This document shows positions 1-64,000 of a stretch of 64,000 nt of DNA, piece by piece. This DNA comes from Geothrix sp. 21YS21S-4 (lineage in GTDB: Bacteria; Acidobacteriota; Holophagae; Holophagales; Holophagaceae). Each line of letters opens with the position of its first letter. Within the stretch, counting starts at the first letter, position 1. The position numbers and the translations under genes are program-made. Location: positions 992,001-1,056,000 of the forward strand of contig NZ_CP132719.1 in the NCBI RefSeq assembly GCF_030845995.1, read 5' to 3'. The notes under the pieces were generated by a model. It saw only the letters and a program-made list of their open reading frames with translations, was not told the origin of the DNA and searched no databases.

Positions 1-75
1 CTGGACGTCAAGGACACCCATAACCGCGTCAGCGGGAAGAGCCCTTTTCTTGGTGTCTTCGCGTCTTGGTGGTGA
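1..75 (+). CDS. C-terminal end of an unidentified gene, last codons inside a repeat arm
   Basis: Frame 1 is open from the window edge to a TGA at 73-75 and encodes about 24 residues. The first 13 look like ordinary coding sequence (start LDVKDTHNRVSG). The last 8-10 residues, ending FASWW, are encoded by the repeat arm at 49-73, so the natural stop may have been replaced by one supplied by the repeat. The rest of the gene lies outside the window, so neither the family nor the reading frame can be confirmed. Confidence 0.35.
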   Translation: MDVKDTHNRVSGKSPFLGVFASWW

Positions 76-100
76 TTCTTATCTTTTGAACGCCAAGCGG
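49..100. repeat. Interspersed repeat: periodic arm plus 20-bp core
   Basis: Read on the minus strand, this is a 20-bp core at 81-100 (CCGCTTGGCGTTCAAAAGAT), followed by a short spacer and an arm made of ACCAAG / GCGAAG / ACCAAG units with 8-9 bp period (49-73). The core matches 17 of 20 bases of the core inside the inverted-repeat element at 45261-45384, although the arms differ. Only one arm is visible. The other side abuts the stop codon of the minus-strand gene at 109. Confidence 0.6.
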
Positions 101-108
101 CATAAGGT

Positions 109-936
109 CTAGACGGCGCGTTCCTTCCCGAACACGCGGTCCAGCACGAGGCCGGCGGTCTCCTCGATGCTGCGGCCGGTCACGTCGAGGACGGGCCAGC
201 GGCGATGCAGGCGGAACACCCCGTCGGCGTAGGCGAGTTCTTCCAGGATGCGGCCCAGATCGCTGTAGTTGTCGGCGCTGCCCGTGGCGCCCAGGCGCTT
301 GAGCCGGTAGGCGCGGATCTCCTGCAGGCGGTCGGCCTGGATGGTGAGGCCTACGATCCGGCCCTGGGGGATGTGCTCCAGTTCCGCGGGAAGGGGGATG
401 CCGGGGACCAGGGGCACGTTCATCACCTTGTAGCCCTCCATGGCGAGATACATGGAGAGGGGCGTCTTGCTGGTGCGGCTGATCCCCACCAGCACGATGT
501 CGGCGTCCGCGAGGCCGCCCATGTCGATCCCGTCGTCGTACTTCTGGGCGTATTCGATGGCTTCGATCCGGCGGAAGTACTTGTCGCCCACCGCGTGGAA
601 GCTGCCGGGCCGTTCCTCGGGCCGCTCGCGGAGGTAGAGAGCCAGGGTGTCCAGCAGGTTGCCGAACAGGTCCACCTGGGTGAGGCGCAGCTCCGCGCAC
701 CGGTCCGCCAGGTAGACGCGCATCTCCCGCGACACCGTGGTGTGGATGATCACGGCGCGCTTTTCGCCGGCCATCTGGACCACCCGATCCACATCCTCCC
801 GGGACCGCACGTTCTGGAAGCGCCGCACCAGGGCCGAGCTCTCGCCCTTGGAGAACTGGGTCAGGGCCGCCTGCACCATCCGGTAGGCGGTCTCCCCGGA
901 GCCGCCGGACACCACGTAGATGGGCTGTCTGTCCAT
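109..936 (-). CDS. Pyruvate,phosphate dikinase / PEP synthase regulatory protein (kinase-pyrophosphorylase)
   Basis: 275 residues, the usual length for the PpsR/PDRP (DUF299) family. This bifunctional enzyme inactivates PPDK or PEP synthase by ADP-dependent phosphorylation and reactivates it by Pi-dependent removal. A P-loop-like segment GISRTSKTP lies at residues 151-159, and a DDGID motif is near 134-138. The N-terminus reads YVVSGGSGETA, whereas relatives usually carry VSD in this position, a possible D-to-G change. The ATG at 936 was chosen because the family begins directly with the YVVS strand; an in-frame ATG at 948 is possible. It is divergent from the histidine kinase at 960 with almost no gap. 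The target enzyme is not in this window. Confidence 0.88.
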   Translation of the reverse strand: MDRQPIYVVSGGSGETAYRMVQAALTQFSKGESSALVRRFQNVRSREDVDRVVQMAGEKRAVIIHTTVSREMRVYLADRCAELRLTQVDLFGNLLDTLALYLRERPEERPGSFHAVGDKYFRRIEAIEYAQKYDDGIDMGGLADADIVLVGISRTSKTPLSMYLAMEGYKVMNVPLVPGIPLPAELEHIPQGRIVGLTIQADRLQEIRAYRLKRLGATGSADNYSDLGRILEELAYADGVFRLHRRWPVLDVTGRSIEETAGLVLDRVFGKERAV

Positions 937-959
937 GGGATTCAGCATACCCTGGGGCC

Positions 960-2093
960 ATGGCCCCGCTTTCCCACGTCCTGGCCTGGCTGGCGCTGGT
1001 CCTGCCGTTCGCGGCGGTGCTCGCCGCCTTCGTCCTCCTCCTGGTCCGCTGGAGCCGCCTCCGGCGGGCGGCGGATCCCGAATCCCTGCTGCTGACGGCG
1101 GTCTCGGGAAGCCTGCGCGAGCGCGGCGAACTGGCGGCATCCCTGGGCGAGCTGCGCACGGTCCACGAGCGGATCCTGGACGCGCTGCCGACCGGCCTCC
1201 TGTGGGTGGACCAGCGCCAGCGGGTGGCGGCCCTCAACCGCCACGGACGGGATCTCCTGGGCGTGACGCCCGGCGTGGCGGGCCTGGAGGCGGGCTTCGT
1301 CCTGGAGCCCTTTCCGTGGCTGCGCGAAGCGCTTCTGCAGGATCCGGGTCCGCCCCTGCGGCTGGAGGCTGGCGGGCGCCGCTGGCGGGTCCAGCGCATT
1401 GAGGCCCCGGATCGCGTGGGAGCGCTCCTCCAGTTCGAGGACATCACCGAGGCGGAGCAGGAGGAGCGCCGGCGGCAGCTGCGGGAGCGGTTCGCGGAAC
1501 TGGGCGAGATGACCGCCGGCGTGGCCCATCAGTTGAAGAACGGCTTGGCCGTGCTCAAGGGACAGGGCCAGCTCCTCCAGCGGGAAGGACACGGAGCCGC
1601 CGAGGTGCTGCTGGAGGAGACGGCCGATCTGGAGCGGCTGGTCCAGCGCTTCCTCCAGTGGGCCAAGCCTCTGGAGTCGGCGGCGGAGCCCCTCCGCCTG
1701 GAGGAAGCCGCCGCCCAGGTCGTGGCGGAAATGAAGCGCCGCCCGGTAAGCCAAGGAAGGCAGTTGCTGGTCCAGGGCGAGGGCGGAGCGGTGGGCGATC
1801 CGGTGTTGTTGCACCAGGCGCTGGTGAATCTGCTGGAGAACGCCTGCCAGGCGACGCCCGTGGGGGGCCGGATCACGGTGGCCGTCGCCGAAGGCCGGCT
1901 GGACATCCTCGACGAGGGGGCAGGACTGGGCGAGGAGACCGCCGTGCGGATGCTCCGCCCCTTCGAGAGCGGACGGCCCGACGGGACGGGGCTGGGCCTG
2001 CCCCTCGCCCTCAAGTGGCTCAACGCCCAGGGCGCCGACCTCCGCCTGGCGCCGCGTCCCGAAGGCGGCACCCGCGCGGAGATCCGCTGGTAA
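960..2093 (+). CDS. Sensor histidine kinase with one membrane segment and a PAS-like domain
   Basis: 377 residues. A single hydrophobic helix lies at about 6-29, followed by a linker, a PAS-like domain (about 60-160, ending in the typical FEDITEAE), the H-box with phosphoacceptor His190 in GVAHQLKNG, the N-box around Asn294 in NLLENACQ, and G-boxes DEGAGLG and GTGLGLPLA. The layout resembles NtrB/AtoS-type kinases with cytosolic sensing. No response regulator is adjacent, so it is an orphan by position. It is followed by nadE after 9 nt, so the two may be co-transcribed. There is no clear Shine-Dalgarno before ATG 960, which lies only 23 nt from the divergent start. Confidence 0.88.
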   Translation: MAPLSHVLAWLALVLPFAAVLAAFVLLLVRWSRLRRAADPESLLLTAVSGSLRERGELAASLGELRTVHERILDALPTGLLWVDQRQRVAALNRHGRDLLGVTPGVAGLEAGFVLEPFPWLREALLQDPGPPLRLEAGGRRWRVQRIEAPDRVGALLQFEDITEAEQEERRRQLRERFAELGEMTAGVAHQLKNGLAVLKGQGQLLQREGHGAAEVLLEETADLERLVQRFLQWAKPLESAAEPLRLEEAAAQVVAEMKRRPVSQGRQLLVQGEGGAVGDPVLLHQALVNLLENACQATPVGGRITVAVAEGRLDILDEGAGLGEETAVRMLRPFESGRPDGTGLGLPLALKWLNAQGADLRLAPRPEGGTRAEIRW

Positions 2094-2102
2094 GTTGATG
2101 CC

Positions 2103-3809
2103 ATGCGCATCGCCCTGCTCCAGCTCAACGCCCGCCTGGGGGATCCCGAAGGGAACGGCCGTCGGCTGGAGGCCGCCTACGCGGAAGCGGTGGCCGGCGG
2201 CGCGGAGTTGGCCCTGGCGCCGGAATTGGCGATTCCCGGTTACCTGCTGGAGGACCGCCTGTGGGAACCGGGCCTGCGGCGGCGCGTCGAAGCCGAATCC
2301 CACCGGCTGGCCGCGCGATCGGGAACCGTTCCCCTAGTCTTCGGCACGGCCCGGCCCGCGCCGTCCGGGCGGCTGTGGAACGAGCTGTGGTGGTGCGAAG
2401 GGGGGGCGCTGCGCCACTGCGCGCGCAAGCGGGTGCTGCCCAGCTACGATGTGTTCGACGAGCACCGCTACTTCGAGCCGGACCTCGCGCCCCAGCCGCT
2501 GGTGCCCTTCCGCGGCGAGCGGGTGGGGCTGTCCATCTGCGAGGACCTGTGGGCCGATCCGCAACTGGGCGGCACGCCGGTGGCGTACGGCCTGGATCCC
2601 ATCGCCGACCTGGCCGCCGCGGGCGCCACGCTGATCCTCAACGCCAGCGCCAGTCCCAGCTTCCTGGGGAGCTGGCTTCCTCCGGGCCGGAGCGCCCCCT
2701 GGGCCGTGCCGTCGAAGGACGCCCAGCGCCGCCGCCTCCTGTCGGGGCTGGCGAATAAGCACGGCATTCCCATCGCCTACGTGAGCCGCGTGGGGGCCGA
2801 GAGCTGGCTGCTGTTCGATGGCGGCTCGGGCCTGGCCCTGCCGGATGACCGCTGGCAGGGCGGGGAGCCCTTCCAGGAGGGCGCCCTGTTCACCGATCCG
2901 GCTGATGCGGGCGACTGGCGGAGCGTGGAGGACGCGCGATGGCTGCGGAAGGCGCTGGTGACCGGGCTGCGCGACAACCTGGCCAAGCAGGGCATCGAGG
3001 CTCTGGTGCTGGGGCTCTCCGGCGGGATCGACAGCGCCGTGGCAGCTGCCCTGGCGGTAGAGGCCCTCGGTCCGGATCGAATCCTGGGAGCCGCGCTGCC
3101 CACGCGCTTCAGCAGCGCCGAAAGCTCGGCCCTGGCCGAGGAGCAGGCCCGCCATTTGGGATTGGCCTTCCTTAGCCTCGATGCGGACGCCCCCTTCGCG
3201 GGGTTCTCGCAGGCCCTGGGCGAGGCGCTCCCGGGCCGGGCCTTCGGCCTCACGGACGAAAACCTCCAGAGCCGCAGCCGCGGCAGCCTGCTGATGGCGC
3301 TCACCTCCGAGTTCGAGGTCCATCAGCGGCTCGGCACCGAGCGGATGGCGGTCCTGAATACCGGCAACAAGAGCGAGGCGGCCACGGGCTACTTCACCCT
3401 CTACGGCGACGGGATCGGCGCCTTCGCCCCCCTCGGGGACTGCCTGAAGGCGCGCGTCTACGCCCTGGCCGGTGAACTGGGCGCCGCCGTCCCCCGCGGC
3501 GTGGTGGAACGGCCTCCCACGGCGGAGCTGCGCCCCGGCCAGACGGACGAGGCCAGTCTCCTGCCCTATGCCCAACTGGACGCCATCCTGGGAGCGGTCC
3601 TCGAAGCGCAGCGGCCGGAGGAAGCACTGGCCGACGATCTGACCCTTCTGCTGGAAGGCCCCGCCCTCGAGCAGGCCCGCGCCGCCCTTCCGCGGATCCT
3701 GGCCCTCCTCCGCCGCACCGAGTTCAAGCGGCGCCAACTGCCCTTCGCCTTCAAGGTGAGCCCCAAGGCCTTCGGCGTGGGCCGCCGGATCCCGCTCACG
3801 GCGCTATGA
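2103..3809 (+). CDS. nadE: Glutamine-dependent NAD+ synthetase
   Basis: 568 residues with two domains. The N-terminal nitrilase-type glutaminase has Glu41, a Lys near 110 and the nucleophile Cys146 in SICEDLW. The C-terminal ammonia-dependent synthetase has the PP-loop SGGIDS at 306-311. The enzyme amidates nicotinic acid adenine dinucleotide with ATP and ammonia channelled from glutamine, the last step of NAD+ synthesis in the cytosol. Length and domain order match the bacterial two-domain NadE class. The start at 2103 is preferred over an out-of-frame ATG at 2095. A tRNA-Leu gene follows 34 nt after the stop. Confidence 0.96.
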   Translation: MRIALLQLNARLGDPEGNGRRLEAAYAEAVAGGAELALAPELAIPGYLLEDRLWEPGLRRRVEAESHRLAARSGTVPLVFGTARPAPSGRLWNELWWCEGGALRHCARKRVLPSYDVFDEHRYFEPDLAPQPLVPFRGERVGLSICEDLWADPQLGGTPVAYGLDPIADLAAAGATLILNASASPSFLGSWLPPGRSAPWAVPSKDAQRRRLLSGLANKHGIPIAYVSRVGAESWLLFDGGSGLALPDDRWQGGEPFQEGALFTDPADAGDWRSVEDARWLRKALVTGLRDNLAKQGIEALVLGLSGGIDSAVAAALAVEALGPDRILGAALPTRFSSAESSALAEEQARHLGLAFLSLDADAPFAGFSQALGEALPGRAFGLTDENLQSRSRGSLLMALTSEFEVHQRLGTERMAVLNTGNKSEAATGYFTLYGDGIGAFAPLGDCLKARVYALAGELGAAVPRGVVERPPTAELRPGQTDEASLLPYAQLDAILGAVLEAQRPEEALADDLTLLLEGPALEQARAALPRILALLRRTEFKRRQLPFAFKVSPKAFGVGRRIPLTAL

Positions 3810-3843
3810 AAGGGCCCCAGCCTTGCGCTACGCTAGGTCCCAG

Positions 3844-3930
3844 GCCGGTGTGGCGAAATGGCAGACGCGGCGGACTCAAAATCCGCTTCCCCTTAAAGGA
3901 GTGTCGGTTCGAGTCCGACCACCGGTACCA
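3844..3930 (+). tRNA. tRNA-Leu (CAA)
   Basis: 87 nt including an encoded CCA. Acceptor GCCGGTG pairs with CACCGGT, the anticodon stem GCGGA/TCCGC encloses loop CTCAAAA with anticodon CAA, there is a long variable arm as expected for class II, and the T-arm is GTCGG TTCGAGT CCGAC. Confidence 0.96.
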
Positions 3931-3937
3931 ACGGTTT

Positions 3938-3965
3938 GGCCCTCTTTTGAGGGCCTCGTTTTTTT
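3938..3965 (+). terminator. Rho-independent terminator of tRNA-Leu
   Basis: Perfect 7-bp stem GGCCCTC/GAGGGCC with a TTTT loop, followed by TCG and seven T, beginning 8 nt after the tRNA CCA end. Confidence 0.9.
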
Positions 3966-4530
3966 AGGAGGAATTCCTGGCGGTTACCGCAGGGGAATGA
4001 GGGGAACGCGCGCCGGAAAGATGCGCGCCTTGGCTCTGGGTTTCCCTCCGCACGCGAGCGATTCGAGTCATGCCCTGGGCACCGGAAAGATTTCTGCAAT
4101 AGGGTTGGGCTCTCCGTCTAAAACTTGGGCCGCGCGCTGAGCAGACTTGGAATCTTCGAAGCAGTTCGGCAGGCTGGAGAGAAGACAATACTCTGACCCT
4201 TCAATCTGCACCAAACTGCCATTCCCCCTGAAGCCTCAGAATTTTTTTGTCCGGAGATGGCATTCCGGGCTTCACTCTCGGCCTTGTTGCGGCCATGGCC
4301 GTGCTCCTGGAATTCACTTCCTTTAAGGGACTGTCCGTTCAAGTTGAGGATCGCCGGCGATTGGACTGCCTTCTTCCTGTATTTCATGAGAGAAATGGGT
4401 CAGAATTCACTTGATATTCCGATCTTCAAAGGACTACAGTCAACCGTCGCCGGCATGAGCCGGATCCCCACAGGGGTGCGTCCGGATGGACGCCGCGCCA
4501 GCCGATGGACAGGGAAGGGGGTCTGGGGTC
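3966..4530. other. Gene-free stretch after tRNA-Leu
   Basis: About 565 bp in which no frame looks like a real gene. It is more AT-rich in its second half (around 4180-4440) than its neighbours. CCGGAAAGAT occurs twice (4013 and 4081), and a GCGCGC...GCGCGC hairpin lies around 4007-4028. No second copy of the tRNA 3' end is visible, so integration at the tRNA cannot be shown. The promoter of the hemerythrin gene is probably in its last part. Confidence 0.5.
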
Positions 4531-4935
4531 ATGGATGTTGTGTGGAACACCCGCTACAACACGGGCATTCACATCATCGACGAACAGCACCAGGATCTCT
4601 TCGCCACCATGGATCGCCTGCGGAAGGCCGTCCAGGTTGATGCGGGCCGGCAGGCCATGGAGGAGCTCCTGTCGGATCTCATCCTTGCTTCGGAGCAGCA
4701 CTTCAGCACCGAAGAGGCCTTCATGGCCAAGTACGGGTATCCGGACCTGACGCAGCACGTGGCCGAGCACGCCTCCATGCTCACGAGCCTCCAGGAACTG
4801 CGGACCAAATTCCGCGAGAATCCCCAGGCCCTGGCCGTCCTCATCCCGACCTTCATGGAAGGCTGGCTGAAGCACCACATCAGCGACGGCGATTTCGGAT
4901 TCGTCACCTTCCTCAAGGCGCGGAACCTGGCCTAG
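4531..4935 (+). CDS. Bacteriohemerythrin
   Basis: 134 residues, a single hemerythrin-like four-helix domain with a di-iron site that binds O2. The ligand pattern is visible: His in GIHIIDEQH with a following Glu, the HFSTEEAFM helix, HVAEHASML, and the final HHISDGD. Such proteins store or sense oxygen in microaerophiles and anaerobes. The ATG at 4531 was chosen over an upstream in-frame ATG at 4486 because the domain begins at once (VVWNTRYN) and AGGGGG lies 9 nt before it. A second hemerythrin domain occurs in the diguanylate cyclase fusion at 38926-40062. Confidence 0.92.
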   Translation: MDVVWNTRYNTGIHIIDEQHQDLFATMDRLRKAVQVDAGRQAMEELLSDLILASEQHFSTEEAFMAKYGYPDLTQHVAEHASMLTSLQELRTKFRENPQALAVLIPTFMEGWLKHHISDGDFGFVTFLKARNLA

Positions 4936-5138
4936 CGGCGGCGCCCTCGAATGGGTCGATAAAACCGTCACAGCGGTGAAAAATCTATCGAAATTTGCTA
5001 GCACGCATGTGTTCCCAAAAAGGCTCTTGAAGGCTTGATCCGGATTGGTGATCCTGGCCCATTCCCTCCGTCACGGCTTGGGGGCGTGTGCCCACGGATC
5101 CCGAGCCCATCCGGCCGAATCGGCCTCAGGAGCAACGC

Positions 5139-8100
5139 ATGAACTCCCGCTGGACCCGCTTTACCTTGACGGCCCTGGCCTGCGCCACGGTCGCCTCGGC
5201 CCAGACGTCCTCCACCGCAGGCGCCGTCCGCGGCGCGATCAAGGACAAGAGCGGCCGGCCCGTGGCCGGCGCGAGCCTCTCCCTCCGCAACCGGGAGACG
5301 GGCTTTACGCGGACCGCCACGTCCAATGCCCAGGGCGAATACCAGATCGGCCTCCTCCCCGTGGGCAGCTATGAACTGACTGTCGCCGCCTCGGGATTAC
5401 GGACCCTGAAGGATGCCAATCTGACCGTTTCGCTGGGCCAGAGCACCATCGCCAACTTCAGCCTCGACCGCGCGGACGCCGCGGCCACCGTGGAGGTGGT
5501 CGGCGCCTCTACCGGCGTGGACGCCAAGGAAGTGAACGTGATGACCAGCGTGGATTCCGCGGTGATCGAGGCGGTGCCCCTGGTCAGCCGCAACTTCACG
5601 GATGTGGCCAAGCTGTCGCCGGGCGTGGTGTCCGGGAACGGGAACCGGCTGGTGGTCGAGGGCGGGCGGCAGATCTTCAACGCCGTCCAGATCGACGGCG
5701 CCAGCACCAATTCCGCGTTCTTCAACGAGCAGCGCGGCGGCGTCTACACGCCCTTCATCTTCGGGGCGGACACCATCAAGGAACTCCAGGTCGTGACCAA
5801 CGGGTACGACGTCCAGTACGGCCAGGCCGGCGCCACCATCAACGCCGTGACCAAGACCGGCACCAACGAGTTCTCCGGCAGCGCCCTCTACCAGATCCGC
5901 CGGACCAATTGGAGCGCCGCGCCGCGGGCCGTGCCCTTCGATCCCAACAATACCTTCAACACGCCGGCGAACCTCCAGCGCTTCAACGATTCCACCAACG
6001 TGAACTTCAACGTGGGCGGGCCCATCGTGAAGGACAAGCTGTGGTACTTCCTGGGCGTGGAGCGCTACAACAAGAGCATCACCGCCAACCCCATTCCGAC
6101 GACGATCAGCGCCGGCGCGGGTATGACGCAGACCGACTTCAACAACCTGGTGGCCAGTCCCCTGGGCGGCGTTCTCACGAACCGGAATGGGCTCACGCTG
6201 GCTCAGGAGCTGGGCAATCCGGGCGCGGGGATCCCGGCCCACGCCTATCCGATGGAAAACACCAACACGGTGTACTTCGGGCGCCTGGACTACGCGCTGA
6301 ACGAGAACCACCGGTTCGTCCTCCGCCTCAACTACCAGACGATGACGGACACCCTCAACAACACCAGCGCGAACTCGAACAACGCCGAGAGCAACAACAT
6401 CCCCACGAAGACGAACTCCATCAGCTGGGTGCTGGAAGCCAACGACATCTGGACGCCCGAGCTGTTCACCGAGAGCCGGCTTCAGCTCGCCCGCGAGGCG
6501 CGCCCCATGCGCAACAACTCCGTGGCGGGCGTGCCCTCCCTGGAAGTCCCCACCAGCGCCAGCTTCATGGCCTTCGGCACCAAGACCTCCACGCCCCGCG
6601 AGAGCAACGAGAACACGCTGCAGTTCTTCAGCGCGACGACGTGGACCCACGGCGACGTCCAGGTGAAGGGCGGCCTGGACCTCATGAAGGTCGACGTGGA
6701 CAACCAGTTCTTCCAGAACAACGCCGGCCGCTTCCAGTTCGGAACCTACGGCGCCGCGGCGGACTGGGCCAACGGTACGCTGGGAGCCGCCAACAACGGC
6801 GCCATCACCTATTCGGGCGCGGTCAGTCCCTACAATGGCCGCATCCTGATGTGGACCAAGACCAGCAGCTTCTTCGGACAGGTGCAGTACTCGGGCCTCC
6901 TCGACAAGCGCCTGACGCTCACCGGCGGCCTGCGGACCATCAACCAGACGTTCTCGAACAACCCGGCTCCCAATCCCAATTTCCAGGGGCTGGACCAGGC
7001 CACCAAGGCCGATGCGGTGGATCCGCGGTTCGCCTTCAGCTTCGACGTGGACGGCCAGGGCCGAACCGTGGTGCGCGGCGGCTACGGTTCCTTCAGCAGC
7101 CCCACGCCGCTGCTGCTCCACTCCAACACGATGACGGGCAACGGCCAGATCATCACCAACTACAGCTTCTCGCTCAACCGCGCCAACGCCGCGAACCTGG
7201 CGCTGTTCAATTCGGGGCTCCTCAGCGCCTCGAACCTGATCAACGGCAGCGCCATGCGCAAGCTGTCGGATTCCGAGCTGTCCACGGTCGCGGCCCTTCC
7301 GCTCTTCACCGCGGGAGCGTCGTCCACGTCCCTGTGGGATCCCGACAACAAGCTCTCCCGCTCGAAGAAAGCCAGCCTCGGCGTGGAGCATGACCTGGGC
7401 AACAACCTCGTCCTGGGCCTGACCGCCACCTACGTGAGGTACGAGAACCTGCAGCGCTTCGAGAACATCAACCTGGGCCAGACCGGAGGCCACGCCTACG
7501 AGGACGGCTACGCCCCCGGCCTCGACGCGTGGAGCACTGCCGCGCGACCCAACTACGCCATCATCCGGGGCCATCGCGTGGACTTCAACCGCGCGTCGGT
7601 CACGCCGGGGAATCCCGTCGGGGGCTTCAGCGACGTATACCTGGTCCGTACCGACGGCTGGGGCCACTACCGCGGTCTGAGCTTCTCTGCAAAGAAGATC
7701 TGGAACGACAAGACCGGCGTCATCGCCAACGTGACCTACTCCAAGGCCCAGGACACGGGCTCCTTCGAGCGCGGAACCTACACGTCCGCGAATTCGAACT
7801 TCAGCAGCGAGCTGGGGGCCTCCCTCACCCCCGATCCCCAGAATCCCGCCTCCAACTACGGCTACGGGGACAGCGACCGCCGCTGGGTCGCCAACCTCGT
7901 GGCCTATTTCCCCATCGTGTGGGGGATCGAAGGCTCCGTCCGGGGCCTCTACCAGAGCGGCCTGCCGTATTCCGCCTACCTCGCGGCGGATTCCAACGGC
8001 GACGGGATGGCCAACCACTTCGCGCCGGGGCACACCCGCGGCGACGAGCGGCAACCGGGCTATACGCAGTTCGACCTCCGCGTGAGCCGGAATTTCAAGG

Positions 8101-8279
8101 TCTACGGGCGCTTCGAGATCGAGGGGATCATCGACGTCTACAACGTCTTCAACAAGGCCGACTACAGCGTCCGCTCCCCCAACGGCTACATCGTCTCCAA
8201 CGCGGAGTACGGCCAGTTGGGAACGGTGAGCAAGGACAAGACCCGCGAGGTCCAGCTGGGCATCCGCCTCAAGTTCTGA
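5139..8279 (+). CDS. TonB-dependent receptor with carboxypeptidase-regulatory-like domain (Oar type)
   Basis: 1046 residues. A signal peptide is cleaved after about ATVASA (residue 21), followed by a carboxypeptidase regulatory-like beta-sandwich (about 25-115, with YQIGLLPVGSYELTV), a plug domain (about 140-260) and a long outer-membrane beta-barrel ending in phenylalanine (IRLKF), the usual C-terminal signal. This architecture is highly expanded in Acidobacteriota and is thought to import large substrates such as glycans or peptides. The substrate cannot be read from the sequence. ATG 5139 has AGGAG at 5128-5132; an upstream in-frame ATG at 5088 would precede the signal peptide and was rejected. 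It is transcribed alone, with a terminator at 8292-8327. Confidence 0.93.
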   Translation: MNSRWTRFTLTALACATVASAQTSSTAGAVRGAIKDKSGRPVAGASLSLRNRETGFTRTATSNAQGEYQIGLLPVGSYELTVAASGLRTLKDANLTVSLGQSTIANFSLDRADAAATVEVVGASTGVDAKEVNVMTSVDSAVIEAVPLVSRNFTDVAKLSPGVVSGNGNRLVVEGGRQIFNAVQIDGASTNSAFFNEQRGGVYTPFIFGADTIKELQVVTNGYDVQYGQAGATINAVTKTGTNEFSGSALYQIRRTNWSAAPRAVPFDPNNTFNTPANLQRFNDSTNVNFNVGGPIVKDKLWYFLGVERYNKSITANPIPTTISAGAGMTQTDFNNLVASPLGGVLTNRNGLTLAQELGNPGAGIPAHAYPMENTNTVYFGRLDYALNENHRFVLRLNYQTMTDTLNNTSANSNNAESNNIPTKTNSISWVLEANDIWTPELFTESRLQLAREARPMRNNSVAGVPSLEVPTSASFMAFGTKTSTPRESNENTLQFFSATTWTHGDVQVKGGLDLMKVDVDNQFFQNNAGRFQFGTYGAAADWANGTLGAANNGAITYSGAVSPYNGRILMWTKTSSFFGQVQYSGLLDKRLTLTGGLRTINQTFSNNPAPNPNFQGLDQATKADAVDPRFAFSFDVDGQGRTVVRGGYGSFSSPTPLLLHSNTMTGNGQIITNYSFSLNRANAANLALFNSGLLSASNLINGSAMRKLSDSELSTVAALPLFTAGASSTSLWDPDNKLSRSKKASLGVEHDLGNNLVLGLTATYVRYENLQRFENINLGQTGGHAYEDGYAPGLDAWSTAARPNYAIIRGHRVDFNRASVTPGNPVGGFSDVYLVRTDGWGHYRGLSFSAKKIWNDKTGVIANVTYSKAQDTGSFERGTYTSANSNFSSELGASLTPDPQNPASNYGYGDSDRRWVANLVAYFPIVWGIEGSVRGLYQSGLPYSAYLAADSNGDGMANHFAPGHTRGDERQPGYTQFDLRVSRNFKVYGRFEIEGIIDVYNVFNKADYSVRSPNGYIVSNAEYGQLGTVSKDKTREVQLGIRLKF

Positions 8280-8291
8280 CCCCGCGCCTCC

Positions 8292-8327
8292 CAACAAAAA
8301 GCCCCGCGTTCGCGGGGCTTTTTGTTG
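8292..8327. terminator. Bidirectional terminator between TonB receptor and chemoreceptor
   Basis: A 17-bp inverted repeat (CAACAAAAAGCCCCGCG and its complement) with a 2-nt centre. GC-rich core and A/T tails on both sides suit the two convergent genes. Confidence 0.93.
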
Positions 8328-8342
8328 GGCTTTGCCGGTGGT

Positions 8343-9896
8343 TCAGATCCTGAACCGCGCCACCAGGGAGTTGAGCTGCTCGGCCAGGTGGCTGAGCTCG
8401 TCGACGGTGCGGGTGGATTCCTTGATGGTGGCGGCCATCTCCTCCATGGCCGCGGCATTCTGCTCCGCGATGGCGGTGAGGTTGCCCATGGCGGACACCA
8501 CGGACTGGCTGTCCTGGCTCTGGGCCTGGCTCTGGCCGCCGATGGTCTTCATCCGCTCGGCGGAATCGGTGATGGCGCTCTGGATGCTGTTCAGGGCGTC
8601 GCCGGCGGTGTTCACCATCTTGGTGCCGTCGGCGATGGCGCGGTTGGAGGTCTGGATCAGGGCCGTGATCTCCTTGGCGGCCGTGGCGCTGCGCTCGGCC
8701 AGCTTGCGGACTTCCTCGGCGACCACCGCGAAGCCCTTGCCGTGCTCGCCGGCCTTGGCGGCCTCGATGGCGGCGTTGAGGGAGAGCAGGTTGGTCTGGT
8801 TGGCGATCTCGGTGATCACCGTGAGGATGTTGCCGATCTGCTTGGAGTTCTGGTTGATGGCCTGCATGCCGGAGATGGCGCTGCCGACGGCGGTGCCGCC
8901 CTTTCCGGCCGCCTGCTGCGCGCCCTCGAAGACCTGCAGGGCGTCGGAGACGTTGGAGTTGACCACCTGGGACGCGCCGGCGATGCCCTGGACGCTGGAA
9001 GTGGTGGTGGAGACGCTGGCCTTCTGGTTCTCCGCGGACTGGGCGATGCTCTGGGCCGTGCTGTGCATCTCCGACATGCCCGCGGACATCTGGAGGGTGC
9101 CCGACGCGATGTTGGTGGAGATGGCCATCACCTGCTGGACGATCTGGTGGATGTTGTCCACGAAGCGGTTGAAGTGGCCCGCCAGGGCGGCGATCTCGTC
9201 GTCCCCGTGGACGTCGAGCCGCGCGGTGAGGTCGCCCTCGCCTTCGGAGATGTCCCGCATGCGCTTCTGGATGTTCTCCAGCGGCGTGACGATGGCGTTG
9301 CCCAGCAGGAACGCCGCGGCCATTCCGGCGCCCAGCATCAGGAGGGCCAGGACGGCCATGCCGAGGAGGGCTCCGGCCTGATCCGTGCGCAGCCGGTCGC
9401 GGTTGGCCAGGAGCATCAGGTAGGACTTGGTGGGCGCGCCCTCGATCTTCACGAGCGCCCCGACCACCAGGTAGCCGTTCTTCTCGAAGCTGAGGTTCTC
9501 CTTGCTGAGGTCCTTCTTGGCGGCTTCCGCAAGGAAGGCCTCGGCGAAGGGGGTCAGGTCGATCTGGGACGTCTTGGCCTTGGACTTGGTCACGACCTTG
9601 GCGGCGCGGGTGGCGGCGTCCTGGGTGATGAGGGCCGCCTGGGTGATGTCGTGGTCGTCCTTCATGCCGTCCAGACCGCGCTCCACCAGCCCCAGATCCT
9701 CGAACTGAACGCCGGACTGGATGCCGTCGGACACCAGCGACGCCAAACTGCTGGCCTTCAACTGGAGACCGTCGTTCAGGGCGCTGTTCAGCCGCCAGAG
9801 GGAGAAGATCGTCGCCGCGAAACTGAGCACCACCGCCAGCGCGAGGATGGAATACAGCAGCTTCTTGCGGACGTTGAGGTTGTTCCAGAAGGCCAT
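8343..9896 (-). CDS. Methyl-accepting chemotaxis protein
   Basis: 517 residues. First membrane helix at about 13-33, an extracytoplasmic sensory region (about 34-180), second helix near 185-210, a HAMP domain ([19 protein letters not shown]...), then a long coiled-coil signalling domain. The hairpin tip is recognisable from [18 protein letters not shown] followed by [11 protein letters not shown]. It signals to the CheA/CheW array. The ligand domain, with an antiparallel helical bundle look, is not one I can name. No che genes are nearby, so it is an orphan receptor. Start ATG 9896. Confidence 0.94.
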
Positions 9897-9962
9897 GGAC
9901 GCCCCTACATGAGGTATGTCTTTATCATCGGGCGATGGGCCGCCCAGGTTGAATTGTGGCCG

Positions 9963-12383
9963 CTATTTCAGCGTGATGACGGTGGCTCCCGCCCCCCCCT
10001 GATTCTGGGGGGCGTCCTCCACCCGCGCGATGCCCGGGTGCCCGCGCAGCGCCTCACGGACCGCGGCTTTCAATTTTCCGGTCCCATGCCCATGGACGAT
10101 GCGGATAAATCGCCGCCCGGCCGCCAGGGCCTCTTCGACAAAGCGATAAATCTCGCTGTCCACGTCGTCGCTGGCCCGGCCGATGAGGTTGATCTCGGAT
10201 TCCACGTCCTGGACCTCCGCGCGCACCCTCACCCGGCCCGAGGGCCGGGGGGCGGCTTCCCGGGCGCCGATGGGCTCCAGTTCGCCGAGGCGGCACTCGA
10301 GCCGCCGCCCCTGGGGCGTTTCGAGCACGACGCGGTCCCCCTTCAGAGACGCGACCTTGCCTTCGACGCCGAGGCCCCGGTGGCGGGCGTAGCCTCCCTC
10401 GCGAACCTCGCGGGGGGGCGCCGGCTGGGATTTGGCGCCCCGGGGCGCCAGCTCGGTCTCGGCGAGGCGGGTGAGCTGCTTCACCCGCTCGTGGGCCTCC
10501 GTGCCCAGCCGGTCGGCGTTGATCTCGGCGGCTTTCTGGCGCTCCTTCAACTCCTTCACGAGCCGCTTGCCCTCGTAGTCGAGGAAATCCAGCACCCGCG
10601 CCACTTTCTCCTTGGATTCCTTCTGGAAGCTCTCCCGCTCCAGCCGGAGCTTCTCCTCCCGCTGGCGGAGGATCTCGCGGTCCTTCTCGGCCGCCGCCTC
10701 GCGCTGGCGCAGGGTTTCGGTCTCCTCCAGCAGGCGGGTGCGCTCGGCCTCCAGCTCGCGCAGGAAGTCCCGCCAGTCCTGCTCGCGCTTGCCCAGCACC
10801 CGGTGGGCGTGCTCCAGCACGGGTTCCGGCAGGCCCAGCTTGGCGGCGATGGTGAGGGCGCGGCTCTGGCCGGGCTGGCCCACCAGCAGGCGGTAGGTGG
10901 GCGCCAGGCGATCCTCGTCGAACTGGACGGAGGCGTTCTGGAACCGCGCGTGGCGCAGGGCCCACTGGCTGATTTCGCCGAGGTGGGTGGAGCAGAGGAT
11001 CCAGCAGCGGCGGCGCGACAGCGTCTGGAGAAGGGCGACGCCGAGAGCGGCGCCTTCCTTGGGATCGGTCCCCGTGCCCAGCTCGTCCAGAAGCACCAGC
11101 CCGCCGTCGCGGACGTGCTTCAGGATCGCCTTCAGATGCAGGATGTGGCTGCTGAAGGTCGACAGGCTGCCGGTGATGGTCTGGTGGTCGCCGATGTCGG
11201 CGTGGAGGCTGGGCAGGGCCGGGAAGCTGGAGCCCTCCCGCGCCGGCACCGCGCACCCGCAGGCGGCCAGGGCGGACAGGAGCCCCACGGTCTTGAGGAC
11301 CACGGTCTTGCCGCCGGTGTTCGATCCGGAGATGACCAGCCCCGGCTTTTCCGCCTCCAGCACGAGGTTCAGGGGCACGACGGGGTGGGGCAGCGGCTCC
11401 AGGCCCATGCTCTCGCGCACCGCGGGCAGGAGCAGCGGATGGCGGGCCTCCAGAAGGCACAGGCGCCCGCGCTTGGGATCCGGCTCAAGGTCCGGCAGGC
11501 GGCCGTCGCACAGCGCCGCCCAGCGGAGGAGCGCGATCCCTTGGTCCGCCTGGGCCTGGAGCGCCCGCCAGCGGGCGAAGTCCTCCCGCCGGACGCGCAG
11601 GTCCGCCAGGAGTTCGCGCAGAAAGGCCTGCACCGCCTGGGCGTAGTCGCGGTCCGCTTCCACGAAGGCGTTGTTGAGGGGGACGGCCTCCATGGGCTCG
11701 ATGAACACGGTGGCGCCGCTGCCGCTGCGGTCCAGGACGAGACCGGGCATCAGGCTCCGCCGCTCCTGGCGCACGGGGAGGCAGAACCGGCCGTTGCGCT
11801 CGACGACGGTGGCCTCGTTGAAGGCGTCGGGCGAGCTGCGGAGCAGCTTCTGGAGCTTGGCCTGCACGGCCTGGAACGCGTCCTGCCGCGCGCGGTGGAG
11901 GCTGGCGAGCGCCGGGATGCGGAGGGGATCCAGCTGGCCGTCGGCGTTGAAGCTCTTGGCGAGGCGGTCCGCCAGCGGCGCGGGATCGGGAAGCAGGGCC
12001 GCCGTCACCTGCAGGCGGTCGATGCCCAGGTGGACCCCGTGGGGCGCGGGCCGGGTCTCCGGCCAGGGAAGGGACGCGAGGCTCTGGAGCAGGCGGGACA
12101 TGGCCTTCAGCCCGTCCCGCAGCTGCCGCCAGTGCTCGGGCAGCAGCCATCCCGCCGGATTGAGCAGCTCGTCGAGGGACTCGTCCATGGCGAGGATGGG
12201 CAGGAGGTCCGGCGACTGCGTCCACAGGTTCTGGAGCTCCATCTGGTGCAGCCGGCGCAACCCCGCCAGCCCGTCCCAGGGATGCATCGCCCCGAGGGCC
12301 GCCTTCGCCGGCGCCGTCCGCGCCCCCGACTGCACCAGCCGCGCGGCGTCGGGGAATTCCAGGGCATCGAGTTCGCGGTTCAT
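9963..12383 (-). CDS. mutS2: Endonuclease MutS2
   Basis: 806 residues. N-terminal clamp/lever region, ABC-type ATPase with Walker A GSNTGGKTVVLKT, Walker B LLDELGTGTDP and the HLGEIS switch, then a long charged coiled coil, a KOW-like segment and a C-terminal Smr domain (IVHGHGTGKL, then DAPQNQGGAGATVI). MutS2 acts on branched DNA and on stalled or collided ribosomes rather than in mismatch repair. ATG 12383 was chosen because the residues upstream in the open frame come from the rpsU terminator region. It lies downstream of rpsU on the same strand, separated by a terminator. Confidence 0.95.
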   Translation of the reverse strand: MNRELDALEFPDAARLVQSGARTAPAKAALGAMHPWDGLAGLRRLHQMELQNLWTQSPDLLPILAMDESLDELLNPAGWLLPEHWRQLRDGLKAMSRLLQSLASLPWPETRPAPHGVHLGIDRLQVTAALLPDPAPLADRLAKSFNADGQLDPLRIPALASLHRARQDAFQAVQAKLQKLLRSSPDAFNEATVVERNGRFCLPVRQERRSLMPGLVLDRSGSGATVFIEPMEAVPLNNAFVEADRDYAQAVQAFLRELLADLRVRREDFARWRALQAQADQGIALLRWAALCDGRLPDLEPDPKRGRLCLLEARHPLLLPAVRESMGLEPLPHPVVPLNLVLEAEKPGLVISGSNTGGKTVVLKTVGLLSALAACGCAVPAREGSSFPALPSLHADIGDHQTITGSLSTFSSHILHLKAILKHVRDGGLVLLDELGTGTDPKEGAALGVALLQTLSRRRCWILCSTHLGEISQWALRHARFQNASVQFDEDRLAPTYRLLVGQPGQSRALTIAAKLGLPEPVLEHAHRVLGKREQDWRDFLRELEAERTRLLEETETLRQREAAAEKDREILRQREEKLRLERESFQKESKEKVARVLDFLDYEGKRLVKELKERQKAAEINADRLGTEAHERVKQLTRLAETELAPRGAKSQPAPPREVREGGYARHRGLGVEGKVASLKGDRVVLETPQGRRLECRLGELEPIGAREAAPRPSGRVRVRAEVQDVESEINLIGRASDDVDSEIYRFVEEALAAGRRFIRIVHGHGTGKLKAAVREALRGHPGIARVEDAPQNQGGAGATVITLK

Positions 12384-12413
12384 CGGAGCGCCTTCAACCT
12401 CCTCTTCCAGTAG

Positions 12414-12443
12414 AACAAAAAGGCCCGCATCCGCGGGCCTTTC
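12414..12443 (-). terminator. Rho-independent terminator downstream of rpsU
   Basis: Stem GGCCCGC/GCGGGCC (12422-12428 and 12433-12439) with a 4-nt loop, extended by A/T pairs. Read on the minus strand it is followed by a T-rich tail. It separates the rpsU transcript from mutS2. Confidence 0.85.
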
Positions 12444-12472
12444 AAGTGCAGTGCGAACGGCTGCGGCGAGTA

Positions 12473-12541
12473 TCAACCGATCAGGCGACGCTCCTGTGCG
12501 AGGCGCTTGAGGGTCTTCTTCTCGGTATTCGCTTTGCTCAT
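12473..12541 (-). CDS. 22-codon ORF duplicating the S21 C-terminus
   Basis: An ATG at 12541 opens a 22-residue frame, MSKANTE followed by [15 protein letters not shown], then TGA. The last 15 residues are identical to the end of ribosomal protein S21 encoded just upstream. Over 48 nt (12473-12520 against 12576-12623) the copies differ at two bases, both synonymous. GUGAGG lies 8-13 nt before the ATG. It is either a translated micro-ORF or the last remnant of a second rpsU. A 6-bp hairpin (12553-12567) separates it from the rpsU stop. It is too short to be found by ordinary gene callers. Confidence 0.45.
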   Translation of the reverse strand: MSKANTEKKTLKRLAQERRLIG

Positions 12542-12623
12542 ACGCGAGACCTCACGCTTTTAGCGTGCGGCTGAATCAACCGATCAGACGACGCTCCTGT
12601 GCGAGGCGCTTCAGGGTCTTCTT
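12473..12623. repeat. Tandem partial duplication of the rpsU 3' end
   Basis: Two copies of a 48-bp segment, 12473-12520 and 12576-12623, in direct orientation and 103 bp apart, 46 of 48 bases identical. The spacer contains the hairpin CACGCT-TTT-AGCGTG at 12553-12567. Confidence 0.9.
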
Positions 12624-12782
12624 ACGGGCGGCAAGCATCTTCCGCTTGCGCTTGGTGCTGGGCTTCTCGTAGTGCTGGCGCTTCTTCAGCTCGCTGAGGA
12701 TGCCGGACTTTTCGCACTTCCGCTTGAAGCGGCGAAGGGCGAACTCGAAGGTTTCGTCTTCTTTGACCTTGACCAAAGGCAT
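12576..12782 (-). CDS. rpsU: 30S ribosomal protein S21
   Basis: 68 residues, basic, full length for the family, beginning [18 protein letters not shown] and ending RRLIG. S21 sits in the small-subunit platform near the anti-Shine-Dalgarno end of 16S rRNA. It is preceded by a very strong Shine-Dalgarno (AAAGGAGGTG). It is monocistronic apart from the duplicated tail downstream, and is divergent from the Ser/Thr kinase gene with about 147 bp between starts. Confidence 0.97.
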
Positions 12783-12929
12783 GTGGATGCACCTCCTTTC
12801 CCGTGGATTTCGGATCGGGCCTGCCGGGGCAGTCCGGGCCGAACGAACAGCTTACCGCAGGCGGGCGGCGATGGCGAGGCGCAAAACCTCCAGCTACTCT
12901 GGATCTTTCACGGGATCTTCCGGAGGACC

Positions 12930-14816
12930 ATGTCGCGCCCCCTGCTTCTCCTTGTGGACGGAGAACCCCTGCGGACTCCGGGCCTGGCGTCCGCCCTGGA
13001 GAGCGACGGGTGGACCCCGCGGTGGATCCACGCCTCGGAAGCCGGGGAATTCCTGCGGATGGGCATGGAACCGGCCCTCCTCGTGATGGGTCCCGCCGCG
13101 CCGCGCAGTCTGGCCCACCGCCTCCGCGAGCGCCGCCCCCGCCTCCCCGTGGTGACCCTCTCCCACGGTGGGGATGACTCCCTTCCGGACGATCTCGAGA
13201 TCCAGGGCGCGCTGGACGGCCTCGCGTCGGAGGCGGGCATCCTGGAACTCCTGCGCCGCCATCGCCCGGAACCGGCGGGCCCCGCCGCTCCCGACCTGTT
13301 CGGGGACCTTCTGACCGAACTCGAGAGCGAGCCCGGAGGGGCCTTCTCCCCCGGCCCCTTCGCCCTGTTCGAAGGCCCGGGCCGTGCGCCCGGCCTGCCC
13401 GCGCCGCCCGCGTTCCAGGCGCCCCTCAGCGCCGCGGACATCTTCGGGTCGGTCCTCGAGGAACTGGATGAGGTGGAAGCCCCTCCCGCCGGAAAGCCGG
13501 CCCGGGTTCTGCCTCCGTCCGCTTCCGAGGCGGGGATCACGTCGGACTTCACCCTCAGCGGATTGGCGGGCGTCCACGATCCCTTCGATCGGTCCGGTCT
13601 CTCCGTTCCGGTCCAGGCGCCCGCTTCGGCACCCCGTCCCGCCGTTGAGGCACCGGAGGCTCTGGAGGAATACGGGAACTACTTCCTGCTGGAGAAGATC
13701 GCCGTCGGGGGGATGGCGGAACTGTTCAAGGCCCAGCAGCGGGGGGTTCAGGGGTTCCAGAAGATCGTGGCGATCAAGCGGATCCTGCCCCACTTCAGCG
13801 ACAACGAGGACTTCGTCACGATGTTCATCGACGAGGCCAAGCTGGCGGCCCAGCTGACCCATCCGAACATCGTCCAGATCTTCGACCTGGGGAAGGCGGG
13901 GAGTTCCTACTACATCGCCATGGAGTACGTGAACGGTCGGGATCTCCGCACGCTTTTGAGGCGGGCACGGGAACACGAGGTCCACATCCCCGAGCAGGTG
14001 GCCGCCTTCATCGTGATGAAGGTGGCGGCGGCCCTGGACTACGCGCACCGCAAGCGCGGCTTCGACGACCGGGAGCTGAAGCTGGTCCACCGGGACGTCA
14101 GCCCCCAGAACATCCTGCTTTCCAGCGAAGGCGCGGTGAAGCTGGTGGATTTCGGAATCGCCAAGGCCGCCACCAAGGCCAGCCACACGGTATCGGGCGC
14201 CCTCAAGGGGAAGCTGCTCTACATGAGCCCCGAGCAGGCCACGGGCCAGTCCCTGGACAACCGCTCGGACGTGTATTCCCTGGGGCTCGTCCTGTTCGAA
14301 CTGCTCACCCGGGAGCGGTGCTTCCAGGCGGATACCGAATTGGGGGTCCTGGAGAAGGTGCGCCTGGGCCGCATCAGCGACCTCAACACGCTGAATCCTG
14401 AGGTCTCCCAGGAAATGGCGGCCATCGTCAACCGCGCCCTGCAGAAGGGCGTCGACCACCGCTACCCCTCGGCCCGGTTCATGGAGCGGGACCTGCGGGA
14501 CTACCTTCAGCGCCAGGGCTCGCCCCTCGTCGAGCACGACGTGGCCGAGTACGCCAACACCCTCCTCAATGGAACGCGAGAGGACCTGGAGCGCCTGACG
14601 GCGGCCCGGTTCCAGGTCAGCGGAAGCACGACCGGAGCCGACCGGACGCTGGGCGCCCGGTCGATGGGATCCGCGCCCCGGCCCGCCGCTCCGGCGCCCG
14701 CTCCGGACCTCCCGCTTCCGAAAGCCGCCGTCGCCCGCCCGCGTTGGATGCTGCCCCTCATCGTGGCGCTCGCCGCGCTCCTGGTGGGGCTCCTCCTCCT
14801 GGCGCGCATGTCCTGA
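12930..14816 (+). CDS. Serine/threonine protein kinase with C-terminal membrane anchor
   Basis: 628 residues. The N-terminal 110 residues resemble a degenerate receiver (RPLLLLVDGEPLRTPG), followed by an Ala/Pro-rich linker, a Hanks-type kinase domain from about 248 to 520 and a final hydrophobic helix near 601-623. Catalytic Lys283, the HRD loop at 387-389 and DFG from Asp407 are all present, so it should be active. The domain placement puts the kinase in the cytoplasm. ATG 12930 has GGAGG directly upstream; the open frame extends further but without domain content. Substrates are unknown. Confidence 0.9.
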   Translation: MSRPLLLLVDGEPLRTPGLASALESDGWTPRWIHASEAGEFLRMGMEPALLVMGPAAPRSLAHRLRERRPRLPVVTLSHGGDDSLPDDLEIQGALDGLASEAGILELLRRHRPEPAGPAAPDLFGDLLTELESEPGGAFSPGPFALFEGPGRAPGLPAPPAFQAPLSAADIFGSVLEELDEVEAPPAGKPARVLPPSASEAGITSDFTLSGLAGVHDPFDRSGLSVPVQAPASAPRPAVEAPEALEEYGNYFLLEKIAVGGMAELFKAQQRGVQGFQKIVAIKRILPHFSDNEDFVTMFIDEAKLAAQLTHPNIVQIFDLGKAGSSYYIAMEYVNGRDLRTLLRRAREHEVHIPEQVAAFIVMKVAAALDYAHRKRGFDDRELKLVHRDVSPQNILLSSEGAVKLVDFGIAKAATKASHTVSGALKGKLLYMSPEQATGQSLDNRSDVYSLGLVLFELLTRERCFQADTELGVLEKVRLGRISDLNTLNPEVSQEMAAIVNRALQKGVDHRYPSARFMERDLRDYLQRQGSPLVEHDVAEYANTLLNGTREDLERLTAARFQVSGSTTGADRTLGARSMGSAPRPAAPAPAPDLPLPKAAVARPRWMLPLIVALAALLVGLLLLARMS

Positions 14817-14914
14817 ACGGATCCCGCCGGGTTGTGATGAACCTCAACGCGCCGGTGGAGGTAGACTCGGGATCTCTCTCCCCTTTTCGACCCCATTCCC
14901 TGCCGGAGCATCCC

Positions 14915-15145
14915 ATGGATCTGAGCCAGGACCAGAAGGCCTTCTACGAGACCACCCGCGAGCGCTGCCGCTCGGAGGTGACCCAGATCAACAACACCAT
15001 CGCCTCCGAGGTCCAGCGCGTGAAGGATCTCCTCACCAGCCTGAGCAACCGGAAGACCGCCGTGCTCCAGATGTACGGCGCGGCCTGCGACGTGCTGGGC
15101 GAAGGGAACGACCTCGCCGAAGAGTCCATCGACATCGAGTTCTAG
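14915..15145 (+). CDS. Small helical hypothetical protein
   Basis: 76 residues, mostly predicted helix, with a coiled-coil-like segment (VTQINNTIASEVQRVKDLL) and an acidic C-terminus EESIDIEF. GGAG lies 9 nt before ATG 14915. I do not recognise the family. The even codon pattern and RBS argue for a real gene. It follows the kinase gene after 98 nt and converges with the zinc-ribbon gene. Confidence 0.6.
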   Translation: MDLSQDQKAFYETTRERCRSEVTQINNTIASEVQRVKDLLTSLSNRKTAVLQMYGAACDVLGEGNDLAEESIDIEF

Positions 15146-15173
15146 CGCTCCGCCGTCGTTGCCGCGGCGGCCC

Positions 15174-15419
15174 CTATTCGTGGATCTTCATCAGCGGGGC
15201 GGCGCACTTCTGGCAGTTGCTCTGGTGCGGCGGGTTCTTCTTGCCGCAGTGGCTGCACACCAGGATGTGGACCTGCTTCCGGCGCCAGATCCGCAGGTAC
15301 AGGATCCCCAGGATCAGCACCAGCAGGCCGCCCTTCTGCCACGGCTGGAGGAGGATGCCCGTGGGGCTCTCCTTGGGCTTGGGGGGCTGCTCTTCGAGGC
15401 TGAGGGTGGGCTGTCTCAT
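15174..15419 (-). CDS. Small membrane protein with C-terminal zinc ribbon
   Basis: 81 residues. A Pro-rich head, one membrane helix (about 30-45), then a zinc ribbon with two CxxC pairs (CSHCGKKN and CQKCAAP) at residues about 54-71. Its ATG overlaps the scpB stop by 4 nt (ATGA), so it is translationally coupled to psd and scpB. The specific function is unknown. Confidence 0.75.
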   Translation of the reverse strand: MRQPTLSLEEQPPKPKESPTGILLQPWQKGGLLVLILGILYLRIWRRKQVHILVCSHCGKKNPPHQSNCQKCAAPLMKIHE

Positions 15420-16084
15420 GATTCGGGGCTTTCATCCGGCAGGGCGGCGTCCTGGATTCCCGCGCCGAAGAGGCCGTCCTCGGGAAGGGCCGGCTCCAGC
15501 GCCGCGAGGGCTTCGGCCTCCAGCCGCCCTTCGCCGAAGTCCGACAGCTGCGGCAGATCGTGGAGGCTCTTCAGTCCGAAGTGGAGGAGGAAGGCCTGGG
15601 TGGTGGCGTAGGTCATGGGCCGGCCCACCACGGGCTTGCGGCCCGCGGGCGTGATGAGCTGGCGCTCCATCAGGCTCTTCACCTGGTTGGCGCTGCTGGT
15701 GACGCCCCGGATGGCGTTCAGCTCCGTGATGGTGATGGGCTGCCGGTAGGCGACGATGGCCAGGGCCTCGATCTGCGCCGGCGTGAGCCGTCCGCTGCGG
15801 GTGGTGGTGACGAGCCGCGCCACCATCTCGCGGTAGATGGGACTGGTGGCCATGCGCCAGCCTCCGCCCACCTCCATCAGCCGCAGTCCCGAGGGACCGT
15901 CCAGGCGCTCCTGCAGCTTCTCGATTCCCTGGAGCAGCGCGCCGTCGCCGAGGCCCGTGAGTTCCCGCAGCCGCGCCAGGTCGAGCACCTCGCCCGCGGC
16001 GGTGAACAGGGCCTCCAGGGCGCCGGGCAGGTTGCCGCCTTCATCCCACAGGGGCTCGTGATGGAAGATCTCCTGGTCGTTCAC
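15416..16084 (-). CDS. scpB: Segregation and condensation protein B
   Basis: 222 residues with two winged-helix domains. The conserved stretch ALAIVAYRQPITITELNAIR followed by LMERQLI is diagnostic. ScpB bridges ScpA and Smc in the condensin that compacts and segregates the chromosome. The start is a GTG at 16084 that overlaps the psd stop by 4 nt (GTGA). scpA is not adjacent, which is unusual since the two are commonly paired. The C-terminal 40 residues are acidic and probably disordered. Confidence 0.92.
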   Translation of the reverse strand: MNDQEIFHHEPLWDEGGNLPGALEALFTAAGEVLDLARLRELTGLGDGALLQGIEKLQERLDGPSGLRLMEVGGGWRMATSPIYREMVARLVTTTRSGRLTPAQIEALAIVAYRQPITITELNAIRGVTSSANQVKSLMERQLITPAGRKPVVGRPMTYATTQAFLLHFGLKSLHDLPQLSDFGEGRLEAEALAALEPALPEDGLFGAGIQDAALPDESPES

Positions 16085-17013
16085 CGGCAGGCTCCCAGCC
16101 GCTGCCCGACCTGGACCGCGCCTTCCGTCCGGAGGGGCGTCCACGCCTGCGCCCGCGGTCCGCCCACGAGCAGGACCACCGTGGATCCGAACTCGAAGGT
16201 GCCGAGGTCGTCGCCGGGAACGCAGGGCAGGGCGTCGACGGGAAAGCCGCCGTCGCGGGGAAGGGTTCGCCCACCCAGCCACCGCGGATCGATGACCACG
16301 CCGCCCACGTGGGTGGCGCCCACGAGAACCGCCGCCACCTCCAGCCCCTCGCAGGCGCCGGTGCCTTCCGCCATCCAGACGGCGCGGCGGTTGCGCTCGT
16401 AGAGGCGGGGGACGCTGCCGGTGCTGGCGTCGTTCACCGGCCACAGCTCGCCTTCCACCCGGCTGACGGCGGTGACGCGGCCTTCGAGGGGGACGTGGAT
16501 CCGGTGGTAGTCCTTGGGCGAGAGGTAGAGGGTGAGGAAATGCCCGCCCTCAAACCGTCCGGCGTTGCGCTCGTGCTTCAGCAGCTCCGCCACGCGGTAC
16601 GGCAGGCCCTTGGCCTGGATTGCGGTGCCCGCGTCGATCCGTCCGCTGGCGATGATCCGCCCGTCCACGGGGCTGTTCAGGTACCCGTCGGTGGGCGCGT
16701 CCTGGGGGCGGATGCCGGGCCTCAGCCGCCGCGTGAACAGGGCCTGGAGGCTGGGATAGTCAGCGAGCGGGAATTCCGCGTCGGACAGGGCGATTCCGTA
16801 GTGGCGGGCGAAGCCGCCGAGAAGGGGGTCGCGCCAGGACGCGGGCAGGGGGCGCGCCGCGACCCATCCCACCACCCGGGAGCCCAGGCGCTTGGGATAG
16901 AACCCGAGCAGGCGGAGACCCAGGGGGCCCGGCGTCCAGACCAGCACGTAGATCGCCCAGAGCAGGGCGAGAACGAGCGCGACGCGCGCGGGCGGAGGCC
17001 AGGACAAGTGCAT
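16081..17013 (-). CDS. psd: Phosphatidylserine decarboxylase
   Basis: 310 residues. An N-terminal membrane helix (about 8-25), then the catalytic domain with SPVDGRI, the YHRIHVPLEG metal/active-site region, and the self-cleavage motif FGST with Ser277, which becomes the pyruvoyl group. It converts phosphatidylserine to phosphatidylethanolamine at the inner membrane. ATG 17013 was chosen because the N-terminal helix follows and GGGGAG precedes it. It is the first gene of the psd-scpB-zinc ribbon operon and is divergent from the HutD gene. Confidence 0.92.
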   Translation of the reverse strand: MHLSWPPPARVALVLALLWAIYVLVWTPGPLGLRLLGFYPKRLGSRVVGWVAARPLPASWRDPLLGGFARHYGIALSDAEFPLADYPSLQALFTRRLRPGIRPQDAPTDGYLNSPVDGRIIASGRIDAGTAIQAKGLPYRVAELLKHERNAGRFEGGHFLTLYLSPKDYHRIHVPLEGRVTAVSRVEGELWPVNDASTGSVPRLYERNRRAVWMAEGTGACEGLEVAAVLVGATHVGGVVIDPRWLGGRTLPRDGGFPVDALPCVPGDDLGTFEFGSTVVLLVGGPRAQAWTPLRTEGAVQVGQRLGACR

Positions 17014-17074
17014 CTCCCCAGAATACCCGCCATGGCCGTCGGTCGCCCCGGGTCGCCCTGGATAGGATGGCCCC

Positions 17075-17665
17075 ATGCGATGGACGCGCCTCACTCCCGC
17101 CGACGGCCACTGGATGCCCTGGAAGAACGGGGGCGGCCGGACCCTGGAGCTGGCCGTGGATCCGCTCGGCGCCACCCTCGCCGAAGGCTTCCGGTGGCGG
17201 CTCAGCACCGCGGAGGTGGCCGTTTCTGGGCCGTTTTCCGCTTTCCCCGGCGTGGACCGTCTTCTCCTGCTGCTGGAAGGCGAGGGCTTCCATCTGGACT
17301 TCGGAGCTCATGGGCAGGTGGCGCTCCGCGAGGTTCTCTCGCCCGTCGCGTTCTCCGGCGATTGGCCCGCATCGGCGGAACTGGTGGACGGGCCCTGCAC
17401 GGACTTCAACGTGATGGTCGACCGCCGGCGATGCGCGGCGCGGGTCGAGGCTTTCCGCCTGGATGCGCCGCGAGCCCTCGCGCTGGGCGCGGCGACGGTG
17501 CTGGTGTTCGTGGCGCGGGGCATCGCGTCGGCACCGGACCTGGGCCTCCACCTGGGGCGCCGCCACACCCTCCGCATCGACGGCGGAGCAGGAACGCTCT
17601 CCCTGGCACCGGGCCTGTGTGGCGCCGATGTGGTGGTGACAAGGCTAGATTCCATCAATGCGTAG
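17075..17665 (+). CDS. HutD/Ves family protein
   Basis: 196 residues, a bicupin-like HutD family protein. Characteristic segments are MPWKNGGGRTLELAV near the N-terminus, then FPGVDRLLLLLEGEG, and TDFNVMVDR in the middle. In proteobacteria hutD often sits with histidine-utilisation genes, and Ves of E. coli is cold-induced; the biochemical role is unresolved. No hut genes are in this window, so the histidine link is unsupported here. Confidence 0.85.
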   Translation: MRWTRLTPADGHWMPWKNGGGRTLELAVDPLGATLAEGFRWRLSTAEVAVSGPFSAFPGVDRLLLLLEGEGFHLDFGAHGQVALREVLSPVAFSGDWPASAELVDGPCTDFNVMVDRRRCAARVEAFRLDAPRALALGAATVLVFVARGIASAPDLGLHLGRRHTLRIDGGAGTLSLAPGLCGADVVVTRLDSINA

Positions 17666-17730
17666 ATTGTAGGTTTCCGGCAGGCGGCTCCGTGGTAGCG
17701 TGGCGCCCACACCCACCCACCGGAGGAACC

Positions 17731-18879
17731 ATGAAGATCAGGATCCTGTCGTCGCTGGTGGCGCTCGGAATCGCCCTGCAGGCGCAGACGCCGGTGAAGA
17801 TCGGCGTCATCAACTGCGTGACGGGCACCCAGGCGCCCATCGGGGAGTACATCGGAAACGGCTACAAGCTCGCCCTGGAGGACCTCCAGAAGAAGGGCAT
17901 CAAGGTCGAGATCGTGTCGGAGGACGACACGGGCAAACCCCAGGTATCGATGTCGGCCTTCGAGAAGCTGGCCACCCGGGACCGCGTCGCGGCGGTGGTG
18001 GGCCCGTACAGCTCCGCCTGCGCCAACGCCGTGTCCAAGCTGGCGGAGAAGTACAAGGTGCCGCTCCTGGTGCCCGTGGCCTCCAAGGAGGACATCACCC
18101 GCCAGAACCAGAAGTTCGTGTTCCGCCTGAGCGCCACCACCGAGGACTACGCGTCCATCCTGATCTCCATGGCGCAGAAGCTGGGCAAGCCCAAGACCAT
18201 GGCCATCCTGAACGAGAACACGGATTTCGGGACCTCCGGCGCCAAGTCCGCCAAGGCCTACGCGGCCCAGGCCGGCCTCCAGGTGGTGATCGAGGAGGCC
18301 TACGCCGCCGGTTCGCCCGACTACCGCTCGACCCTGGCGAAGGTCAAGGCCGCCAAGCCCGACCTGGTGTTCATGGTGTCCTACGTCGCCGACGGCATCC
18401 TGCTGATGCGGCAGGCGCGGGAAGTGGGCCTTCAGCCGCAGGCCTTCCTCGGCGCCGGCGCCGGCTTCGCGTCCTCCGAGTTCGCCCGGGAGCAGGCCAT
18501 TTCCCACGGCGTGTTCTCCAGCACCCAGTGGACGGCGGACGTGAATTGGAGCGGGGCCAAGGAGTTCGGGAAGCGCTATAAGGCGAAGTTCGGCAAGGAT
18601 GAAGTGCCCTACCACGCGGCCAACGCCTACGCCTCCATGATGGTGATGGCAGAAGCCGCCGCGAAGGCGGGCGGCGACCGGGAGAAGCTGCGGGCCGCCC
18701 TTCGCGACGGGCAGTGGGACGGGATCATGGGCCCCGTGAAGTTCATCGACTACAACGGCTACACCAACCAGAACCAGCACCAGATGCTGGTGGAGCAGAT
18801 CCAGAACGGCCGGCACGAGACCGTCTGGCCGCCGAACTACGCGACGAAGAAGCCGCTGTATCCCTTCCAATGGAAGTAG
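17731..18879 (+). CDS. Branched-chain amino-acid-type ABC transporter substrate-binding protein
   Basis: 382 residues. Signal peptide to about residue 20 (LVALGIALQAQ), then a periplasmic-binding type I fold (KIGVINCVTGTQAPIG, GPYSSACANAV, YHAANAYASMMVMAEA) typical of the LivJ/Peripla_BP_6 group. These proteins bind leucine-type amino acids, amides or aromatic acids for LivHMGF importers. No permease or ATPase gene is next to it, so it is an orphan by position. Excellent RBS (GGAGG) before ATG 17731. Confidence 0.92.
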   Translation: MKIRILSSLVALGIALQAQTPVKIGVINCVTGTQAPIGEYIGNGYKLALEDLQKKGIKVEIVSEDDTGKPQVSMSAFEKLATRDRVAAVVGPYSSACANAVSKLAEKYKVPLLVPVASKEDITRQNQKFVFRLSATTEDYASILISMAQKLGKPKTMAILNENTDFGTSGAKSAKAYAAQAGLQVVIEEAYAAGSPDYRSTLAKVKAAKPDLVFMVSYVADGILLMRQAREVGLQPQAFLGAGAGFASSEFAREQAISHGVFSSTQWTADVNWSGAKEFGKRYKAKFGKDEVPYHAANAYASMMVMAEAAAKAGGDREKLRAALRDGQWDGIMGPVKFIDYNGYTNQNQHQMLVEQIQNGRHETVWPPNYATKKPLYPFQWK

Positions 18880-18919
18880 CGGCTTTCTGACCGCTCCGCG
18901 GGGCTGTCATCGTAAAGGG

Positions 18920-19708
18920 ATGCACCCCGGACACGCCCTTACCGTCATGGCCGCGGCCTTCACCGCCGGCGCGATCAACTCCATCGCGGGGGGAGGGACG
19001 CTCGTCTCCTTTCCCTCGCTCCTGGGCATCGGCCTCACGGGCCAGCAGGCCAATGTCACCAGCACGATCGCCCTGTGGCCGGGCTCCATCGGCGGCTTCT
19101 GGGGCCACCGGGAGAACCTGGCGGGCACCCGGGAATTCGCCCTGCGCCTGATGCCCGTCTCCCTTCTGGGCGGGGCGCTGGGCGCCTGGCTGATGCTGGT
19201 GACGCCCCAGAAGGTGTTCGATCACCTCGTCCCCTGGCTCATCCTGGCGGCGACCGTGCTGCTGGCCGCCAACGATCCCGTCAACAAGCTGCTGAAGAAG
19301 GTGGGCGGCCACGACCGGACCTCCGGCTGGTGGATGGGCGCCATGGTCTTCCAGTTCATCGTGGGGATCTACGGCGGCTACTTCGGCGCGGGCATCGGGA
19401 TCCTGATGCTGGCGGCCCTCAGCCTCCTGGGGCTCACGGACATCCATCAGATGAATGGCCTCAAGAACCTCCTCGCCCTGTGCATCAACGGGGTGGCGAT
19501 CTTCGCGTTCCTGCTCACCGAATTCCTGCGCCATCCGGGCAATGTCCAGTGGGTCCTTGTCGGCCTCATGGCGGTGGCTGCGGGCCTGGGCGGGCTGTTC
19601 GGATCCCACATGGCCCACCGCGTGGGCCGCACCACGGTCCGGGCGGGCGTTGTCACCATCGGATTCGTCCTGACCGCCTGGTACTTCTACAAGACCTACG
19701 GGATCTGA
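18920..19708 (+). CDS. TauE/SafE family sulfite/anion exporter
   Basis: 262 residues with about eight membrane helices in two repeats. The family signature GAINSIAGGGTLVSFPSLL is near the start and GIYGGYFGAGIGILML opens the second half. The family moves sulfite, sulfoacetate or related small anions out of the cell. The substrate is not readable. It is one of two TauE-type genes in the window (the other is at 28495). It follows the binding protein after 40 nt. Confidence 0.9.
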   Translation: MHPGHALTVMAAAFTAGAINSIAGGGTLVSFPSLLGIGLTGQQANVTSTIALWPGSIGGFWGHRENLAGTREFALRLMPVSLLGGALGAWLMLVTPQKVFDHLVPWLILAATVLLAANDPVNKLLKKVGGHDRTSGWWMGAMVFQFIVGIYGGYFGAGIGILMLAALSLLGLTDIHQMNGLKNLLALCINGVAIFAFLLTEFLRHPGNVQWVLVGLMAVAAGLGGLFGSHMAHRVGRTTVRAGVVTIGFVLTAWYFYKTYGI

Positions 19709-19790
19709 GGCGTCCGGCGAACCTACCCGAGGATGGGGCTTGGAGCAGGGGAATTCCCGGCGAAGAATGGACCATCCCCCCGGAGGTCCC

Positions 19791-21623
19791 ATGAAGTACC
19801 TGGACGATTCCCGCGACATCAAGTTCAACCTGTTCGAGTGGCTGGATCTCGACGCGGTGCTCGGCTCGAAGGCCTACCCCGACGTGGACCGCGACCAGCT
19901 GGACATGGTTCTGGACGAGGCGCTGAAAGTGAGCCGGGGCAGCGTCGCCGCCTGCAATGAGGCCGGCGACCGGATCGGCGCCCGCTTCGACGGCGGCCGG
20001 GTGACCCTCCCCGAGGGGTTTGCCGAGGCCTACCGGGACCTGGCGGAGGGAGGCTGGATCAGCCCCACGGTCAGTCCCGAGTTCGGCGGGATGGGCCTGC
20101 CGGAATCCGTGGGCACCGGGATCAGCGAGTACATCCTCGGCGCCAACACGGCCCTGGGCCTCCAGGTTCTCCTCAGCCGCGGCGCCGCCCATCTCATCGA
20201 GTCCTTCGGCACCGACGACCTCAAGGCCACCTACTGCGAGCGGATGCTCAGCGGCGAATGGACGGGGACGATGTGCCTCACCGAAGCCGGCGCCGGCAGC
20301 GACCTCGGCGAGATCAAGACGAGGGCCGAGCGGCAGCCCGACGGCAGTTACCTGATCACCGGGGAGAAGATCTTCATCACCAGCGGCGACCACGACCTCA
20401 CGCCCAACATCATCCACGCCGTCCTGGCGCGGGTGCCGGGCGCGCCGACCGGGCCCAAGGGCCTCAGCCTGTTCGTGGTGCCCAAGGTGCGGGTGAACCC
20501 CGACGGCTCCCTGGGCGAAGCCAACGACGTGGCCTGCGCCGGGATCGAGCACAAGCTGGGCATCCACGGCTCGCCCACCTGCAGTATCGTGTTCGGCGCC
20601 AACGGCGGCAGCCGGGGCTTCCTGCTGGGTGAGGAGGGCCAGGGCCTCAACCTGATGTTCCAGATGATGAATGCCGCCCGCTACGAGGTGGGCGTCCAGG
20701 GCCTGGGGATCGCCTCCGCCGCGCACAAAGCGGCCCTGGCCTACGCCCGCGAGCGGCTCCAGGGCAAGCTGTTCTCCGAGAAGGCCGGCGCGCCCGCGCC
20801 CATCGTCCAGCATCCGGACGTCCGCCGCTCGCTGCTGACGCAGGCGGCCTACGTCCAGGCCATGCGCGCCATCGTCTCCTTCACCGGCTGGTGCATGGAC
20901 ATGGCCCACGCCGCGGAGGGTGAAGCAGGGATGCGCCACCAGGGCTTCGTGGAGGTCCTCACACCTGTGTGTAAGGCCTGGTGCTCGGATTGGGGCTTCC
21001 GCGTCACGGAGTGGGCCCTCCAGACCCTGGGCGGCTACGGCTACACCATGGACTACCCGGCAGAGCAGTACCTGCGCGATTCCAAGATCGCCTCCATCTA
21101 CGAAGGCACCAACGGCATCCAGGCCCTTGACCTGGTGGGCCGCAAGTTCCGGATGCAGGACGGCCGTCCCCTCAAGCAGCTTCTGGCGATGGCGGGGGAA
21201 ACGGCCCAGTCTCTGGCCGCGGATCCCGTCCTCGGCGGATCCGCCCGCCAGCTGGGCGCCGCGACGAAGGTCCTGGCGGAGGCGCTCACGGAGATCCCCG
21301 CCCGCGAAAACGGCGTCCTGCTCACCGTCCTCAACGCCGTGCCCATCCTCGACATGCTGGGCCACGTGCTGGGCGGCGCCTTCCTCCTCCAGCAGGCCCG
21401 CACCGCCGAAGCGCGCCTCGCCGACCTCCTGAAGGCGCGGAACGTCGATCCGGAGGACGCCGCCGCCCGCCGCGCCACCCTCGAAGCCAGCCCCGACGCC
21501 GCCTTCTACCACAACAAGATCCAAGCCGCCGTCCTCTTCGCCCACCGCGGCCTCCCGCAGGTCGCCGCCCAGGTGGTGGCGCTCAAAGCGGGCGAGGTCG
21601 CGGCGATGGAGGCGGTGCTGTAG
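19791..21623 (+). CDS. Acyl-CoA dehydrogenase with C-terminal extension (DmdC-like layout)
   Basis: 610 residues. Acyl-CoA dehydrogenase N, middle (MCLTEAGAGSDLG) and C-terminal helical domains, followed by an extra C-terminal domain of about 120 residues, as in the long ACAD class that includes 3-methylmercaptopropionyl-CoA dehydrogenase. The KIASIYEGTNGIQALDLVGRK segment holds the conserved region near the catalytic base. FAD-dependent alpha,beta-dehydrogenation is the expected reaction. The acyl chain is unknown, and DmdC itself is not implied. GGAGG precedes ATG 19791; a terminator follows. Confidence 0.92.
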   Translation: MKYLDDSRDIKFNLFEWLDLDAVLGSKAYPDVDRDQLDMVLDEALKVSRGSVAACNEAGDRIGARFDGGRVTLPEGFAEAYRDLAEGGWISPTVSPEFGGMGLPESVGTGISEYILGANTALGLQVLLSRGAAHLIESFGTDDLKATYCERMLSGEWTGTMCLTEAGAGSDLGEIKTRAERQPDGSYLITGEKIFITSGDHDLTPNIIHAVLARVPGAPTGPKGLSLFVVPKVRVNPDGSLGEANDVACAGIEHKLGIHGSPTCSIVFGANGGSRGFLLGEEGQGLNLMFQMMNAARYEVGVQGLGIASAAHKAALAYARERLQGKLFSEKAGAPAPIVQHPDVRRSLLTQAAYVQAMRAIVSFTGWCMDMAHAAEGEAGMRHQGFVEVLTPVCKAWCSDWGFRVTEWALQTLGGYGYTMDYPAEQYLRDSKIASIYEGTNGIQALDLVGRKFRMQDGRPLKQLLAMAGETAQSLAADPVLGGSARQLGAATKVLAEALTEIPARENGVLLTVLNAVPILDMLGHVLGGAFLLQQARTAEARLADLLKARNVDPEDAAARRATLEASPDAAFYHNKIQAAVLFAHRGLPQVAAQVVALKAGEVAAMEAVL

Positions 21624-21650
21624 AGGTCGGAGCTCCCAGGAGCGGATATG

Positions 21651-21681
21651 AAAAACGCCCCGGAACCCCCGGGGCGTTTTT
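21651..21681. terminator. Bidirectional terminator
   Basis: 13-bp stem AAAAACGCCCCGG with its complement and a short loop, flanked by A and T runs. It serves the acyl-CoA dehydrogenase gene and the convergent lipoprotein gene. Confidence 0.93.
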
Positions 21682-21695
21682 ATAAAACTGGCGAC

Positions 21696-22067
21696 TTATC
21701 CCACGCGCTTCATCATGAGGGGAATACCCCCTTCCTTGGTGAGGATGAGGGAACCATCTTCCTGGAGCTGGGCCGTGATCGCGGCTTTGTCAGGCCCTTC
21801 TCCCACGGTGAATTCCACCGCATTGCCAATTTCCTTCACGATGGTCAGCTTCTTATCAAACTTCTCGCCCATCGCGATGCCTTCGTACTTTCCCTGCAGG
21901 AGGTCGATCTTGACGGTCATCAGATCGTTTTGCCAGGTCCCTGCAAGTTTGGAAACCACGGCGGAATGAGCCGGCTGGCCGGAGATGCTGCTTGTCTTAT
22001 CGCAGGCGAAGCTCAACAGCCCGATGAAGGCTGCGGCCAAAACCAACGTCAGGGTGGACTTCTTCAT
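21696..22067 (-). CDS. Small hypothetical lipoprotein
   Basis: 123 residues. N-terminal lipoprotein signal with Cys at about residue 22 in LLSFACDK, then a small beta-rich domain (LAGTWQNDLMTVKIDL, GEGPDKAAITAQL). Probably anchored to a membrane leaflet. The family is not recognised. The gene and the region upstream are clearly lower in GC than the surroundings, which hints at later acquisition. Confidence 0.7.
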   Translation of the reverse strand: MKKSTLTLVLAAAFIGLLSFACDKTSSISGQPAHSAVVSKLAGTWQNDLMTVKIDLLQGKYEGIAMGEKFDKKLTIVKEIGNAVEFTVGEGPDKAAITAQLQEDGSLILTKEGGIPLMMKRVG

Positions 22068-22469
22068 ACTGCCTTCTAAAATGCGAAATTATTCTCGTAT
22101 GCAATGAGTAGATTATCTTTTTGTATGTAATTCGAAATGTTTGTGCTGCATTCCCTTGAAATCCACCTGAAGAGTTACCTTGATCAAACTTTGCCAACCA
22201 ACTCTTAATGACGCGTGAATTTGCTGATATGGGGAAATCAAAAAATCCGCATATCAGCCTTTTCTTATGGATTCGGTTTGGGTGGGGAAGGAATCCTTGA
22301 ATGATCGGCAAGCCTCTTTGGACCAGTCGAATGCTTCTTCGTCGCAAGAAAGTCATCAGGGGCGGAAGAAACTGCTTCTGAATGGAATTCAACTGGTCGA
22401 ATCAATTTTCGTAGCTTCTGCCCATTCCTAGCCAGCCAAGGAAGGGTAATTTCTCTCCTGGAGTCGAGA
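22068..22469. promoter_or_regulatory. AT-rich divergent promoter region with a palindrome
   Basis: About 400 bp between the lipoprotein gene and the MocR gene, markedly AT-rich for this chromosome. It contains the inverted repeat GCTGATATG (22223-22231) / CATATCAGC (22250-22258). This could be a weak terminator-like hairpin or an operator for the downstream MocR regulator, which typically controls its own region. I see no gene in it. Confidence 0.5.
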
Positions 22470-23936
22470 ATGCTGCTGCGTCTGCGCGAGACCGGAAAGG
22501 AGCCCAAAGGACGCCAGATCGTGGCGCAGATCCGGCGGCTCATCCAGCGGGGGCATCTGAAGGCCGGCGAACGGCTGCCGTCGACGCGCCGGCTGGCGGA
22601 ACAGCTCGGCCTGCACCGCGGCACCGTGGCCTCCGCCTACCAGGAACTGTGGGCCCTGGGTTGGCTAGATCTCCGCCCGGGCGTTCAGCCGCGGGTGCGC
22701 CTCCGCGAGGCATTGGTGGAGTCGTGCCGCGAGGAAGGGGGCGCCTTTCCCTGGACGGAGCGCCTGGCTTTGCCGCTCCGCCTACGGATTCCGGCAGCCC
22801 AGCGCCCCCTGGATGCTGGCACGATCTCCTTCCTCGATTTCAGCATGGACCCGCGCCTGATGCCGGTGGAGCCCTTCGCCCGCTCCCTCCGGGCCGTGGT
22901 CCGGCGCGAGGGAACCGAGGCTCTGTCCTATGGCGACCCTCAGGGGCAGCCGGGGCTGCGGGCTTGCCTGGCTCAGCGCCTCGGGCAGCACGGGGTGCGG
23001 ATACGACCCGAGGAGGTGCTCATCACCCACGGGGCTCAGCAGGCTTTGGATCTGGCGCTGCGGGGTCTGGCGCGGCCCGGGGACGCGGTGGTGGTGGAGT
23101 CCCCCACCTACAACCAGATGCTCAGCCTTCTGGAATTGCACGGCCTCCGCGCCCTGGCGATGCCGGAAGGGCCCCGCGGCGTGGATCTTCCGGCGCTGGA
23201 GACCCTGATTCAGAAGGAGCGGCCCGTTCTGCTGTACCTCATGCCCAGCTTTCAGAATCCCACGGGCCGATGTCTGGACCAGGCCGCCCGCGAGACGCTG
23301 CTGGCCCTCTGCGAGCAGCAGGCGCTTCCCATCCTGGAGGACGGCTTCACCGAGGAGATGAAGTACTTCGGGCGGCCCATCCTGCCCATGAAATCCATGG
23401 ATCGGACTGGCCTGGTGCTCTACGCAGGCACCTTCTCGAAGGTGCTTTTTCCGGGCCTCCGCCTGGGCTGGCTGGCGGGAGCTCGCCCCTGCGTGGAGGC
23501 CCTGGCGGCGATCCGGCGCACGGGCGAACTGGGGCCTTCGCCGCTGCTGCAGGATGCCCTGGAGGACTTCCTGCGGAAGGGGCACTACGACCAGCATCTG
23601 GCCCGGCTCCACCGGCGGTTCCGCCGGCGGATGGAAACGGCCCACGCCGCATTGCGGCGGGAACTGGATCCGGCCCATGTGTCCTGGGAGGCGCCCAGCG
23701 GCGGCTACCTTCTCTGGCTGGAGGTGCGCGGGCTTCCCGATGGTTTCGACCTGGAGGGCCGGCTCCGGCGCTTCGGCGTGGCGGTCCGCGGCGGGGACGC
23801 CTTCTTTCCGGAGCCGCCGAAAGGCCGTCACTTCCTCCGCCTCTCCATCTCCAACCTCGACGAGGAGGAGATCGCCGAGGGCGTGGCTCGCCTGGGCCGC
23901 GGCCTGCGGGCCCTGCTGGCGGAGGCCGGGAGCTGA
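22470..23936 (+). CDS. MocR-type regulator: GntR helix-turn-helix fused to PLP aminotransferase domain
   Basis: 488 residues. N-terminal GntR winged helix (about 10-78, RLPSTRRLAEQLGLHRGTVA), linker, then a fold-type I aminotransferase domain with the PLP lysine at about 324 in GTFSKVLFPGLRLGW. PdxR, GabR and TauR are members; they sense PLP or amino-acid adducts. The neighbouring GNAT gene starts 3 nt after its stop, and a methyltransferase follows. The target could be this operon. Ligand unknown. Confidence 0.92.
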   Translation: MLLRLRETGKEPKGRQIVAQIRRLIQRGHLKAGERLPSTRRLAEQLGLHRGTVASAYQELWALGWLDLRPGVQPRVRLREALVESCREEGGAFPWTERLALPLRLRIPAAQRPLDAGTISFLDFSMDPRLMPVEPFARSLRAVVRREGTEALSYGDPQGQPGLRACLAQRLGQHGVRIRPEEVLITHGAQQALDLALRGLARPGDAVVVESPTYNQMLSLLELHGLRALAMPEGPRGVDLPALETLIQKERPVLLYLMPSFQNPTGRCLDQAARETLLALCEQQALPILEDGFTEEMKYFGRPILPMKSMDRTGLVLYAGTFSKVLFPGLRLGWLAGARPCVEALAAIRRTGELGPSPLLQDALEDFLRKGHYDQHLARLHRRFRRRMETAHAALRRELDPAHVSWEAPSGGYLLWLEVRGLPDGFDLEGRLRRFGVAVRGGDAFFPEPPKGRHFLRLSISNLDEEEIAEGVARLGRGLRALLAEAGS

Positions 23937-23938
23937 TC

Positions 23939-24355
23939 ATGGACCGATGCGACCTCTCCTTCGATCCCGCGCGGTTCCAGTTCGACCGGATCCACGCCCT
24001 GCTCAGCCACTCGTACTGGACCCCGGGCCTCGGGCGCGAGCGGGTGGAGCGGGCCTTCGCCCACAGCTTGGCCATCGGCGCCTTTCACGGCACCGAACAG
24101 GTGGGCTGCGCTCGTCTGGTGACGGACCGCACCAGCTTCGGCTACCTCGCCGACGTCATGGTCCATGAGGCTCACCGCAGCCGGGGCCTGGGCCGCGCCA
24201 TGACGCGGGCCCTTCTGGACCATCCGGAGGTCCGTACCCTCCGCCGCATCCTCCTGGTCACTCGGGACGCCCACGGCCTCTACGCCGCTTGCGGGTTTGA
24301 GCCCCTGGAGGATCCGGCCGCCTTCATGCAGATCCATCGCCCCTTTCAGGGCTAA
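23939..24355 (+). CDS. GNAT family N-acetyltransferase
   Basis: 138 residues. Acetyl-CoA binding signature VHEAHRSRGLGRAMTRALL in the middle and a C-terminal ACGFEPLED beta-strand as in small GNAT proteins. It begins 3 nt after the MocR stop, so the two are co-transcribed. The substrate is unknown. The GNAT-behind-MocR arrangement suggests the regulator controls amine or amino-acid modification. Confidence 0.9.
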   Translation: MDRCDLSFDPARFQFDRIHALLSHSYWTPGLGRERVERAFAHSLAIGAFHGTEQVGCARLVTDRTSFGYLADVMVHEAHRSRGLGRAMTRALLDHPEVRTLRRILLVTRDAHGLYAACGFEPLEDPAAFMQIHRPFQG

Positions 24356-24407
24356 CACCCTCCTTCCTCCCTTCCGTTCGCGCGGCCCCGCCGCGCCTGG
24401 AGCCGCC

Positions 24408-25181
24408 ATGGCCTTCGCCAACGCCTACGACGACGAAACTCGGGCCGCCTCTTATGCCGAGCTGGCCTTTCCCGGCACCTACCACCTGGCCTTCCGCGAC
24501 CTGCCCGGCCTGCTGGGCATGCCGAACGGACGGGCCCTGGATTTCGGGTGCGGGGCAGGGCGCTCCACCCGTTTCCTTCAGCGACTCGGCTTTGCGGTCG
24601 AAGGCGTCGACATCTCCGAGGCCATGCTGGCCGAGGCCCGGAGTCGGGATCCAGAGGGAAGCTACCACCGCGTGCCGGACGGCGACCTCTCTCTGCTAGC
24701 GGACGGGCGCTACGCCACGATCCTCTCGGCCTTCACCTTCGACAACGTCAGACCGGAAGCGAAAGGTGCGCTGATCGGTCACCTGGCGCGGTTGCTGGAG
24801 CCTGGAGGCCGATTGTTGAACCTCGTGAGTTCCGAGGAGCTCTACCGGATGGAGTGGGCTTCCTTCTCGACGGCGCCTTTCCAAGGGAATCAGCGTCCCT
24901 TGCCGGGCGATGAGGTCTTCACCGTGATGAAGGATGTGGCGGATGCCCGCCCGGTGGCTGACATCTTCTGTCCAGAGCGGGACTATCTCGCCCTTTACCG
25001 TGCCGCGGGCTTGGTCCGGCTCCAAGCCCACCGGCCCCTGGGCCGCCCTGACGAGCCTTTCGAATGGATCAGCGAGTTGACGACGGCCCCCTGGCGCATC
25101 GACGTGCTGGAGCGCCCAGCGGCATCGTCTCGCCCGGCCGCCCTGGGCCGGGTCTGGGGCTCCCGGTTTGGGCCGTGTTGA
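24408..25181 (+). CDS. Class I SAM-dependent methyltransferase
   Basis: 257 residues. Motif I ALDFGCGAGRSTRFL at about 45-59, the acidic motif II GVDISEAML, and a GLLEPGGRLLNL-like post-motif region (RLLEPGGRLLNLVS) define the fold. Substrate not identifiable. ATG 24408 was chosen because the preceding in-frame codons overlap the GNAT gene. It is probably the third gene of the MocR operon. Confidence 0.88.
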   Translation: MAFANAYDDETRAASYAELAFPGTYHLAFRDLPGLLGMPNGRALDFGCGAGRSTRFLQRLGFAVEGVDISEAMLAEARSRDPEGSYHRVPDGDLSLLADGRYATILSAFTFDNVRPEAKGALIGHLARLLEPGGRLLNLVSSEELYRMEWASFSTAPFQGNQRPLPGDEVFTVMKDVADARPVADIFCPERDYLALYRAAGLVRLQAHRPLGRPDEPFEWISELTTAPWRIDVLERPAASSRPAALGRVWGSRFGPC

Positions 25182-25210
25182 TTTATCCGCCGTATTCCCC
25201 TTAACAAGAG

Positions 25211-25244
25211 AATTTCGCAGAAAGACGAGAAAGCCCGCGAAAGA
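25211..25244. repeat. Degenerate copy of the CGCGAAAG periodic arm
   Basis: AAAGACGAGAAAGCCCGCGAAAGA at 25221-25244 matches 20 of 24 bases of the left arm of the inverted repeat at 45261-45290. Its 3' half doubles as one side of the tRNA-Ser terminator stem. Confidence 0.4.
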
Positions 25245-25259
25245 TGGATTCGCGGGCTT
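25231..25259 (-). terminator. Terminator of tRNA-Ser (GGA)
   Basis: Stem AAGCCCGCGAA/TTCGCGGGCTT with a 7-nt loop, directly downstream of the minus-strand tRNA and followed by a pyrimidine-rich tail (TTTCTCGTCTTTC on the minus strand). Confidence 0.8.
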
Positions 25260-25263
25260 CTAC

Positions 25264-25354
25264 TGGCGGAGAGTGGGGGATTCGAACCCCCGAACGGCTT
25301 TTGACCGTTACACGATTTCCAATCGTGCTCCTTCAGCCACTCGGACAACTCTCC
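25264..25354 (-). tRNA. tRNA-Ser (GGA)
   Basis: 91 nt with encoded CCA. Acceptor GGAGAGT/ACTCTCC, anticodon stem CACGA/TCGTG with loop TTGGAAA giving anticodon GGA, a long variable arm (GTAACGGTCAAAAGCCGTTC) and T-arm GGGGGTTCGAATCCCCC. Confidence 0.96.
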
Positions 25355-25430
25355 AGGGCTTCGCGCCGGGGCGCGGGAACGGCAAGGTTAGCACGGCCCC
25401 GGGCCTGGGCCAAGGGCCGTGAATGGCGAG

Positions 25431-26885
25431 CTACACGGCTTCGAGGACGGCCACCAGCAGCTTCCAGAAGTTGCCGACGGAGGGGATGCTGACGTGCTCG
25501 TCGGGGGTGTGGACGTCCCACATGTTGGGGCCGAAGGACACCATCTCCATGGCGGGATACTTCTCGCCGATGAGGCCGCATTCCAGTCCGGCGTGGATGG
25601 CCTTGATCGCCATGGGCTTGCCGAAGGCTTTCTCGTGGACCCCCGTGACCACCTTCACCAGCGAGGCATTGGGCTCGGGCTTCCAGCCGGGGTAGCCGTC
25701 GCCGCGCTTGACGGCGAAGCCTGCGAGGCGGCAGAGGGCCTGGACGCGGTCCGCGATGGCGAACTTGGCGCTTTCGACGGAGGAGCGGTGGCTCAGGCTG
25801 ACTTCGACCTCGTCGCCATGGGTGGCGATCATGGCCAGGTTGGTGGAGCTCTGCACCAGGCCGGGGATGTCGGGGCTCATGGCGACCACGCCGTGGACCA
25901 TCCCGAAGAGGAAGTCGGCGACGGCTTCCGCGTCTTCGACGGCGAAGGCCTGGGCGGGAGCCTCGGAGGCGGGGCTCAGGTCGAGGGTCAGGCCCGGATC
26001 GAACGCGCCCAGTTCGTCCTGGATCTCCTTCTGGAGGGTGGCCAGCGCGGCGCGGAGCGCGGCTTCCCGCTGGGGGGCCATGAAGACCGTGGCGGAAGCT
26101 TCGCGGGGGATGGCGTTCCGCTTGTTTCCGCCGGCGAAGGAGGCGACCTGGAGATCGAAGGCGGGCACGATGCGGAACAGGATCTGGCCCAGGATGCGCA
26201 GCGCGTTGCCCCGGCCCTGGTGGATCTCCATGCCGGAGTGCCCGCCCTTGAGCCCGAGCACCTTCACGCGGAAGGGCTTGGAGCCCGGCGCGGGCGCCAC
26301 CTGACGCAGCCGGCGGGTGGCGACAGTGTCCATCCCGCCCGCGCAGCCGATGGTGAGGTCGCCCTCCTCCTCGCTGTCGAGGTTCAGGAAATAGCGGCCC
26401 TTGAGAAGGCCCGGCTGGAGGTTGCCGGCGCCGGTGAGGCCCGTCTCCTCGTCGATGGTGATCAGGAATTCCAGGGGGCCGTGGGCGATGTCCTTGGCGG
26501 CCATCACCGCCAGGGCCGCGGCCACGCCGATGCCGTTGTCGGCGCCGAGGGTGGTGCCCTTGGCCCGCAGCACGTCGCCGTCGCGCACCACCTGGATGGG
26601 GTCCTTCAGGAAGTCGTGGACGGTACCCTCGTTTTTCTCGCAGACCATGTCCACATGGGCCTGGAGGACCGTGACGGGCGCCTGCTCGCGGCCCGCCGTA
26701 GCCGGCTTGCGGACGATGACGTTCCCGATGGCGTCCTGCTCCGCATCGAGCCCCAGGCCCTTCGCCTGGTCCAGCACCCACTGCGCCGCCGCCTGCTCCT
26801 GCTTGGATCCGCGCGGGATCTTCGACAGGGCGAGGAAATAGGACCAGATCGTCTTGGGTTCGAGGGTTTCGAGCAGGGCGTCCAC
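25431..26885 (-). CDS. pepD: Aminoacyl-histidine dipeptidase (PepD family, M20C)
   Basis: 484 residues, the length of bacterial PepD. Metal site HVDMVCEKN near residues 77-85, LGADNGIGVAA, and the catalytic ITIDEETGLTGA give a complete di-zinc M20 centre with an inserted lid domain. It hydrolyses Xaa-His and other dipeptides in the cytosol. The start is a GTG at 26885 with GGAGG upstream. Confidence 0.93.
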   Translation of the reverse strand: MDALLETLEPKTIWSYFLALSKIPRGSKQEQAAAQWVLDQAKGLGLDAEQDAIGNVIVRKPATAGREQAPVTVLQAHVDMVCEKNEGTVHDFLKDPIQVVRDGDVLRAKGTTLGADNGIGVAAALAVMAAKDIAHGPLEFLITIDEETGLTGAGNLQPGLLKGRYFLNLDSEEEGDLTIGCAGGMDTVATRRLRQVAPAPGSKPFRVKVLGLKGGHSGMEIHQGRGNALRILGQILFRIVPAFDLQVASFAGGNKRNAIPREASATVFMAPQREAALRAALATLQKEIQDELGAFDPGLTLDLSPASEAPAQAFAVEDAEAVADFLFGMVHGVVAMSPDIPGLVQSSTNLAMIATHGDEVEVSLSHRSSVESAKFAIADRVQALCRLAGFAVKRGDGYPGWKPEPNASLVKVVTGVHEKAFGKPMAIKAIHAGLECGLIGEKYPAMEMVSFGPNMWDVHTPDEHVSIPSVGNFWKLLVAVLEAV

Positions 26886-26979
26886 AGAGCCTCCATGCGC
26901 CGGGCCCCGGGGGCGCCGGACCCTCCCAGGCTACCGGGGGCCCTTCGGCCGCAGGGTGACCGCGGTCACGATGGCGGCT

Positions 26980-27633
26980 TCAGCGGAGACCGTGCCGGGC
27001 TTTGAAAGTCGGCCACTCGGCTTTTAGGCGGATGAAGGCCGCCGCGTCCGCGCACTGGAGGAAGGGGTTGCAGCGCCGCTCCCAGGCCAGGGTGGAGCTG
27101 GGCCGGGCGCCGTAGTCGTGGCCGGGCCACACGGTGGTTTCCGGCGGCCACTCCCGCAGCAGGCGCTGGAGGCTGTCCCACTCCGTGCGGGCGTCGGCAT
27201 CGCTGGCGGTGCCTCCGACCTTGCCCACGAAGAGGAGGTCACCGGTCAGCCCGGCATTCTCTTCTTCTACCAGGAACGCCAGGTGATCCGCGCAGTGCCC
27301 CGGGACGTGCCAGACCTTCAGTCCGAAGGCGCCGAACGCGATCCGCTCGCCGCCGCGCAAGAGGACGTCCACGGCGCCGGGATGTCCGGGTCCGCCCATC
27401 ACCGGCGCCCCGGTGAGCGCCCGGGCCGCCGCGTTGCCGCTCGAGTGATCCGCATGGCCGTGCGTGTTGAGGATCCCCCGGATCCGCAGCCCCTGCGCCT
27501 CCGCCCGTCCCACGGCGGCCTCGGGATCGAAGGACGGATCCACCAGCAGGCCCTCTCCCGCCTCCCGGTCCCCCAGCAGGTAGCCGAAGTTGCGATCGCC
27601 CCCCAGCCGCAGCTGCTCGAAGATGAACCGCAT
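26980..27633 (-). CDS. Metallo-beta-lactamase fold hydrolase (glyoxalase II-like)
   Basis: 217 residues. Metal ligands in THGHADHSSG, in HVPGHCADHLAFL, in GDLLFVGKVGGT and in PGHDYG. The closest groups are hydroxyacylglutathione hydrolases and persulfide dioxygenases, which share this fold; the sequence alone does not decide between thioester hydrolysis and sulfur oxidation. ATG 27633 has GGAGG just upstream; the longer open frame has no domain content. Divergent from the gntR gene. Confidence 0.85.
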   Translation of the reverse strand: MRFIFEQLRLGGDRNFGYLLGDREAGEGLLVDPSFDPEAAVGRAEAQGLRIRGILNTHGHADHSSGNAAARALTGAPVMGGPGHPGAVDVLLRGGERIAFGAFGLKVWHVPGHCADHLAFLVEEENAGLTGDLLFVGKVGGTASDADARTEWDSLQRLLREWPPETTVWPGHDYGARPSSTLAWERRCNPFLQCADAAAFIRLKAEWPTFKARHGLR

Positions 27634-27694
27634 GGAGCCTCCGCGTGAGAGGCCATTATGCGGCCGGCCCAAGGGGATCTTCGGCGGAGCGGGC

Positions 27695-27736
27695 TTGACG
27701 GATGGCGAATGCGATGTTATGTTGTTATAACGTCAT
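27695..27736 (+). promoter_or_regulatory. Promoter and operator of the GntR-TauE-DUF1634 operon
   Basis: -35 TTGACG (27695-27700), 17-bp spacer, -10 TATGTT (27718-27723). Over and just downstream of the -10 lies the imperfect palindrome ATG-TT-GTTATAAC-GT-CAT (27719-27736) with the perfect centre GTTATAAC. Its position implies repression by steric block, most simply by the GntR protein encoded 16 bp downstream. Confidence 0.75.
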
Positions 27737-27751
27737 GCCCAGGAGGGCGAG

Positions 27752-28498
27752 ATGCTGGATCCCGAGAGCCGCATGCCGCTGTACCACCAGGTGGAAAACC
27801 ACCTGCGCGAGGCGATCCGGCGCGGGCGGTGGAAGGTCGGCGAGGCCATCCCCCCGGAGCGGATCCTGATCGAGCAGTACGGCGTCAGCCGGATCACGAT
27901 CCGCCAAGCCCTGACGAATCTAGTCGCGGCGGGCTGGCTCGTCCGGAAGCACGGGCGGGGCACCTTCGTGGCGGGCGAGGAGGACCGGCCCATCACCGAA
28001 TCCCTGGCCAGCCTGACCGGGCACATCGAGGAGCTGCAGGGGCGGGGGCTGGATCCCCGGATCGAGGTGCTGGCGTTGGAAACCCGGACCATGGACGACG
28101 ATGTCGCGGAGGCGCTGCAGCGGCGTCCGGGCTCCGAGGGGTGGTACGTGCATCGGCTCGTCTCCGTGGACGACCTGCCGCTCATGCTCTCGACCGTCTG
28201 GCTCCCCTGCGACCTCGGGATCGGGCTGACCAGGGCCCTCGCGAAAGCCGAGGGGATGATCCCGCTGCTGATCCGCCACGGCCTCATGCCCCGCTTCGGC
28301 CGGCAGAGGATCGGGGCCATGAAGGCCGGGTCCCAGGAGGCCCGTCTCCTGGGCATCCGCAGCGGAGAGGCCGTCCTGCGGGTGAGCCGCATCCTGCACG
28401 GGGAGGATTCCCAGCCGCTGGTGTGGTTCCGGACGCTGTATCGCGCGGATCGCTACGAGTACGACATCGAACTGAGACGAATGGGAGCGAGACCATGA
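27752..28498 (+). CDS. GntR family transcriptional regulator (HutC subfamily, UTRA domain)
   Basis: 248 residues. Winged helix at about 8-75 (RIEQYGVSRITIRQALTNL-type recognition region, GTFVA wing), then a UTRA ligand domain similar to HutC/FarR. GGAGG lies 6 nt before ATG 27752. The gene overlaps the transporter start by 4 nt (ATGA). It most likely represses its own operon through the palindrome at 27719-27736 and is relieved by the anion or a derivative that the exporter handles (inference). Confidence 0.92.
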   Translation: MLDPESRMPLYHQVENHLREAIRRGRWKVGEAIPPERILIEQYGVSRITIRQALTNLVAAGWLVRKHGRGTFVAGEEDRPITESLASLTGHIEELQGRGLDPRIEVLALETRTMDDDVAEALQRRPGSEGWYVHRLVSVDDLPLMLSTVWLPCDLGIGLTRALAKAEGMIPLLIRHGLMPRFGRQRIGAMKAGSQEARLLGIRSGEAVLRVSRILHGEDSQPLVWFRTLYRADRYEYDIELRRMGARP

Positions 28499-29331
28499 TC
28501 CTGATGACCGTCAGCATCTTCCTCATCGCCATCTTCGCCGGCACGGCCGGCGCGATGCTGGGCCTGGGGGGCGGCATCATCATCGTGCCCGTCCTGACGC
28601 TCATCTTCGGCGTCTCCATGCGCACCGCCGTCGCCGCGTCGACCGTCTCCATCATCGCCACGTCCACGGGGGCCGCGGTGGCCTACCTCCAGGACCGCCT
28701 GTCGAACGTGCGGGTGGCCATGTGGCTGGAGATGGGCACCGCCACCGGGGCCCTCACGGGCGCGCTGGTCGCTGGCTTCGTCAACCAACGGCTGCTGTTC
28801 CTCCTGTTCGGCGGCCTGCTCGCCTATTCGGGCTGGAACATGTTCCGGACGCGCAGCGCCGAGCTGCTCCGGGACGTGGTGCCCGACCGGGTTTCGAAGG
28901 CCCTGCGACTGGGCGGGTCGTACCACGACCAGGTGCTCAACCGGCAGGTGGACTACGAGGTCACGCGGAGCATCCCGGGCCTGATCATCATGTACTTCTC
29001 GGGGGCCGCCGCCGGCCTCCTGGGGATCGGCGCGGGCATCTTCAAGGTGCCGGCCATGGACCAGGTAATGGGCCTGCCCTTTAAGGTCTCCACCGCCACT
29101 TCCAACTTCATGATCGGCGTGACGGCGGCTTCGGGCGCGGTGGTCTACTTCGTCCGTGGCGACGTGGATCCGCTGATCACGGGGCCCGTCGTGCTCGGCG
29201 TCCTTCTCGGCGCCCTGATCGGCGCGCGGCTGATGGTCCGGCTGAAGGCGGCCACCGTGCGCAAGCTCTTCATTCCCCTGGTGGCCTATACGGCCGTCGT
29301 GATGATCTACAAAGGTCTGGTGCGCCCATGA
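28495..29331 (+). CDS. TauE/SafE family anion transporter
   Basis: 278 residues. The family signature GAMLGLGGGIIIVPVL opens the protein and GLLGIGAGIFKVPAM opens the second repeat; about eight membrane helices with a cytoplasmic loop in between. Typical of the TauE/SafE subgroup that pairs with DUF1634. ATG overlaps the gntR stop (ATGA) and its own stop overlaps the DUF1634 start (ATGA), so the three proteins are translationally coupled. Substrate unknown; sulfite or an organosulfonate product is a reasonable guess. Confidence 0.92.
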   Translation: MILMTVSIFLIAIFAGTAGAMLGLGGGIIIVPVLTLIFGVSMRTAVAASTVSIIATSTGAAVAYLQDRLSNVRVAMWLEMGTATGALTGALVAGFVNQRLLFLLFGGLLAYSGWNMFRTRSAELLRDVVPDRVSKALRLGGSYHDQVLNRQVDYEVTRSIPGLIIMYFSGAAAGLLGIGAGIFKVPAMDQVMGLPFKVSTATSNFMIGVTAASGAVVYFVRGDVDPLITGPVVLGVLLGALIGARLMVRLKAATVRKLFIPLVAYTAVVMIYKGLVRP

Positions 29332-29639
29332 GCGATTCTGCAAACGCCGCTACCCCTCACATGATGATCGAGCTGATCCTGGCCCGGTGCCTGCGTATCG
29401 GTTCCATCGTCGCCGCGGCGCTGCTGGCGCTGGGTCTCGGCGTGATGGCGGCCACCGGCGCCCCCGTCGGGAAGAGCCTGATGACGGCGGGGCTGATCGC
29501 CCTGCTCCTGACGCCGGTCCTGCGCGTCCTCGTCGCCGCCATCGTCTTCGTGAAGGAGAAGGACTGGCTGTACGTCGCCTTCTGCCTGGTCGTCCTGTGC
29601 TCCCTCGCCGCCGGCGTGAAGTTCGGGCTGGTGGAATAG
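29328..29639 (+). CDS. DUF1634 membrane protein
   Basis: 103 residues with three membrane helices (about 23-43, 50-70, 80-98). DUF1634 proteins are regularly encoded right after TauE/SafE transporters and may be a subunit, but their role is not established. Coupled to the transporter by a 4-nt overlap. Confidence 0.85.
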   Translation: MSDSANAATPHMMIELILARCLRIGSIVAAALLALGLGVMAATGAPVGKSLMTAGLIALLLTPVLRVLVAAIVFVKEKDWLYVAFCLVVLCSLAAGVKFGLVE

Positions 29640-29665
29640 GGCGCTGAAGCCCATTCGTTCAGGGC

Positions 29666-30778
29666 TCAGAGCGTTCTCCGGAAGGTGCGGGCGGCGAGGT
29701 GCAGCGCTCCCGTTCCGATCAGCGCCAGGACGAGGACATCCAAGCCCACGGTGGCCAGGCCCACGTGCCTGAGCAGCACCGCGCGAAGCCCGTGGACGGC
29801 GTAGGTCATGGGGTTGATGCGGGAAATCAGGCGAAGCCAGCCCGGAAAGGCCTCCAGCGGATAGATGGCTCCGCTCGAGAAGTACAGCAGCGTGTTGAGC
29901 AGGCCCGAGAGCACCTTGGGCGTCATCGGATCGTCGAGTTGGCCCATCAGCAGGAACATGAGCGCATTGAACGCGAAACCGGCGGTCAGGATCAGCAGCA
30001 CCACCCACGCCAGCGAGAGGGGATGGAGCAGCAGGTTCACGCCGTCCAGGGCGGAGCCGAAGATGGCGACCAGCAGCCCGCAGATGCTCGCTTTCACCGT
30101 GCCCGCGAGCACCATCCCGCCGACCATGTCGATGCTGCGGATAGGCGTCACCAGGAATCCTTCGTGCACGCCCCGCATCCGGTCCTCGTTGTAGAGCATT
30201 CCGCCGCCGATCATCACGGACACGAAGATCGACAGGGAGATGATCCCCGGCAGCAGGAACCGGATGTAGCGGATGTAGGGAAAGACCTCCACGGTGTCGA
30301 GGGTGATCTCGGAGGACAGCCGCGGCGCGAAAGCCGGCGCATTCAGGGCGGTGACGACCTCCTGCATCTTCTGGCCGAGGGCCGCGCTCACGAAGGCGTC
30401 GCTGTTGTCGATGACGAGCCCGAGCCGCGGGGCGTCCCCCTTCAGGGTCCGCGCGCTGAATTGGGCGGGGATGATGATGGCGGCTTTCAGCTTTCCGGTC
30501 GCCACTGCCCGTTGGGCGACCTCCTCGTTTTCGATGTCCGTCGTCCGGAACGTGTCGGCGTTGACGGAGACGGATTGCAGCGCCGTCCTGAGTCGGACGG
30601 ACTGGCTCCCCCGGTCCAGGTCCACGATCCCGACGGGGCACTTGACGACCTTTCCCCCGAAGGCGTTGCCCATCAGGAGGAGCTGAATCAGCGGGCCCAG
30701 AAGCGCGACGTAGAGTAGCACCGGCGAATGGAAGAACTTGCGGAGCTCCCGCTCCGCGATGGCGAGCATGCCCATCAT
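29666..30778 (-). CDS. ABC-2 type permease
   Basis: 370 residues. N-terminal helix near 20-40, a large extracytoplasmic domain (about 50-180), then five helices, with the ABC-2 signature in FSSGAIYPLEAFPGWLRLI near the end. Matches YbhS/YbhR-type exporters. It is the last gene of tetR-hlyD-ATPase-permease. Its ATG overlaps the ATPase stop (ATGA). Only one permease is present where the E. coli ybh operon has two, so it probably works as a homodimer. Confidence 0.92.
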   Translation of the reverse strand: MMGMLAIAERELRKFFHSPVLLYVALLGPLIQLLLMGNAFGGKVVKCPVGIVDLDRGSQSVRLRTALQSVSVNADTFRTTDIENEEVAQRAVATGKLKAAIIIPAQFSARTLKGDAPRLGLVIDNSDAFVSAALGQKMQEVVTALNAPAFAPRLSSEITLDTVEVFPYIRYIRFLLPGIISLSIFVSVMIGGGMLYNEDRMRGVHEGFLVTPIRSIDMVGGMVLAGTVKASICGLLVAIFGSALDGVNLLLHPLSLAWVVLLILTAGFAFNALMFLLMGQLDDPMTPKVLSGLLNTLLYFSSGAIYPLEAFPGWLRLISRINPMTYAVHGLRAVLLRHVGLATVGLDVLVLALIGTGALHLAARTFRRTL

Positions 30779-31773
30779 GGGCCCTCCTTCCGGCGCCCGT
30801 GGGAAGCGCCCTGGCCCTTGTCGGCGATCACGTGCCCTGTGAAGTGGACGAAGACGTCGTCCAGCGTCGTCGGTTTGACCGCGATGGATGCCAGTTCCAC
30901 GCCCGACCGCAGGGACAGGTCCAGGAGATCGGTGATGGTCTTCGAGCCGTTCCGGGCGCGCAGTTGGAACGTGGCGTCCTCGAGTTGCCTCAGATCCTGA
31001 ATCTCCGGAAGCCTCCCCAACTCCGACAGCCACTGCGGCGGCGCGGATTTGAACGCCACTTCCACGAGCGTTCCGCCGGGGACGCTCTTTTTGAGGTTGT
31101 TCGCCGTATCCAGCGCCACGAGCGTTCCCTGGTCCACGATGGCGATCCGACCGCAGAGGAAGTCCGCCTCGTCCATGTAGTGGGTGGTCAGGAGCATGGT
31201 GATGCCGCGCTCCTGATTGAGCCGCTTGAGGAGTTCCCAGACGCGCACGCGCGACACGGGATCCAGGCCGGTGGTGGGCTCGTCGAGGAAGAAGACCTTG
31301 GGGCTGTGGATCAGTCCCCGGGCGATCTCCATGCGGCGGCGCATGCCTCCCGACAGCGTCTTCACCATGGCCTTGCGCTTGGGCACCAGGTCGACGGCCT
31401 CGAGCAGCTCCTCGATGTTTTTCTTCCGGGGGGCGCTCCCGACGCCGTACAGCTTCGCGTAGATGGAGAGGTTCTCCTCCACGGTGAGATCGGTGTCGCT
31501 GGTCATCGCCTGGGGGAGCACGCCGATGCTCTTCCTGACGGCGTCGGGAGCGGCGGTGACGCTGTGCCCGTCGATGAGGACCTCGCCTGCCGTGAGGGGC
31601 ATCAGCGCTGTCATCATCCGGATCAGGGTGCTCTTGCCCGCGCCGTTGGGGCCAAGCAACCCCAGCACCTCTCCGGGGTTCACGTGGAAGCTCACGCCCT
31701 TGACGGCCTCGAACCCCCCGAAGCGCTTCACCACGTGGTTCACGTGAATGGAACCGGGATCGACGGAAGTCAT
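30775..31773 (-). CDS. ABC transporter ATP-binding protein (drug/DrrA-YbhF type)
   Basis: 332 residues, a single nucleotide-binding domain. Walker A GPNGAGKST near 46-54, signature LSGGMRRRMEIARG, Walker B VFFLDEPTTGLDP and H-loop LLTTHYMDEAD, followed by the C-terminal regulatory extension of the DrrA group. It energises the ABC-2 permease. Coupled on both sides by ATGA overlaps. Confidence 0.94.
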   Translation of the reverse strand: MTSVDPGSIHVNHVVKRFGGFEAVKGVSFHVNPGEVLGLLGPNGAGKSTLIRMMTALMPLTAGEVLIDGHSVTAAPDAVRKSIGVLPQAMTSDTDLTVEENLSIYAKLYGVGSAPRKKNIEELLEAVDLVPKRKAMVKTLSGGMRRRMEIARGLIHSPKVFFLDEPTTGLDPVSRVRVWELLKRLNQERGITMLLTTHYMDEADFLCGRIAIVDQGTLVALDTANNLKKSVPGGTLVEVAFKSAPPQWLSELGRLPEIQDLRQLEDATFQLRARNGSKTITDLLDLSLRSGVELASIAVKPTTLDDVFVHFTGHVIADKGQGASHGRRKEGP

Positions 31774-32843
31774 CCCCGCCTCCGCATCGAGGCCGGAATC
31801 ACCGCTTCCGCGGTCATGCCGGGGACGAACCGGCCGCCCGGGTTGGGAATGAGGAGCTTGAGGCGGATGCAGCGGATGTCCCGTTTCTCGCTGCTCACAT
31901 CCCGCTGGGTCGCGAACTCCGCTTCCGTCGCCTTGGCGATCACGCGCCCGTCGATGCGCGACCCGCCCGGCATCCGCACCGCCAGCACGTCGCCGACCTT
32001 CACGTGGTCGGCTTCGGTCTCGGGAAGGGAGACGTAGACCCAGGTCTGGCTGAGGTCCACGAGCGCGACCACCGGAGCGCCCGCCGAGACCACTTCGCCT
32101 TCGCGGACCACCACGGTCGAGATCCGTCCGCTCACGGGGGCGTGGAGCCGCGTGTAGCCCAACCTGGCCTCCGATTCGGAAGTCACGGCCCGGGCCGACC
32201 GCAGTTGGCCTTCCACCGAGGTCACGGTCCGCCTGGCCGCCTGGGCCTGGAACTCCCGCGATTTCGCGGCCTGGAGGGCGGCCTTGGCCTGTTCCACGGC
32301 CTTCTCCGCGGACCGCTCGCGGGCCTGAAGGGCTTCCAGGCTCTGCTGCGCGGTCTCCTGGTCCTGGAGCGACATCGCCCCCTGCCGAGCGAGGGCGATT
32401 GTGCGTTGCGTGAGGCCCTCCTGGCGTTTCCGGTTCGCGGCGGCTTCCGCGGAGGAAGCCACGGCCATGTCCAGGGCGGCCCCGGCATTGGCCACGCCGC
32501 TGGTGACTTCCCCCAGGGTGCTCAGGGCCGAAGCCTGGGCCGCCTGCAACTGGCTTTCGAGGCTTCCCGCCTGGGCGCTGCTGGAATCGTGGGCCGCAGC
32601 CAACTCGCGGCCTTCCAGGAGGGCGATCAGCTCGCCCGCCTGAACTTCCTGGCCCTCTCCCACGAACAGCTTCTCGACCCGGCCCGTGACTTGGGGACTC
32701 ACCAGCACCTGGTGGGCGTCCACGGTGCCGACCAGGTTCAGATCCGAGACGTGGAACGCCGTATACGTGCCTGCCGCGACACCAAGCGCGACAAGGGTGA
32801 GGGCGATTCCGTACAGACGCTTCCTGTTGCCAAGCAGATTCAT
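31770..32843 (-). CDS. HlyD/YbhG-type membrane fusion protein
   Basis: 357 residues. One N-terminal membrane helix (about 11-30), a biotinyl-lipoyl-like half (VSPQVTGRVEKLFVGEGQEV), a long alanine/glutamine-rich coiled-coil hairpin (about 90-215), then the second lipoyl half LHAPVSGRISTVVVREGEVV and a beta-barrel. It should connect the ABC-2 exporter to an outer-membrane channel. The TolC partner is not in the window. Confidence 0.92.
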   Translation of the reverse strand: MNLLGNRKRLYGIALTLVALGVAAGTYTAFHVSDLNLVGTVDAHQVLVSPQVTGRVEKLFVGEGQEVQAGELIALLEGRELAAAHDSSSAQAGSLESQLQAAQASALSTLGEVTSGVANAGAALDMAVASSAEAAANRKRQEGLTQRTIALARQGAMSLQDQETAQQSLEALQARERSAEKAVEQAKAALQAAKSREFQAQAARRTVTSVEGQLRSARAVTSESEARLGYTRLHAPVSGRISTVVVREGEVVSAGAPVVALVDLSQTWVYVSLPETEADHVKVGDVLAVRMPGGSRIDGRVIAKATEAEFATQRDVSSEKRDIRCIRLKLLIPNPGGRFVPGMTAEAVIPASMRRRG

Positions 32844-32956
32844 GGCTAGCTCCGAACATGGATTGACGGGTGGGTTGTAAGGCTGCCTACGCGAGCCCCA
32901 GGCCGCCCACCCCGAATGGAGGGCCGGTGGATCGAGTTGGCGAGAGTCGATGGAGC

Positions 32957-33580
32957 TTAGGGACGAAGCCCCTTGATGACGCAGGCGAACGCCTTCTCAA
33001 TGAGGAGGCCATCGACCTGCGCGGGACTTTCATGCAGGGGCTTCGACCGGTCCGGCACCCACCTCAGCATGGAATAGAGGGGCCCGTAGGCGAGCGACCA
33101 GTAGAGGTCCCGGGGGAAGTTCTCGTGGACGGACGGGCCCAGGCCGAAATCGGTCAGTTCCCCCCGCTTGATGGCTTCCAGGACGTAGGTCATCGCGATT
33201 TCAGCCAGGGCCGCGGGCATCCGGCCCATGTGCTTCTCGTGAAGCGGCGAGTGCCTCACCTGCTGGACGAACTGCCATTCCAGAGGGTGCTGCTGGAAAA
33301 AGAGGACTCGGTTGTTCCACTGCCGCCAGAGTTCCGCTTCGAACGGCGCCTCCGGAACGAAGCCCGCCAGCTGGAGTTCGCTCCACGCCGTGACCTGCTC
33401 CTGCCAGAGCTGGAAGATCAGGTCCTCTTTGTCCTTGAAGTAGATGTAGAGCGTGGCGGGAGACACCCCCGCGGCCTTGGCCAGCTTCTGCATCGAAAAC
33501 CCGTCGAAGCCCTCGAGTACGAGCAGCTCAAGCGCGCACCGGCGGATCTTCTCGATTTTGGCTTGGTCTCTGGGGCGCAT
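32957..33580 (-). CDS. TetR family transcriptional regulator
   Basis: 207 residues. Helix-turn-helix at about 20-55 (MQKLAKAAGVSPATLYIYFK), then a ligand domain rich in Trp and aromatic residues. ATG 33580 was chosen: the longer frame begins with TTG at 33607, which falls within the -10 element. It is the first gene of the efflux operon and likely represses it via the palindrome in the promoter. The arrangement resembles E. coli cecR-ybhGFSR. Confidence 0.9.
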   Translation of the reverse strand: MRPRDQAKIEKIRRCALELLVLEGFDGFSMQKLAKAAGVSPATLYIYFKDKEDLIFQLWQEQVTAWSELQLAGFVPEAPFEAELWRQWNNRVLFFQQHPLEWQFVQQVRHSPLHEKHMGRMPAALAEIAMTYVLEAIKRGELTDFGLGPSVHENFPRDLYWSLAYGPLYSMLRWVPDRSKPLHESPAQVDGLLIEKAFACVIKGLRP

Positions 33581-33606
33581 CGTCTCTCTCGTTCCTCGCT
33601 TTATCA

Positions 33607-33634
33607 ATAATAAACGAACATTCGCTCATTTCAA
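33607..33634 (-). promoter_or_regulatory. Promoter/operator of the tetR-hlyD-ABC operon
   Basis: On the minus strand: -35 TTGAAA, 16-bp spacer, -10 TATTAT. The spacer holds the palindrome CGAA-TG-TTCG (33615-33624), as in many TetR operators. A second palindrome, CAAAT-GAAT-ATTTG, lies upstream at 33664-33677. The whole stretch is AT-rich against a GC-rich background. Confidence 0.72.
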
Positions 33635-33726
33635 GATGGAGAAAATAAATTTTCAACTCTATTCAAATGAATATTTGTAGGTGGAGAGAGGGGTTCTCGG
33701 AGGGCTCAGGGCTGTGCCCCATCCCA

Positions 33727-33751
33727 CGAAAACGCCCCGCAGAGCGGGGCG
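33727..33751 (-). terminator. Terminator of tRNA-Ser (CGA)
   Basis: Perfect 8-bp stem CGCCCCGC/GCGGGGCG with a 3-nt loop just downstream of the minus-strand tRNA, followed by TTTTCG on that strand. Confidence 0.85.
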
Positions 33752-33756
33752 CAGTC

Positions 33757-33846
33757 TGGCGGAGAGAGAGGGATTCGAACCCCCGTTGAGGTCACCCCCA
33801 AACCTGATTTCGAGTCAGGCGCCTTCAACCGCTCGGCCATCTCTCC
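33757..33846 (-). tRNA. tRNA-Ser (CGA)
   Basis: 90 nt with encoded CCA. Acceptor GGAGAGA/TCTCTCC, anticodon stem CCTGA/TCAGG with loop CTCGAAA giving anticodon CGA, a long variable arm, and the TTCGAAT T-loop. Confidence 0.96.
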
Positions 33847-33898
33847 GGATCGTCCAGTCTAGCAAACCGGGGGCTAGAATCCAGCGCGGGAGGTCGGG

Positions 33899-34978
33899 AT
33901 GGCTTCGAGGTGGCGGCTGGGGCTGGCGGCGGCGGTATGCGTGGCGGCGGCGGGGCAGGGGGACGCGGGGCTGACGGATGGGGCGGCGGACCGGTTCGCG
34001 GCGCTGGCGCTGAGGTGCGCGCGGCAGGAATATCCGAACAAGCTGGACCACGTGATGAACGGCGCTGCGGAGGTCCAATCGCCCCGGGCGCTCCATCCGG
34101 CCTTCTACGGCTGCTTCGACTGGCATTCTTCGGTGCACGGCCACTGGATGCTGGTCCGGCTGCTGCGGACCCACCCCGGGATGGCGCGCGCGGCCGACAT
34201 CCGGGCGGTATTGGACGAGAATCTGACGCCGGAATCCATCGCTGCGGAGGTGGCCTATTTCGCGCAGCCGGGCCGCCGCAGTTTCGAGCGCACCTACGGG
34301 TGGGCCTGGCTGCTCAAGCTGGCGGCGGAACTGAGGAGCTGGGACGCGCCCGAAGCCCAGCGCTGGGCCGCGGCGCTGCAGCCGCTGGCGGACCGGGTGG
34401 CCGCCGTGTACCTGGAGTTCCTGCCGAAGCAGACCTATCCGATCCGCACCGGGGTTCATCCCAATTCGGCCTTCAGTCTGGATCTGGCCCTGGATTACGC
34501 GCGGGCGGCGAATGACGGCCCGCTGGAGGCGGTCCTTCTCGACCGGGCGCGGACCTGGTTCGGAAAGGATCGCCGGGGTCCGTTGGTGTGGGAGCCGGGC
34601 GGGGAGGACTTCCTGTCGCCCTGCCTGGAAGAGGCGGCCCTGATGGCGAAGGTCCTGCCCCCGCGCCGGTTCGCGGCTTGGCTCGACGGCTTCCTCCCGG
34701 GGCTGCCCAGCGGCCTCGCCCCGGCGGAGGTCTCGGACCGCACGGATCCCAAGATCGTGCACCTGGACGGGCTGAATCTCAGCCGGGCGCGGGCCCTGTA
34801 TGCGCTGGCCCGGACGTTCGGGCCGAAGGATCCCCGGCGGGCGGCCCTGATGCGGTCGGCCGAGCGCCATTCGCAGGCGTCGCTGCCCCACTTGGCCAGC
34901 GGCAGCTACGAGGGGGAGCACTGGCTCGCCACCTTCGCGGTCCGGATGCTGGAGGAGGCCCGGGCCGAGGAGAAATGA
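33899..34978 (+). CDS. DUF2891 family protein, exported
   Basis: 359 residues. A short signal peptide (LGLAAAVCVAAAG) is followed by an all-helical (alpha/alpha) domain. Conserved family segments are HPAFYGCFDWHSSVHGHW near 64-81, then GVHPNSAFSL, and GGEDFLSPCLEEA. The many conserved Trp/His/Glu residues suggest a glycan- or sugar-active enzyme, but no activity is established. Its stop overlaps the next ATG (ATGA), which ties it to the metal cluster by position; whether by function is unclear. Confidence 0.85.
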   Translation: MASRWRLGLAAAVCVAAAGQGDAGLTDGAADRFAALALRCARQEYPNKLDHVMNGAAEVQSPRALHPAFYGCFDWHSSVHGHWMLVRLLRTHPGMARAADIRAVLDENLTPESIAAEVAYFAQPGRRSFERTYGWAWLLKLAAELRSWDAPEAQRWAAALQPLADRVAAVYLEFLPKQTYPIRTGVHPNSAFSLDLALDYARAANDGPLEAVLLDRARTWFGKDRRGPLVWEPGGEDFLSPCLEEAALMAKVLPPRRFAAWLDGFLPGLPSGLAPAEVSDRTDPKIVHLDGLNLSRARALYALARTFGPKDPRRAALMRSAERHSQASLPHLASGSYEGEHWLATFAVRMLEEARAEEK

Positions 34979-35415
34979 GCCCTTCGGTGCCCTGGATCAC
35001 ATCGCCGGAAGATTTGCTTGCGCGTCTAGAGACTGTGTCTCATTATTTGGCCCAGCGGGGCCTCCCAATGCGCGATTACATCCATCACATCCCGGGCAGA
35101 TTGCGTATCAAGGGCGCGGGCCTGCGCCAGCCTCAACGGCATCTCGAAGCCCTGCGCGCCCTCGAGGGCGTGGAGAGCGCCACGTTCAACGCGGCGGCGG
35201 GCTCTCTGCTGATCACCTACGTGCCGGCGGAAGGGCGCGGAGAGTGGATCCTCAACGAGATGGTCGCCATGGGCGTTCTGGCCGGCCGGCCCTCCGCCGC
35301 GAAGCCCGCGGCGCCGCCGAAACTGGCGTCCCTCCTGTTCAAGACCCTCGCCGGGGAAGTGGTGGGGAAGCGCATTCCGATGGGGTTGGGCAAGGTCCTG
35401 ATCGCGCTGGTCTGA
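34975..35415 (+). CDS. HMA_2-like domain protein
   Basis: 146 residues. A ferredoxin-like heavy-metal-associated type domain with the motif HHIPGRLRIKG at 37-47 and strand ESATFNAAAGSLLITY, lacking the CxxC of classical HMA domains. A Pro/Ala linker and a basic, mildly hydrophobic tail follow. The same H-x2-[PR]-G-R-[LI]-R-[IV] motif recurs in the next gene and in the P-type ATPase N-terminus. The start at 34975 gives an ATGA overlap with the previous gene; an internal ATG at 35068 just before the domain is a possible alternative. Probable role: metal delivery or regulation of the ATPase (inference). Confidence 0.75.
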   Translation: MSPSVPWITSPEDLLARLETVSHYLAQRGLPMRDYIHHIPGRLRIKGAGLRQPQRHLEALRALEGVESATFNAAAGSLLITYVPAEGRGEWILNEMVAMGVLAGRPSAAKPAAPPKLASLLFKTLAGEVVGKRIPMGLGKVLIALV

Positions 35416-35591
35416 GCGAAAAAAGAACCTGATAAAGCGTCGCAGATCCAGGAGCGGCGCGGGAAAGCGAGGCTCCGCCTCGCTGGTGGAATTTCCTTAA
35501 CTCCCGGAATCGGTTTGGACGAAGATGGGGGAGCAACCCCATTCCGCAGGAGCCGCGATCGTTCCTGCGTAGCTCGTCATCCGGAGAGCAC

Positions 35592-35972
35592 GTGAATCCG
35601 ACCCGTCCCACCCTTGAGAAGGGCGCGCTCCTGGGCCTTCTCATGAAGGCCCGCCGCTACCTGGACATCGCCCATCACGTCCGGGGACGCATCCGCATCA
35701 CGTTCGATTTCGAGATCCTCGCGCTGGGCCGCACCGTCGATCTGCCGAGCCTCCGCGCCGCCTTCGAGCGGATCCACGGCGTCCGGAACGTGCGCTGGAA
35801 CCTCATGGCCGGCTCGCTGGTCGTCGAATACGATCCGGCTCTGCTGCTTCCCGCCTGGTGGGAAACGCTCGTCCACGGTTCGTCCGAAGGTGCTGAAACC
35901 GTGCTGGAAGCCCTTCTCGGGCTCTCCGGCGCGTCCCCGATTCCACCCGTCCAGAAGGAGGTTCATCGATGA
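35592..35972 (+). CDS. Second HMA_2-like domain protein
   Basis: 126 residues. Motif HHVRGRIRITF at 28-38 and the strand RNVRWNLMAGSLVVEYD mark the same fold as the preceding protein, again without Cys ligands; two adjacent His residues precede the motif. The start is GTG with GGAG upstream; ATG 35643 inside is an alternative. Its stop overlaps the next ATG (ATGA). About 176 bp separate it from the previous gene; I see no further gene in that gap. Confidence 0.75.
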   Translation: MNPTRPTLEKGALLGLLMKARRYLDIAHHVRGRIRITFDFEILALGRTVDLPSLRAAFERIHGVRNVRWNLMAGSLVVEYDPALLLPAWWETLVHGSSEGAETVLEALLGLSGASPIPPVQKEVHR

Positions 35973-36508
35973 ACACCGCCCCCGAGGGCTTCCCGACGGG
36001 AAGTCCCATCCCCCCGGGAATCGATCCCGAGCTGTGGGCCGCGTGGGCCCGCGCCGGTTTCCCCCAGCTTCCTCCCAAGGGCTGGCCGCCCCCCGCGCCA
36101 CCGGCTCCCGCTCCGTGGCAGGCCGGTCCGTGGGGTCCCGCCCCGTGGCCTCCCTATCCTCCGCCGGGCTATTTCCCGCCTCCCCCTCCGCCCATGGCGG
36201 CTCCCGCTGCGCCCAAGGGCGGCCTGGGCGCGCTGTTCGGAGGCGACGACGGAGGCCTGCTGAAGAGCCTCGCCCCCTGGTTCGACTTCTCCGACAAGGA
36301 CTTCCTCAAGGGCGCCCTCCTCGGCGCGGCGGCCCTCTACGTCCTCACCAACGAGGGGACGGAGGACAAGCTGATCCGCGGGGCCGCCAAGGCGGCGGGC
36401 AAGGTGAAGGCCAAGGTCAAGAAGGCGCGCGCCGCGTTCCGCGAGGCGGCTGGAGATGAGGATCCGTTCGGTTCCGAGGAAGGAGTGAGCCATGTCCCGT
36501 CAGAATGA
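35969..36508 (+). CDS. Pro-rich protein with a glycine-zipper-like membrane segment
   Basis: 179 residues. The first 85 are very rich in Pro, Trp and Tyr (for example PPPGYFPPPPPPMAAP). A helix DFLKGALLGAAALYVLTN at about 111-128 with small residues follows, then a Lys/Ala-rich amphipathic helix and an acidic tail. The second half is paralogous to the next gene product. Architecture compares with PacL/DUF1490 and YtxH-type scaffolds. It overlaps the next gene by 17 nt. No enzymatic motif. Confidence 0.72.
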   Translation: MNTAPEGFPTGSPIPPGIDPELWAAWARAGFPQLPPKGWPPPAPPAPAPWQAGPWGPAPWPPYPPPGYFPPPPPPMAAPAAPKGGLGALFGGDDGGLLKSLAPWFDFSDKDFLKGALLGAAALYVLTNEGTEDKLIRGAAKAAGKVKAKVKKARAAFREAAGDEDPFGSEEGVSHVPSE

Positions 36509-36806
36509 GTGGCCTTACGGCTATCCCTATCCCTACGGTCCGTGGCACAACCACGGCCAGTATCCGCCCCACCCCTCGTCCTATCCCCACGCCGAGCAGC
36601 CGGACACCCTGGCCAACCCCAAGTTCCTCCGGGGCCTGATCACCGGTGCCGTGCTCACCTACCTGGTCACCAACGACAAGGTGCAGGGCGCCGCCATCAA
36701 GGGGCTGGTGAAGGCCTGGACCAAGGCCCAGGGCGGGTTCGAGGAGATGAAGGAGCGCTTCCGCGACGCCGAGGCCGAGCTGCGCGCCGAGCAGGAGCAG
36801 GAGTGA
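36492..36806 (+). CDS. Small membrane protein with His/Tyr/Pro-rich head
   Basis: 104 residues. The head, residues 6-33, has Tyr-Pro repeats and His19, His21, His27 and His33, a plausible metal-binding tail. It is followed by FLRGLITGAVLTYLVTN at 45-61, paralogous to the helix of the previous protein, and a charged coiled-coil-like tail ending AEQEQE. Its TGA overlaps the GTG of the ATPase. Likely a small partner or scaffold of the transporter (inference). Confidence 0.72.
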   Translation: MSRQNEWPYGYPYPYGPWHNHGQYPPHPSSYPHAEQPDTLANPKFLRGLITGAVLTYLVTNDKVQGAAIKGLVKAWTKAQGGFEEMKERFRDAEAELRAEQEQE

Positions 36807-38917
36807 GCAAGCCGACGGCCCCCTCTGGTCTTTCCGCCGGGGCGGGGCCGTCGATCCTTCACGAGCTGCCGGGGCGCCTCCGCGTCGGCCTGCCCGCCCT
36901 CCGGGATCCGGATGTGTCGCGGGTGGCGCTGGAACAGCGCCTGGGCTCGCTGCCGGGGGTCCGCGCCGCGCGGGCCAACCGGCGCGCCGGCTGCGTCGTG
37001 GTGGAGCATGACGGGCGCCCTGCCACGCGGCGGGGCGTCCTGTCCGAGATCGAGGCCTGGCACCGGGCGCCGGAGGTGGATTCCCTCCCGGATCCCGACG
37101 ACGGGCCGGATGGCGTCGAGCTGGCCGCGAGCGGGCTCCTGGCGCTTGCCACGCCGCTGCTTCCGCCCCGCCTGAGGTCGGTGGCCACGGCGGCGAACAT
37201 CGCGCCGGCGGTGTTCCGGGGCGCCTCCACCCTGATCACCCAGGGGCTCAAGGTGCCCGTGATGGACGCCGCCGCCCTGCTGATGCTCACGCTGGGCCGC
37301 GGCGATCATCAGGCGGCCAACACCACGGCCTTCCTCCTCCGGCTGGCGGAGTACCTGGAACACCGCACCGAGCGGCGCTCCGAGGATCTGCTGAAGCGCC
37401 TCCTCGCCCCCGTGCCCGGCACGGCGTGGGTGGAGGTGGACGGCGAACTCCAGGCGCGGCCCGCGGGCGAGCTCGCGTCGGGGGACGTGCTGGTGGTGGG
37501 TCCCGGCGAGATGATCCTGGCGGATGGGCGCGTCCACTCCGGCGCCGCCACCGTGAACGAATCCGTGATGACCGGCGAAAGCCTGCCCGTGGGCTTGGAG
37601 CCCGGCGATGCGGTGCGCGCCGGGACGACCGTGATCGAGGGCCGCATCCACGTCCACGCCGAGCGCGTGGGGCGGGAGACGGGCCTCTCGCGGATCTCCA
37701 GCTACATCGAGGAGGCGCTGCGGAACCCCGCGCCCACCCAGCGCCTGGCCACCGAAATGGCCGATCGCCGCCTGGGGTACACCCTGGCGCTGGCCTCCGG
37801 GGTCTTCCTGTGGACCGGCAGCGTGGATCGCCTGGCGTCCATGCTCCTGGTGGACTTCTCCTGCGCCCTCAAGATTGGCGTGCCGGTGGCCTTCCGCACC
37901 GCCATGAAGCATTCCGCGGAGGCCGGCGCCGTGCCCAAGGGCGCCGCCGCGGTGGAATCGCTGGGCCGGGCGGACACGTTCGTCTTCGACAAGACGGGCA
38001 CCCTCACCACCGGCAATCTGTCGCTGTCCGGCGTCCACACCCTGGATCCCCGCGACTGGCCGGAGGACCGGTTCCTGGCGGTGATGGCGTCCCTCGAGGA
38101 GCACGCCCAGCATCCCATCGCGCGGAGCATCGTGGACCTGTCGTCGTTCCGGAACCTGGACCACGTGTCCCACACGCCGGTGGAATTCGTCGTCGCCCAC
38201 GGGCTGCGCGCCGAGGTGGAAGGGCGGGCGGTGGTGCTCGGGAACCGCCACTTCCTGGAGGCCCACGAGGGCGTGGACTTCGCGGCGGTGGAGGATCGGA
38301 TCGCGCCGCTGGAGGCCGAAGGCAAGCTGCTGGTATTCATGGCCTGCGACGCCCGGCTGGTCGGGTTCCTGGCCTTCGAGGACGCCGTGCGGAAGGAGAC
38401 CCGCGAGGTGCTGAAGGGGCTGAGGGCGGCGGGCGTGCAGCGGCTGGTGATGCTCACTGGCGACCGCCGCGGCCCCGCGGAGGCCCTGGGCGCGCGGCTG
38501 GGGATGGACCAGGTGATCGCCGAGGTGGAGCCGGAGGGCAAGGCCCAGGTGGTGAGCGACCTCCAGAAGCGGGGCTACCGCGTCGCGTTCATCGGGGACG
38601 GCGTCAACGACGGCCCCGCGCTGGCCCAGGCCCACGTGGGGATCGCCATGCCCAAGGGCACGGATCTCGCTCGCGCCACCGCGGACATGCTGCTCCTGCG
38701 GGAGGACCTCCGCACGCTGCTCCAGGCGCGGAAGATCGCCCACGCCACCCTCGAGCGCCTCCAGAATCACTTCCGGGTCGCCATGACCGCGAACACCGCC
38801 ATCATGGGCGCCGCGGGGCTGGGCCTCCTCACGCCCATGGCCAGCGCCACCCTCCACAACGGCACCACCCTGGCGCTGCTGGCGGAGAGCCTGATGGGAG
38901 CCTCGGTCGAGACGTAG
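36803..38917 (+). CDS. P1B-type heavy-metal ATPase with atypical membrane motif
   Basis: 704 residues. An N-terminal HMA_2-like domain (HELPGRLRVGL at 20-30, no CxxC), actuator TGES at 257-260, phosphorylation Asp396 in DKTGTLTTG, the P1B-specific His437-Pro438, and the hinge GDGVND at 598-603. In the metal-site helix, the usual CPC is replaced by Phe352-Ser353-Cys354 (FSCALKIGVP), so the metal cannot be read from known subgroup motifs. GTG start overlapping the previous stop (GTGA), with AGGAG upstream. It converges with the next gene with an 8-nt gap. Confidence 0.88.
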   Translation: MSKPTAPSGLSAGAGPSILHELPGRLRVGLPALRDPDVSRVALEQRLGSLPGVRAARANRRAGCVVVEHDGRPATRRGVLSEIEAWHRAPEVDSLPDPDDGPDGVELAASGLLALATPLLPPRLRSVATAANIAPAVFRGASTLITQGLKVPVMDAAALLMLTLGRGDHQAANTTAFLLRLAEYLEHRTERRSEDLLKRLLAPVPGTAWVEVDGELQARPAGELASGDVLVVGPGEMILADGRVHSGAATVNESVMTGESLPVGLEPGDAVRAGTTVIEGRIHVHAERVGRETGLSRISSYIEEALRNPAPTQRLATEMADRRLGYTLALASGVFLWTGSVDRLASMLLVDFSCALKIGVPVAFRTAMKHSAEAGAVPKGAAAVESLGRADTFVFDKTGTLTTGNLSLSGVHTLDPRDWPEDRFLAVMASLEEHAQHPIARSIVDLSSFRNLDHVSHTPVEFVVAHGLRAEVEGRAVVLGNRHFLEAHEGVDFAAVEDRIAPLEAEGKLLVFMACDARLVGFLAFEDAVRKETREVLKGLRAAGVQRLVMLTGDRRGPAEALGARLGMDQVIAEVEPEGKAQVVSDLQKRGYRVAFIGDGVNDGPALAQAHVGIAMPKGTDLARATADMLLLREDLRTLLQARKIAHATLERLQNHFRVAMTANTAIMGAAGLGLLTPMASATLHNGTTLALLAESLMGASVET

Positions 38918-38925
38918 GCCGCGGA

Positions 38926-40062
38926 TTAAGCCCGGGATTCCCGCCCGAGCTTGTGGTTCAGGTGGTCGAAGTAGTGGCAGTCCTCGGTGAGGAGGTGCCC
39001 CTTCACCAGGTCGGTGGCGAGGTAGGTGACCAGGCGCCCGAAATCCATGCAGCCGGTCCTCAGGTCGGCCTGGAGGTTCCGGGCGGCGCCCAGCAGGCGG
39101 GCGTGCTCGCCGCGGTGCTGGTCCAGGTCCGGATAGCCGGCCTTGCGGAGGAGAGCCTCCTCGTCGTGGAAGTGCCGCTCCGCGTGATAGAGCAGCGTGT
39201 CCAGGCGGGCCTCGGCCACGGAGATGGGAAGCCCCTCGACGATCGCCGAGAAGAGGGCGTTCGACAGGTCGAACAGGAGGATGTGCTGTTCGTCGATGAG
39301 GTGGTGGCCGCTGCCGTAGCCCTCCTCCCAGATCAGTTCCAGCAGACCCGTGCTCGCCGAGACGGTGCGGGGGCTGCGGGCGTGATCGCCCACCACGCGG
39401 TTGCGGCCCTGGGTCTTGGCGCGGTAGAGGGCCCCGTCCGTCCGGGCGATCCAGGCATCCAGCGGTTCGTGGGCCAGGTATTCCGCGACGCCGGCGCTGA
39501 GGGTGACGGGTTCCGCGTCGGGAAAGGCCGTTGCTTCGAGGGCGAGCCGCAGGCGCTCGGCGAGGTTGATCGCTCCGTCCAGGCCCGTGGCGGGGGTGAG
39601 GACGAGGAACTCCTCTCCGCCCCAGCGGACGAGGGCGTCGGAGCTCCGCAGCACCGTCCGGAACACCGCCGCCGCCCCAGCCAGGACGCCGTCTCCCGCG
39701 CGGTGGCCGTAGGCGTCGTTGATGTGCTTGAAGTGGTCGAGGTCGAGGCTGATGAGGGCCAGCGGGGCCCGCCGCCGGTGGGCCAGGCCCATTTCCATGG
39801 CCACGGCCTCCTCGAAGCGGCGGCGATTCCAGGCGCCCGTCAGGCGGTCCCGGCTGGTGCTCTCCTCGAGGCGCACCATGTCCTCCTGAAGGTGCCGGAT
39901 CTCCTCCGACAGGTCCTTCGTCTGGCGCACGAGGAAGCGGTTCCGGAGCATCGCCTTCCCCCAGGCCAGGCCTGCCGCGCCGACGAGAAGGATGGGAAAG
40001 AGGGAGGTGTGCAGGAAACCCGGGAGGGGCATAGACGTGTCCAAACAGGAATGGGGCGTCAT
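38926..40062 (-). CDS. Diguanylate cyclase fused to a C-terminal bacteriohemerythrin domain
   Basis: 378 residues. A membrane helix at about 18-35, a short coiled coil, a GGDEF domain with active-site GGEEF at 148-152 and an intact inhibitory site RSSD at 139-142, then a hemerythrin domain from about 245 (HHLIDEQH, HFHDEEALL, HRGEHARLL, HLLTEDCHYF). Such fusions couple O2 binding at a di-iron site to c-di-GMP synthesis, as described for a Vibrio cholerae protein. Start at 40062; MPLPGFLH at 40032 is an alternative. Confidence 0.92.
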   Translation of the reverse strand: MTPHSCLDTSMPLPGFLHTSLFPILLVGAAGLAWGKAMLRNRFLVRQTKDLSEEIRHLQEDMVRLEESTSRDRLTGAWNRRRFEEAVAMEMGLAHRRRAPLALISLDLDHFKHINDAYGHRAGDGVLAGAAAVFRTVLRSSDALVRWGGEEFLVLTPATGLDGAINLAERLRLALEATAFPDAEPVTLSAGVAEYLAHEPLDAWIARTDGALYRAKTQGRNRVVGDHARSPRTVSASTGLLELIWEEGYGSGHHLIDEQHILLFDLSNALFSAIVEGLPISVAEARLDTLLYHAERHFHDEEALLRKAGYPDLDQHRGEHARLLGAARNLQADLRTGCMDFGRLVTYLATDLVKGHLLTEDCHYFDHLNHKLGRESRA

Positions 40063-40115
40063 CGGAAGGAAAGCGGCGGCCTTGAGTTATGGAGACCGCG
40101 GCTTCCCGGTGTCCC

Positions 40116-40571
40116 TCAGCTCCGTCGGCGGCGGAAGAAGGCCTGGAGCTGTTGTCGGCATTCCGGTTCGAGGAGGCCTCCCTCGAAGGCGAACCGGTGG
40201 TTGAGGGCCGCGCCGTCCAGGCTCGCCAACCAGCGGCTGACGCCCACTTTGGGATCCGACGCGCCGAAGACCACGCGGCCCACCCGGGCGTGCACCAGCG
40301 CCCCGAAGCACATCAGGCAGGGTTCCAGGGTCACGTAGAGGGTCGCGCCGGTGAGGCGGTAGTTCTTCGCCCAGGCGCCCGCGCTGCGCAGGGCCTGGAT
40401 TTCCGCGTGGGCGCTGGGATCGTTCAGCCGCACCGGCTGGTTGTGCCCCCGCCCCAGCAGCGCGCCTTCGGAGACCACCACGGCGCCCACGGGCACCTCG
40501 TCCAGGCGATCCGCCCGCTCGGCTTCCTCCAGCGCCAGCTTCATGAAGTAGATGTCGTCGCCCGACCACAT
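40116..40571 (-). CDS. tadA: tRNA-specific adenosine deaminase
   Basis: 151 residues. Zinc-dependent deaminase with HAE (His in PSAHAEIQAL) and PCLMC. TadA converts A34 to inosine in tRNA-Arg(ACG), an essential decoding step. Length and motifs are complete. Start ATG 40571. Confidence 0.95.
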   Translation of the reverse strand: MWSGDDIYFMKLALEEAERADRLDEVPVGAVVVSEGALLGRGHNQPVRLNDPSAHAEIQALRSAGAWAKNYRLTGATLYVTLEPCLMCFGALVHARVGRVVFGASDPKVGVSRWLASLDGAALNHRFAFEGGLLEPECRQQLQAFFRRRRS

Positions 40572-40867
40572 GGGGACCAGTGTGGCCTACTTCGCACGGG
40601 AGGCTCCGACGGGCCTGATTCCCTTCTCGCCCGGGCGGCCGGAACATCGCCGCCGCTCCACAGGGTGGAGACCGTGAGGGACAGGAGGAGGGAAGCGGTG
40701 TGGGGCAAAGGAGCAGTATGGCCCATTTCCCCTTGAATAAAAAGGCTGATCCTCGCGTTTGCCGGTCGATACACTCACCTTTGGTCCTTGATGACCGACG
40801 GATATTCCATGCCCCGCGACGGCCCGGCCCTCGCGGGGTTTTTGCAGGGCCGCCGAGGGGGAGGCAC
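40572..40867 (+). promoter_or_regulatory. carA leader region
   Basis: 296 bp between divergent tadA and carA. No long gene is present. An AT-rich patch near 40730-40750 may hold the promoter, though no convincing -35/-10 pair stands out. A small frame 40809-40883 (24 codons, MPRDGPALAGFLQ...) starts just before the hairpin at 40812-40838 and ends inside carA. Together these resemble an attenuation leader. Confidence 0.45.
40812..40843 (+). terminator. Intrinsic terminator/attenuator in front of carA
   Basis: Stem CCCCGCG (40812-40818) and CGCGGGG (40832-40838) followed by five T. It lies 25 nt upstream of the carA start and downstream of the likely promoter, so it would act inside the leader rather than at an operon end. 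Confidence 0.6.
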
Positions 40868-41947
40868 ATGCGCGCGCACTTGATCCTGAAGGACGGCACC
40901 CTCTTCCGCGGGCGGGCCCCCCTGGGCTTCGGCGGGAGCGGCGAAGCGGTGTTCACCACCGCCATGGCCGGCTACCAGGAGATCCTCACCGACCCCAGCT
41001 TCGCGGGGCAGATGGTCTGCATGACCTTCCCGGAGCAGGGCATCTACGGGATCCACGCGGACCTCAACGAAGGGACCAGGCCCTGGGCCACGGGCCTGCT
41101 GTGCCGGCGGCTGACCTTCGATCCCGACCACACCCGCTCCGAGGGCGACCTGGCGGGCTGGCTCAAGCGCCACCGCGTCCCCGTGATGACCGACCTCGAC
41201 ACGCGCGCCCTGACCCAATACCTGCGCGATGGCGGCGCCCAGCCCTCCCTCCTGTGGACGGAGGTGGACGGCGATCTGGACGCCGGCGTGGCCAAGGCGA
41301 AGGCGCTGCCGGAGATGACCGGTCAGGCCCTGTGCGCGGAAGTGAGCTGCCGGGACCGCTACGAGCTGAACGCCGGCGGAACCTTCCGCGTGGCGGTGCT
41401 GGACGGCGGCATCAAGCAGAGCATCCTCGACCAGCTGGTGGGGGTGGGGCTGCACCTGGAGGTCTTCCCCTGGGACGCTCCGGCCTCCGAGCTGGCGGAT
41501 GCCCGCTTCCACGGCCTGTTCCTCAGCAACGGCCCCGGCGATCCCGCGGCCCTGTCCGGCATGCAGAAGGAGATCGAGGCCTGCGTGGGGAAGCTGCCGA
41601 TCTTCGGCATCTGCCTGGGCCACCAGCTCCTGGGCCAGGCCTTCGGGGGGCGCACCTTCAAGCTGAAGTTCGGCCACCGCGGCGCCAACCAGCCGGTGCA
41701 TGACCTCACCACCGGCCGCATCGAGATCACCGCCCAGAACCACGGCTTCGCGGTGGACGAGGCCAGCCTCCCGCCGGACATCGAAGTCACCCACCGGCAC
41801 CTCAGCGACGGTACGGTGGAAGGGCTGCGGCACACGAAGCTGCCCATCTTCTCCTTGCAGCACCATCCCGAAGCCAGCCCTGGCCCCCACGACGCGCATC
41901 CGGCGTTCCGGCGGTTCGTCGAGCTGATGGAAACCTTCCACAAATGA
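40868..41947 (+). CDS. carA: Carbamoyl-phosphate synthase small subunit
   Basis: 359 residues. The N-terminal CarA domain, then a class I glutamine amidotransferase with nucleophile Cys in GICLGHQLLGQAFGG and the His in SLQHHPEASPGPHD. It supplies ammonia from glutamine to CarB for carbamoyl phosphate, the precursor of arginine and pyrimidines. GGGAGG precedes ATG 40868. It is separated from carB by a 100-bp gap that is almost entirely an inverted repeat. Confidence 0.96.
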   Translation: MRAHLILKDGTLFRGRAPLGFGGSGEAVFTTAMAGYQEILTDPSFAGQMVCMTFPEQGIYGIHADLNEGTRPWATGLLCRRLTFDPDHTRSEGDLAGWLKRHRVPVMTDLDTRALTQYLRDGGAQPSLLWTEVDGDLDAGVAKAKALPEMTGQALCAEVSCRDRYELNAGGTFRVAVLDGGIKQSILDQLVGVGLHLEVFPWDAPASELADARFHGLFLSNGPGDPAALSGMQKEIEACVGKLPIFGICLGHQLLGQAFGGRTFKLKFGHRGANQPVHDLTTGRIEITAQNHGFAVDEASLPPDIEVTHRHLSDGTVEGLRHTKLPIFSLQHHPEASPGPHDAHPAFRRFVELMETFHK

Positions 41948-41956
41948 CTGAATCGA

Positions 41957-42030
41957 AACCGCAGATGCCGCAGATCGCGCAGATGAAAACCGGCCCTGCT
42001 TCGTCTGCGTCATCTGCGACATCTGCGGTT
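41957..42030. repeat. Inverted repeat of AACCGC / CGCAGATG arms between carA and carB
   Basis: Left arm 41957-41985 and right arm 42002-42030, 29 nt each, with 25 of 29 positions complementary and a 16-nt loop. The arms begin AACCGCAGATG and repeat CGCAGATGN with 9-bp period. The same arms bound the GxxExxY element at 57841-58273. This looks like a copy without cargo. It could form a long hairpin in the carAB mRNA. Confidence 0.9.
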
Positions 42031-42047
42031 GATCAAGAGGTTCTCTG

Positions 42048-45000
42048 ATGCCGAAGCGAACGGATCTGAAGAGCGTGCTGGTGCTGGGGTCGGGACCGAT
42101 CCAGATCGGGCAGGCGTGCGAGTTCGACTATTCGGGCACGCAGGCGCTGAAGGCGCTGCGGGAGGAGGGGATCCGCACGGTCCTCCTCAACTCCAACCCG
42201 GCGTCGATCATGACGGACCCCGGGCGGGCGGACGCCACCTACATCGAGCCCCTGACGCTGAGCGTGCTGGAGAAGATCATCGAGGCGGAGAAGCCCGACG
42301 CCATCCTGCCCACGGTGGGAGGCCAGACCGCGCTGAACCTGGCGATGGAGGCCCACCATTCCGGCCTCCTGGAGCGCAGCGGCGTCATGCTGATCGGCGC
42401 CCAGCCCGAGGCCATCAAGCGCGGCGAGGACCGCCAGCTCTTCAAGGCCCTTATGGACGACCTGGGACTGGAGACCTGCCGGGGCGGCTTCGCCCACAAC
42501 ATGGCCGAGGCCCGCGACCTGCTCAAGCTCACGGGCTTTCCCGCGATCATCCGGCCCAGCTTCACGCTCGGCGGCAGCGGCGGCGGGATCGCCTACAACG
42601 TGGACGAGTTCGAGACCATCGTCGCCCGCGGCCTGGACCTGAGCCCCACCAAGCAGGTGCTGATCGAAGAGAGCATCCTCGGCTGGAAGGAATTCGAGCT
42701 GGAGGTGGTGCGCGACCTGGACGACAACGTCGAGGTGATCTGCTCCATCGAGAACGTGGATCCCATGGGCGTCCACACCGGGGACAGCATCACGGTGGCC
42801 CCGGCGCTCACGCTGACGGATCCCGAGTACCAGCGGATGCGCGACGCGGCGCTGGCGGTGATCCGCGCCGTGGGCGTGGAGACCGGCGGCTCCAACATCC
42901 AGTTCGCGCTGGACCCCGAGACCAGCCGGATCATCGTCATCGAGATGAATCCCCGCGTGAGCCGCAGCTCCGCCCTGGCGTCGAAGGCCACGGGCTTCCC
43001 CATCGCCTGGGTGGCCACGAAGCTGGCGCTGGGCTACCGGCTGTGGGAACTCCCCAACGCCATCACGCGCATGACCAAGGCCGCCTTCGAGCCCGTGCTG
43101 GACTACGTCGTGGTGAAGATCCCCCGCTTCACCTTCGAGAAGTTCCCCCAGGCCGAGAAGGTGCTGGGCACGCAGATGAAGAGCGTGGGCGAGGTGATGA
43201 GCCTGGGCCGCAGCTTCCAGGAGGCCCTGCAGAAGGCGGTGCGCTCGCTGGAGGAAGGCCACCGCGGGATCTCGGGCGCTCTCGAAGGCAAGCTGGACTT
43301 GGGCCGCCTGAAGGAGCACCTGATCACGCCCGGCCCCCAGCGCCTGTTCTGGATCTACCACGCGCTCAAGGCCGGCCACAGCGTGGAGGAACTGCACCGC
43401 CTCACGAAGATCACCGCCTGGTTCCTCCGCGAGATCGAGGAGATCGTGGTGCTGGAGGGCCGCCTGCGCAGCTTCCCCGTGGACCGCCTGCCCGAGGAAC
43501 TGCTGGAGAAGGCCAAGCGCGCCGGGTTCGCGGACGCCCAGATCGGCGTGTTCTGCTCGGGCACCGAGGCCGAGGTCGCCGCGCGGCGCGAGGCGCTGGG
43601 CCTGCGTCCCGCCTACAAGCGGGTGGACACCTGCGCCGGCGAGTTCAAGGCGGAGACGCCCTACCTCTACGGCACCTGGGAGGACTACAGCGAAGCCGAA
43701 CCCACCGACCGGCCCAAGGCCATCGTCCTGGGCAGCGGCCCCAACCGCATCGGGCAGGGCGTGGAGTTCGACTGCTGCTGCGTCCAGGCGGTGGAGGCCA
43801 TCCGCGCCAGCGGGGTCGAGGCCATCCTGATCAACTGCAACCCCGAGACCGTCAGCACCGATTTCGACACCAGCGACCGCCTCTACTTCGAGCCCCTCAC
43901 CTTCGAGCACGTGAAGGCGGTGGTGGACCGCGAAGCCAGCACCGGCAAGCTCCTGGGCGTGTTCGCCCAGTTCGGCGGACAGACGCCCCTGAAGCTGGCG
44001 TCGCCCCTGGACGCCGCGGGCGTCAAGCTGCTGGGCACGCCGCTGAACACGATCATGGACGCCGAGGACCGCGAGCGCTTCGGCCAGGCCCTCAAGCGCC
44101 TGGGCATCCCGGCTCCGGCCTGGGGCATGGCCACCAGCTTCGAGCAGGCCCGCGAGGTCGCCCAGCGGCTGGCCTATCCCGTGATGGTGCGGCCCAGCTT
44201 CGTCCTGGGCGGCCGGGCCATGGCCGTGGTCTTCGACGACGCGGGCCTGGAGAAGTACATGCGCGAGGCGGTGGCCGTCAGCGAGGACCAGCCGGTGCTG
44301 CTGGACCGCTTCCTGGACGGCGCGCAGGAGCTGGACATCGATGTGGTCTGCGACGGCGAGGAGGTGGCCATCGCGGGCCTCCTGGCCCACATCGAGGAGG
44401 CGGGCATCCACAGCGGCGACAGCTACGCCGTGATCCCGGCCCTGGGCGTGCCCCAGGAGATCCTGGAGACCGTCGGAGGCTACGCCCGGAAGCTGGCGCT
44501 GGACCTGGGCGTGCGCGGGCTGATGAACCTCCAGTTCGCCGTGAAGGACGGCGTCGCCTACTGTCTGGAGGCCAACCCCCGGGCCAGCCGCACGGTCCCC
44601 TTCGTGAGCAAGGCCACGGGCGTGGACTGGGCCGGCGTGGCCGCCCGCATCGGGTTGGGCCAGACCCTGAAGCAGCAGGGCATCACGGACGGCGTGCCGC
44701 GGGCGGTCTCGGTGAAGGGCGTAGTCTTCCCCTTCGCCAAGTTCCCCGGCGTGGATCCGATCCTCGGCCCCGAAATGAAGAGCACGGGCGAGGTCATGGG
44801 CATCGGCGAGACCTTCGGCGAAGCCTACGCCAAGGCCCTGCTGGCGGCGGGCATCCCCCTGCCGCTGTCGGGCACCGTCTTCCTCACCGTGAACGACGCG
44901 GACAAGGCCCGCCTTCCGGATCTGGCCCAGAAGCTGGTGGCGCTCGGCTTTGGGCTGTGCGCCACCGAAGGGACGGCGCGCACCCTCGAATCCGTGGGCC

Positions 45001-45257
45001 TCAAGGTCCGGCGGATCTTCAAGGTCAACGAAGGCCGGCCCAACGCCGTCGATCTCCTCAAGAACGGCGAGGTCCAGTGGGTGATCAACACCCCCCTGGG
45101 CCGCGAGGCCTTCTTCGACGAGAGTTCCATCCGCAAAGAGGCCCTCCGCCTGAAGATCCCCTGCCTCACCAACCTCAGCGCCGCCCTCGCCGCCTGCGAA
45201 GCCGTCGAGACCCTGCGCGGCGAGATGAAGGTACGGGCCATCCAGACGCTGGGCTGA
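42048..45257 (+). CDS. carB: Carbamoyl-phosphate synthase large subunit
   Basis: 1069 residues, full length. Two homologous ATP-grasp halves: the carboxyphosphate half starts with [20 protein letters not shown] and the carbamoyl phosphate half with [19 protein letters not shown] near residue 560. A C-terminal MGS-like allosteric domain follows ([19 protein letters not shown]). It works with CarA. GAGG precedes ATG 42048. Its transcript is probably shared with carA across the hairpin. Confidence 0.97.
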
Positions 45258-45260
45258 AGC

Positions 45261-45384
45261 AACCGCGAAAGACGCGAAAGGGCGCGAAAAAAGAATTCGT
45301 ACCGCTGGGCGTTCGGAAGATCAAAGGATCATCGCCAAGGCCCCCCGTGCCCTGCTTTCGCGTCCTTTCGCGCTTTTCGCGGTT
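45261..45384. repeat. 124-bp inverted-repeat element with CGCGAAAG arms and shared core
   Basis: Left arm 45261-45289 and right arm 45356-45384, 29 nt each, 26 of 29 complementary. Each begins AACCGCGAAA and repeats CGCGAAAGN with 9-bp period. The 66-bp interior contains the core CCGCTGGGCGTTCGGAAGAT (45302-45321), which also occurs at 81-100 next to a different arm type. It begins 3 nt after the carB stop. Confidence 0.88.
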
Positions 45385-45408
45385 ACAGTCTTTGGTTCTG
45401 GAGGTTCC

Positions 45409-45810
45409 ATGTCCGTCGACGACCGCATCCAGTCCTTCCTCGCGTCCGATTCCTTCGCGGTGGTGGGCGCCAGCTCCGACCGCTCGAAGTTCGGGAACAA
45501 GGTCCTGCGCTGCTACCAGGAGCATGGGAAGGAGGTCTATCCCATCAATCCGCGGGCGGAGGAACTGGAAGGGCTGAAGGCCTATCCCTCGCTGGCGGCG
45601 CTGCCGGTGAAGGTGCCGGCGATCTCGGTCATCACGCCCCCGGCCATCACCGAACAGGTGGTGCGCGACGCGGCGGCGGCGGGCGTGAAGCACGTCTGGA
45701 TGCAGCCCGGCGCCGAGAGCGACGCGGCCATCCGCACGGCGGAATCCCTGGGGCTGAGCGTCATCGCCGGCGGCCCCTGCCTGCTGGTGGTCCTGGGCTT
45801 CCGGGGCTAG
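45409..45810 (+). CDS. CoA-binding protein (YccU/CoA_binding_2 family)
   Basis: 133 residues, a Rossmann-like CoA-binding domain: FAVVGASSDRSKFGNKV, then VYPINPRAEELEG, then MQPGAES. Homologues bind CoA or acyl-CoA; function not defined. GGAGG precedes ATG 45409. The next gene, an acyltransferase, starts 5 nt after its stop, so both may handle acyl-CoA. Confidence 0.9.
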   Translation: MSVDDRIQSFLASDSFAVVGASSDRSKFGNKVLRCYQEHGKEVYPINPRAEELEGLKAYPSLAALPVKVPAISVITPPAITEQVVRDAAAAGVKHVWMQPGAESDAAIRTAESLGLSVIAGGPCLLVVLGFRG

Positions 45811-45815
45811 GCCCC

Positions 45816-46727
45816 GTGTCCGGAGACCGGCCGCCCGTCCTGCTGTTTCCCGGCCAGGGGACGGAGGGCGTGGGCATGTCCGCGGGCTGGGACGGCCACG
45901 AACCCTGGGTCCGCACGCTCGAAGCCGCGGAAGCCCATGTGGGCCGCCCCCTGCGGCGCCTGATGGCGGAAGGGCCGGTCGAGGCGCTGCGCGCCCAGGA
46001 CTGCGCTCCGGCCGCGGTCCTGGCGCATTCCGTGGGCGTCTACCGCGCGTGGCGGGCGACGGTTCCCTTCGAGCCCCTCGCGGGCGCAGGTCACAGCATG
46101 GGGTTCTACTCGGCCCTGGTGGCCGCGGAAGTGGTGCCGCTGGAGGCCATCCTGGACCTGTTCGCCGAGGTGGATCGCCTGGGCGCCGCGGCCTTCGAGG
46201 CGCCCATGGGGATGGCGTTCGTGATCGGCGCCTCCGAAGCGGAGGTCCGCGGCGCGCTCGCGGAGCGGCCGGATCTGGTGCTGTCCAACCGCAACGGCCG
46301 CGCCCAGTTCACGGTGTCGGGTCCCCGCGCGTCGCTGGAGGCCCTGGTGGAGGCGCTCCGTCCCGTGGCGATGAAGGCGGGGCTCCTGCCGGTGCAGCAT
46401 CCTCTCCACGGCCCCCACATGGCGGCGCTGCTGCCGCCCCTCGCCCGTCGCCTGGCCGCCGTCCGGCCCGCGGCGCCGCGCTTTCCGCTGATCTCCTCCT
46501 TCGACGGGCGGCTGATCGCGGAGGGCGCCGCGGCCTGGGACGAAGGCCTCGCCACCGTGGCATTGCCGGTGGATTGGCTGGCCGTGGTGGCGCGGCTGAA
46601 GGCCCTTGGCGCGCCTTTGGCGGAGTGCGGCCATGGGAGCCAACTGGCGGGGCTGACCCGCTGGGCGGACCGGGAGCTGGTGGTCCATTCCCTCCAGGCG
46701 CCGCGGCCCGTAGCCGAGGGAAAGTAA
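45816..46727 (+). CDS. ACP S-malonyltransferase-like protein (FabD superfamily)
   Basis: 303 residues. FPGQGTEGVGM at the N-terminus, nucleophile Ser in GHSMGFYSAL near residue 93, and the His-containing HPLHGPHMAALL later, all as in FabD. The start is GTG 45816. It is not in a fab cluster and is more divergent than typical FabD, so it may be a stand-alone acyltransferase for a specialised pathway. An 88-nt gap follows. Confidence 0.82.
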   Translation: MSGDRPPVLLFPGQGTEGVGMSAGWDGHEPWVRTLEAAEAHVGRPLRRLMAEGPVEALRAQDCAPAAVLAHSVGVYRAWRATVPFEPLAGAGHSMGFYSALVAAEVVPLEAILDLFAEVDRLGAAAFEAPMGMAFVIGASEAEVRGALAERPDLVLSNRNGRAQFTVSGPRASLEALVEALRPVAMKAGLLPVQHPLHGPHMAALLPPLARRLAAVRPAAPRFPLISSFDGRLIAEGAAAWDEGLATVALPVDWLAVVARLKALGAPLAECGHGSQLAGLTRWADRELVVHSLQAPRPVAEGK

Positions 46728-46815
46728 AAAATCGGCCAATTTTTGGTGACCGCCGCCGGGACATCGCTTCCCTGATCTGGCATCATGCCCCCTGACTCCT
46801 TCTCAGGACCGCCCG

Positions 46816-48639
46816 ATGCCGGCCCCTTCTCTCCTCCTCGGTGATGCGCTCGCCAACCGGTGTTCCCAGGTTCTGTACCGCTGCCTGGAGGAGGTTGGAA
46901 GCACCAAGGGCGCCCTCTACCTCCGGCCTTCGGGCGGCGGCGGATTCCAGGTGGTGAGCTTCTACGGCTGGCCCCGCGGGACGCGCCCCCCCGTGGCTCT
47001 GGCGGAGGATCATCCCCTCGTGGTGAAGGTCCACCGGGAACGGCGGGCCTTCGTGGTGAACGACGCTTCCGGCTCACCCGAGCTGGCCGCGTTCGGGCAG
47101 GGCGGGGAATGGCCCCGCTACTTCATCGCGCCGGTCTACCTCCAGGGGGACTGGGTGGGCCTTCTGGTCCAGCGGGACCGGATCAAGGGCGGGACCTTCG
47201 ACCTGGAGCGCGACGGGCCTCCCACGCTGGCCATCTGCGAGGATCTGGCCGCGGGGCTGAAGGTCTTCCGGTTCGACGGGGGCGGAGAGGCGGTACCCTT
47301 CCGGGACCCCCAGCCCGAGGTCACCTCTCCCGGCACGGGCGTGGACTTCGTCCCGACTTCCCCCGGGACGGGGGTCGAGGCGCTGCCCACGGCCGCCGCC
47401 TTGATCGACGAGGTGGCGCCTCCGCCGGAGCGCCTGCTTCCTCCGCCGGGGCTGGGCGCCGAGAGCGTGCCGGCGGGCGAGAACCGCCCCCCGGCCAGCG
47501 GCCCCGGGCAGCAGGAGCACCTGTTCGGGTTTCTCGGCGGACAGGCGGGCTACGCGCCCCTGCCGTGGGAAGGCGACCGCACCCTCAGCGGCTGGGTGGC
47601 GCCCGCGTCCGACGAAGTCCCCCGCCGGCCGGGGATGGTGCCCCCGGAGCAGCGGGCCTACTTCTGGGAGGTGGCCGGGTTGCTGGGCGAGATCCTGTCG
47701 GCCAGCGCCGTGGTGCTGTGGATCGAGGATCCGGAGGAGATCCGGCCGCTGCTGGCCTACAGCATGTTTCCCCTGTCCGCGGACCTGCAGCAGCAGATCC
47801 TCGCCCACGCCACCTTCCACCTTCCGGAGGTGCGGGAGCCGGAACTGCGCCTGATCACGCGGACGGAGATGCCCGAGGTCCCCGAGCTGAAGGGCGCGTT
47901 CGCCACCTACCTCCCGCTGCTGCTCAACGAAGCGCCCCACGGCTACGACCTGCTGATGGTGTTCCGGGTGGAGGACCACTCGTTCTCGCGGACGGAGATC
48001 GAGGCCATCCATCAGCTGGCGCGGATGCTGGGCCTCTACCTGCAGGAGGCGCGGCTGCACGAGCGCTACCACCACGCGTTCCTGTCCGTGAGCCACCGCA
48101 TCCTGAAATCCGGCGAGGCCCGCGTCCCGGCCCTCCGTCCCCACAGCCTGGCCACGGCCCGGCTGGCGCGGGAGCTGGCCCTCCGCCTGGAGCTGCCCAC
48201 GGAGGAGGTGGAGGCGATCAGCATCGCGGCGATCCTGCACGACGTGGGGATGCTGATGCTCGATCCCGGGATGCTCGCCAAGGCGCAGCTGACGGACGAC
48301 GAGATGCGGAAGGTGCGGAACCATCCGGAGCTGGCGGCGGTGTTCCTGCGCGACCTCCGCTTCCCCTTCGACGTGGTGCGGATGATCCGGCACCACCACG
48401 AGCGCTGGGACGGCCGCGGGTATCCCGAGGGCCTGCGCGAGACCGCCATTCCCATCGGCAGCCGGATCATCGGGCTGATCGAGGCCTACGAGGTGATGAC
48501 CAGCGGGAAGGGCTACCGGCGCCCCCGGGGCTTCCGGCAAGTCCTGGCGGAGATCCACAACGAGGCGGGCTCCCAGTTCGATCCCACCGTGGTGGAGGCC
48601 TTTTCCGACCTGATGACCAGGAAGGATGGGCGGGCCTGA
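46816..48639 (+). CDS. GAF-like and HD-GYP domain protein
   Basis: 607 residues. An N-terminal GAF-like domain (about 5-155), a Pro/Gly-rich linker with a duplicated TSPGTGV, a second GAF-like domain (about 275-415), and a C-terminal HD-GYP-type phosphohydrolase with His475-Asp476 in ILHDVGML and HHHERWDGRGYPEGL. HD-GYP proteins hydrolyse c-di-GMP or related nucleotides. With the diguanylate cyclase at 38926, the window holds both sides of c-di-GMP turnover. No membrane segment. Confidence 0.88.
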   Translation: MPAPSLLLGDALANRCSQVLYRCLEEVGSTKGALYLRPSGGGGFQVVSFYGWPRGTRPPVALAEDHPLVVKVHRERRAFVVNDASGSPELAAFGQGGEWPRYFIAPVYLQGDWVGLLVQRDRIKGGTFDLERDGPPTLAICEDLAAGLKVFRFDGGGEAVPFRDPQPEVTSPGTGVDFVPTSPGTGVEALPTAAALIDEVAPPPERLLPPPGLGAESVPAGENRPPASGPGQQEHLFGFLGGQAGYAPLPWEGDRTLSGWVAPASDEVPRRPGMVPPEQRAYFWEVAGLLGEILSASAVVLWIEDPEEIRPLLAYSMFPLSADLQQQILAHATFHLPEVREPELRLITRTEMPEVPELKGAFATYLPLLLNEAPHGYDLLMVFRVEDHSFSRTEIEAIHQLARMLGLYLQEARLHERYHHAFLSVSHRILKSGEARVPALRPHSLATARLARELALRLELPTEEVEAISIAAILHDVGMLMLDPGMLAKAQLTDDEMRKVRNHPELAAVFLRDLRFPFDVVRMIRHHHERWDGRGYPEGLRETAIPIGSRIIGLIEAYEVMTSGKGYRRPRGFRQVLAEIHNEAGSQFDPTVVEAFSDLMTRKDGRA

Positions 48640-48661
48640 TATTTTGAAGGGAGGAGCATCC

Positions 48662-49207
48662 ATGCCCTCTCGCCGTTCCCAGCGCGGATTCACCATGGCC
48701 CTCGCCCTCGCCCTGGCGGTGGTGATGGGCCTGATGCTGATGAAGAGCGGGCCGAACATGATCGCCGAGGTCCAGCGGGAGAACGAGGCGGAGCTGATCT
48801 TCCGGGGGGAGGCGATGGCCACCGCGCTGCGGATCTACTTCGCCAAGGCCGGGCGCTATCCCACGGACCTGGACGAGCTGATGAAGGTCCGCCCCCGGAT
48901 CCTCCGGCAGAAGTACAAGGACCCGATGACCGCCGACGGGCAGTGGGAGCTGATCACCCAGGTGCAGCCCGGCGCGTCGGGCAACAAGGACGGGCTGCCC
49001 ATCGTGGGGGTCCGCAGCCACAGCATGCTGGACAGCTTCCGCATCTACCAGAACAAGACGCTGGTCCACGACTGGATCTTCACGGCGGACCAGAACCTGC
49101 TGGGCGTGGCGCCGGTGGTGGACGATGAGAAGGTCCGCTCCCTCCTCAAGGGGACCGTGAGCAAGGGCACCACCGACGCGGCCACGACGACCGCGACCAA
49201 ACCCTGA
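48662..49207 (+). CDS. Pseudopilin-like secretion protein
   Basis: 181 residues. An N-terminal basic head SRRSQRG then a long hydrophobic helix FTMALALALAVVMGLMLM, as in type IV/II pseudopilins, and a globular part with FAKAGRYPTDLDELMK similar to GspG-like proteins. The usual Glu at position 5 of the mature helix is absent (Ala instead). The C-terminus is Thr/Ala-rich. GGGAGGAG precedes ATG 48662. It overlaps the next gene by 1 nt (TGATG). Confidence 0.7.
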   Translation: MPSRRSQRGFTMALALALAVVMGLMLMKSGPNMIAEVQRENEAELIFRGEAMATALRIYFAKAGRYPTDLDELMKVRPRILRQKYKDPMTADGQWELITQVQPGASGNKDGLPIVGVRSHSMLDSFRIYQNKTLVHDWIFTADQNLLGVAPVVDDEKVRSLLKGTVSKGTTDAATTTATKP

Positions 49208-50373
49208 TGCGCCCTTCCGCGGCTTTGGCCGCCCTGCTCCTGATGCCCGCCCTGGCCGCCCAGGATTTCCAGGCCTGGGCCCGCGGGCTGGAGGCCCGGA
49301 ACATCGCCGTTTCCGCCGGGATCTGGGACGTGGAGACGGGCAGGGCGCTGGAGCGGTACCTGGACGGCCAGGCCCTCGTTCCCGCCAGCACCACCAAGGT
49401 CGTCACCACCTACGCCATCCTCAAGACCCTCAAGCCCGAATCCGTCATCGAGACGGAGGTCTGGGGCGACCTCCGCGACGGCGTGGTCCAGGGGGACCTC
49501 ACCTTCAAGGGCGACGGCGACCCGCTGTTCACCAGCGAGCGCATCTGGATGTTGGCGCAGAGCCTGAAGCGCCAGGGCGTCCGCCGCGTGACCGGCAGCG
49601 TGCGGCTGGACCAGAGCGCCTTCGACGCCCAGCGTCGGCCCGTGGGATGGGAGAACACGTCCGCCGACACGCTGCCCGAGGTGAGGGCCCTCTCCGTCAA
49701 CTTCAACCGGGACGACAACGGGCGGCCCGTGGCGGATCCCGATCGCGCCGCGCGCGAGACCCTCCAGCGGATCCTGCAGGAATCCGGAATCCCCGTCGAA
49801 GGCCGCGTTCCCGCGGTGGAACCCATCGCCGGGCCCGCGCCGCGAAAACTCGCCGCGTGGACCTCGCCTCCCCTGCGGGCGGTGGTCCAGGACGTCAACA
49901 AGTGGTCCAACAACTTCATGGCGGAGATGCTGGTGCGCCGCTTCGGCGCCGGCTCCTGGCCCCGGGGCGTCCAGCGCGTCCAGGACTTCTACCGCACGGC
50001 CTTCGACCTCGGTCCTGACGCCATCCGCATCACGGACGGCTCGGGGCTGAGCAAGGAGAACCGCCTGTCGGCGCGCATCCTCGCCATCATCCTGCGGGGC
50101 GCCTACCACGACTTCGAGGTGGGTCCCGAGTTCGTGTCTTCGCTCAAGATCATCGGAGGCGAGCCCTGGCAGCTGCGGGTGAAGGACGCCAACCTCGCGC
50201 GCCGCGTGCGGGTGAAGACCGGCCACCTCGACCGCGTCACCAGCCTGTGCGGCTATCTTCAGACCCTGGACGGCCGGGTGCGCGTCTTCGCGATCCTCCT
50301 GAACGGCGCCGCGCGGGAGGAGGACATCTGGGAGCAGGTCTCCCGCTGGGCCAACGAGGCGCCGCCTCCATAG
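49207..50373 (+). CDS. dacB: D-alanyl-D-alanine carboxypeptidase/endopeptidase (PBP4)
   Basis: 388 residues. Signal peptide (AALLLMPALAAQ), then SxxK with Ser61-Thr-Thr-Lys64 in PASTTK, a DGSGLSKENRLS segment and KTG in VRVKTGHLD. This is the S13 family that trims and cleaves peptidoglycan cross-links in the periplasm. Slightly shorter than E. coli DacB (477 residues) because the inserted domain is reduced. Confidence 0.9.
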   Translation: MRPSAALAALLLMPALAAQDFQAWARGLEARNIAVSAGIWDVETGRALERYLDGQALVPASTTKVVTTYAILKTLKPESVIETEVWGDLRDGVVQGDLTFKGDGDPLFTSERIWMLAQSLKRQGVRRVTGSVRLDQSAFDAQRRPVGWENTSADTLPEVRALSVNFNRDDNGRPVADPDRAARETLQRILQESGIPVEGRVPAVEPIAGPAPRKLAAWTSPPLRAVVQDVNKWSNNFMAEMLVRRFGAGSWPRGVQRVQDFYRTAFDLGPDAIRITDGSGLSKENRLSARILAIILRGAYHDFEVGPEFVSSLKIIGGEPWQLRVKDANLARRVRVKTGHLDRVTSLCGYLQTLDGRVRVFAILLNGAAREEDIWEQVSRWANEAPPP

Positions 50374-50417
50374 TTGATCTGCAGGTGGGAGTGGAGGATA
50401 AAGGGACGGGAGGCTTC

Positions 50418-50792
50418 ATGCCGCGCATCGCCATCGTGGACGACAGCCGCCTCATCCGGGCCTTCACGGCCTCCGCCCTCCAGGCGAGGGGATTCGAGGT
50501 CGTGGAAGTGGATCCCACCTCCCTGTTCGACGTGCTGCAGATCCTGCGGGCGGAAGCGGTGGACATGCTGCTGGTGGATCTCCTGATGCCCGCCTGTCCC
50601 GGCGAGAAGCTGGTGCGGGCCTGCCGGGCCGACGAACGGCTGAAGGAACTCCCCATCCTGATGGTGTCGGCCCACCGCGACGAGGAGACGGTGCTGTTCC
50701 TCCAGTCGCTGGGCGTGTCCGGCTTCCTGTTGAAGCCCGTGGACGCCGCGACGCTGGCGGACCGGGTGACCGAGGTCCTTGCCGCGGGCTGA
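50418..50792 (+). CDS. Stand-alone response regulator receiver (CheY-like)
   Basis: 124 residues, a single receiver domain. Acidic pocket in IVDDSRLIR, phosphoacceptor Asp in MLLVDLLMP near residue 54, and Lys in FLLKPVD. There is no output domain, so it acts by protein contacts. GGGAGG precedes ATG 50418. The partner kinase is unknown. Confidence 0.92.
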   Translation: MPRIAIVDDSRLIRAFTASALQARGFEVVEVDPTSLFDVLQILRAEAVDMLLVDLLMPACPGEKLVRACRADERLKELPILMVSAHRDEETVLFLQSLGVSGFLLKPVDAATLADRVTEVLAAG

Positions 50793-50816
50793 GCCGCTCC
50801 GGGGGAGGTTGGAAGA

Positions 50817-51707
50817 ATGGACGGAACGGAGGCGCGGGACGCCAGGGGGCTGGCGGCCCTGATTCTGGGGGCTTCGCTCCTGGGGTTCGCCGCGATGCTG
50901 GTGCGCTGGGCCGCTCCCGCGGGACCGCTGGCGGTGGGCTTCTACCGCATGGCGATCGCCCTGCCGCCCGTGGCATGGCTGGCGTGGAAGGCCCGCCGGC
51001 CGGACCGCCCGGAGATCATGCGGGCCCGCGGCTGGTGCGCGCTCGCGGGCGTCTGCTTCGTGGCGGACCTGTGGATGTGGCACTCCGCCCTGCACCACAC
51101 GAGCGCCGCCAACGCCACCCTCCTGGTGGCCCTGGCGCCCATCTGGGTGGCCGTGGTGTCCGTGGCCTGGATGGGCGCCAAGCTGCGGAAGGGCTTCTGG
51201 GCGGGCGTGATCCTGGCGCTCCTGGGCGCTCTGATCCTGGGCTTCGCCAAGGGCGCCCGCTGGGGCACGGGCCGGGGCGAACTGCTGGGTGCCCTGGCTT
51301 CCCTGGCCTACGGCGCCTTCACCTTGGCCCTGGGCCGCGCGCGGCGGGACCTCAGCGCACCCGAGGCCCTGTTCTGGGTGATCCTCTGGTGCACGGCGGG
51401 CTTCGGGATCCTGGGACTCGCCCACGGCGAGACCTTCGGCGGCTATCCGGTCCGTGCCTGGTGGGCCCTGGCGGGCCTGGGCCTGGTGGTGCAGGTGGCG
51501 GCCTGGTGGCTGATCACCTGGGGCATGGGCCACGTGCCCACCAACCTCGGCGCCATGGGCCTCATGGTGCAGCCCGTCGCCACGGTGGCCCTGGGCTGGC
51601 TGCTGTTGGGCGAATCCGTGCGGCCCCTGCAGGGGGTGGGGACGCTCCTCGTCCTGGCGGGCATCGCGGCCTGCGCCTTCGCGCGGCCGACCGCTACTCG
51701 GGCGTGA
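50817..51707 (+). CDS. EamA/DMT family transporter
   Basis: 296 residues with ten membrane helices in two EamA repeats (first repeat ends GALILGFAKG; second contains PVATVALGWLLLGE). The family exports metabolites such as amino acids. Substrate unknown. GGAGG precedes ATG 50817. Its 3' end overlaps the convergent ABC ATPase gene by 14 bp. Confidence 0.9.
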   Translation: MDGTEARDARGLAALILGASLLGFAAMLVRWAAPAGPLAVGFYRMAIALPPVAWLAWKARRPDRPEIMRARGWCALAGVCFVADLWMWHSALHHTSAANATLLVALAPIWVAVVSVAWMGAKLRKGFWAGVILALLGALILGFAKGARWGTGRGELLGALASLAYGAFTLALGRARRDLSAPEALFWVILWCTAGFGILGLAHGETFGGYPVRAWWALAGLGLVVQVAAWWLITWGMGHVPTNLGAMGLMVQPVATVALGWLLLGESVRPLQGVGTLLVLAGIAACAFARPTATRA

Positions 51708-52977
51708 GGACGCCCCGCTCCTCGCGATAGGCGAAGAGTTCGCCGAACCGGCCCCACGCGACGATGGTCTCGAAGGTCAGGTCGGAGTTCTCCATGGGCA
51801 GGCGGGAGTGGATCTCGGCGAGGACTTCCTCCCGGGACAGCTTGCCCTCGTGGAATTCCAGCAGGTCCCGGATGACGCGGAACAGCTTGAGGTCCAGGAG
51901 CCGCTCCTTCCAGATCTCCTTGCGCTCCTCCATCCCCGCGCGGATGAAGCGCGTACCGAGGGGCGTGAGCAGGACCATGCGCTTGGGCGTGTCCACCAGG
52001 TCGAGCATTTCCGCGGCCTTCACGGAGGCCAGCACCTTCTCGAAGGGGACGTGGGTGGCGGCCACCACCTGGAAGAGTTCGGAACTGCCCCCCTGGGTTT
52101 CCAGATACTCCATCAGGCCCAGGATATCGGTGCTCTGGGCGTTGGGGAGGGGCTCGATGACGTCGGGCCCGAGCGAAGGCTCCACGGTGGTGACCTGGAT
52201 GTCGGGCAGTTCGGTGGAGGTGATGATGTCGTGCAGCTGGTCCACCAGCCGGAGGAACTCCGGCGAGCGCGTGTCGCGGGGGCGGGGCAGGGTGTTCTCC
52301 ACGATGGTCCGCACGCGGCCGGGATTCGCGGACAGGACGGCAATGCGGTCGGCCATGTAGGCCACTTCCTTGATGTCGTGGCTGACCATCAGGATGGACG
52401 AGGGGTTGCGCTCGGCGTCCTCCCAGATGTCCAGGATTTCCGCCCGGAGGCCTTCCGCGGTGAGGGCGTCCACCTGGCTGAAGGGCTCGTCCATGAACAG
52501 GATCTCGGGATCCACGCTCAGCGCCCGGGCCATGCCGACGCGCTGCTTCATCCCGCCGGACAATTCGCGGGGGTAGGCCTCCTCGAAACCCTCCAGGCCC
52601 ACCAGGGTGATGGCCCGGTCCGCCCGGGACTTGACCTCCTCCTCGGGCAGGCCCTTGGCGCGGAGCACCGTCCGGACGTTCTCCTCCACCGTCATCCACG
52701 GGTAGAGGGCGAAGCCCTGGAAGACGATGGACACGCCGGGATTGAGGCTCTCCAGCCGCGCCCCGTGGTACCGCACGTCGCCCTTGGTGGGGCTGATCAG
52801 CCCCGCGAAGATCCGCAGGATGGTGGATTTTCCGCAGCCCGAGGGCCCGATGAGGCACAGCACCTCGTTGGGGCGGATGTCGAGGTTGATGTCTTCCAGC
52901 ACGCGCAGGAGGTTGCCCCCGCCGCGGTCGAAGGACTTCCGGACGGCCTTGAGTTCGCAGATCGGAGCGTCAGCCAT
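51694..52977 (-). CDS. ABC importer ATPase with AAA-associated C-terminal domain
   Basis: 427 residues. A nitrate/sulfonate/taurine-type nucleotide-binding domain (Walker A GPSGCGKST, signature ELSGGMKQRVGMARA, Walker B ILFMDEPFSQVD, H-loop MVSHDIKE) plus a C-terminal region of about 150 residues (AAA-associated domain, probably regulatory). It pairs with the double permease 7 nt upstream on the same strand. Confidence 0.93.
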   Translation of the reverse strand: MADAPICELKAVRKSFDRGGGNLLRVLEDINLDIRPNEVLCLIGPSGCGKSTILRIFAGLISPTKGDVRYHGARLESLNPGVSIVFQGFALYPWMTVEENVRTVLRAKGLPEEEVKSRADRAITLVGLEGFEEAYPRELSGGMKQRVGMARALSVDPEILFMDEPFSQVDALTAEGLRAEILDIWEDAERNPSSILMVSHDIKEVAYMADRIAVLSANPGRVRTIVENTLPRPRDTRSPEFLRLVDQLHDIITSTELPDIQVTTVEPSLGPDVIEPLPNAQSTDILGLMEYLETQGGSSELFQVVAATHVPFEKVLASVKAAEMLDLVDTPKRMVLLTPLGTRFIRAGMEERKEIWKERLLDLKLFRVIRDLLEFHEGKLSREEVLAEIHSRLPMENSDLTFETIVAWGRFGELFAYREERGVLTPE

Positions 52978-52984
52978 GGGGCAC

Positions 52985-54733
52985 CTACTTGGTCAGGGAA
53001 TAGCGGGTGGAGGCCAGTTTGTAGCAGGGCTTCCACACGAGCCGGTTGAAGACCACCACCAGCGTGGACATCAGCATGACGCCCGCCGCCAGCACGGGCA
53101 GGTCCTTGTGGTAGGCGGCGGCGCTGACGGTGGAGCCCAGGCCCCAGGTGCTCAGGACCTGGCCCTTGACCTCGGCGTACTCGGCCACGATGCTCGCGTT
53201 CCACGCCCCACCCGCGGCCGTCACCCAGCCCGTCACCAGGTAGGGGAAGATCGCCGGCAGGTAGAGGGCCTTCATCCGGTGCCAGCGCGACAGGCGGAAG
53301 CTGGTGGCGGCCTCGCGCAGGTCCCCGGGAATGGCCATGGCGCCCGCGATGACGTTGAACAGGATGTACCACTGGGTGCCCAGGAGCATCAGGAGGACGC
53401 AGCCGTAGTTGAGGCCCACGCCCAGGGTGGCGAGGCCGGCGATCACGGCGGGGAACAGCATTGGCGCGGGGAAGGAGGCCGCCACCTGCACCACCGGCTG
53501 GAGCAGGCGCGAGAGGCGCGGGGACAGCCCGATGGCGAGGCCCGCGGGAACGGCCCACAGGGTGCCGATCACCGTGGAGACCAGCACGCGGGTGAGGGTC
53601 AGGGCTCCGGCCTTGATCAGGTCCCACCACCGCGGCCCGGGGATGGTCTGGAGGAAGCCCAGCAGCCGCGCGGCGGCGAAGATCGACAGGATCAGGAGGA
53701 TCGCCAGGGCGAGGTTGGAGAGCCACTGTCCCCCGCGGAGGCGGGGCGACATCCGCCGCTCGACGCGGCGCTGGGGCGACTGGAGGCGGCGCGACGAGCC
53801 GCGGGTGAGGTGGGCGCGGCGGACTTCCAGCCAGCGGATCAGCCGGGAGCGGCGGATCAGCTTCAGGAGCCAGCTCCGGGGCGGCTCGGCCTGGCCGCTC
53901 TCCTCCACCCGGAACCGCTGGGCCCACACGACCACCGGCCGCCAGAGCACCTGGTCCAGGAACACGATCATCAGGACCATGGCCAGGATGGCGTAGACCA
54001 TGGCCCGGCCGTTCCCCTGCTCCACGGCCACGCTCATGTAGGAGCCCAGCCCGGGCAGGCGGAAGTCCTTGTCGCCGAGCTTGAAGGCCTCCGTGATCAT
54101 CAGGAAGAACCACCCGCCGGCCATGCTCATCATGCTGTTCCACACCAGGCCGGTGGTGCCGTAGGGCAGCTCGATCCAGCGGAACCGCTGCCACCAGTTG
54201 AATCCGTAGACCGTGCCCGCCTCCTGCATGTCCTGGGGCACGGACTTGAGGGAGTGGTAGAGGCTGAAGGTCATGTTCCAGGCCTGGCCCGTGAAGATCA
54301 TCACCACCGCGGCCAGTTCCAGCCCCAGGTTGCTGTGGGGGAAGAGGGCCACGAGGGCCAGCACGAGCCCGGGCATGAACCCCAGGACGGGGATGCTCTG
54401 GAGGATGTCGAGCAGGGGGATCAGCAGCTTTTCCGCCCGGCGGTCCTTGGCGGCCCAGAAGGCGTAGACCAGGGTGAAGGCCAGGCTGATGGCGTAGGCC
54501 ACCAGGCCCCGCATCATGGAGAAGAAGGTGTACTTGGGGAGCGCCCAGGGCGACAGGCTGATCTCTACCAGGGGGCGATGGACGCCGGTCCACTGGCGGC
54601 CCATGACCACCAGCCCGTAGAGGATGGCGCAGCCCGTGAGGAGGACCAGGAGATCCACCCACCGGCGGCGCTTGATGGGGTACATGAGGGCCGTGGCCTG
54701 GCCCCACACGGTGTCGAGGAAACGATGGATCAT
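52985..54733 (-). CDS. ABC importer double permease (two BPD_transp_1 domains fused)
   Basis: 582 residues, about twelve membrane helices. Two inner-membrane permease domains are fused in tandem, each with an EAA-like loop (QEAGTVYGFNWWQRFRWIELP and REAATSFRLSRWHRMKALYLP), separated by a basic linker near 300-335. Together with the ATPase it forms a complete membrane unit, but no binding-protein gene is adjacent. Homologues are annotated as nitrate/sulfonate importers, without a known substrate. Confidence 0.92.
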   Translation of the reverse strand: MIHRFLDTVWGQATALMYPIKRRRWVDLLVLLTGCAILYGLVVMGRQWTGVHRPLVEISLSPWALPKYTFFSMMRGLVAYAISLAFTLVYAFWAAKDRRAEKLLIPLLDILQSIPVLGFMPGLVLALVALFPHSNLGLELAAVVMIFTGQAWNMTFSLYHSLKSVPQDMQEAGTVYGFNWWQRFRWIELPYGTTGLVWNSMMSMAGGWFFLMITEAFKLGDKDFRLPGLGSYMSVAVEQGNGRAMVYAILAMVLMIVFLDQVLWRPVVVWAQRFRVEESGQAEPPRSWLLKLIRRSRLIRWLEVRRAHLTRGSSRRLQSPQRRVERRMSPRLRGGQWLSNLALAILLILSIFAAARLLGFLQTIPGPRWWDLIKAGALTLTRVLVSTVIGTLWAVPAGLAIGLSPRLSRLLQPVVQVAASFPAPMLFPAVIAGLATLGVGLNYGCVLLMLLGTQWYILFNVIAGAMAIPGDLREAATSFRLSRWHRMKALYLPAIFPYLVTGWVTAAGGAWNASIVAEYAEVKGQVLSTWGLGSTVSAAAYHKDLPVLAAGVMLMSTLVVVFNRLVWKPCYKLASTRYSLTK

Positions 54734-54947
54734 GGCCGGTCCGGTCGGAGGGAGGCGCGGGCGGAAGCGCGGTCCCGTTCAGGGGGCGGATTCGGGGGAG
54801 CGGAGATGGGCCGCCTCAGCGGACGGCGGGCCTCGACGGAGGTTCAGCGAGATCGGCATGTCGTCCCATTGGACCTCCTTTCCGGCACCGGGGCCAAAGG
54901 GCCAGTCTGACGGGGCGGAAAGGGAGGGTCAACCCGCGGAAATCCCT
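54734..54947. other. Intergenic region upstream of the ABC importer
   Basis: 214 bp, GC-rich, lying between the importer operon start and the marC stop on the same strand. No gene, no convincing terminator or promoter pair; it probably holds the importer promoter. Confidence 0.4.
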
Positions 54948-55589
54948 TCAGGGCGTGCCCCGAAGGAGCCCCTGGAGGCCGCCCCACACGATCTGGACGC
55001 CGATGGCGAGCAGGACGAAGGCCGAGATCTGGGTGATGGTGGCGGCGCCGGTCTTCCCCAGCTTCCGGATCACGGTGGTGGAGTAGCGGTAGAAGAGGAA
55101 GACCGTCGCTCCCGCCAGGGCGATCCCCGAGGCCGTGGCGAGAAAGGCCATGAGGGTGCCCGGATCGAGGATGCTCCCGGACGGCACCAGGCTGAGTGTC
55201 ACGGCGATCGCGCCGGGGCCCGCGGTGACGGGCAGGGTGAGGGGGTAGAAAGCCTGGTCCAGCATCGTTCCCGGGGCTTCCTCCGGCGCCGAATCCGGCA
55301 CGCGGGGCGCGTCGTTGAGCATCTTCCACGCGGAGTGGAAGAGTAGCAGCCCTCCGGCGATGGCGATCACGGGAATGGAGATCCCCAGCAGCTTGAGGAT
55401 CCAGCCCCCCACGCACAGCAGCAGTGACAGGAAGAGGAAGGTGTACAGCCCGATGAGGAAGGCGAGGTGGTTCCGCTGGGCGACGGTCACGCCCTCCGTC
55501 AGCCGGAAGAACACGGGCGCCATGGCCGGCGGGTTGAGGATGGGGAAGAGGGCCAGGTAGGCGAAGAACAGCGTGTTCAGGAACTTCAT
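54948..55589 (-). CDS. MarC family integral membrane protein
   Basis: 213 residues, six membrane helices, with the family's N-terminal NPPAMAPVFFRLTEG (NP motif) and LTLPVTAGPGAIAV in the second half. Despite the name, MarC does not confer multiple antibiotic resistance; function unknown. The start overlaps the moxR stop (ATGA). Confidence 0.9.
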   Translation of the reverse strand: MKFLNTLFFAYLALFPILNPPAMAPVFFRLTEGVTVAQRNHLAFLIGLYTFLFLSLLLCVGGWILKLLGISIPVIAIAGGLLLFHSAWKMLNDAPRVPDSAPEEAPGTMLDQAFYPLTLPVTAGPGAIAVTLSLVPSGSILDPGTLMAFLATASGIALAGATVFLFYRYSTTVIRKLGKTGAATITQISAFVLLAIGVQIVWGGLQGLLRGTP

Positions 55590-56536
55590 GGCCGGGGTAC
55601 GGCCTGGAGGAGGTGGGCGATGGCCTGGTCGGTGGTCGCGCCGTCCGCCTCGCTCTCGAAAGTGAGCAGCAGGCGGTGGCGGAGCACGTCCGGAGCCAGG
55701 TCCACCACGTCCTGGGGCAGGACGTGGTCGCGGCCGTGGAGGTAGGCCAGGGCCCGGGACGCGGCCTGGAGGGACAGGGACGCTCGGGGGCTGGCGCCGC
55801 AGCGGAGCAGCTCCTTGCCCTTCCAGGGCTTCCCGGAGCTGGGCCGGGTGGCCTGGACCAGCTTCACGATGTAGGTGCGGATGGCCTCGTCGAGGCGCAC
55901 CTGCTGCGCCTCCCGGCCCGCCGCCAGCAGGGAAGGGCCGTCCGTCACGGCGTGCACGTCCTCGCCGTCCAGGTGGGCGCGGCGGAGGACTTCGATCTCC
56001 TCCTCCTGCTTGGGATAGTCCACGCGGAGCTTGAACAGGAAGCGGTCCATCTGCGCTTCGGGCAGGGGAAAGGTGCCCTCCTGCTCCAGCGGATTCTGGG
56101 TGGCCATCACCAGGAAGGGATCCGGCAGGCGGAAGCTGTCCTCGCCGAGAGTGACCTGGCGCTCCTCCATGGCCTCCAGGAGCGCGGCCTGGACCTTGGA
56201 AGGGGCGCGGTTGATCTCGTCCGCCAGCAGCAGATTCGCGAAGATCGGCCCTTTCTTGGGCGTGAACGTCAGGGCCTTGGGATCGAACACGAGCGTGCCC
56301 ACCACGTCGCTGGGGAGCAGGTCGGGCGTGAATTGGATGCGGCGGAAGGTCGTGCCGCTCGCGGACGCCAGGGTCTTGACGGTGCGCGTCTTCGCGAGGC
56401 CCGGCAGGCCCTCCAGCAGGACGTGCCCCCGGCACAGCAGCGCCACCAGCAGGCGCTCCAGCAACTGGGGCTGGCCCACGATCACCTTCCGGCATTCGGC
56501 CAGCAGCGGTTCCAGGGCGTGCGCGGGAGTGGACAT
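55586..56536 (-). CDS. MoxR family AAA+ ATPase
   Basis: 316 residues. Walker A-type loop LEGLPGLAKTRTVKTLA near 42-58, Walker B LLADEINRAPSKVQ, sensor MATQNPLEQEGTFPLPEAQ and a C-terminal lid. MoxR ATPases act as chaperones with DUF58 and VWA proteins; none of these partners is adjacent here, which is unusual. Coupled to marC by a 4-nt overlap. Confidence 0.92.
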   Translation of the reverse strand: MSTPAHALEPLLAECRKVIVGQPQLLERLLVALLCRGHVLLEGLPGLAKTRTVKTLASASGTTFRRIQFTPDLLPSDVVGTLVFDPKALTFTPKKGPIFANLLLADEINRAPSKVQAALLEAMEERQVTLGEDSFRLPDPFLVMATQNPLEQEGTFPLPEAQMDRFLFKLRVDYPKQEEEIEVLRRAHLDGEDVHAVTDGPSLLAAGREAQQVRLDEAIRTYIVKLVQATRPSSGKPWKGKELLRCGASPRASLSLQAASRALAYLHGRDHVLPQDVVDLAPDVLRHRLLLTFESEADGATTDQAIAHLLQAVPRP

Positions 56537-56684
56537 GAAGGGTCCTTGCGGAATCCCTCCATCTTGCCTGGAATGGGCGGTCGCGGGGGCGCGCCGTTGA
56601 CCTACGGTAAGTGTCCGCGGGCCTCCCGGCGGATGCTAGGCTCCTCGGAAACCCTGAGCCCAGCCCTTTCCACATGGAGGCCCC

Positions 56685-57833
56685 ATGCGATCCGCAGTCA
56701 TCGTCGAAGCCAAGCGCACCCCCATCGGCCGGGGCGTCAAGGGCGCCTACGCCGCCACCCGCCCCGAGCAGCTCGGCGCGGTCGTCATCGAGGCCATCAA
56801 GCCCCTGCTGAAGGACTGGTCCGGGCTGGAGGACGTCCTGGTGGGCTGCGCCATGCCCGAGGGCGAACAGGGCATGAACATGGCCCGCATGATCAGCTTC
56901 CGCGCCGGCCTTCCCCTCACCGCCGGCGCCGCCACCGTCAACCGCTTCTGCGGCAGCAGCCAGGAAACGATGCTCATGGCCGCCCGCGCCATCCTGGCGA
57001 ACCAGGGCGACCTGTTCCTCGCGGGCGGCGTGGAGAGCATGTCCAAGGTGCCCATGATGGGCTTCAATCCCAGCGTGGATCCCTTCATCAGCGAGACCTA
57101 TCCCGAGGCCTACTGCTCCATGGGGATCACGGCGGAGAACCTCGCCAAGGAATACAAGATCAGCCGCAAGGATCAGGACGAGTTCGCCTACCGAAGCCAC
57201 CAGAAGGCCGCCGCCGCGTGGAAGGCCGGCAAGTTCGAGAAAGAAGTCGTCCGCTTCGAGACCCAGGGCCTGGACGGCAAGCCCGTCACCCTGCAGCAGG
57301 ACGAGTGCGTCCGCGCCGACACCACCGTGGAGAAGCTGGGCGAGCTGAAGCCCGCGTTCCTCGCGGAGGGGAACGTCACCGCCGGCAACAGCTCGCCCAT
57401 CACCGACGGCGCCGCGTTCCTGCTGGTGATGGAAGAGGGTCTGGCGAAATCCCTGGGTCTGAAGCCCCGCGCCCGCATCCTGGGCGGCGCCGTGGCGGGG
57501 GTGGAGCCCGACCGGATGGGCATCGGCCCCGTTCCCGCCGTGAAGAAGGTGCTGGACCGCTTCGGCCTGAAGCTCGACCAGATCGACGCCATCGAGCTGA
57601 ACGAGGCCTTCGCCGCCCAGAGCCTCGCCGTCATCCGCGAAGGCGGCTACGATCCGGCCAAGGTGAACGCCTGGGGTGGCGCCATCGCCGTGGGCCACCC
57701 CCTCGGCGCCAGCGGCGCGCGCATCCTGACGACCCTCCTCCACCGCCTCGAGACCGACGGCGGCAAGTACGGCCTCGCCACCATGTGCATCGGCGGCGGC
57801 CAGGGGATCGCGTCCATCATCGAGAAGATCTGA
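56685..57833 (+). CDS. fadA: Acetyl-CoA C-acyltransferase (3-ketoacyl-CoA thiolase)
   Basis: 382 residues. Nucleophile Cys89 in NRFCGSSQE, catalytic His in GHPLGASGAR and Cys in CIGGGQG near the end. It cleaves 3-ketoacyl-CoA in beta-oxidation. GGAGG precedes ATG 56685. Its TGA lies within 8 nt of the element boundary; before insertion the fadN ATG would have been only 6 nt after this stop. Confidence 0.95.
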   Translation: MRSAVIVEAKRTPIGRGVKGAYAATRPEQLGAVVIEAIKPLLKDWSGLEDVLVGCAMPEGEQGMNMARMISFRAGLPLTAGAATVNRFCGSSQETMLMAARAILANQGDLFLAGGVESMSKVPMMGFNPSVDPFISETYPEAYCSMGITAENLAKEYKISRKDQDEFAYRSHQKAAAAWKAGKFEKEVVRFETQGLDGKPVTLQQDECVRADTTVEKLGELKPAFLAEGNVTAGNSSPITDGAAFLLVMEEGLAKSLGLKPRARILGGAVAGVEPDRMGIGPVPAVKKVLDRFGLKLDQIDAIELNEAFAAQSLAVIREGGYDPAKVNAWGGAIAVGHPLGASGARILTTLLHRLETDGGKYGLATMCIGGGQGIASIIEKI

Positions 57834-57840
57834 GTTTTTA
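57832..57840. repeat. Left copy of a 9-bp direct repeat (candidate target-site duplication)
   Basis: GAGTTTTTA immediately before the element; it includes the last two bases of the fadA stop codon. The identical sequence is at 58274-58282. Confidence 0.7.
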
Positions 57841-58273
57841 ACCGCAGATGGCGCAGATGACGCAGATGGATTCTGGAGATCCTCGCACCTACGCCATTCT
57901 CGGCGCGGCGATGGAAGTCCATCGCGTGCTGGGACCGGGCTTCCTGGAGGCTGTCTACCAGGAAGCCATGGCCCTGGAGTTCGAGGCTCGAAGGATCCCT
58001 TTCCGGCGCGAGGTCGAGTTGCCGGTGCTCTATAAAGGCAAGGCGCTCTGCACCACTTATCGCGCCGATTTCATCTGTTTTGAAAGCGTGATCATCGAGT
58101 TGAAAGCCATCACAAGACTGGGGCCCAACGAAGAGGCCCAAATACTCAATTACCTCCGGGCCACCGGATACGAGGTAGGGCTGTTAGTCAACTTCGCGGA
58201 ACCCCGCCTTGCCTATAAGCGATTCGCGAATTCCAAATCTGCGTCATCTGCGGCATCTGCGGTTTCAAATTAG
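57841..58273 (+). mobile_element. 433-bp TIR element carrying a GxxExxY gene
   Basis: Bounded by GAGTTTTTA direct repeats. Left arm 57840-57868 and right arm 58236-58264 are 29-nt inverted repeats (27 of 29 matching) of AACCGCAGATG type with CGCAGATGN units of 9 bp. A further 9 nt (TCAAATTAG) separates the right arm from the right direct repeat. The only gene inside is a GxxExxY protein; no transposase. Joining the flanks restores a compact fadA-fadN junction. Mobility is inferred from structure, not shown. Confidence 0.7.
57866..58273 (+). CDS. GxxExxY protein (PD-(D/E)XK nuclease-fold family)
   Basis: 135 residues from ATG 57866; in-frame ATGs at 57848 and 57857 come from the repeat arm itself. 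Gly25-x2-Glu28-x2-Tyr31 (GFLEAVY) is the name-giving motif. Asp68 in YRADF and Glu78-x-Lys80 in IIELKAI form a plausible PD-(D/E)XK catalytic set. The core domain ends near residue 120 (AYKRF); the last 15 residues, [13 protein letters not shown]-like, are a translation of the right arm. The TAG stop is the last three bases of the element. The family is widespread, often multicopy, and of unknown function. Confidence 0.88.
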
Positions 58274-58282
58274 GAGTTTTTA
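58274..58282. repeat. Right copy of the 9-bp direct repeat
   Basis: GAGTTTTTA, identical to 57832-57840. Its last base is the A of the fadN ATG, and its GAG completes the TTAGGAG Shine-Dalgarno whose first part lies in the element. Confidence 0.7.
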
Positions 58283-60645
58283 TGGTCATGAGGAAGGTAG
58301 GCGTTCTCGGTTCCGGCGTGATGGGCTCGGGCATTGCAGCGCATGTGGCGTCGGCGGGATGCCAGGTGGAGTTGCTGGACATCGTCATCGACGACGCGGC
58401 GCCGGACAAGCTGGCGGAGGGCGCGCTGGCGGCGCTGGCGAAATCCAAGCCGGCCCTCGCCATGCATCCCGCCTTCCTCAAGAAGATCCGCCCCGGCAAC
58501 CTGCGGGACCACCTGGATCGGCTGTCGGATTGCGACTGGGTGGTGGAGGTGGTCAAGGAGGACCTGGCCATCAAGCGCGAGCTGTACGGGCGCCTGGAGC
58601 CGAAGCTCAAGGCGGGCGCGTGGATCAGCTCCAACACCTCGGGCATTCCCCTGAAGCTGCTGGTGGAGGGGCGCAGCGACGCCTTCCGGCAGCACTTCGT
58701 CATCACCCACTTCTTCAACCCCGTGCGCTACCTGCGCCTGCTGGAGTTCGTGACGGGGCCGGAGGTGGATCCCGCTGAGGCCCAGGCCTTCCGGACATGG
58801 CTGGAGGAGGCCCTCGGCAAGGAAGTGGTGCCCGCCTACGACAGCCCGACTTTCATCGGGAACCGCATCGGGATCCACGGAATCATGGCCACCCTCCACC
58901 TGGCGCTGAAGGAGAAGATCCCCTTCGAGGTGCTGGACCTGGTGCTGGGCGACGCGGCGGCCCGCGCCAAGAGCGCCGCCTTCCGCACGGCGGACCTGGC
59001 GGGCGTGGACATCCTGGCGGCCACCGCCAAGAACGTCTACGACCTCTGCCCCAACGACGAGGTGCGCGACGTCTTCAAGTTCCCGGAATTCCTGCAGTGG
59101 ATGCTCGATCACAAGCTGCTGGGGAACAAGACGAAGCAGGGCTTCTTCAAAAAGGGCCCCAAGGACGCCAAGGGCAAGAAGACCTTCCTGGCCTTGGATC
59201 CCACCACCCGGGAGTACGTCCCCCAGGTGAAGAAGGACTGGCCCATCCTCAAGGAACTGAAGGGCCTCGATGACCCTGCGGAAAAGGTGAAGACGCTGCT
59301 CGCCAGCGACACCGAGGCCGGGCGCCTGGCCTGGCGGTGCATCTCGCCCAACCTCACTTACGCGGTGAACCGCCTGGGCGAGGTGACGGACGGCCCGCTG
59401 AACGTGGACCGCGCCATCAAGAACGGCTTTGCCTTCGAGCTGGGGCCCTTCGAGACCTGGGACACGCTGGGCGTGGAGCGGGTGGTCGCCCGGATGCGGT
59501 TCGACGATCAGCCCATCCCGCCGCTCGTCGAGAAGATGCTCGCCCAGGGAATCACCAGCTTCTACCGCTGGGAGCACGGCGTGCCCGTGGCCCAGCTGAA
59601 TCCCAAGACGCTGGCCTACGACCCCATCCTCGAGGATCGCCGCGTGATCATCCTCAAGCGGGAGGAGGGGCGCGGGAAGGTGGTGGCCGAGAACGAGAGC
59701 TGCCAGCTCTTCGACCTAGGCGACGACGTGGCCTGCCTCAGCTTCCGCAGCAAGATGAACGCCCTGGACGACGGGATCATCGGCCTGATGGAGGAGACCG
59801 TCCAGAAACACGTTCCCGGCCGCTTCAAGGGGCTGGTGGTGGGCAATCAGGGCCAGCACTTCAGCGCCGGGGCCAACCTGGTGATGGTCCTGAACGCCGC
59901 CAAGGACAAGCAGTTCGACCTGATCGAAGAGGTCGCGCGCCGGCTGCAGTACGCGGGCCGGATGCTCACCTACGCGCCCTTCCCGACGGTGGCGGCCCCC
60001 TTCAACCTCGCCCTGGGCGGCGGCTGCGAAGTCAGCATGGCCTGCCAGCGGGTGGTGGGCCACGCCGAGCTCTACATCGGCCTGGTGGAAGTGGGCGTAG
60101 GCGTCATCCCCGCGGGCGGCGGTTGCCTCCAGATGCTGCTCCGCATGGAGGAGGCCATGGCCGCCAAGGGCGAGCTGGGCCCCATGCCCAAGGTGAAGGC
60201 CGCCTTCCAGGGCATCGGAACGGCCAACGTGAACACCAGCTTCGACGAAGCCCAGCGCAACGGCTACCTCCGCCGGACGGACCGCCGCGTGATGAACAAG
60301 GCCTTCCTCCTGCACGAGGCCAAGCAGGAAGTCCTGAAGATGGCCGCGGACTTCCAGCCAGTGAAGGAACGCACCCTGCGGCTCCCGGGCCGCGGCGGGG
60401 CCGAAGCCCTCAAGTTCGCGGTGCGGGATTTCCAGCTCCAGGGCCTGGCCAGCGAGCACGACGGCGTGATCATGGGCGAGCTGGCCACCATCCTCACGGG
60501 CGGCGACGTTAGCCTCGTCCAGGAGGTCGGCGAGGCGCGCATTCTCGAACTGGAACGCGAGGCTTTCGCGCGGCTGTGCGGCTACGAGAAGACCCAGGCC
60601 CGCATGGAGTCGATCCTCAGGTCCGGCAAGCCATTGCGGAATTAG
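58282..60645 (+). CDS. fadN: 3-hydroxyacyl-CoA dehydrogenase / enoyl-CoA hydratase (FadN-type)
   Basis: 787 residues. NAD-binding GSGVMGSG at 10-17 starts the dehydrogenase half; the crotonase half (about 485-670, FSAGANLVMVL and LALGGGCEVSMA) is C-terminal. This order is that of Bacillus FadN, reversed relative to E. coli FadB. It catalyses the hydratase and dehydrogenase steps of beta-oxidation together with the upstream thiolase. AGGAG precedes ATG 58282; ATG 58288 is also possible. A terminator follows. Confidence 0.94.
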   Translation: MVMRKVGVLGSGVMGSGIAAHVASAGCQVELLDIVIDDAAPDKLAEGALAALAKSKPALAMHPAFLKKIRPGNLRDHLDRLSDCDWVVEVVKEDLAIKRELYGRLEPKLKAGAWISSNTSGIPLKLLVEGRSDAFRQHFVITHFFNPVRYLRLLEFVTGPEVDPAEAQAFRTWLEEALGKEVVPAYDSPTFIGNRIGIHGIMATLHLALKEKIPFEVLDLVLGDAAARAKSAAFRTADLAGVDILAATAKNVYDLCPNDEVRDVFKFPEFLQWMLDHKLLGNKTKQGFFKKGPKDAKGKKTFLALDPTTREYVPQVKKDWPILKELKGLDDPAEKVKTLLASDTEAGRLAWRCISPNLTYAVNRLGEVTDGPLNVDRAIKNGFAFELGPFETWDTLGVERVVARMRFDDQPIPPLVEKMLAQGITSFYRWEHGVPVAQLNPKTLAYDPILEDRRVIILKREEGRGKVVAENESCQLFDLGDDVACLSFRSKMNALDDGIIGLMEETVQKHVPGRFKGLVVGNQGQHFSAGANLVMVLNAAKDKQFDLIEEVARRLQYAGRMLTYAPFPTVAAPFNLALGGGCEVSMACQRVVGHAELYIGLVEVGVGVIPAGGGCLQMLLRMEEAMAAKGELGPMPKVKAAFQGIGTANVNTSFDEAQRNGYLRRTDRRVMNKAFLLHEAKQEVLKMAADFQPVKERTLRLPGRGGAEALKFAVRDFQLQGLASEHDGVIMGELATILTGGDVSLVQEVGEARILELEREAFARLCGYEKTQARMESILRSGKPLRN

Positions 60646-60668
60646 AAGTCCGGTCATTTTGTGACTTG

Positions 60669-60696
60669 AGCCGCCTTTTCCCGGGCGGCTTTTTTT
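60669..60696 (+). terminator. Terminator after fadN
   Basis: Stem AGCCGCC/GGCGGCT with an 8-nt loop followed by seven T. Confidence 0.92.
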
Positions 60697-60769
60697 GGTG
60701 TTGCCAGAGTGTGACGAGGTCGGAACACTTGGGGCGGTCCAATACGGAACCAGACAATCAGGAGGCACT

Positions 60770-62812
60770 GTGAGCGGAAATTCTCAGTCAACTCCACGCG
60801 TAGCGGCGATCGTGGGGCCCTACCTCTCCGGAAAGACCTCCTTGATGGAGAGCCTTCTCTTCGTGGCAGGCGCCCTGCCGCGCAAGGGCTCCGTCAAGGA
60901 GGGAAACACGGTCGGCGACGCCTCCATTGAGGCCAAGGCCCGCCAGATGAGCGTGGAAGCCAGCTTGGCCAGCTGCACCTACCAGGGCGAGGCATGGACC
61001 CTGATCGACTGTCCCGGATCGGTGGAATTCCGCCAGGAGACGGTCCATGCCCTGATGGCCGCGGACATCGCGGTGGTGGTGTGCGATCCCGATCCCGTCC
61101 GCGCCCTGATGGCGGCGCCGGCCCTCAAATTCCTCGACGACCACCGGATTCCCCACGTCCTGTTCATCAACAAGATGGAGGCCCCCGGCAGCGCCGGGAA
61201 GCTGAAGGACGCCCTGAACGCCCTGCAGGGCGTCTCCGAGCGCCCCCTGGTGCTGGTGGAGATCCCCCTCCGCGACGGGGACCAGATCACGGGTTACGTG
61301 GACCTCATCAGCGAGCACGCCTACCGCTACGAGGCCGGCAAGGACGCCGACCTGATGCAGCTGCCCGAATCCGTCCTGCCCGAGGAGCACGAGGCCCGGC
61401 AGCTGATGCTGGAGAAGCTCGCGGACTTCGACGACCACCTGATGGAGGAGCTGCTGGGCGACATCGTGCCCTCCCTGGAGGAAGTCAGCGACGACATGGC
61501 CAAGGACGTCCAGCAGGATCTGCTGGTGCCCGTGTTCTTCGGCTCCGCGGACAAGGACGCCGGCGTGCGCCGCCTGTTCCAGGCGCTGTGCGACGAGGCT
61601 CCCCGGGTGGATACCACGGCTGAGCGGCTGGGCATTCCCGCGGGCCAGGATGCGCTGGTGCAGGTCTTCAAGACCGTCCACGCCCAGCACGTGGGCAAGC
61701 TGAGCCTCTCCCGCGTGTGGCGCGGGGAGGTGGCCGACGGCGCCTCCCTGGCCGGGCACCGGGTCAGCGGCATCAACAAGCTGTTCGGATCCCAGCAGGT
61801 GAAGCAGCAGAAGGCCACCGCGGGCGAGGTGGTGGCCCTGGGCCGGATGGACGAGGTCCACACCAGCGAAGGGCTGACCTCCACCGGCCGCGTGGACCTG
61901 ACCTGGCCCGAGCCCCTCCAGCCCATGCTGGCCCTCAGCCTGCACACCTCCAAGAGCGGCGACGACGTGAAGCTGTCCCTGGCGCTCCAGAAGCTGTGCG
62001 AGGAGGACGCCTCCCTTCAGGTGGAACAGAACGCCGAGACCCAGGAGCGGATCCTGTGGGGCCAGGGCGAAGTCCACCTCAAGTGCGCCATGGACCGCCT
62101 CAAGAGCCGCTTCGGCCTGGACGTGCAGCACCATCCGCCGATGGTTCCCTACCGCGAGACCTTCACGAAGGGCGCCAAGGTCCACGGCCGCCACAAGCAC
62201 CAGACGGGCGGCCACGGCCAGTTCGGCGACGTGTGGTTCGAGATCAAGCCCCTGCCGCGCGGCGCCGGATTCGAGTTCGAGGAGCGCATCGTGGGCGGCG
62301 TGGTGCCCAGGAACTTCTTCGGCGCCATCGAGCATGGCGTCGTGGACTGGATGAAGCGCGGGCCCCTGGGCTTCCCCGTGGTGGACATCCACGTGGCGCT
62401 GGTGGACGGCAGCTACCACACCGTGGACAGCTCCGACATGGCCTTCAAGACCGCGGCCCGGATCGCCATGACCGAGGGCGCCCCGCAGTGCAACCCCGTG
62501 CTGCTGGAACCCATCTGCGAAGTCCACATCAGCGTGCCCAGCGAGTTCACGCCCAAGGCCCAGCGCCTCGTCACCGGCCGCCGCGGGGGCCAGGTGCTCG
62601 GCTTCGACGCCAAGCCCGGCTGGAACGGCTGGGACGTGGTCTCCGCCTACATCCCCCAGGCCGAGATGGGCGACGTCATCGTCGAACTGCGCAGCCTCAC
62701 CATGGGCGTCGGCTCCTTCACCTGGGCCTTCCACCACCTCCAGGAACTCGTGGGCCGCGACGCCGACAAGGTGGTGGAGGCGCGGAAGCAGGCGAAGGCC
62801 GCCGCGCAATAG
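60770..62812 (+). CDS. EF-G-like translational GTPase paralogue
   Basis: 680 residues. All EF-G domains are present (G, II, III, IV with HKHQTGGHGQFGDV, and V). The GTPase motifs are atypical: G1 is GPYLSGKTS (16-24) instead of AHVDAGKTT, and G3 is DCPGS (80-84) where canonical EF-G has DTPGH with the catalytic His. G4 is NKME. This matches a divergent EF-G-like family rather than the main factor, which normally sits in the str operon. Start GTG 60770 with GGAGG upstream. Role unknown. Confidence 0.85.
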   Translation: MSGNSQSTPRVAAIVGPYLSGKTSLMESLLFVAGALPRKGSVKEGNTVGDASIEAKARQMSVEASLASCTYQGEAWTLIDCPGSVEFRQETVHALMAADIAVVVCDPDPVRALMAAPALKFLDDHRIPHVLFINKMEAPGSAGKLKDALNALQGVSERPLVLVEIPLRDGDQITGYVDLISEHAYRYEAGKDADLMQLPESVLPEEHEARQLMLEKLADFDDHLMEELLGDIVPSLEEVSDDMAKDVQQDLLVPVFFGSADKDAGVRRLFQALCDEAPRVDTTAERLGIPAGQDALVQVFKTVHAQHVGKLSLSRVWRGEVADGASLAGHRVSGINKLFGSQQVKQQKATAGEVVALGRMDEVHTSEGLTSTGRVDLTWPEPLQPMLALSLHTSKSGDDVKLSLALQKLCEEDASLQVEQNAETQERILWGQGEVHLKCAMDRLKSRFGLDVQHHPPMVPYRETFTKGAKVHGRHKHQTGGHGQFGDVWFEIKPLPRGAGFEFEERIVGGVVPRNFFGAIEHGVVDWMKRGPLGFPVVDIHVALVDGSYHTVDSSDMAFKTAARIAMTEGAPQCNPVLLEPICEVHISVPSEFTPKAQRLVTGRRGGQVLGFDAKPGWNGWDVVSAYIPQAEMGDVIVELRSLTMGVGSFTWAFHHLQELVGRDADKVVEARKQAKAAAQ

Positions 62813-62844
62813 GCCGGGTTTCCGGAACCCGCCCCGAAGTCTAG

Positions 62845-62872
62845 AGAAGCGCCCGGGTTGCCGGGCGCTTCT
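62845..62872. terminator. Hairpin terminator after the EF-G-like gene
   Basis: 12-bp stem AGAAGCGCCCGG with its complement, loop GTTG. The T tract is weak (TTCT), so it may also act as an mRNA 3' stabiliser. Confidence 0.7.
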
Positions 62873-62972
62873 CCAATCGGAAGGGAGGGCCCCGGATTCC
62901 GGAAAAGCCTTTTTCTTCCTCCAATGAGACACTTGTCTCTGAATCTTCATCTGAAGGTTTGGAGGAACGGCA

Positions 62973-64000
62973 TTGGCCCAGCAAGGCGTTCAGATCATCG
63001 CGGTGGAATCCGGCAGCCTGGCGGAGGAGGCGGGGCTGCGGCCGGGGGACACGCTGCTGGAGATCCACGGGGAGGCGGTGCTGGACCAGCTCAGCTACCA
63101 GTACCTGATCAGCCGGGAGGACGAGGCGGAACTGCGGGTGCGGCGGCCGGACGGCAGCACGTTCGGGACCCGGGTGGAGAACGGCGGCGAGGGGATCGGG
63201 GTGGACCTGGCCCAGGACGAGGTGAAGGTCTGCAAGCAGAACTGCGTGTTCTGCTTCGTCCACCAGATGCCCAAGGGGTTCCGGAAGTCGCTCTACCTGA
63301 AGGACGAGGACATCCGGCTGTCCTTCCTCTACGGCCACTTCACGACGCTTTCGAGCAGCGACGACGCGGAACTGGATCGGATCGTGCGGGAGCGGCTGGG
63401 GCCCATCCACGTGTCCGTCCACGCCACGGACCCCGAGACCCGGGTGAAGGTGGTGGGCAATCCCCGCGAGGGCCACATCCTGCGCAAGATCGACCGGCTG
63501 CTGGCGGGCGGCATCGACGTCCACACCCAGGCGGTGGTGGCGCCGGGGCTCAACGACGGCGACATCTGGCAGCGCACCGTGGACGACCTCTGGGCCCGGC
63601 GGAAAGAGGGCCGGGGCAGCGTCCTCAGCCTGTCCTGCGTGCCCGTGGGCCTGACGGCCCACCGGGACCACCTGCCTTCCGTCCAGGACGTGGATTCCGC
63701 CTTCGCGCGCGAGTGGGTGGCGCGCTGGACCCCGGAGGTCCGTCGGTACGCCCGGGCCAATGACGGGGAGCCCTGGTTGCTGCTGGCGGACGAGTGGTTC
63801 ACCCGGGCCGGAATCGAGGTCCCCGGGCGGCCTTTCTATTCCCGCTCATGGGCGCAGTTGGAGAATGGCGTGGGGCTGGTCCGCCGCTTCCTGGAGCACA
63901 GCCGCCGGTTCATCCGCAGTCCCCGGGCCCGGGGATTCGCCGGCCGCCGGGTGCTGCTGCTGACGGGATCCAGCTTCGCGCCGACCCTGTCGCGGGTGGC
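62973..64000 (+). CDS. DUF512 / PDZ-radical SAM protein, 3' end outside the window
   Basis: At least 342 residues from a TTG start at 62973 with GGAGG 7 nt upstream. N-terminal PDZ-like domain (VESGSLAEEAGLRPGDTLLE at 11-30), then a Cys cluster C87-x3-C91-x2-C94 in VCKQNCVFCF for a radical-SAM 4Fe-4S centre, and a TIM-barrel-like part (VSVHATDPETRVKVVGN). The DUF512 family occurs in Firmicutes, cyanobacteria and others, without a known reaction. The frame has no stop to the window end. Confidence 0.87.
   Translation, partial: MAQQGVQIIAVESGSLAEEAGLRPGDTLLEIHGEAVLDQLSYQYLISREDEAELRVRRPDGSTFGTRVENGGEGIGVDLAQDEVKVCKQNCVFCFVHQMPKGFRKSLYLKDEDIRLSFLYGHFTTLSSSDDAELDRIVRERLGPIHVSVHATDPETRVKVVGNPREGHILRKIDRLLAGGIDVHTQAVVAPGLNDGDIWQRTVDDLWARRKEGRGSVLSLSCVPVGLTAHRDHLPSVQDVDSAFAREWVARWTPEVRRYARANDGEPWLLLADEWFTRAGIEVPGRPFYSRSWAQLENGVGLVRRFLEHSRRFIRSPRARGFAGRRVLLLTGSSFAPTLSRV

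Follow-up and report, generated by a model that had tools for sequence, protein, structure and literature searches.

A GxxExxY gene within unit-array inverted arms: a putative REP-like mobile element with a predicted Cas4-like nuclease fold

Here, we report a small element between fadA and fadN of Geothrix sp. 21YS21S-4 that is probably one gene-bearing copy of a REP-like family of mobile elements, with a Cas4-like PD-(D/E)XK nuclease as its putative own enzyme. The element lies in the window, i.e., the whole stretch of 64,000 nt that was analysed (contig NZ_CP132719.1, positions 992,001 to 1,056,000), in which all coordinates below are counted. The first-pass annotation of this DNA had pictured the nuclease-fold protein and its repeats as one minimal mobile unit, and this picture is supported by the recurrence of the pair across phyla and in the genus, by the co-variation of arms and protein, by empty sites and by gene-less copies; of what it had observed, the gene with its inverted arms stands and the reading of 9-bp flanking repeats as a target duplication does not. 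GxxExxY proteins are widespread and their function is not known, and unit-array hairpins are scattered and their origin is not known; linking the two gives each of them a role that can be tested. If the pair acts as a tiny mobile element, it would point to an undescribed way of DNA movement in bacteria.

The fadA-fadN element and its protein

The open reading frame (57848-58273, plus strand, 141 aa) is located between fadA, whose stop ends at 57833, and fadN, which starts at 58282. It is framed by a left arm at 57840-57867 (plus strand, AACCGCAGATGGCGCAGATGACGCAGAT) and an inverted right arm at 58237-58264 (minus strand), both read from the letters and detected by the arm search. The inverted repeat had been described as a nearly perfect 29-nt TIR matching at 27 of 29 positions; we find 28-nt arms with one mismatch, and 27/29 with one further base, but each arm is an array of three 9-nt units (the CGCAGAT core plus 2 nt) rather than one 29-nt unit. 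The inverted-repeat score is 25.5, a value reached by four of 4000 genus windows, a pool that contains the window itself and other real elements, so that some of these four may overlap elements. The left arm contains the first ATGs of the gene, and the C-terminal tail is translated from the right arm, as annotated, whereas the annotated length of 433 bp with TAG as the last codon has to be revised: bounded by its arms, the element is 57840-58264, or 425 bp, and the TAG stop therefore falls 7-9 nt beyond the right arm.

The gene was correctly assigned to the GxxExxY family, with matches above the curated cut-offs of PF13366 (E 3e-40, 137.6 bits versus 22) and TIGR04256 (E 1e-42, 145 bits versus 35), and the assignment also draws on residue alignment and predicted structure. 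It is the sole gene between the arms; the element has no transposase gene, in agreement with the annotation. It appears to be under purifying selection, judging from dN/dS values of 0.07-0.08 against two orthologues at a dS of about 1.8, which is close to saturation.

The candidate PD-(D/E)XK set consists of E34, D74 and E84-x-K86, plus Q98xxxY102. The three catalytic candidates named earlier (Asp68, Glu78 and Lys80) are D74, E84 and K86 when counted from the first ATG; E34, Y37, D74, E84 and K86 are invariant among 76 homologous sequences, and Q98 and Y102 are conserved in at least 90%. An AF2 model (pLDDT 87.9) gave as its best Foldseek match, among those listed, 4ic1 (SSO0001, E 2.8e-4), followed by weaker matches, from E 2e-3, to the LHK and lambda exonucleases; in VIA, 4ic1 reached Z 9.3 and was the only one of the 998 chains counted with Z of at least 8. 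Both lists are incomplete by design and families outside them may fit as well. We take SSO0001 to be a Cas4 protein, and the QxxxY motif presumably ties the window protein to the Cas4/RecB/lambda-exonuclease branch. The GxxExxY protein is predicted from the model to adopt a Cas4/lambda-exonuclease-like PD-(D/E)XK fold, nearest to Cas4 among the matches listed.

A sequence search of the PDB gave only weak matches (best, T7 endonuclease I, E 0.41) and another such search none; the window protein had no match at 0.01 among the PADLOC anti-phage defence models and none in PHROGs. A single-protein query of viral contigs, reaching close relatives only, found no relative, and Rfam gave one sub-threshold chance match near the element.

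Arms and GxxExxY genes across phyla and in the genus

The joint recurrence of GxxExxY genes and inverted arms across phyla and in the genus is supported by sequence comparison. Across phyla, the arms exceeded the 99th percentile of an in-locus null at 65 of 80 loci (the best 80 of 580 confirmed candidates), with 15 named phyla among them, and terminal inverted repeats are present there as at the window element. The arms typically hold about three units of 8-10 nt with the core CRCNNA(T/G). The 15 loci below the threshold include two arm-less Bacteroidota loci (L111 and L124), and three others of that phylum (L108, L112 and L118) lie above the cut, yet show no clear three-unit arrays. In the genus, 146 summed matches left 125 loci scored in one test and 123 in the other, where identical genes were counted once: 105 of the 125 exceeded 13.5, the cut taken from the cross-phylum null, and 87 exceeded 20, while 103 of the 123 distinct loci were above 14.5, the 99th percentile of the genus null (4000 windows). 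The control nuclease family PF02021 had arms at one of 23 testable loci (of 30, the rest being at contig edges). Within the Geothrix genome itself there are six GxxExxY paralogues, the window gene included, each with its own different inverted arms. The expectation that the other five would be bounded by both arms and direct repeats held for the arms; the direct repeats flanking these copies reach no more than 3-5 nt.

In sequence, the arms go with the protein clade and not with the phylum. The seventh base of the core needs five changes on the protein tree (89 of 90 proteins; L097, with no intact motif, was left out), whereas shuffled labels need 21.0 on average (no fewer than 15 in 400 shuffles), or 19.7 on average and at least 14 if the shuffling is done within phyla; the labels cover 64 loci, all but one of them on the tree, and ten, from this genome and its congeners, were assigned by reading and not by pattern. 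Mantel correlations between arms and proteins are 0.516 for 93 genus loci and 0.415 for 64 cross-phylum loci, no permutation of 999 being as high, and the correlation persists under 60% protein identity. Such co-variation could stem from joint inheritance of gene and arms without recognition. Perfect pairing of the stem was considered as a constraint and rejected: the inter-unit spacers match between left and right at 61%, versus 50% when different elements that share a core are compared, as determined on 57 of 158 elements. The cores in this comparison were picked by a pattern that dictates positions 1, 3 and 6 and admits only A or G at position 2 and only T or G at position 7.

Empty sites, flanking repeats and gene-less copies

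Two insertions have empty sites in relatives, neither with a target duplication. One is a 471-bp element in genome G033, where the same two genes are 0-1 nt apart in all seven other genomes searched. The other is a gene-less hairpin of 74 bp in the window (41957-42030, no strand assigned) between carA- and carB-like genes, with CGCAGAT arms as in the window element; it is missing in four of six relatives examined, and in those four the two genes overlap. At the fadA-fadN junction, the first-pass annotation had looked to relatives for empty sites and regarded a junction occupied in all of them as evidence against mobility. Among the best 30 of 50 fadN loci (29 congeners and this genome), 16 junctions carry neither gene nor arms, and the states require 12 changes by parsimony on the fadN tree, with the decayed L049 counted as a CACAGAT gene state. 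There is no clean boundary at this junction because the intergenic sequence differs between states. The distance from arm to flanking gene is not constant (0 to about 17 nt), and junctions carry non-homologous extra nucleotides; at the three studied closely, the insert is at or near a stop codon and the neighbouring genes are on one strand. A search for plasmid relatives gave eight records, none above 70% identity.

The identical 9-bp repeats GAGTTTTTA at the outer borders are present as annotated, on the plus strand at 57832-57840 and 58274-58282. They are probably a chance match and not a target duplication because the orthologous element of the congener G017 differs, its left flank being TGATTATTA and its right flank GAGTTTTTTA with no GAGTTTTTA pair, because the right copy takes in the GGAG that is the likely Shine-Dalgarno sequence of fadN, and because there is no general excess of direct repeats elsewhere. 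The left copy starts at the fadA stop TGA, continues over a T-run and ends with the first A of the arm, and the right one comprises the likely GGAG and the fadN leader and ends in the A of its ATG. Among 102 genus elements the window element alone has a direct repeat of at least 8 nt, where chance would give about one. In 72 elements (54 cross-phylum and 18 genus; among the 18 are the window element, two overlapping detections and a spurious one), direct repeats were near the shuffled null when the slack was limited to 6 nt, a setting too narrow to detect the repeat of the window element. When the slack was set to 2, 6 or 14 nt, no general excess emerged for the 102 elements of the genus, the 64 from across phyla or the 13 without a gene, with two mild exceptions, i.e., 4-nt repeats at 6 nt of slack in the genus (27% versus 18%) and 5-nt repeats at 14 nt of slack across phyla (33% versus 18%), the latter not seen in the genus. 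A constant target-site duplication is rejected, as repeats stay near the shuffled null and the empty sites show none.

Gene-less arm copies are also present in this genome. Of its 41 matches to the window element, one is a full copy and 40 have the length of an arm. Across 41 genomes, counted after subtraction of gene arms and with kinship ignored in the statistics, the number of gene-less copies is higher in genomes that have a gene with arms of the same type. CRCAGAT copies have a median of 19 in the 11 genomes with the matching gene versus 2 in the 30 without (p 0.0014), and CRCCAAG copies 29 in 13 genomes versus 5.5 in 28 (p 0.0003). The cross-check of CRCCAAG copies against presence of the CRCAGAT gene is also low (p 0.0095), and many copies occur in genomes where no matching gene was found (G034, 59; G009, 24; G030, 23; G032, 20), so relatedness or general element load contributes. 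G006, typed as bearing a CRCAGAT gene, has zero copies; copy number per genome is patchy, from 0 to 59.

Putative mechanism, rival explanations and known systems

It is plausible that the protein acts on the arms, and we infer that the nuclease may be their mover. On arms that are folded as single strands or form a cruciform, the GxxExxY protein would recognise the unit cores and would cut or trim there; the element would then be copied into gene ends, aided by host replication or repair, and gene-less copies could be moved in trans by a nuclease sharing their arms. More tentatively, and we would put this a little short of probable, the elements may form an unrecognised class of bacterial transposable elements, in which a Cas4-like PD-(D/E)XK nuclease alone spreads unit-array hairpins, needing no HUH, DDE, serine or tyrosine recombinase and leaving no target duplication, with the four-helix-bundle IVP and its 7-nt units as a sister class; the two together could explain some heptamer-nonamer intergenic repeats that have long puzzled observers in many phyla.

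The hairpins could instead owe their spread to replication or repair by the host (through template switching or single-strand annealing) or to an enzyme that has escaped recognition, with the GxxExxY gene as cargo or parasite kept for, e.g., defence or self-maintenance. Copy-rich genomes where no matching gene was found, junctions with non-homologous extra nucleotides and no target duplication, and a second gene family (IVP) in the same kind of architecture would all agree with this, but arm type follows protein clade across phyla, copy number tracks the matching gene for two arm types, and 105 of 125 genus loci lie within arms above the 13.5 cut; we consider it rather unlikely. Quite unlikely, in our judgement, is that the arms are regulatory or structural sites (RNase III-cut RNA hairpins, terminators or DNA sites of nucleoid proteins) that the protein binds for autoregulation, spread long ago and now immobile. 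Presence and absence between sister species and copy numbers from 0 to 59 fit mobile elements better, even though the insertion at or near a stop codon between one-strand neighbours at three junctions speaks for such sites, as do the class-2 sites of Geobacter metallireducens, which in PMC2700814 are mostly opposite-strand pairs of three tandem repeats with a reverse complement containing CACGGAGA.

A common MITE or IS derivative that duplicates its target site and is served by a DDE transposase in trans would account for the TIR-like ends and for a 9-bp direct repeat that occurs at the window copy alone; with no general direct-repeat excess, no conservation of that repeat in the orthologous element of G017, and a single full-length match in the genome beside 40 arm-length ones, it seems very improbable. 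MITEs are similar in their short non-autonomous copies and inverted ends, whereas the elements here show no target duplication, and no related IS was found in the searches made (DDE transposases were outside their scope). Movement of REP/REPIN elements by a RAYT (HUH, Y1) transposase would produce the same population pattern, in which short hairpin copies accompany a gene placed between two repeats. Yet the Y1_Tnp profile (PF01797) found no HUH transposase in 36 of the 41 genomes; copy numbers do not track Y1_Tnp (p 0.25 and 0.45), and G017, G031, G034 and G036 hold 29 to 59 CRCAGAT matches without it. With Y1_Tnp in five genomes only, RAYT is rejected as the mover and this explanation retains next to no probability.

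The preferred reading, i.e., a REP-like family with its own nuclease, has close parallels. A RAYT gene is flanked by its REP repeats, and dispersed short inverted gene-less copies are present here as in REPtrons or RAYT-REPIN systems. The likeness is that of an enzyme gene tied to short palindromic repeats in many copies; according to PMC8266576, enzyme groups and such repeats co-evolved. The enzyme differs, being PD-(D/E)XK and Cas4-like here and HUH in RAYT, most of the genomes here having given no HUH match, and so does the arm, an array of about three 8-10-nt units and not the one palindrome of a REP. If the nuclease moves the arms, this would be a REPIN-like model with an unrelated enzyme, and a Cas4-like enzyme would join the short list of DNA-spreading chemistries in bacteria. 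Solved relatives of the Cas4/RecB/lambda-exonuclease branch act in CRISPR, recombination or repair; the predicted fold and the positions of D, ExK and QxxxY are shared with them, whereas the GxxExxY protein has only 141 aa and is tied to repeat arms.

Our literature search found no paper linking GxxExxY genes to such arms. In Geobacter metallireducens, classes 1-3 of PMC2700814 are mostly opposite-strand pairs of three to five tandem 7-9-nt units, class 2 having three tandem TCTCCGTS[Y] repeats per array with the CACGGAGA unit that also occurs in the present analysis; the passages on these classes interpret the paired arrays as binding sites of IHF/HU-type global regulators and mention neither GxxExxY nor mobility. 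Repeats filed as regulator sites may deserve a second reading.

In PMC4990558, intervening sequences of 23S rRNA have one ORF between inverted termini and are called selfish, their mobility being only hypothesised. Those with S23p/IVP (TIGR02436) are likewise small elements with a single ORF and inverted termini, but lie in 23S rRNA and encode a four-helix bundle, whereas the window gene is PF13366; a TIGR02436 profile search of this genome gave no match. In a test of 28 of 30 IVP loci (the rest being at contig edges; placement in rRNA was not part of the check), IVP genes have arms on the same plan as GxxExxY genes, with 7-nt in place of 8-10-nt units. This parallel suggests that small proteins binding nucleic acids may, as a general design, maintain populations of repeats, every protein having a unit length of its own.

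The window element and its protein

Between fadA and fadN (interval 57834-58281; both names are taken over from the initial sequence reading) lies a 141-residue ORF at 57848-58273 of the GxxExxY family (TIGR04256, 145 bits; PF13366, 137.6 bits). Inverted arms flank it at 57840-57867 (left) and 58237-58264 (right). The first-pass annotation had likewise proposed a single such gene between inverted repeats. Each arm carries the core CGCAGAT three times at a 9-nt spacing; the left arm holds the first in-frame ATGs of the ORF, and the C-terminal tail of 11 residues is the translated right arm. The gene is under purifying selection, with dN/dS of 0.07-0.08 against two orthologues and dS about 1.8.

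The predicted protein model has a mean pLDDT of 87.9 and is confidently folded from about residue 11 to 130, with residues 1-7 and 137-141 below 50. G31, E34, Y37, D74, E84, K86 and F116 are among the residues invariant in 76 homologues, and Q98 and Y102 are conserved in at least 90% of them; QxxxY is a mark of the Cas4/lambda-exonuclease branch. A sequence search of the PDB with the window protein gave nothing firm. Among the solved structures listed, the one closest to the predicted fold is SSO0001 (4ic1), a Cas4 protein, with a Foldseek E of 2.8e-4 and a VIA Z of 9.3 (100 residues, 21% identity). Alkaline and lambda exonucleases rank second in Foldseek, and the other VIA rows have Z below 8, several restriction-type nucleases among them.

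Arms and gene-less copies follow the gene

GxxExxY genes sit between inverted arms well beyond the window. GTDB genomes were scanned with a six-paralogue alignment, and the best 80 of 580 confirmed candidates were scored by the highest-scoring inverted match of one gene flank to the other, with 4800 windows of the same loci as null. The arm score exceeded the 99th percentile in 65/80 loci, the 99.9th in 38 and the null maximum in 6; 15 named phyla and two unassigned records contribute these 65, and the full set of 80 spans 20 named phyla. Among the 15 loci below the cut, some (L096, L099, L152) have unit-like arms by eye, L080 starts close to a contig end, and others, L111 and L124 among them, have no unit-like arms. 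These last two and L108, L112 and L118, all from Bacteroidota, either lack arms or show no clear array of three units, and such arm-poor loci are possibly domesticated. Stops or a frameshift break the domain in 5/80 loci (L097, L103, L113, L123, L129), as expected of decaying elements, assembly errors being possible too. Within the genus, 103/123 distinct genes are above its own 99th percentile of 14.5 (105/125 loci above 13.5, 87/125 above 20), and its 99.9th percentile is 24.5 with a null pool that contains real elements. In the control family PF02021, which we take to be of the PD-(D/E)XK fold, 1/23 Acidobacteriota loci is above the cut.

The common arm grammar is a core CRCNNA(T/G), usually in three units, with a unit step of 9-10 in T-type and mostly 8-9 in G-type arms (57/158 elements, those with three units in both arms), and lag identity is highest at 9 (0.44); some genus arms, e.g., the ACAGGATT and ATCCCC types, lie outside it. 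Arms co-vary with the protein. On a tree of 89 domains with the arm-encoded ends trimmed off, built from few columns and with half the inner branches open, the T/G base changes 5 times against a shuffled mean of 21.0 (minimum 15 of 400), or of 19.7 when labels are shuffled inside phyla (minimum 14). For the remaining three variable positions of the core, 11, 14 and 13 changes compare with shuffled means of 18.4, 23.0 and 20.9, and the observed counts were equalled in 2, 0 and 1 of 400 within-phylum shuffles. A Mantel test of protein identity against arm similarity, which needs no core pattern, gave r 0.516 (93 genus loci) and 0.415 (64 cross-phylum loci), and in neither case did any of 999 permutations come as high; for pairs below 60% identity, r was 0.222 and 0.290, respectively.

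The window element is not a lone element. Its genome (3.08 Mb) has six PF13366 genes, all bounded by their own inverted arms when the flanks are read by eye, with cores CGCAGAT, CACCGAT/CACTGAT, AGCGGAG, CACGGAT, CACCAAG and CGCAGAG/CACAGAG. A two-unit CGCAGAT pattern with at most 2 mismatches gave 119 matches there vs 18 for the reversed control; of 18 sites read by eye, 13 are short arm pairs without a gene (hairpins) and 5 are single or unclear arms. One such hairpin lies in the window at 41957-42030. Elsewhere in this genome, at C1:900404-904829, three hairpins with CGCAGAT arms, spaced at about 2.2 kb, adjoin similar gene starts and ends, which suggests copying along with a tandem gene duplication.

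Across 41 genomes of the genus, counts of the three-unit CRCAGAT pattern range from 0 to 59 per genome (reversed control 0 throughout) and those of CRCCAAG from 0 to 71 (control 0). With four matches subtracted per matching gene, the median of CRCAGAT copies is 19 with a CRCAGAT-type gene (n=11) vs 2 without (n=30, p 0.0014), and that of CRCCAAG copies 29 (n=13) vs 5.5 (n=28, p 0.0003); stricter gene typing without subtraction gave p 0.0004 and 0.0006. In the cross-check over the 41 genomes, CRCAGAT copies do not track CRCCAAG genes (p 0.24), but CRCCAAG copies somewhat track CRCAGAT genes (p 0.0095), therefore relatedness or element load contributes. Joint inheritance of gene and arms accounts for part of the arm-protein co-variation; alone, it does not account for gene-less copies that follow the gene.

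Empty sites and borders

Elements are present or absent between species. Empty sites, which the first-pass annotation had asked relatives to provide, were found in 16 of 30 fadA-fadN junctions (29 congeners and the window's genome); five have the gene (2 CGCAGAT, 3 CACAGAT), one a decayed element, and eight have gene-less hairpins belonging to three further types. By parsimony, the junction state changes 12 times on the fadN tree, 7 of these changes being between empty and filled, and supported sister pairs differ in state, many other branches being weak; intergenic allele exchange between species would also yield this pattern. The decayed element (L049, congener G009) has a CACAGAT left arm, a right end resembling the CGCAGAT type, and a truncated gene interrupted by another hairpin, of CACAAAG type. 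In 13/16 empty junctions (L050-L074) a short inverted repeat TCCAACC...GGTTGGA, with TCCGACC instead in three, surrounds the fadN leader, a possible target or mRNA hairpin.

A clean case is the single GxxExxY element of congener G033 (471 bp, CACGAAG arms), with an empty site in 7/7 relatives searched, the flanking genes being 1 nt apart in six and directly adjacent in its close relative G002; compared with these sites, the insertion has no target duplication and 9 extra nt on the right. The hairpin at 41957-42030 sits between what we take from sequence to be carA and carB, which overlap without a hairpin in G015, G019, G025 and G033; a hairpin of this kind is also present in G009, and the one in G024 has CACAGAT arms. 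At the three junctions (fadA-fadN, the G033 site and carA-carB) the inserts lie at or just past a stop codon, with variable extra nucleotides.

The 9-bp direct repeats had been read as a target duplication, a reading we abandon. Although GAGTTTTTA is present at both outer borders of the window element, the right copy is GGAG plus the T-run in front of the start codon of fadN, and in G017 the corresponding borders of the orthologous element read TGATTATTA vs GAGTTTTTTA. The first scan (72 elements, 6 nt slack, too little for the window's own repeat) found repeats of at least 5 nt in 6.9% vs 6.7% in the null and none of 7 nt or longer. With 14 nt slack, 102 genus elements gave repeats of at least 5 nt in 18.6% vs 19.4% shuffled, the window's repeat being the only one of at least 8 nt (expected 0.8% per element); 13 gene-less hairpins had none longer than 6, and 64 cross-phylum elements showed a mild 5 nt excess (33% vs 18%) and one 9-nt repeat, at L084. 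The expectation that other copies in the window's genome share both features thus stood for the arms, present in all five, and fell for the direct repeats, 3-5 nt at most. We treat the window's repeat as a probable chance match.

Possible mover and related systems

The sequence comparisons establish the gene-arm architecture, the arm-protein co-variation and the presence or absence of elements between species. We infer, with moderate confidence, that the most likely mechanism is a GxxExxY enzyme that would act on its own arms. The element works like a REPtron (an HUH transposase with its short palindromic repeats), but the defining HUH enzyme is missing from it, and therefore it is not classed as one. 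Y1 (HUH) transposases occur in 5/41 genus genomes and do not predict copy numbers, therefore a RAYT is unlikely as the general mover.

Among papers listed for REPIN/RAYT and nucleases, or for MITE/REP and either a nuclease fold or RecB, no title or abstract start connects GxxExxY genes with such repeats. In the literature searched, 'PDDEXK_3' did not occur in the papers listed, six arm sequences were in no paper, and the passages naming 'GxxExxY' do not deal with repeats, most subscription papers and preprints lying outside its coverage; an earlier report may exist elsewhere. In Geobacter metallireducens, arrays paired on opposite strands, among them three tandem TCTCCGTS[Y] repeats, have been interpreted as global-regulator sites (PMC2700814).

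A sister architecture with a different unit length is seen at Acidobacteriota loci of IVP (TIGR02436; L155-L184), which we take to be the S23p of 23S rRNA intervening sequences: 27/28 testable loci are above the in-locus 99th percentile, and the inverted arms are arrays built of 7-nt units, with a lag identity of 0.62 at 7 and 0.58 at 14. Earlier papers term these intervening sequences selfish, with mobility hypothesised only (PMC4990558), and describe heptamer arrays of unexplained origin (PMC4679880). Five Y1_Tnp genes of equal score in the window's genome (C1: 1121467, 1771272, 2192230, 2445343, 2777555) are probably a recent IS200-type expansion.
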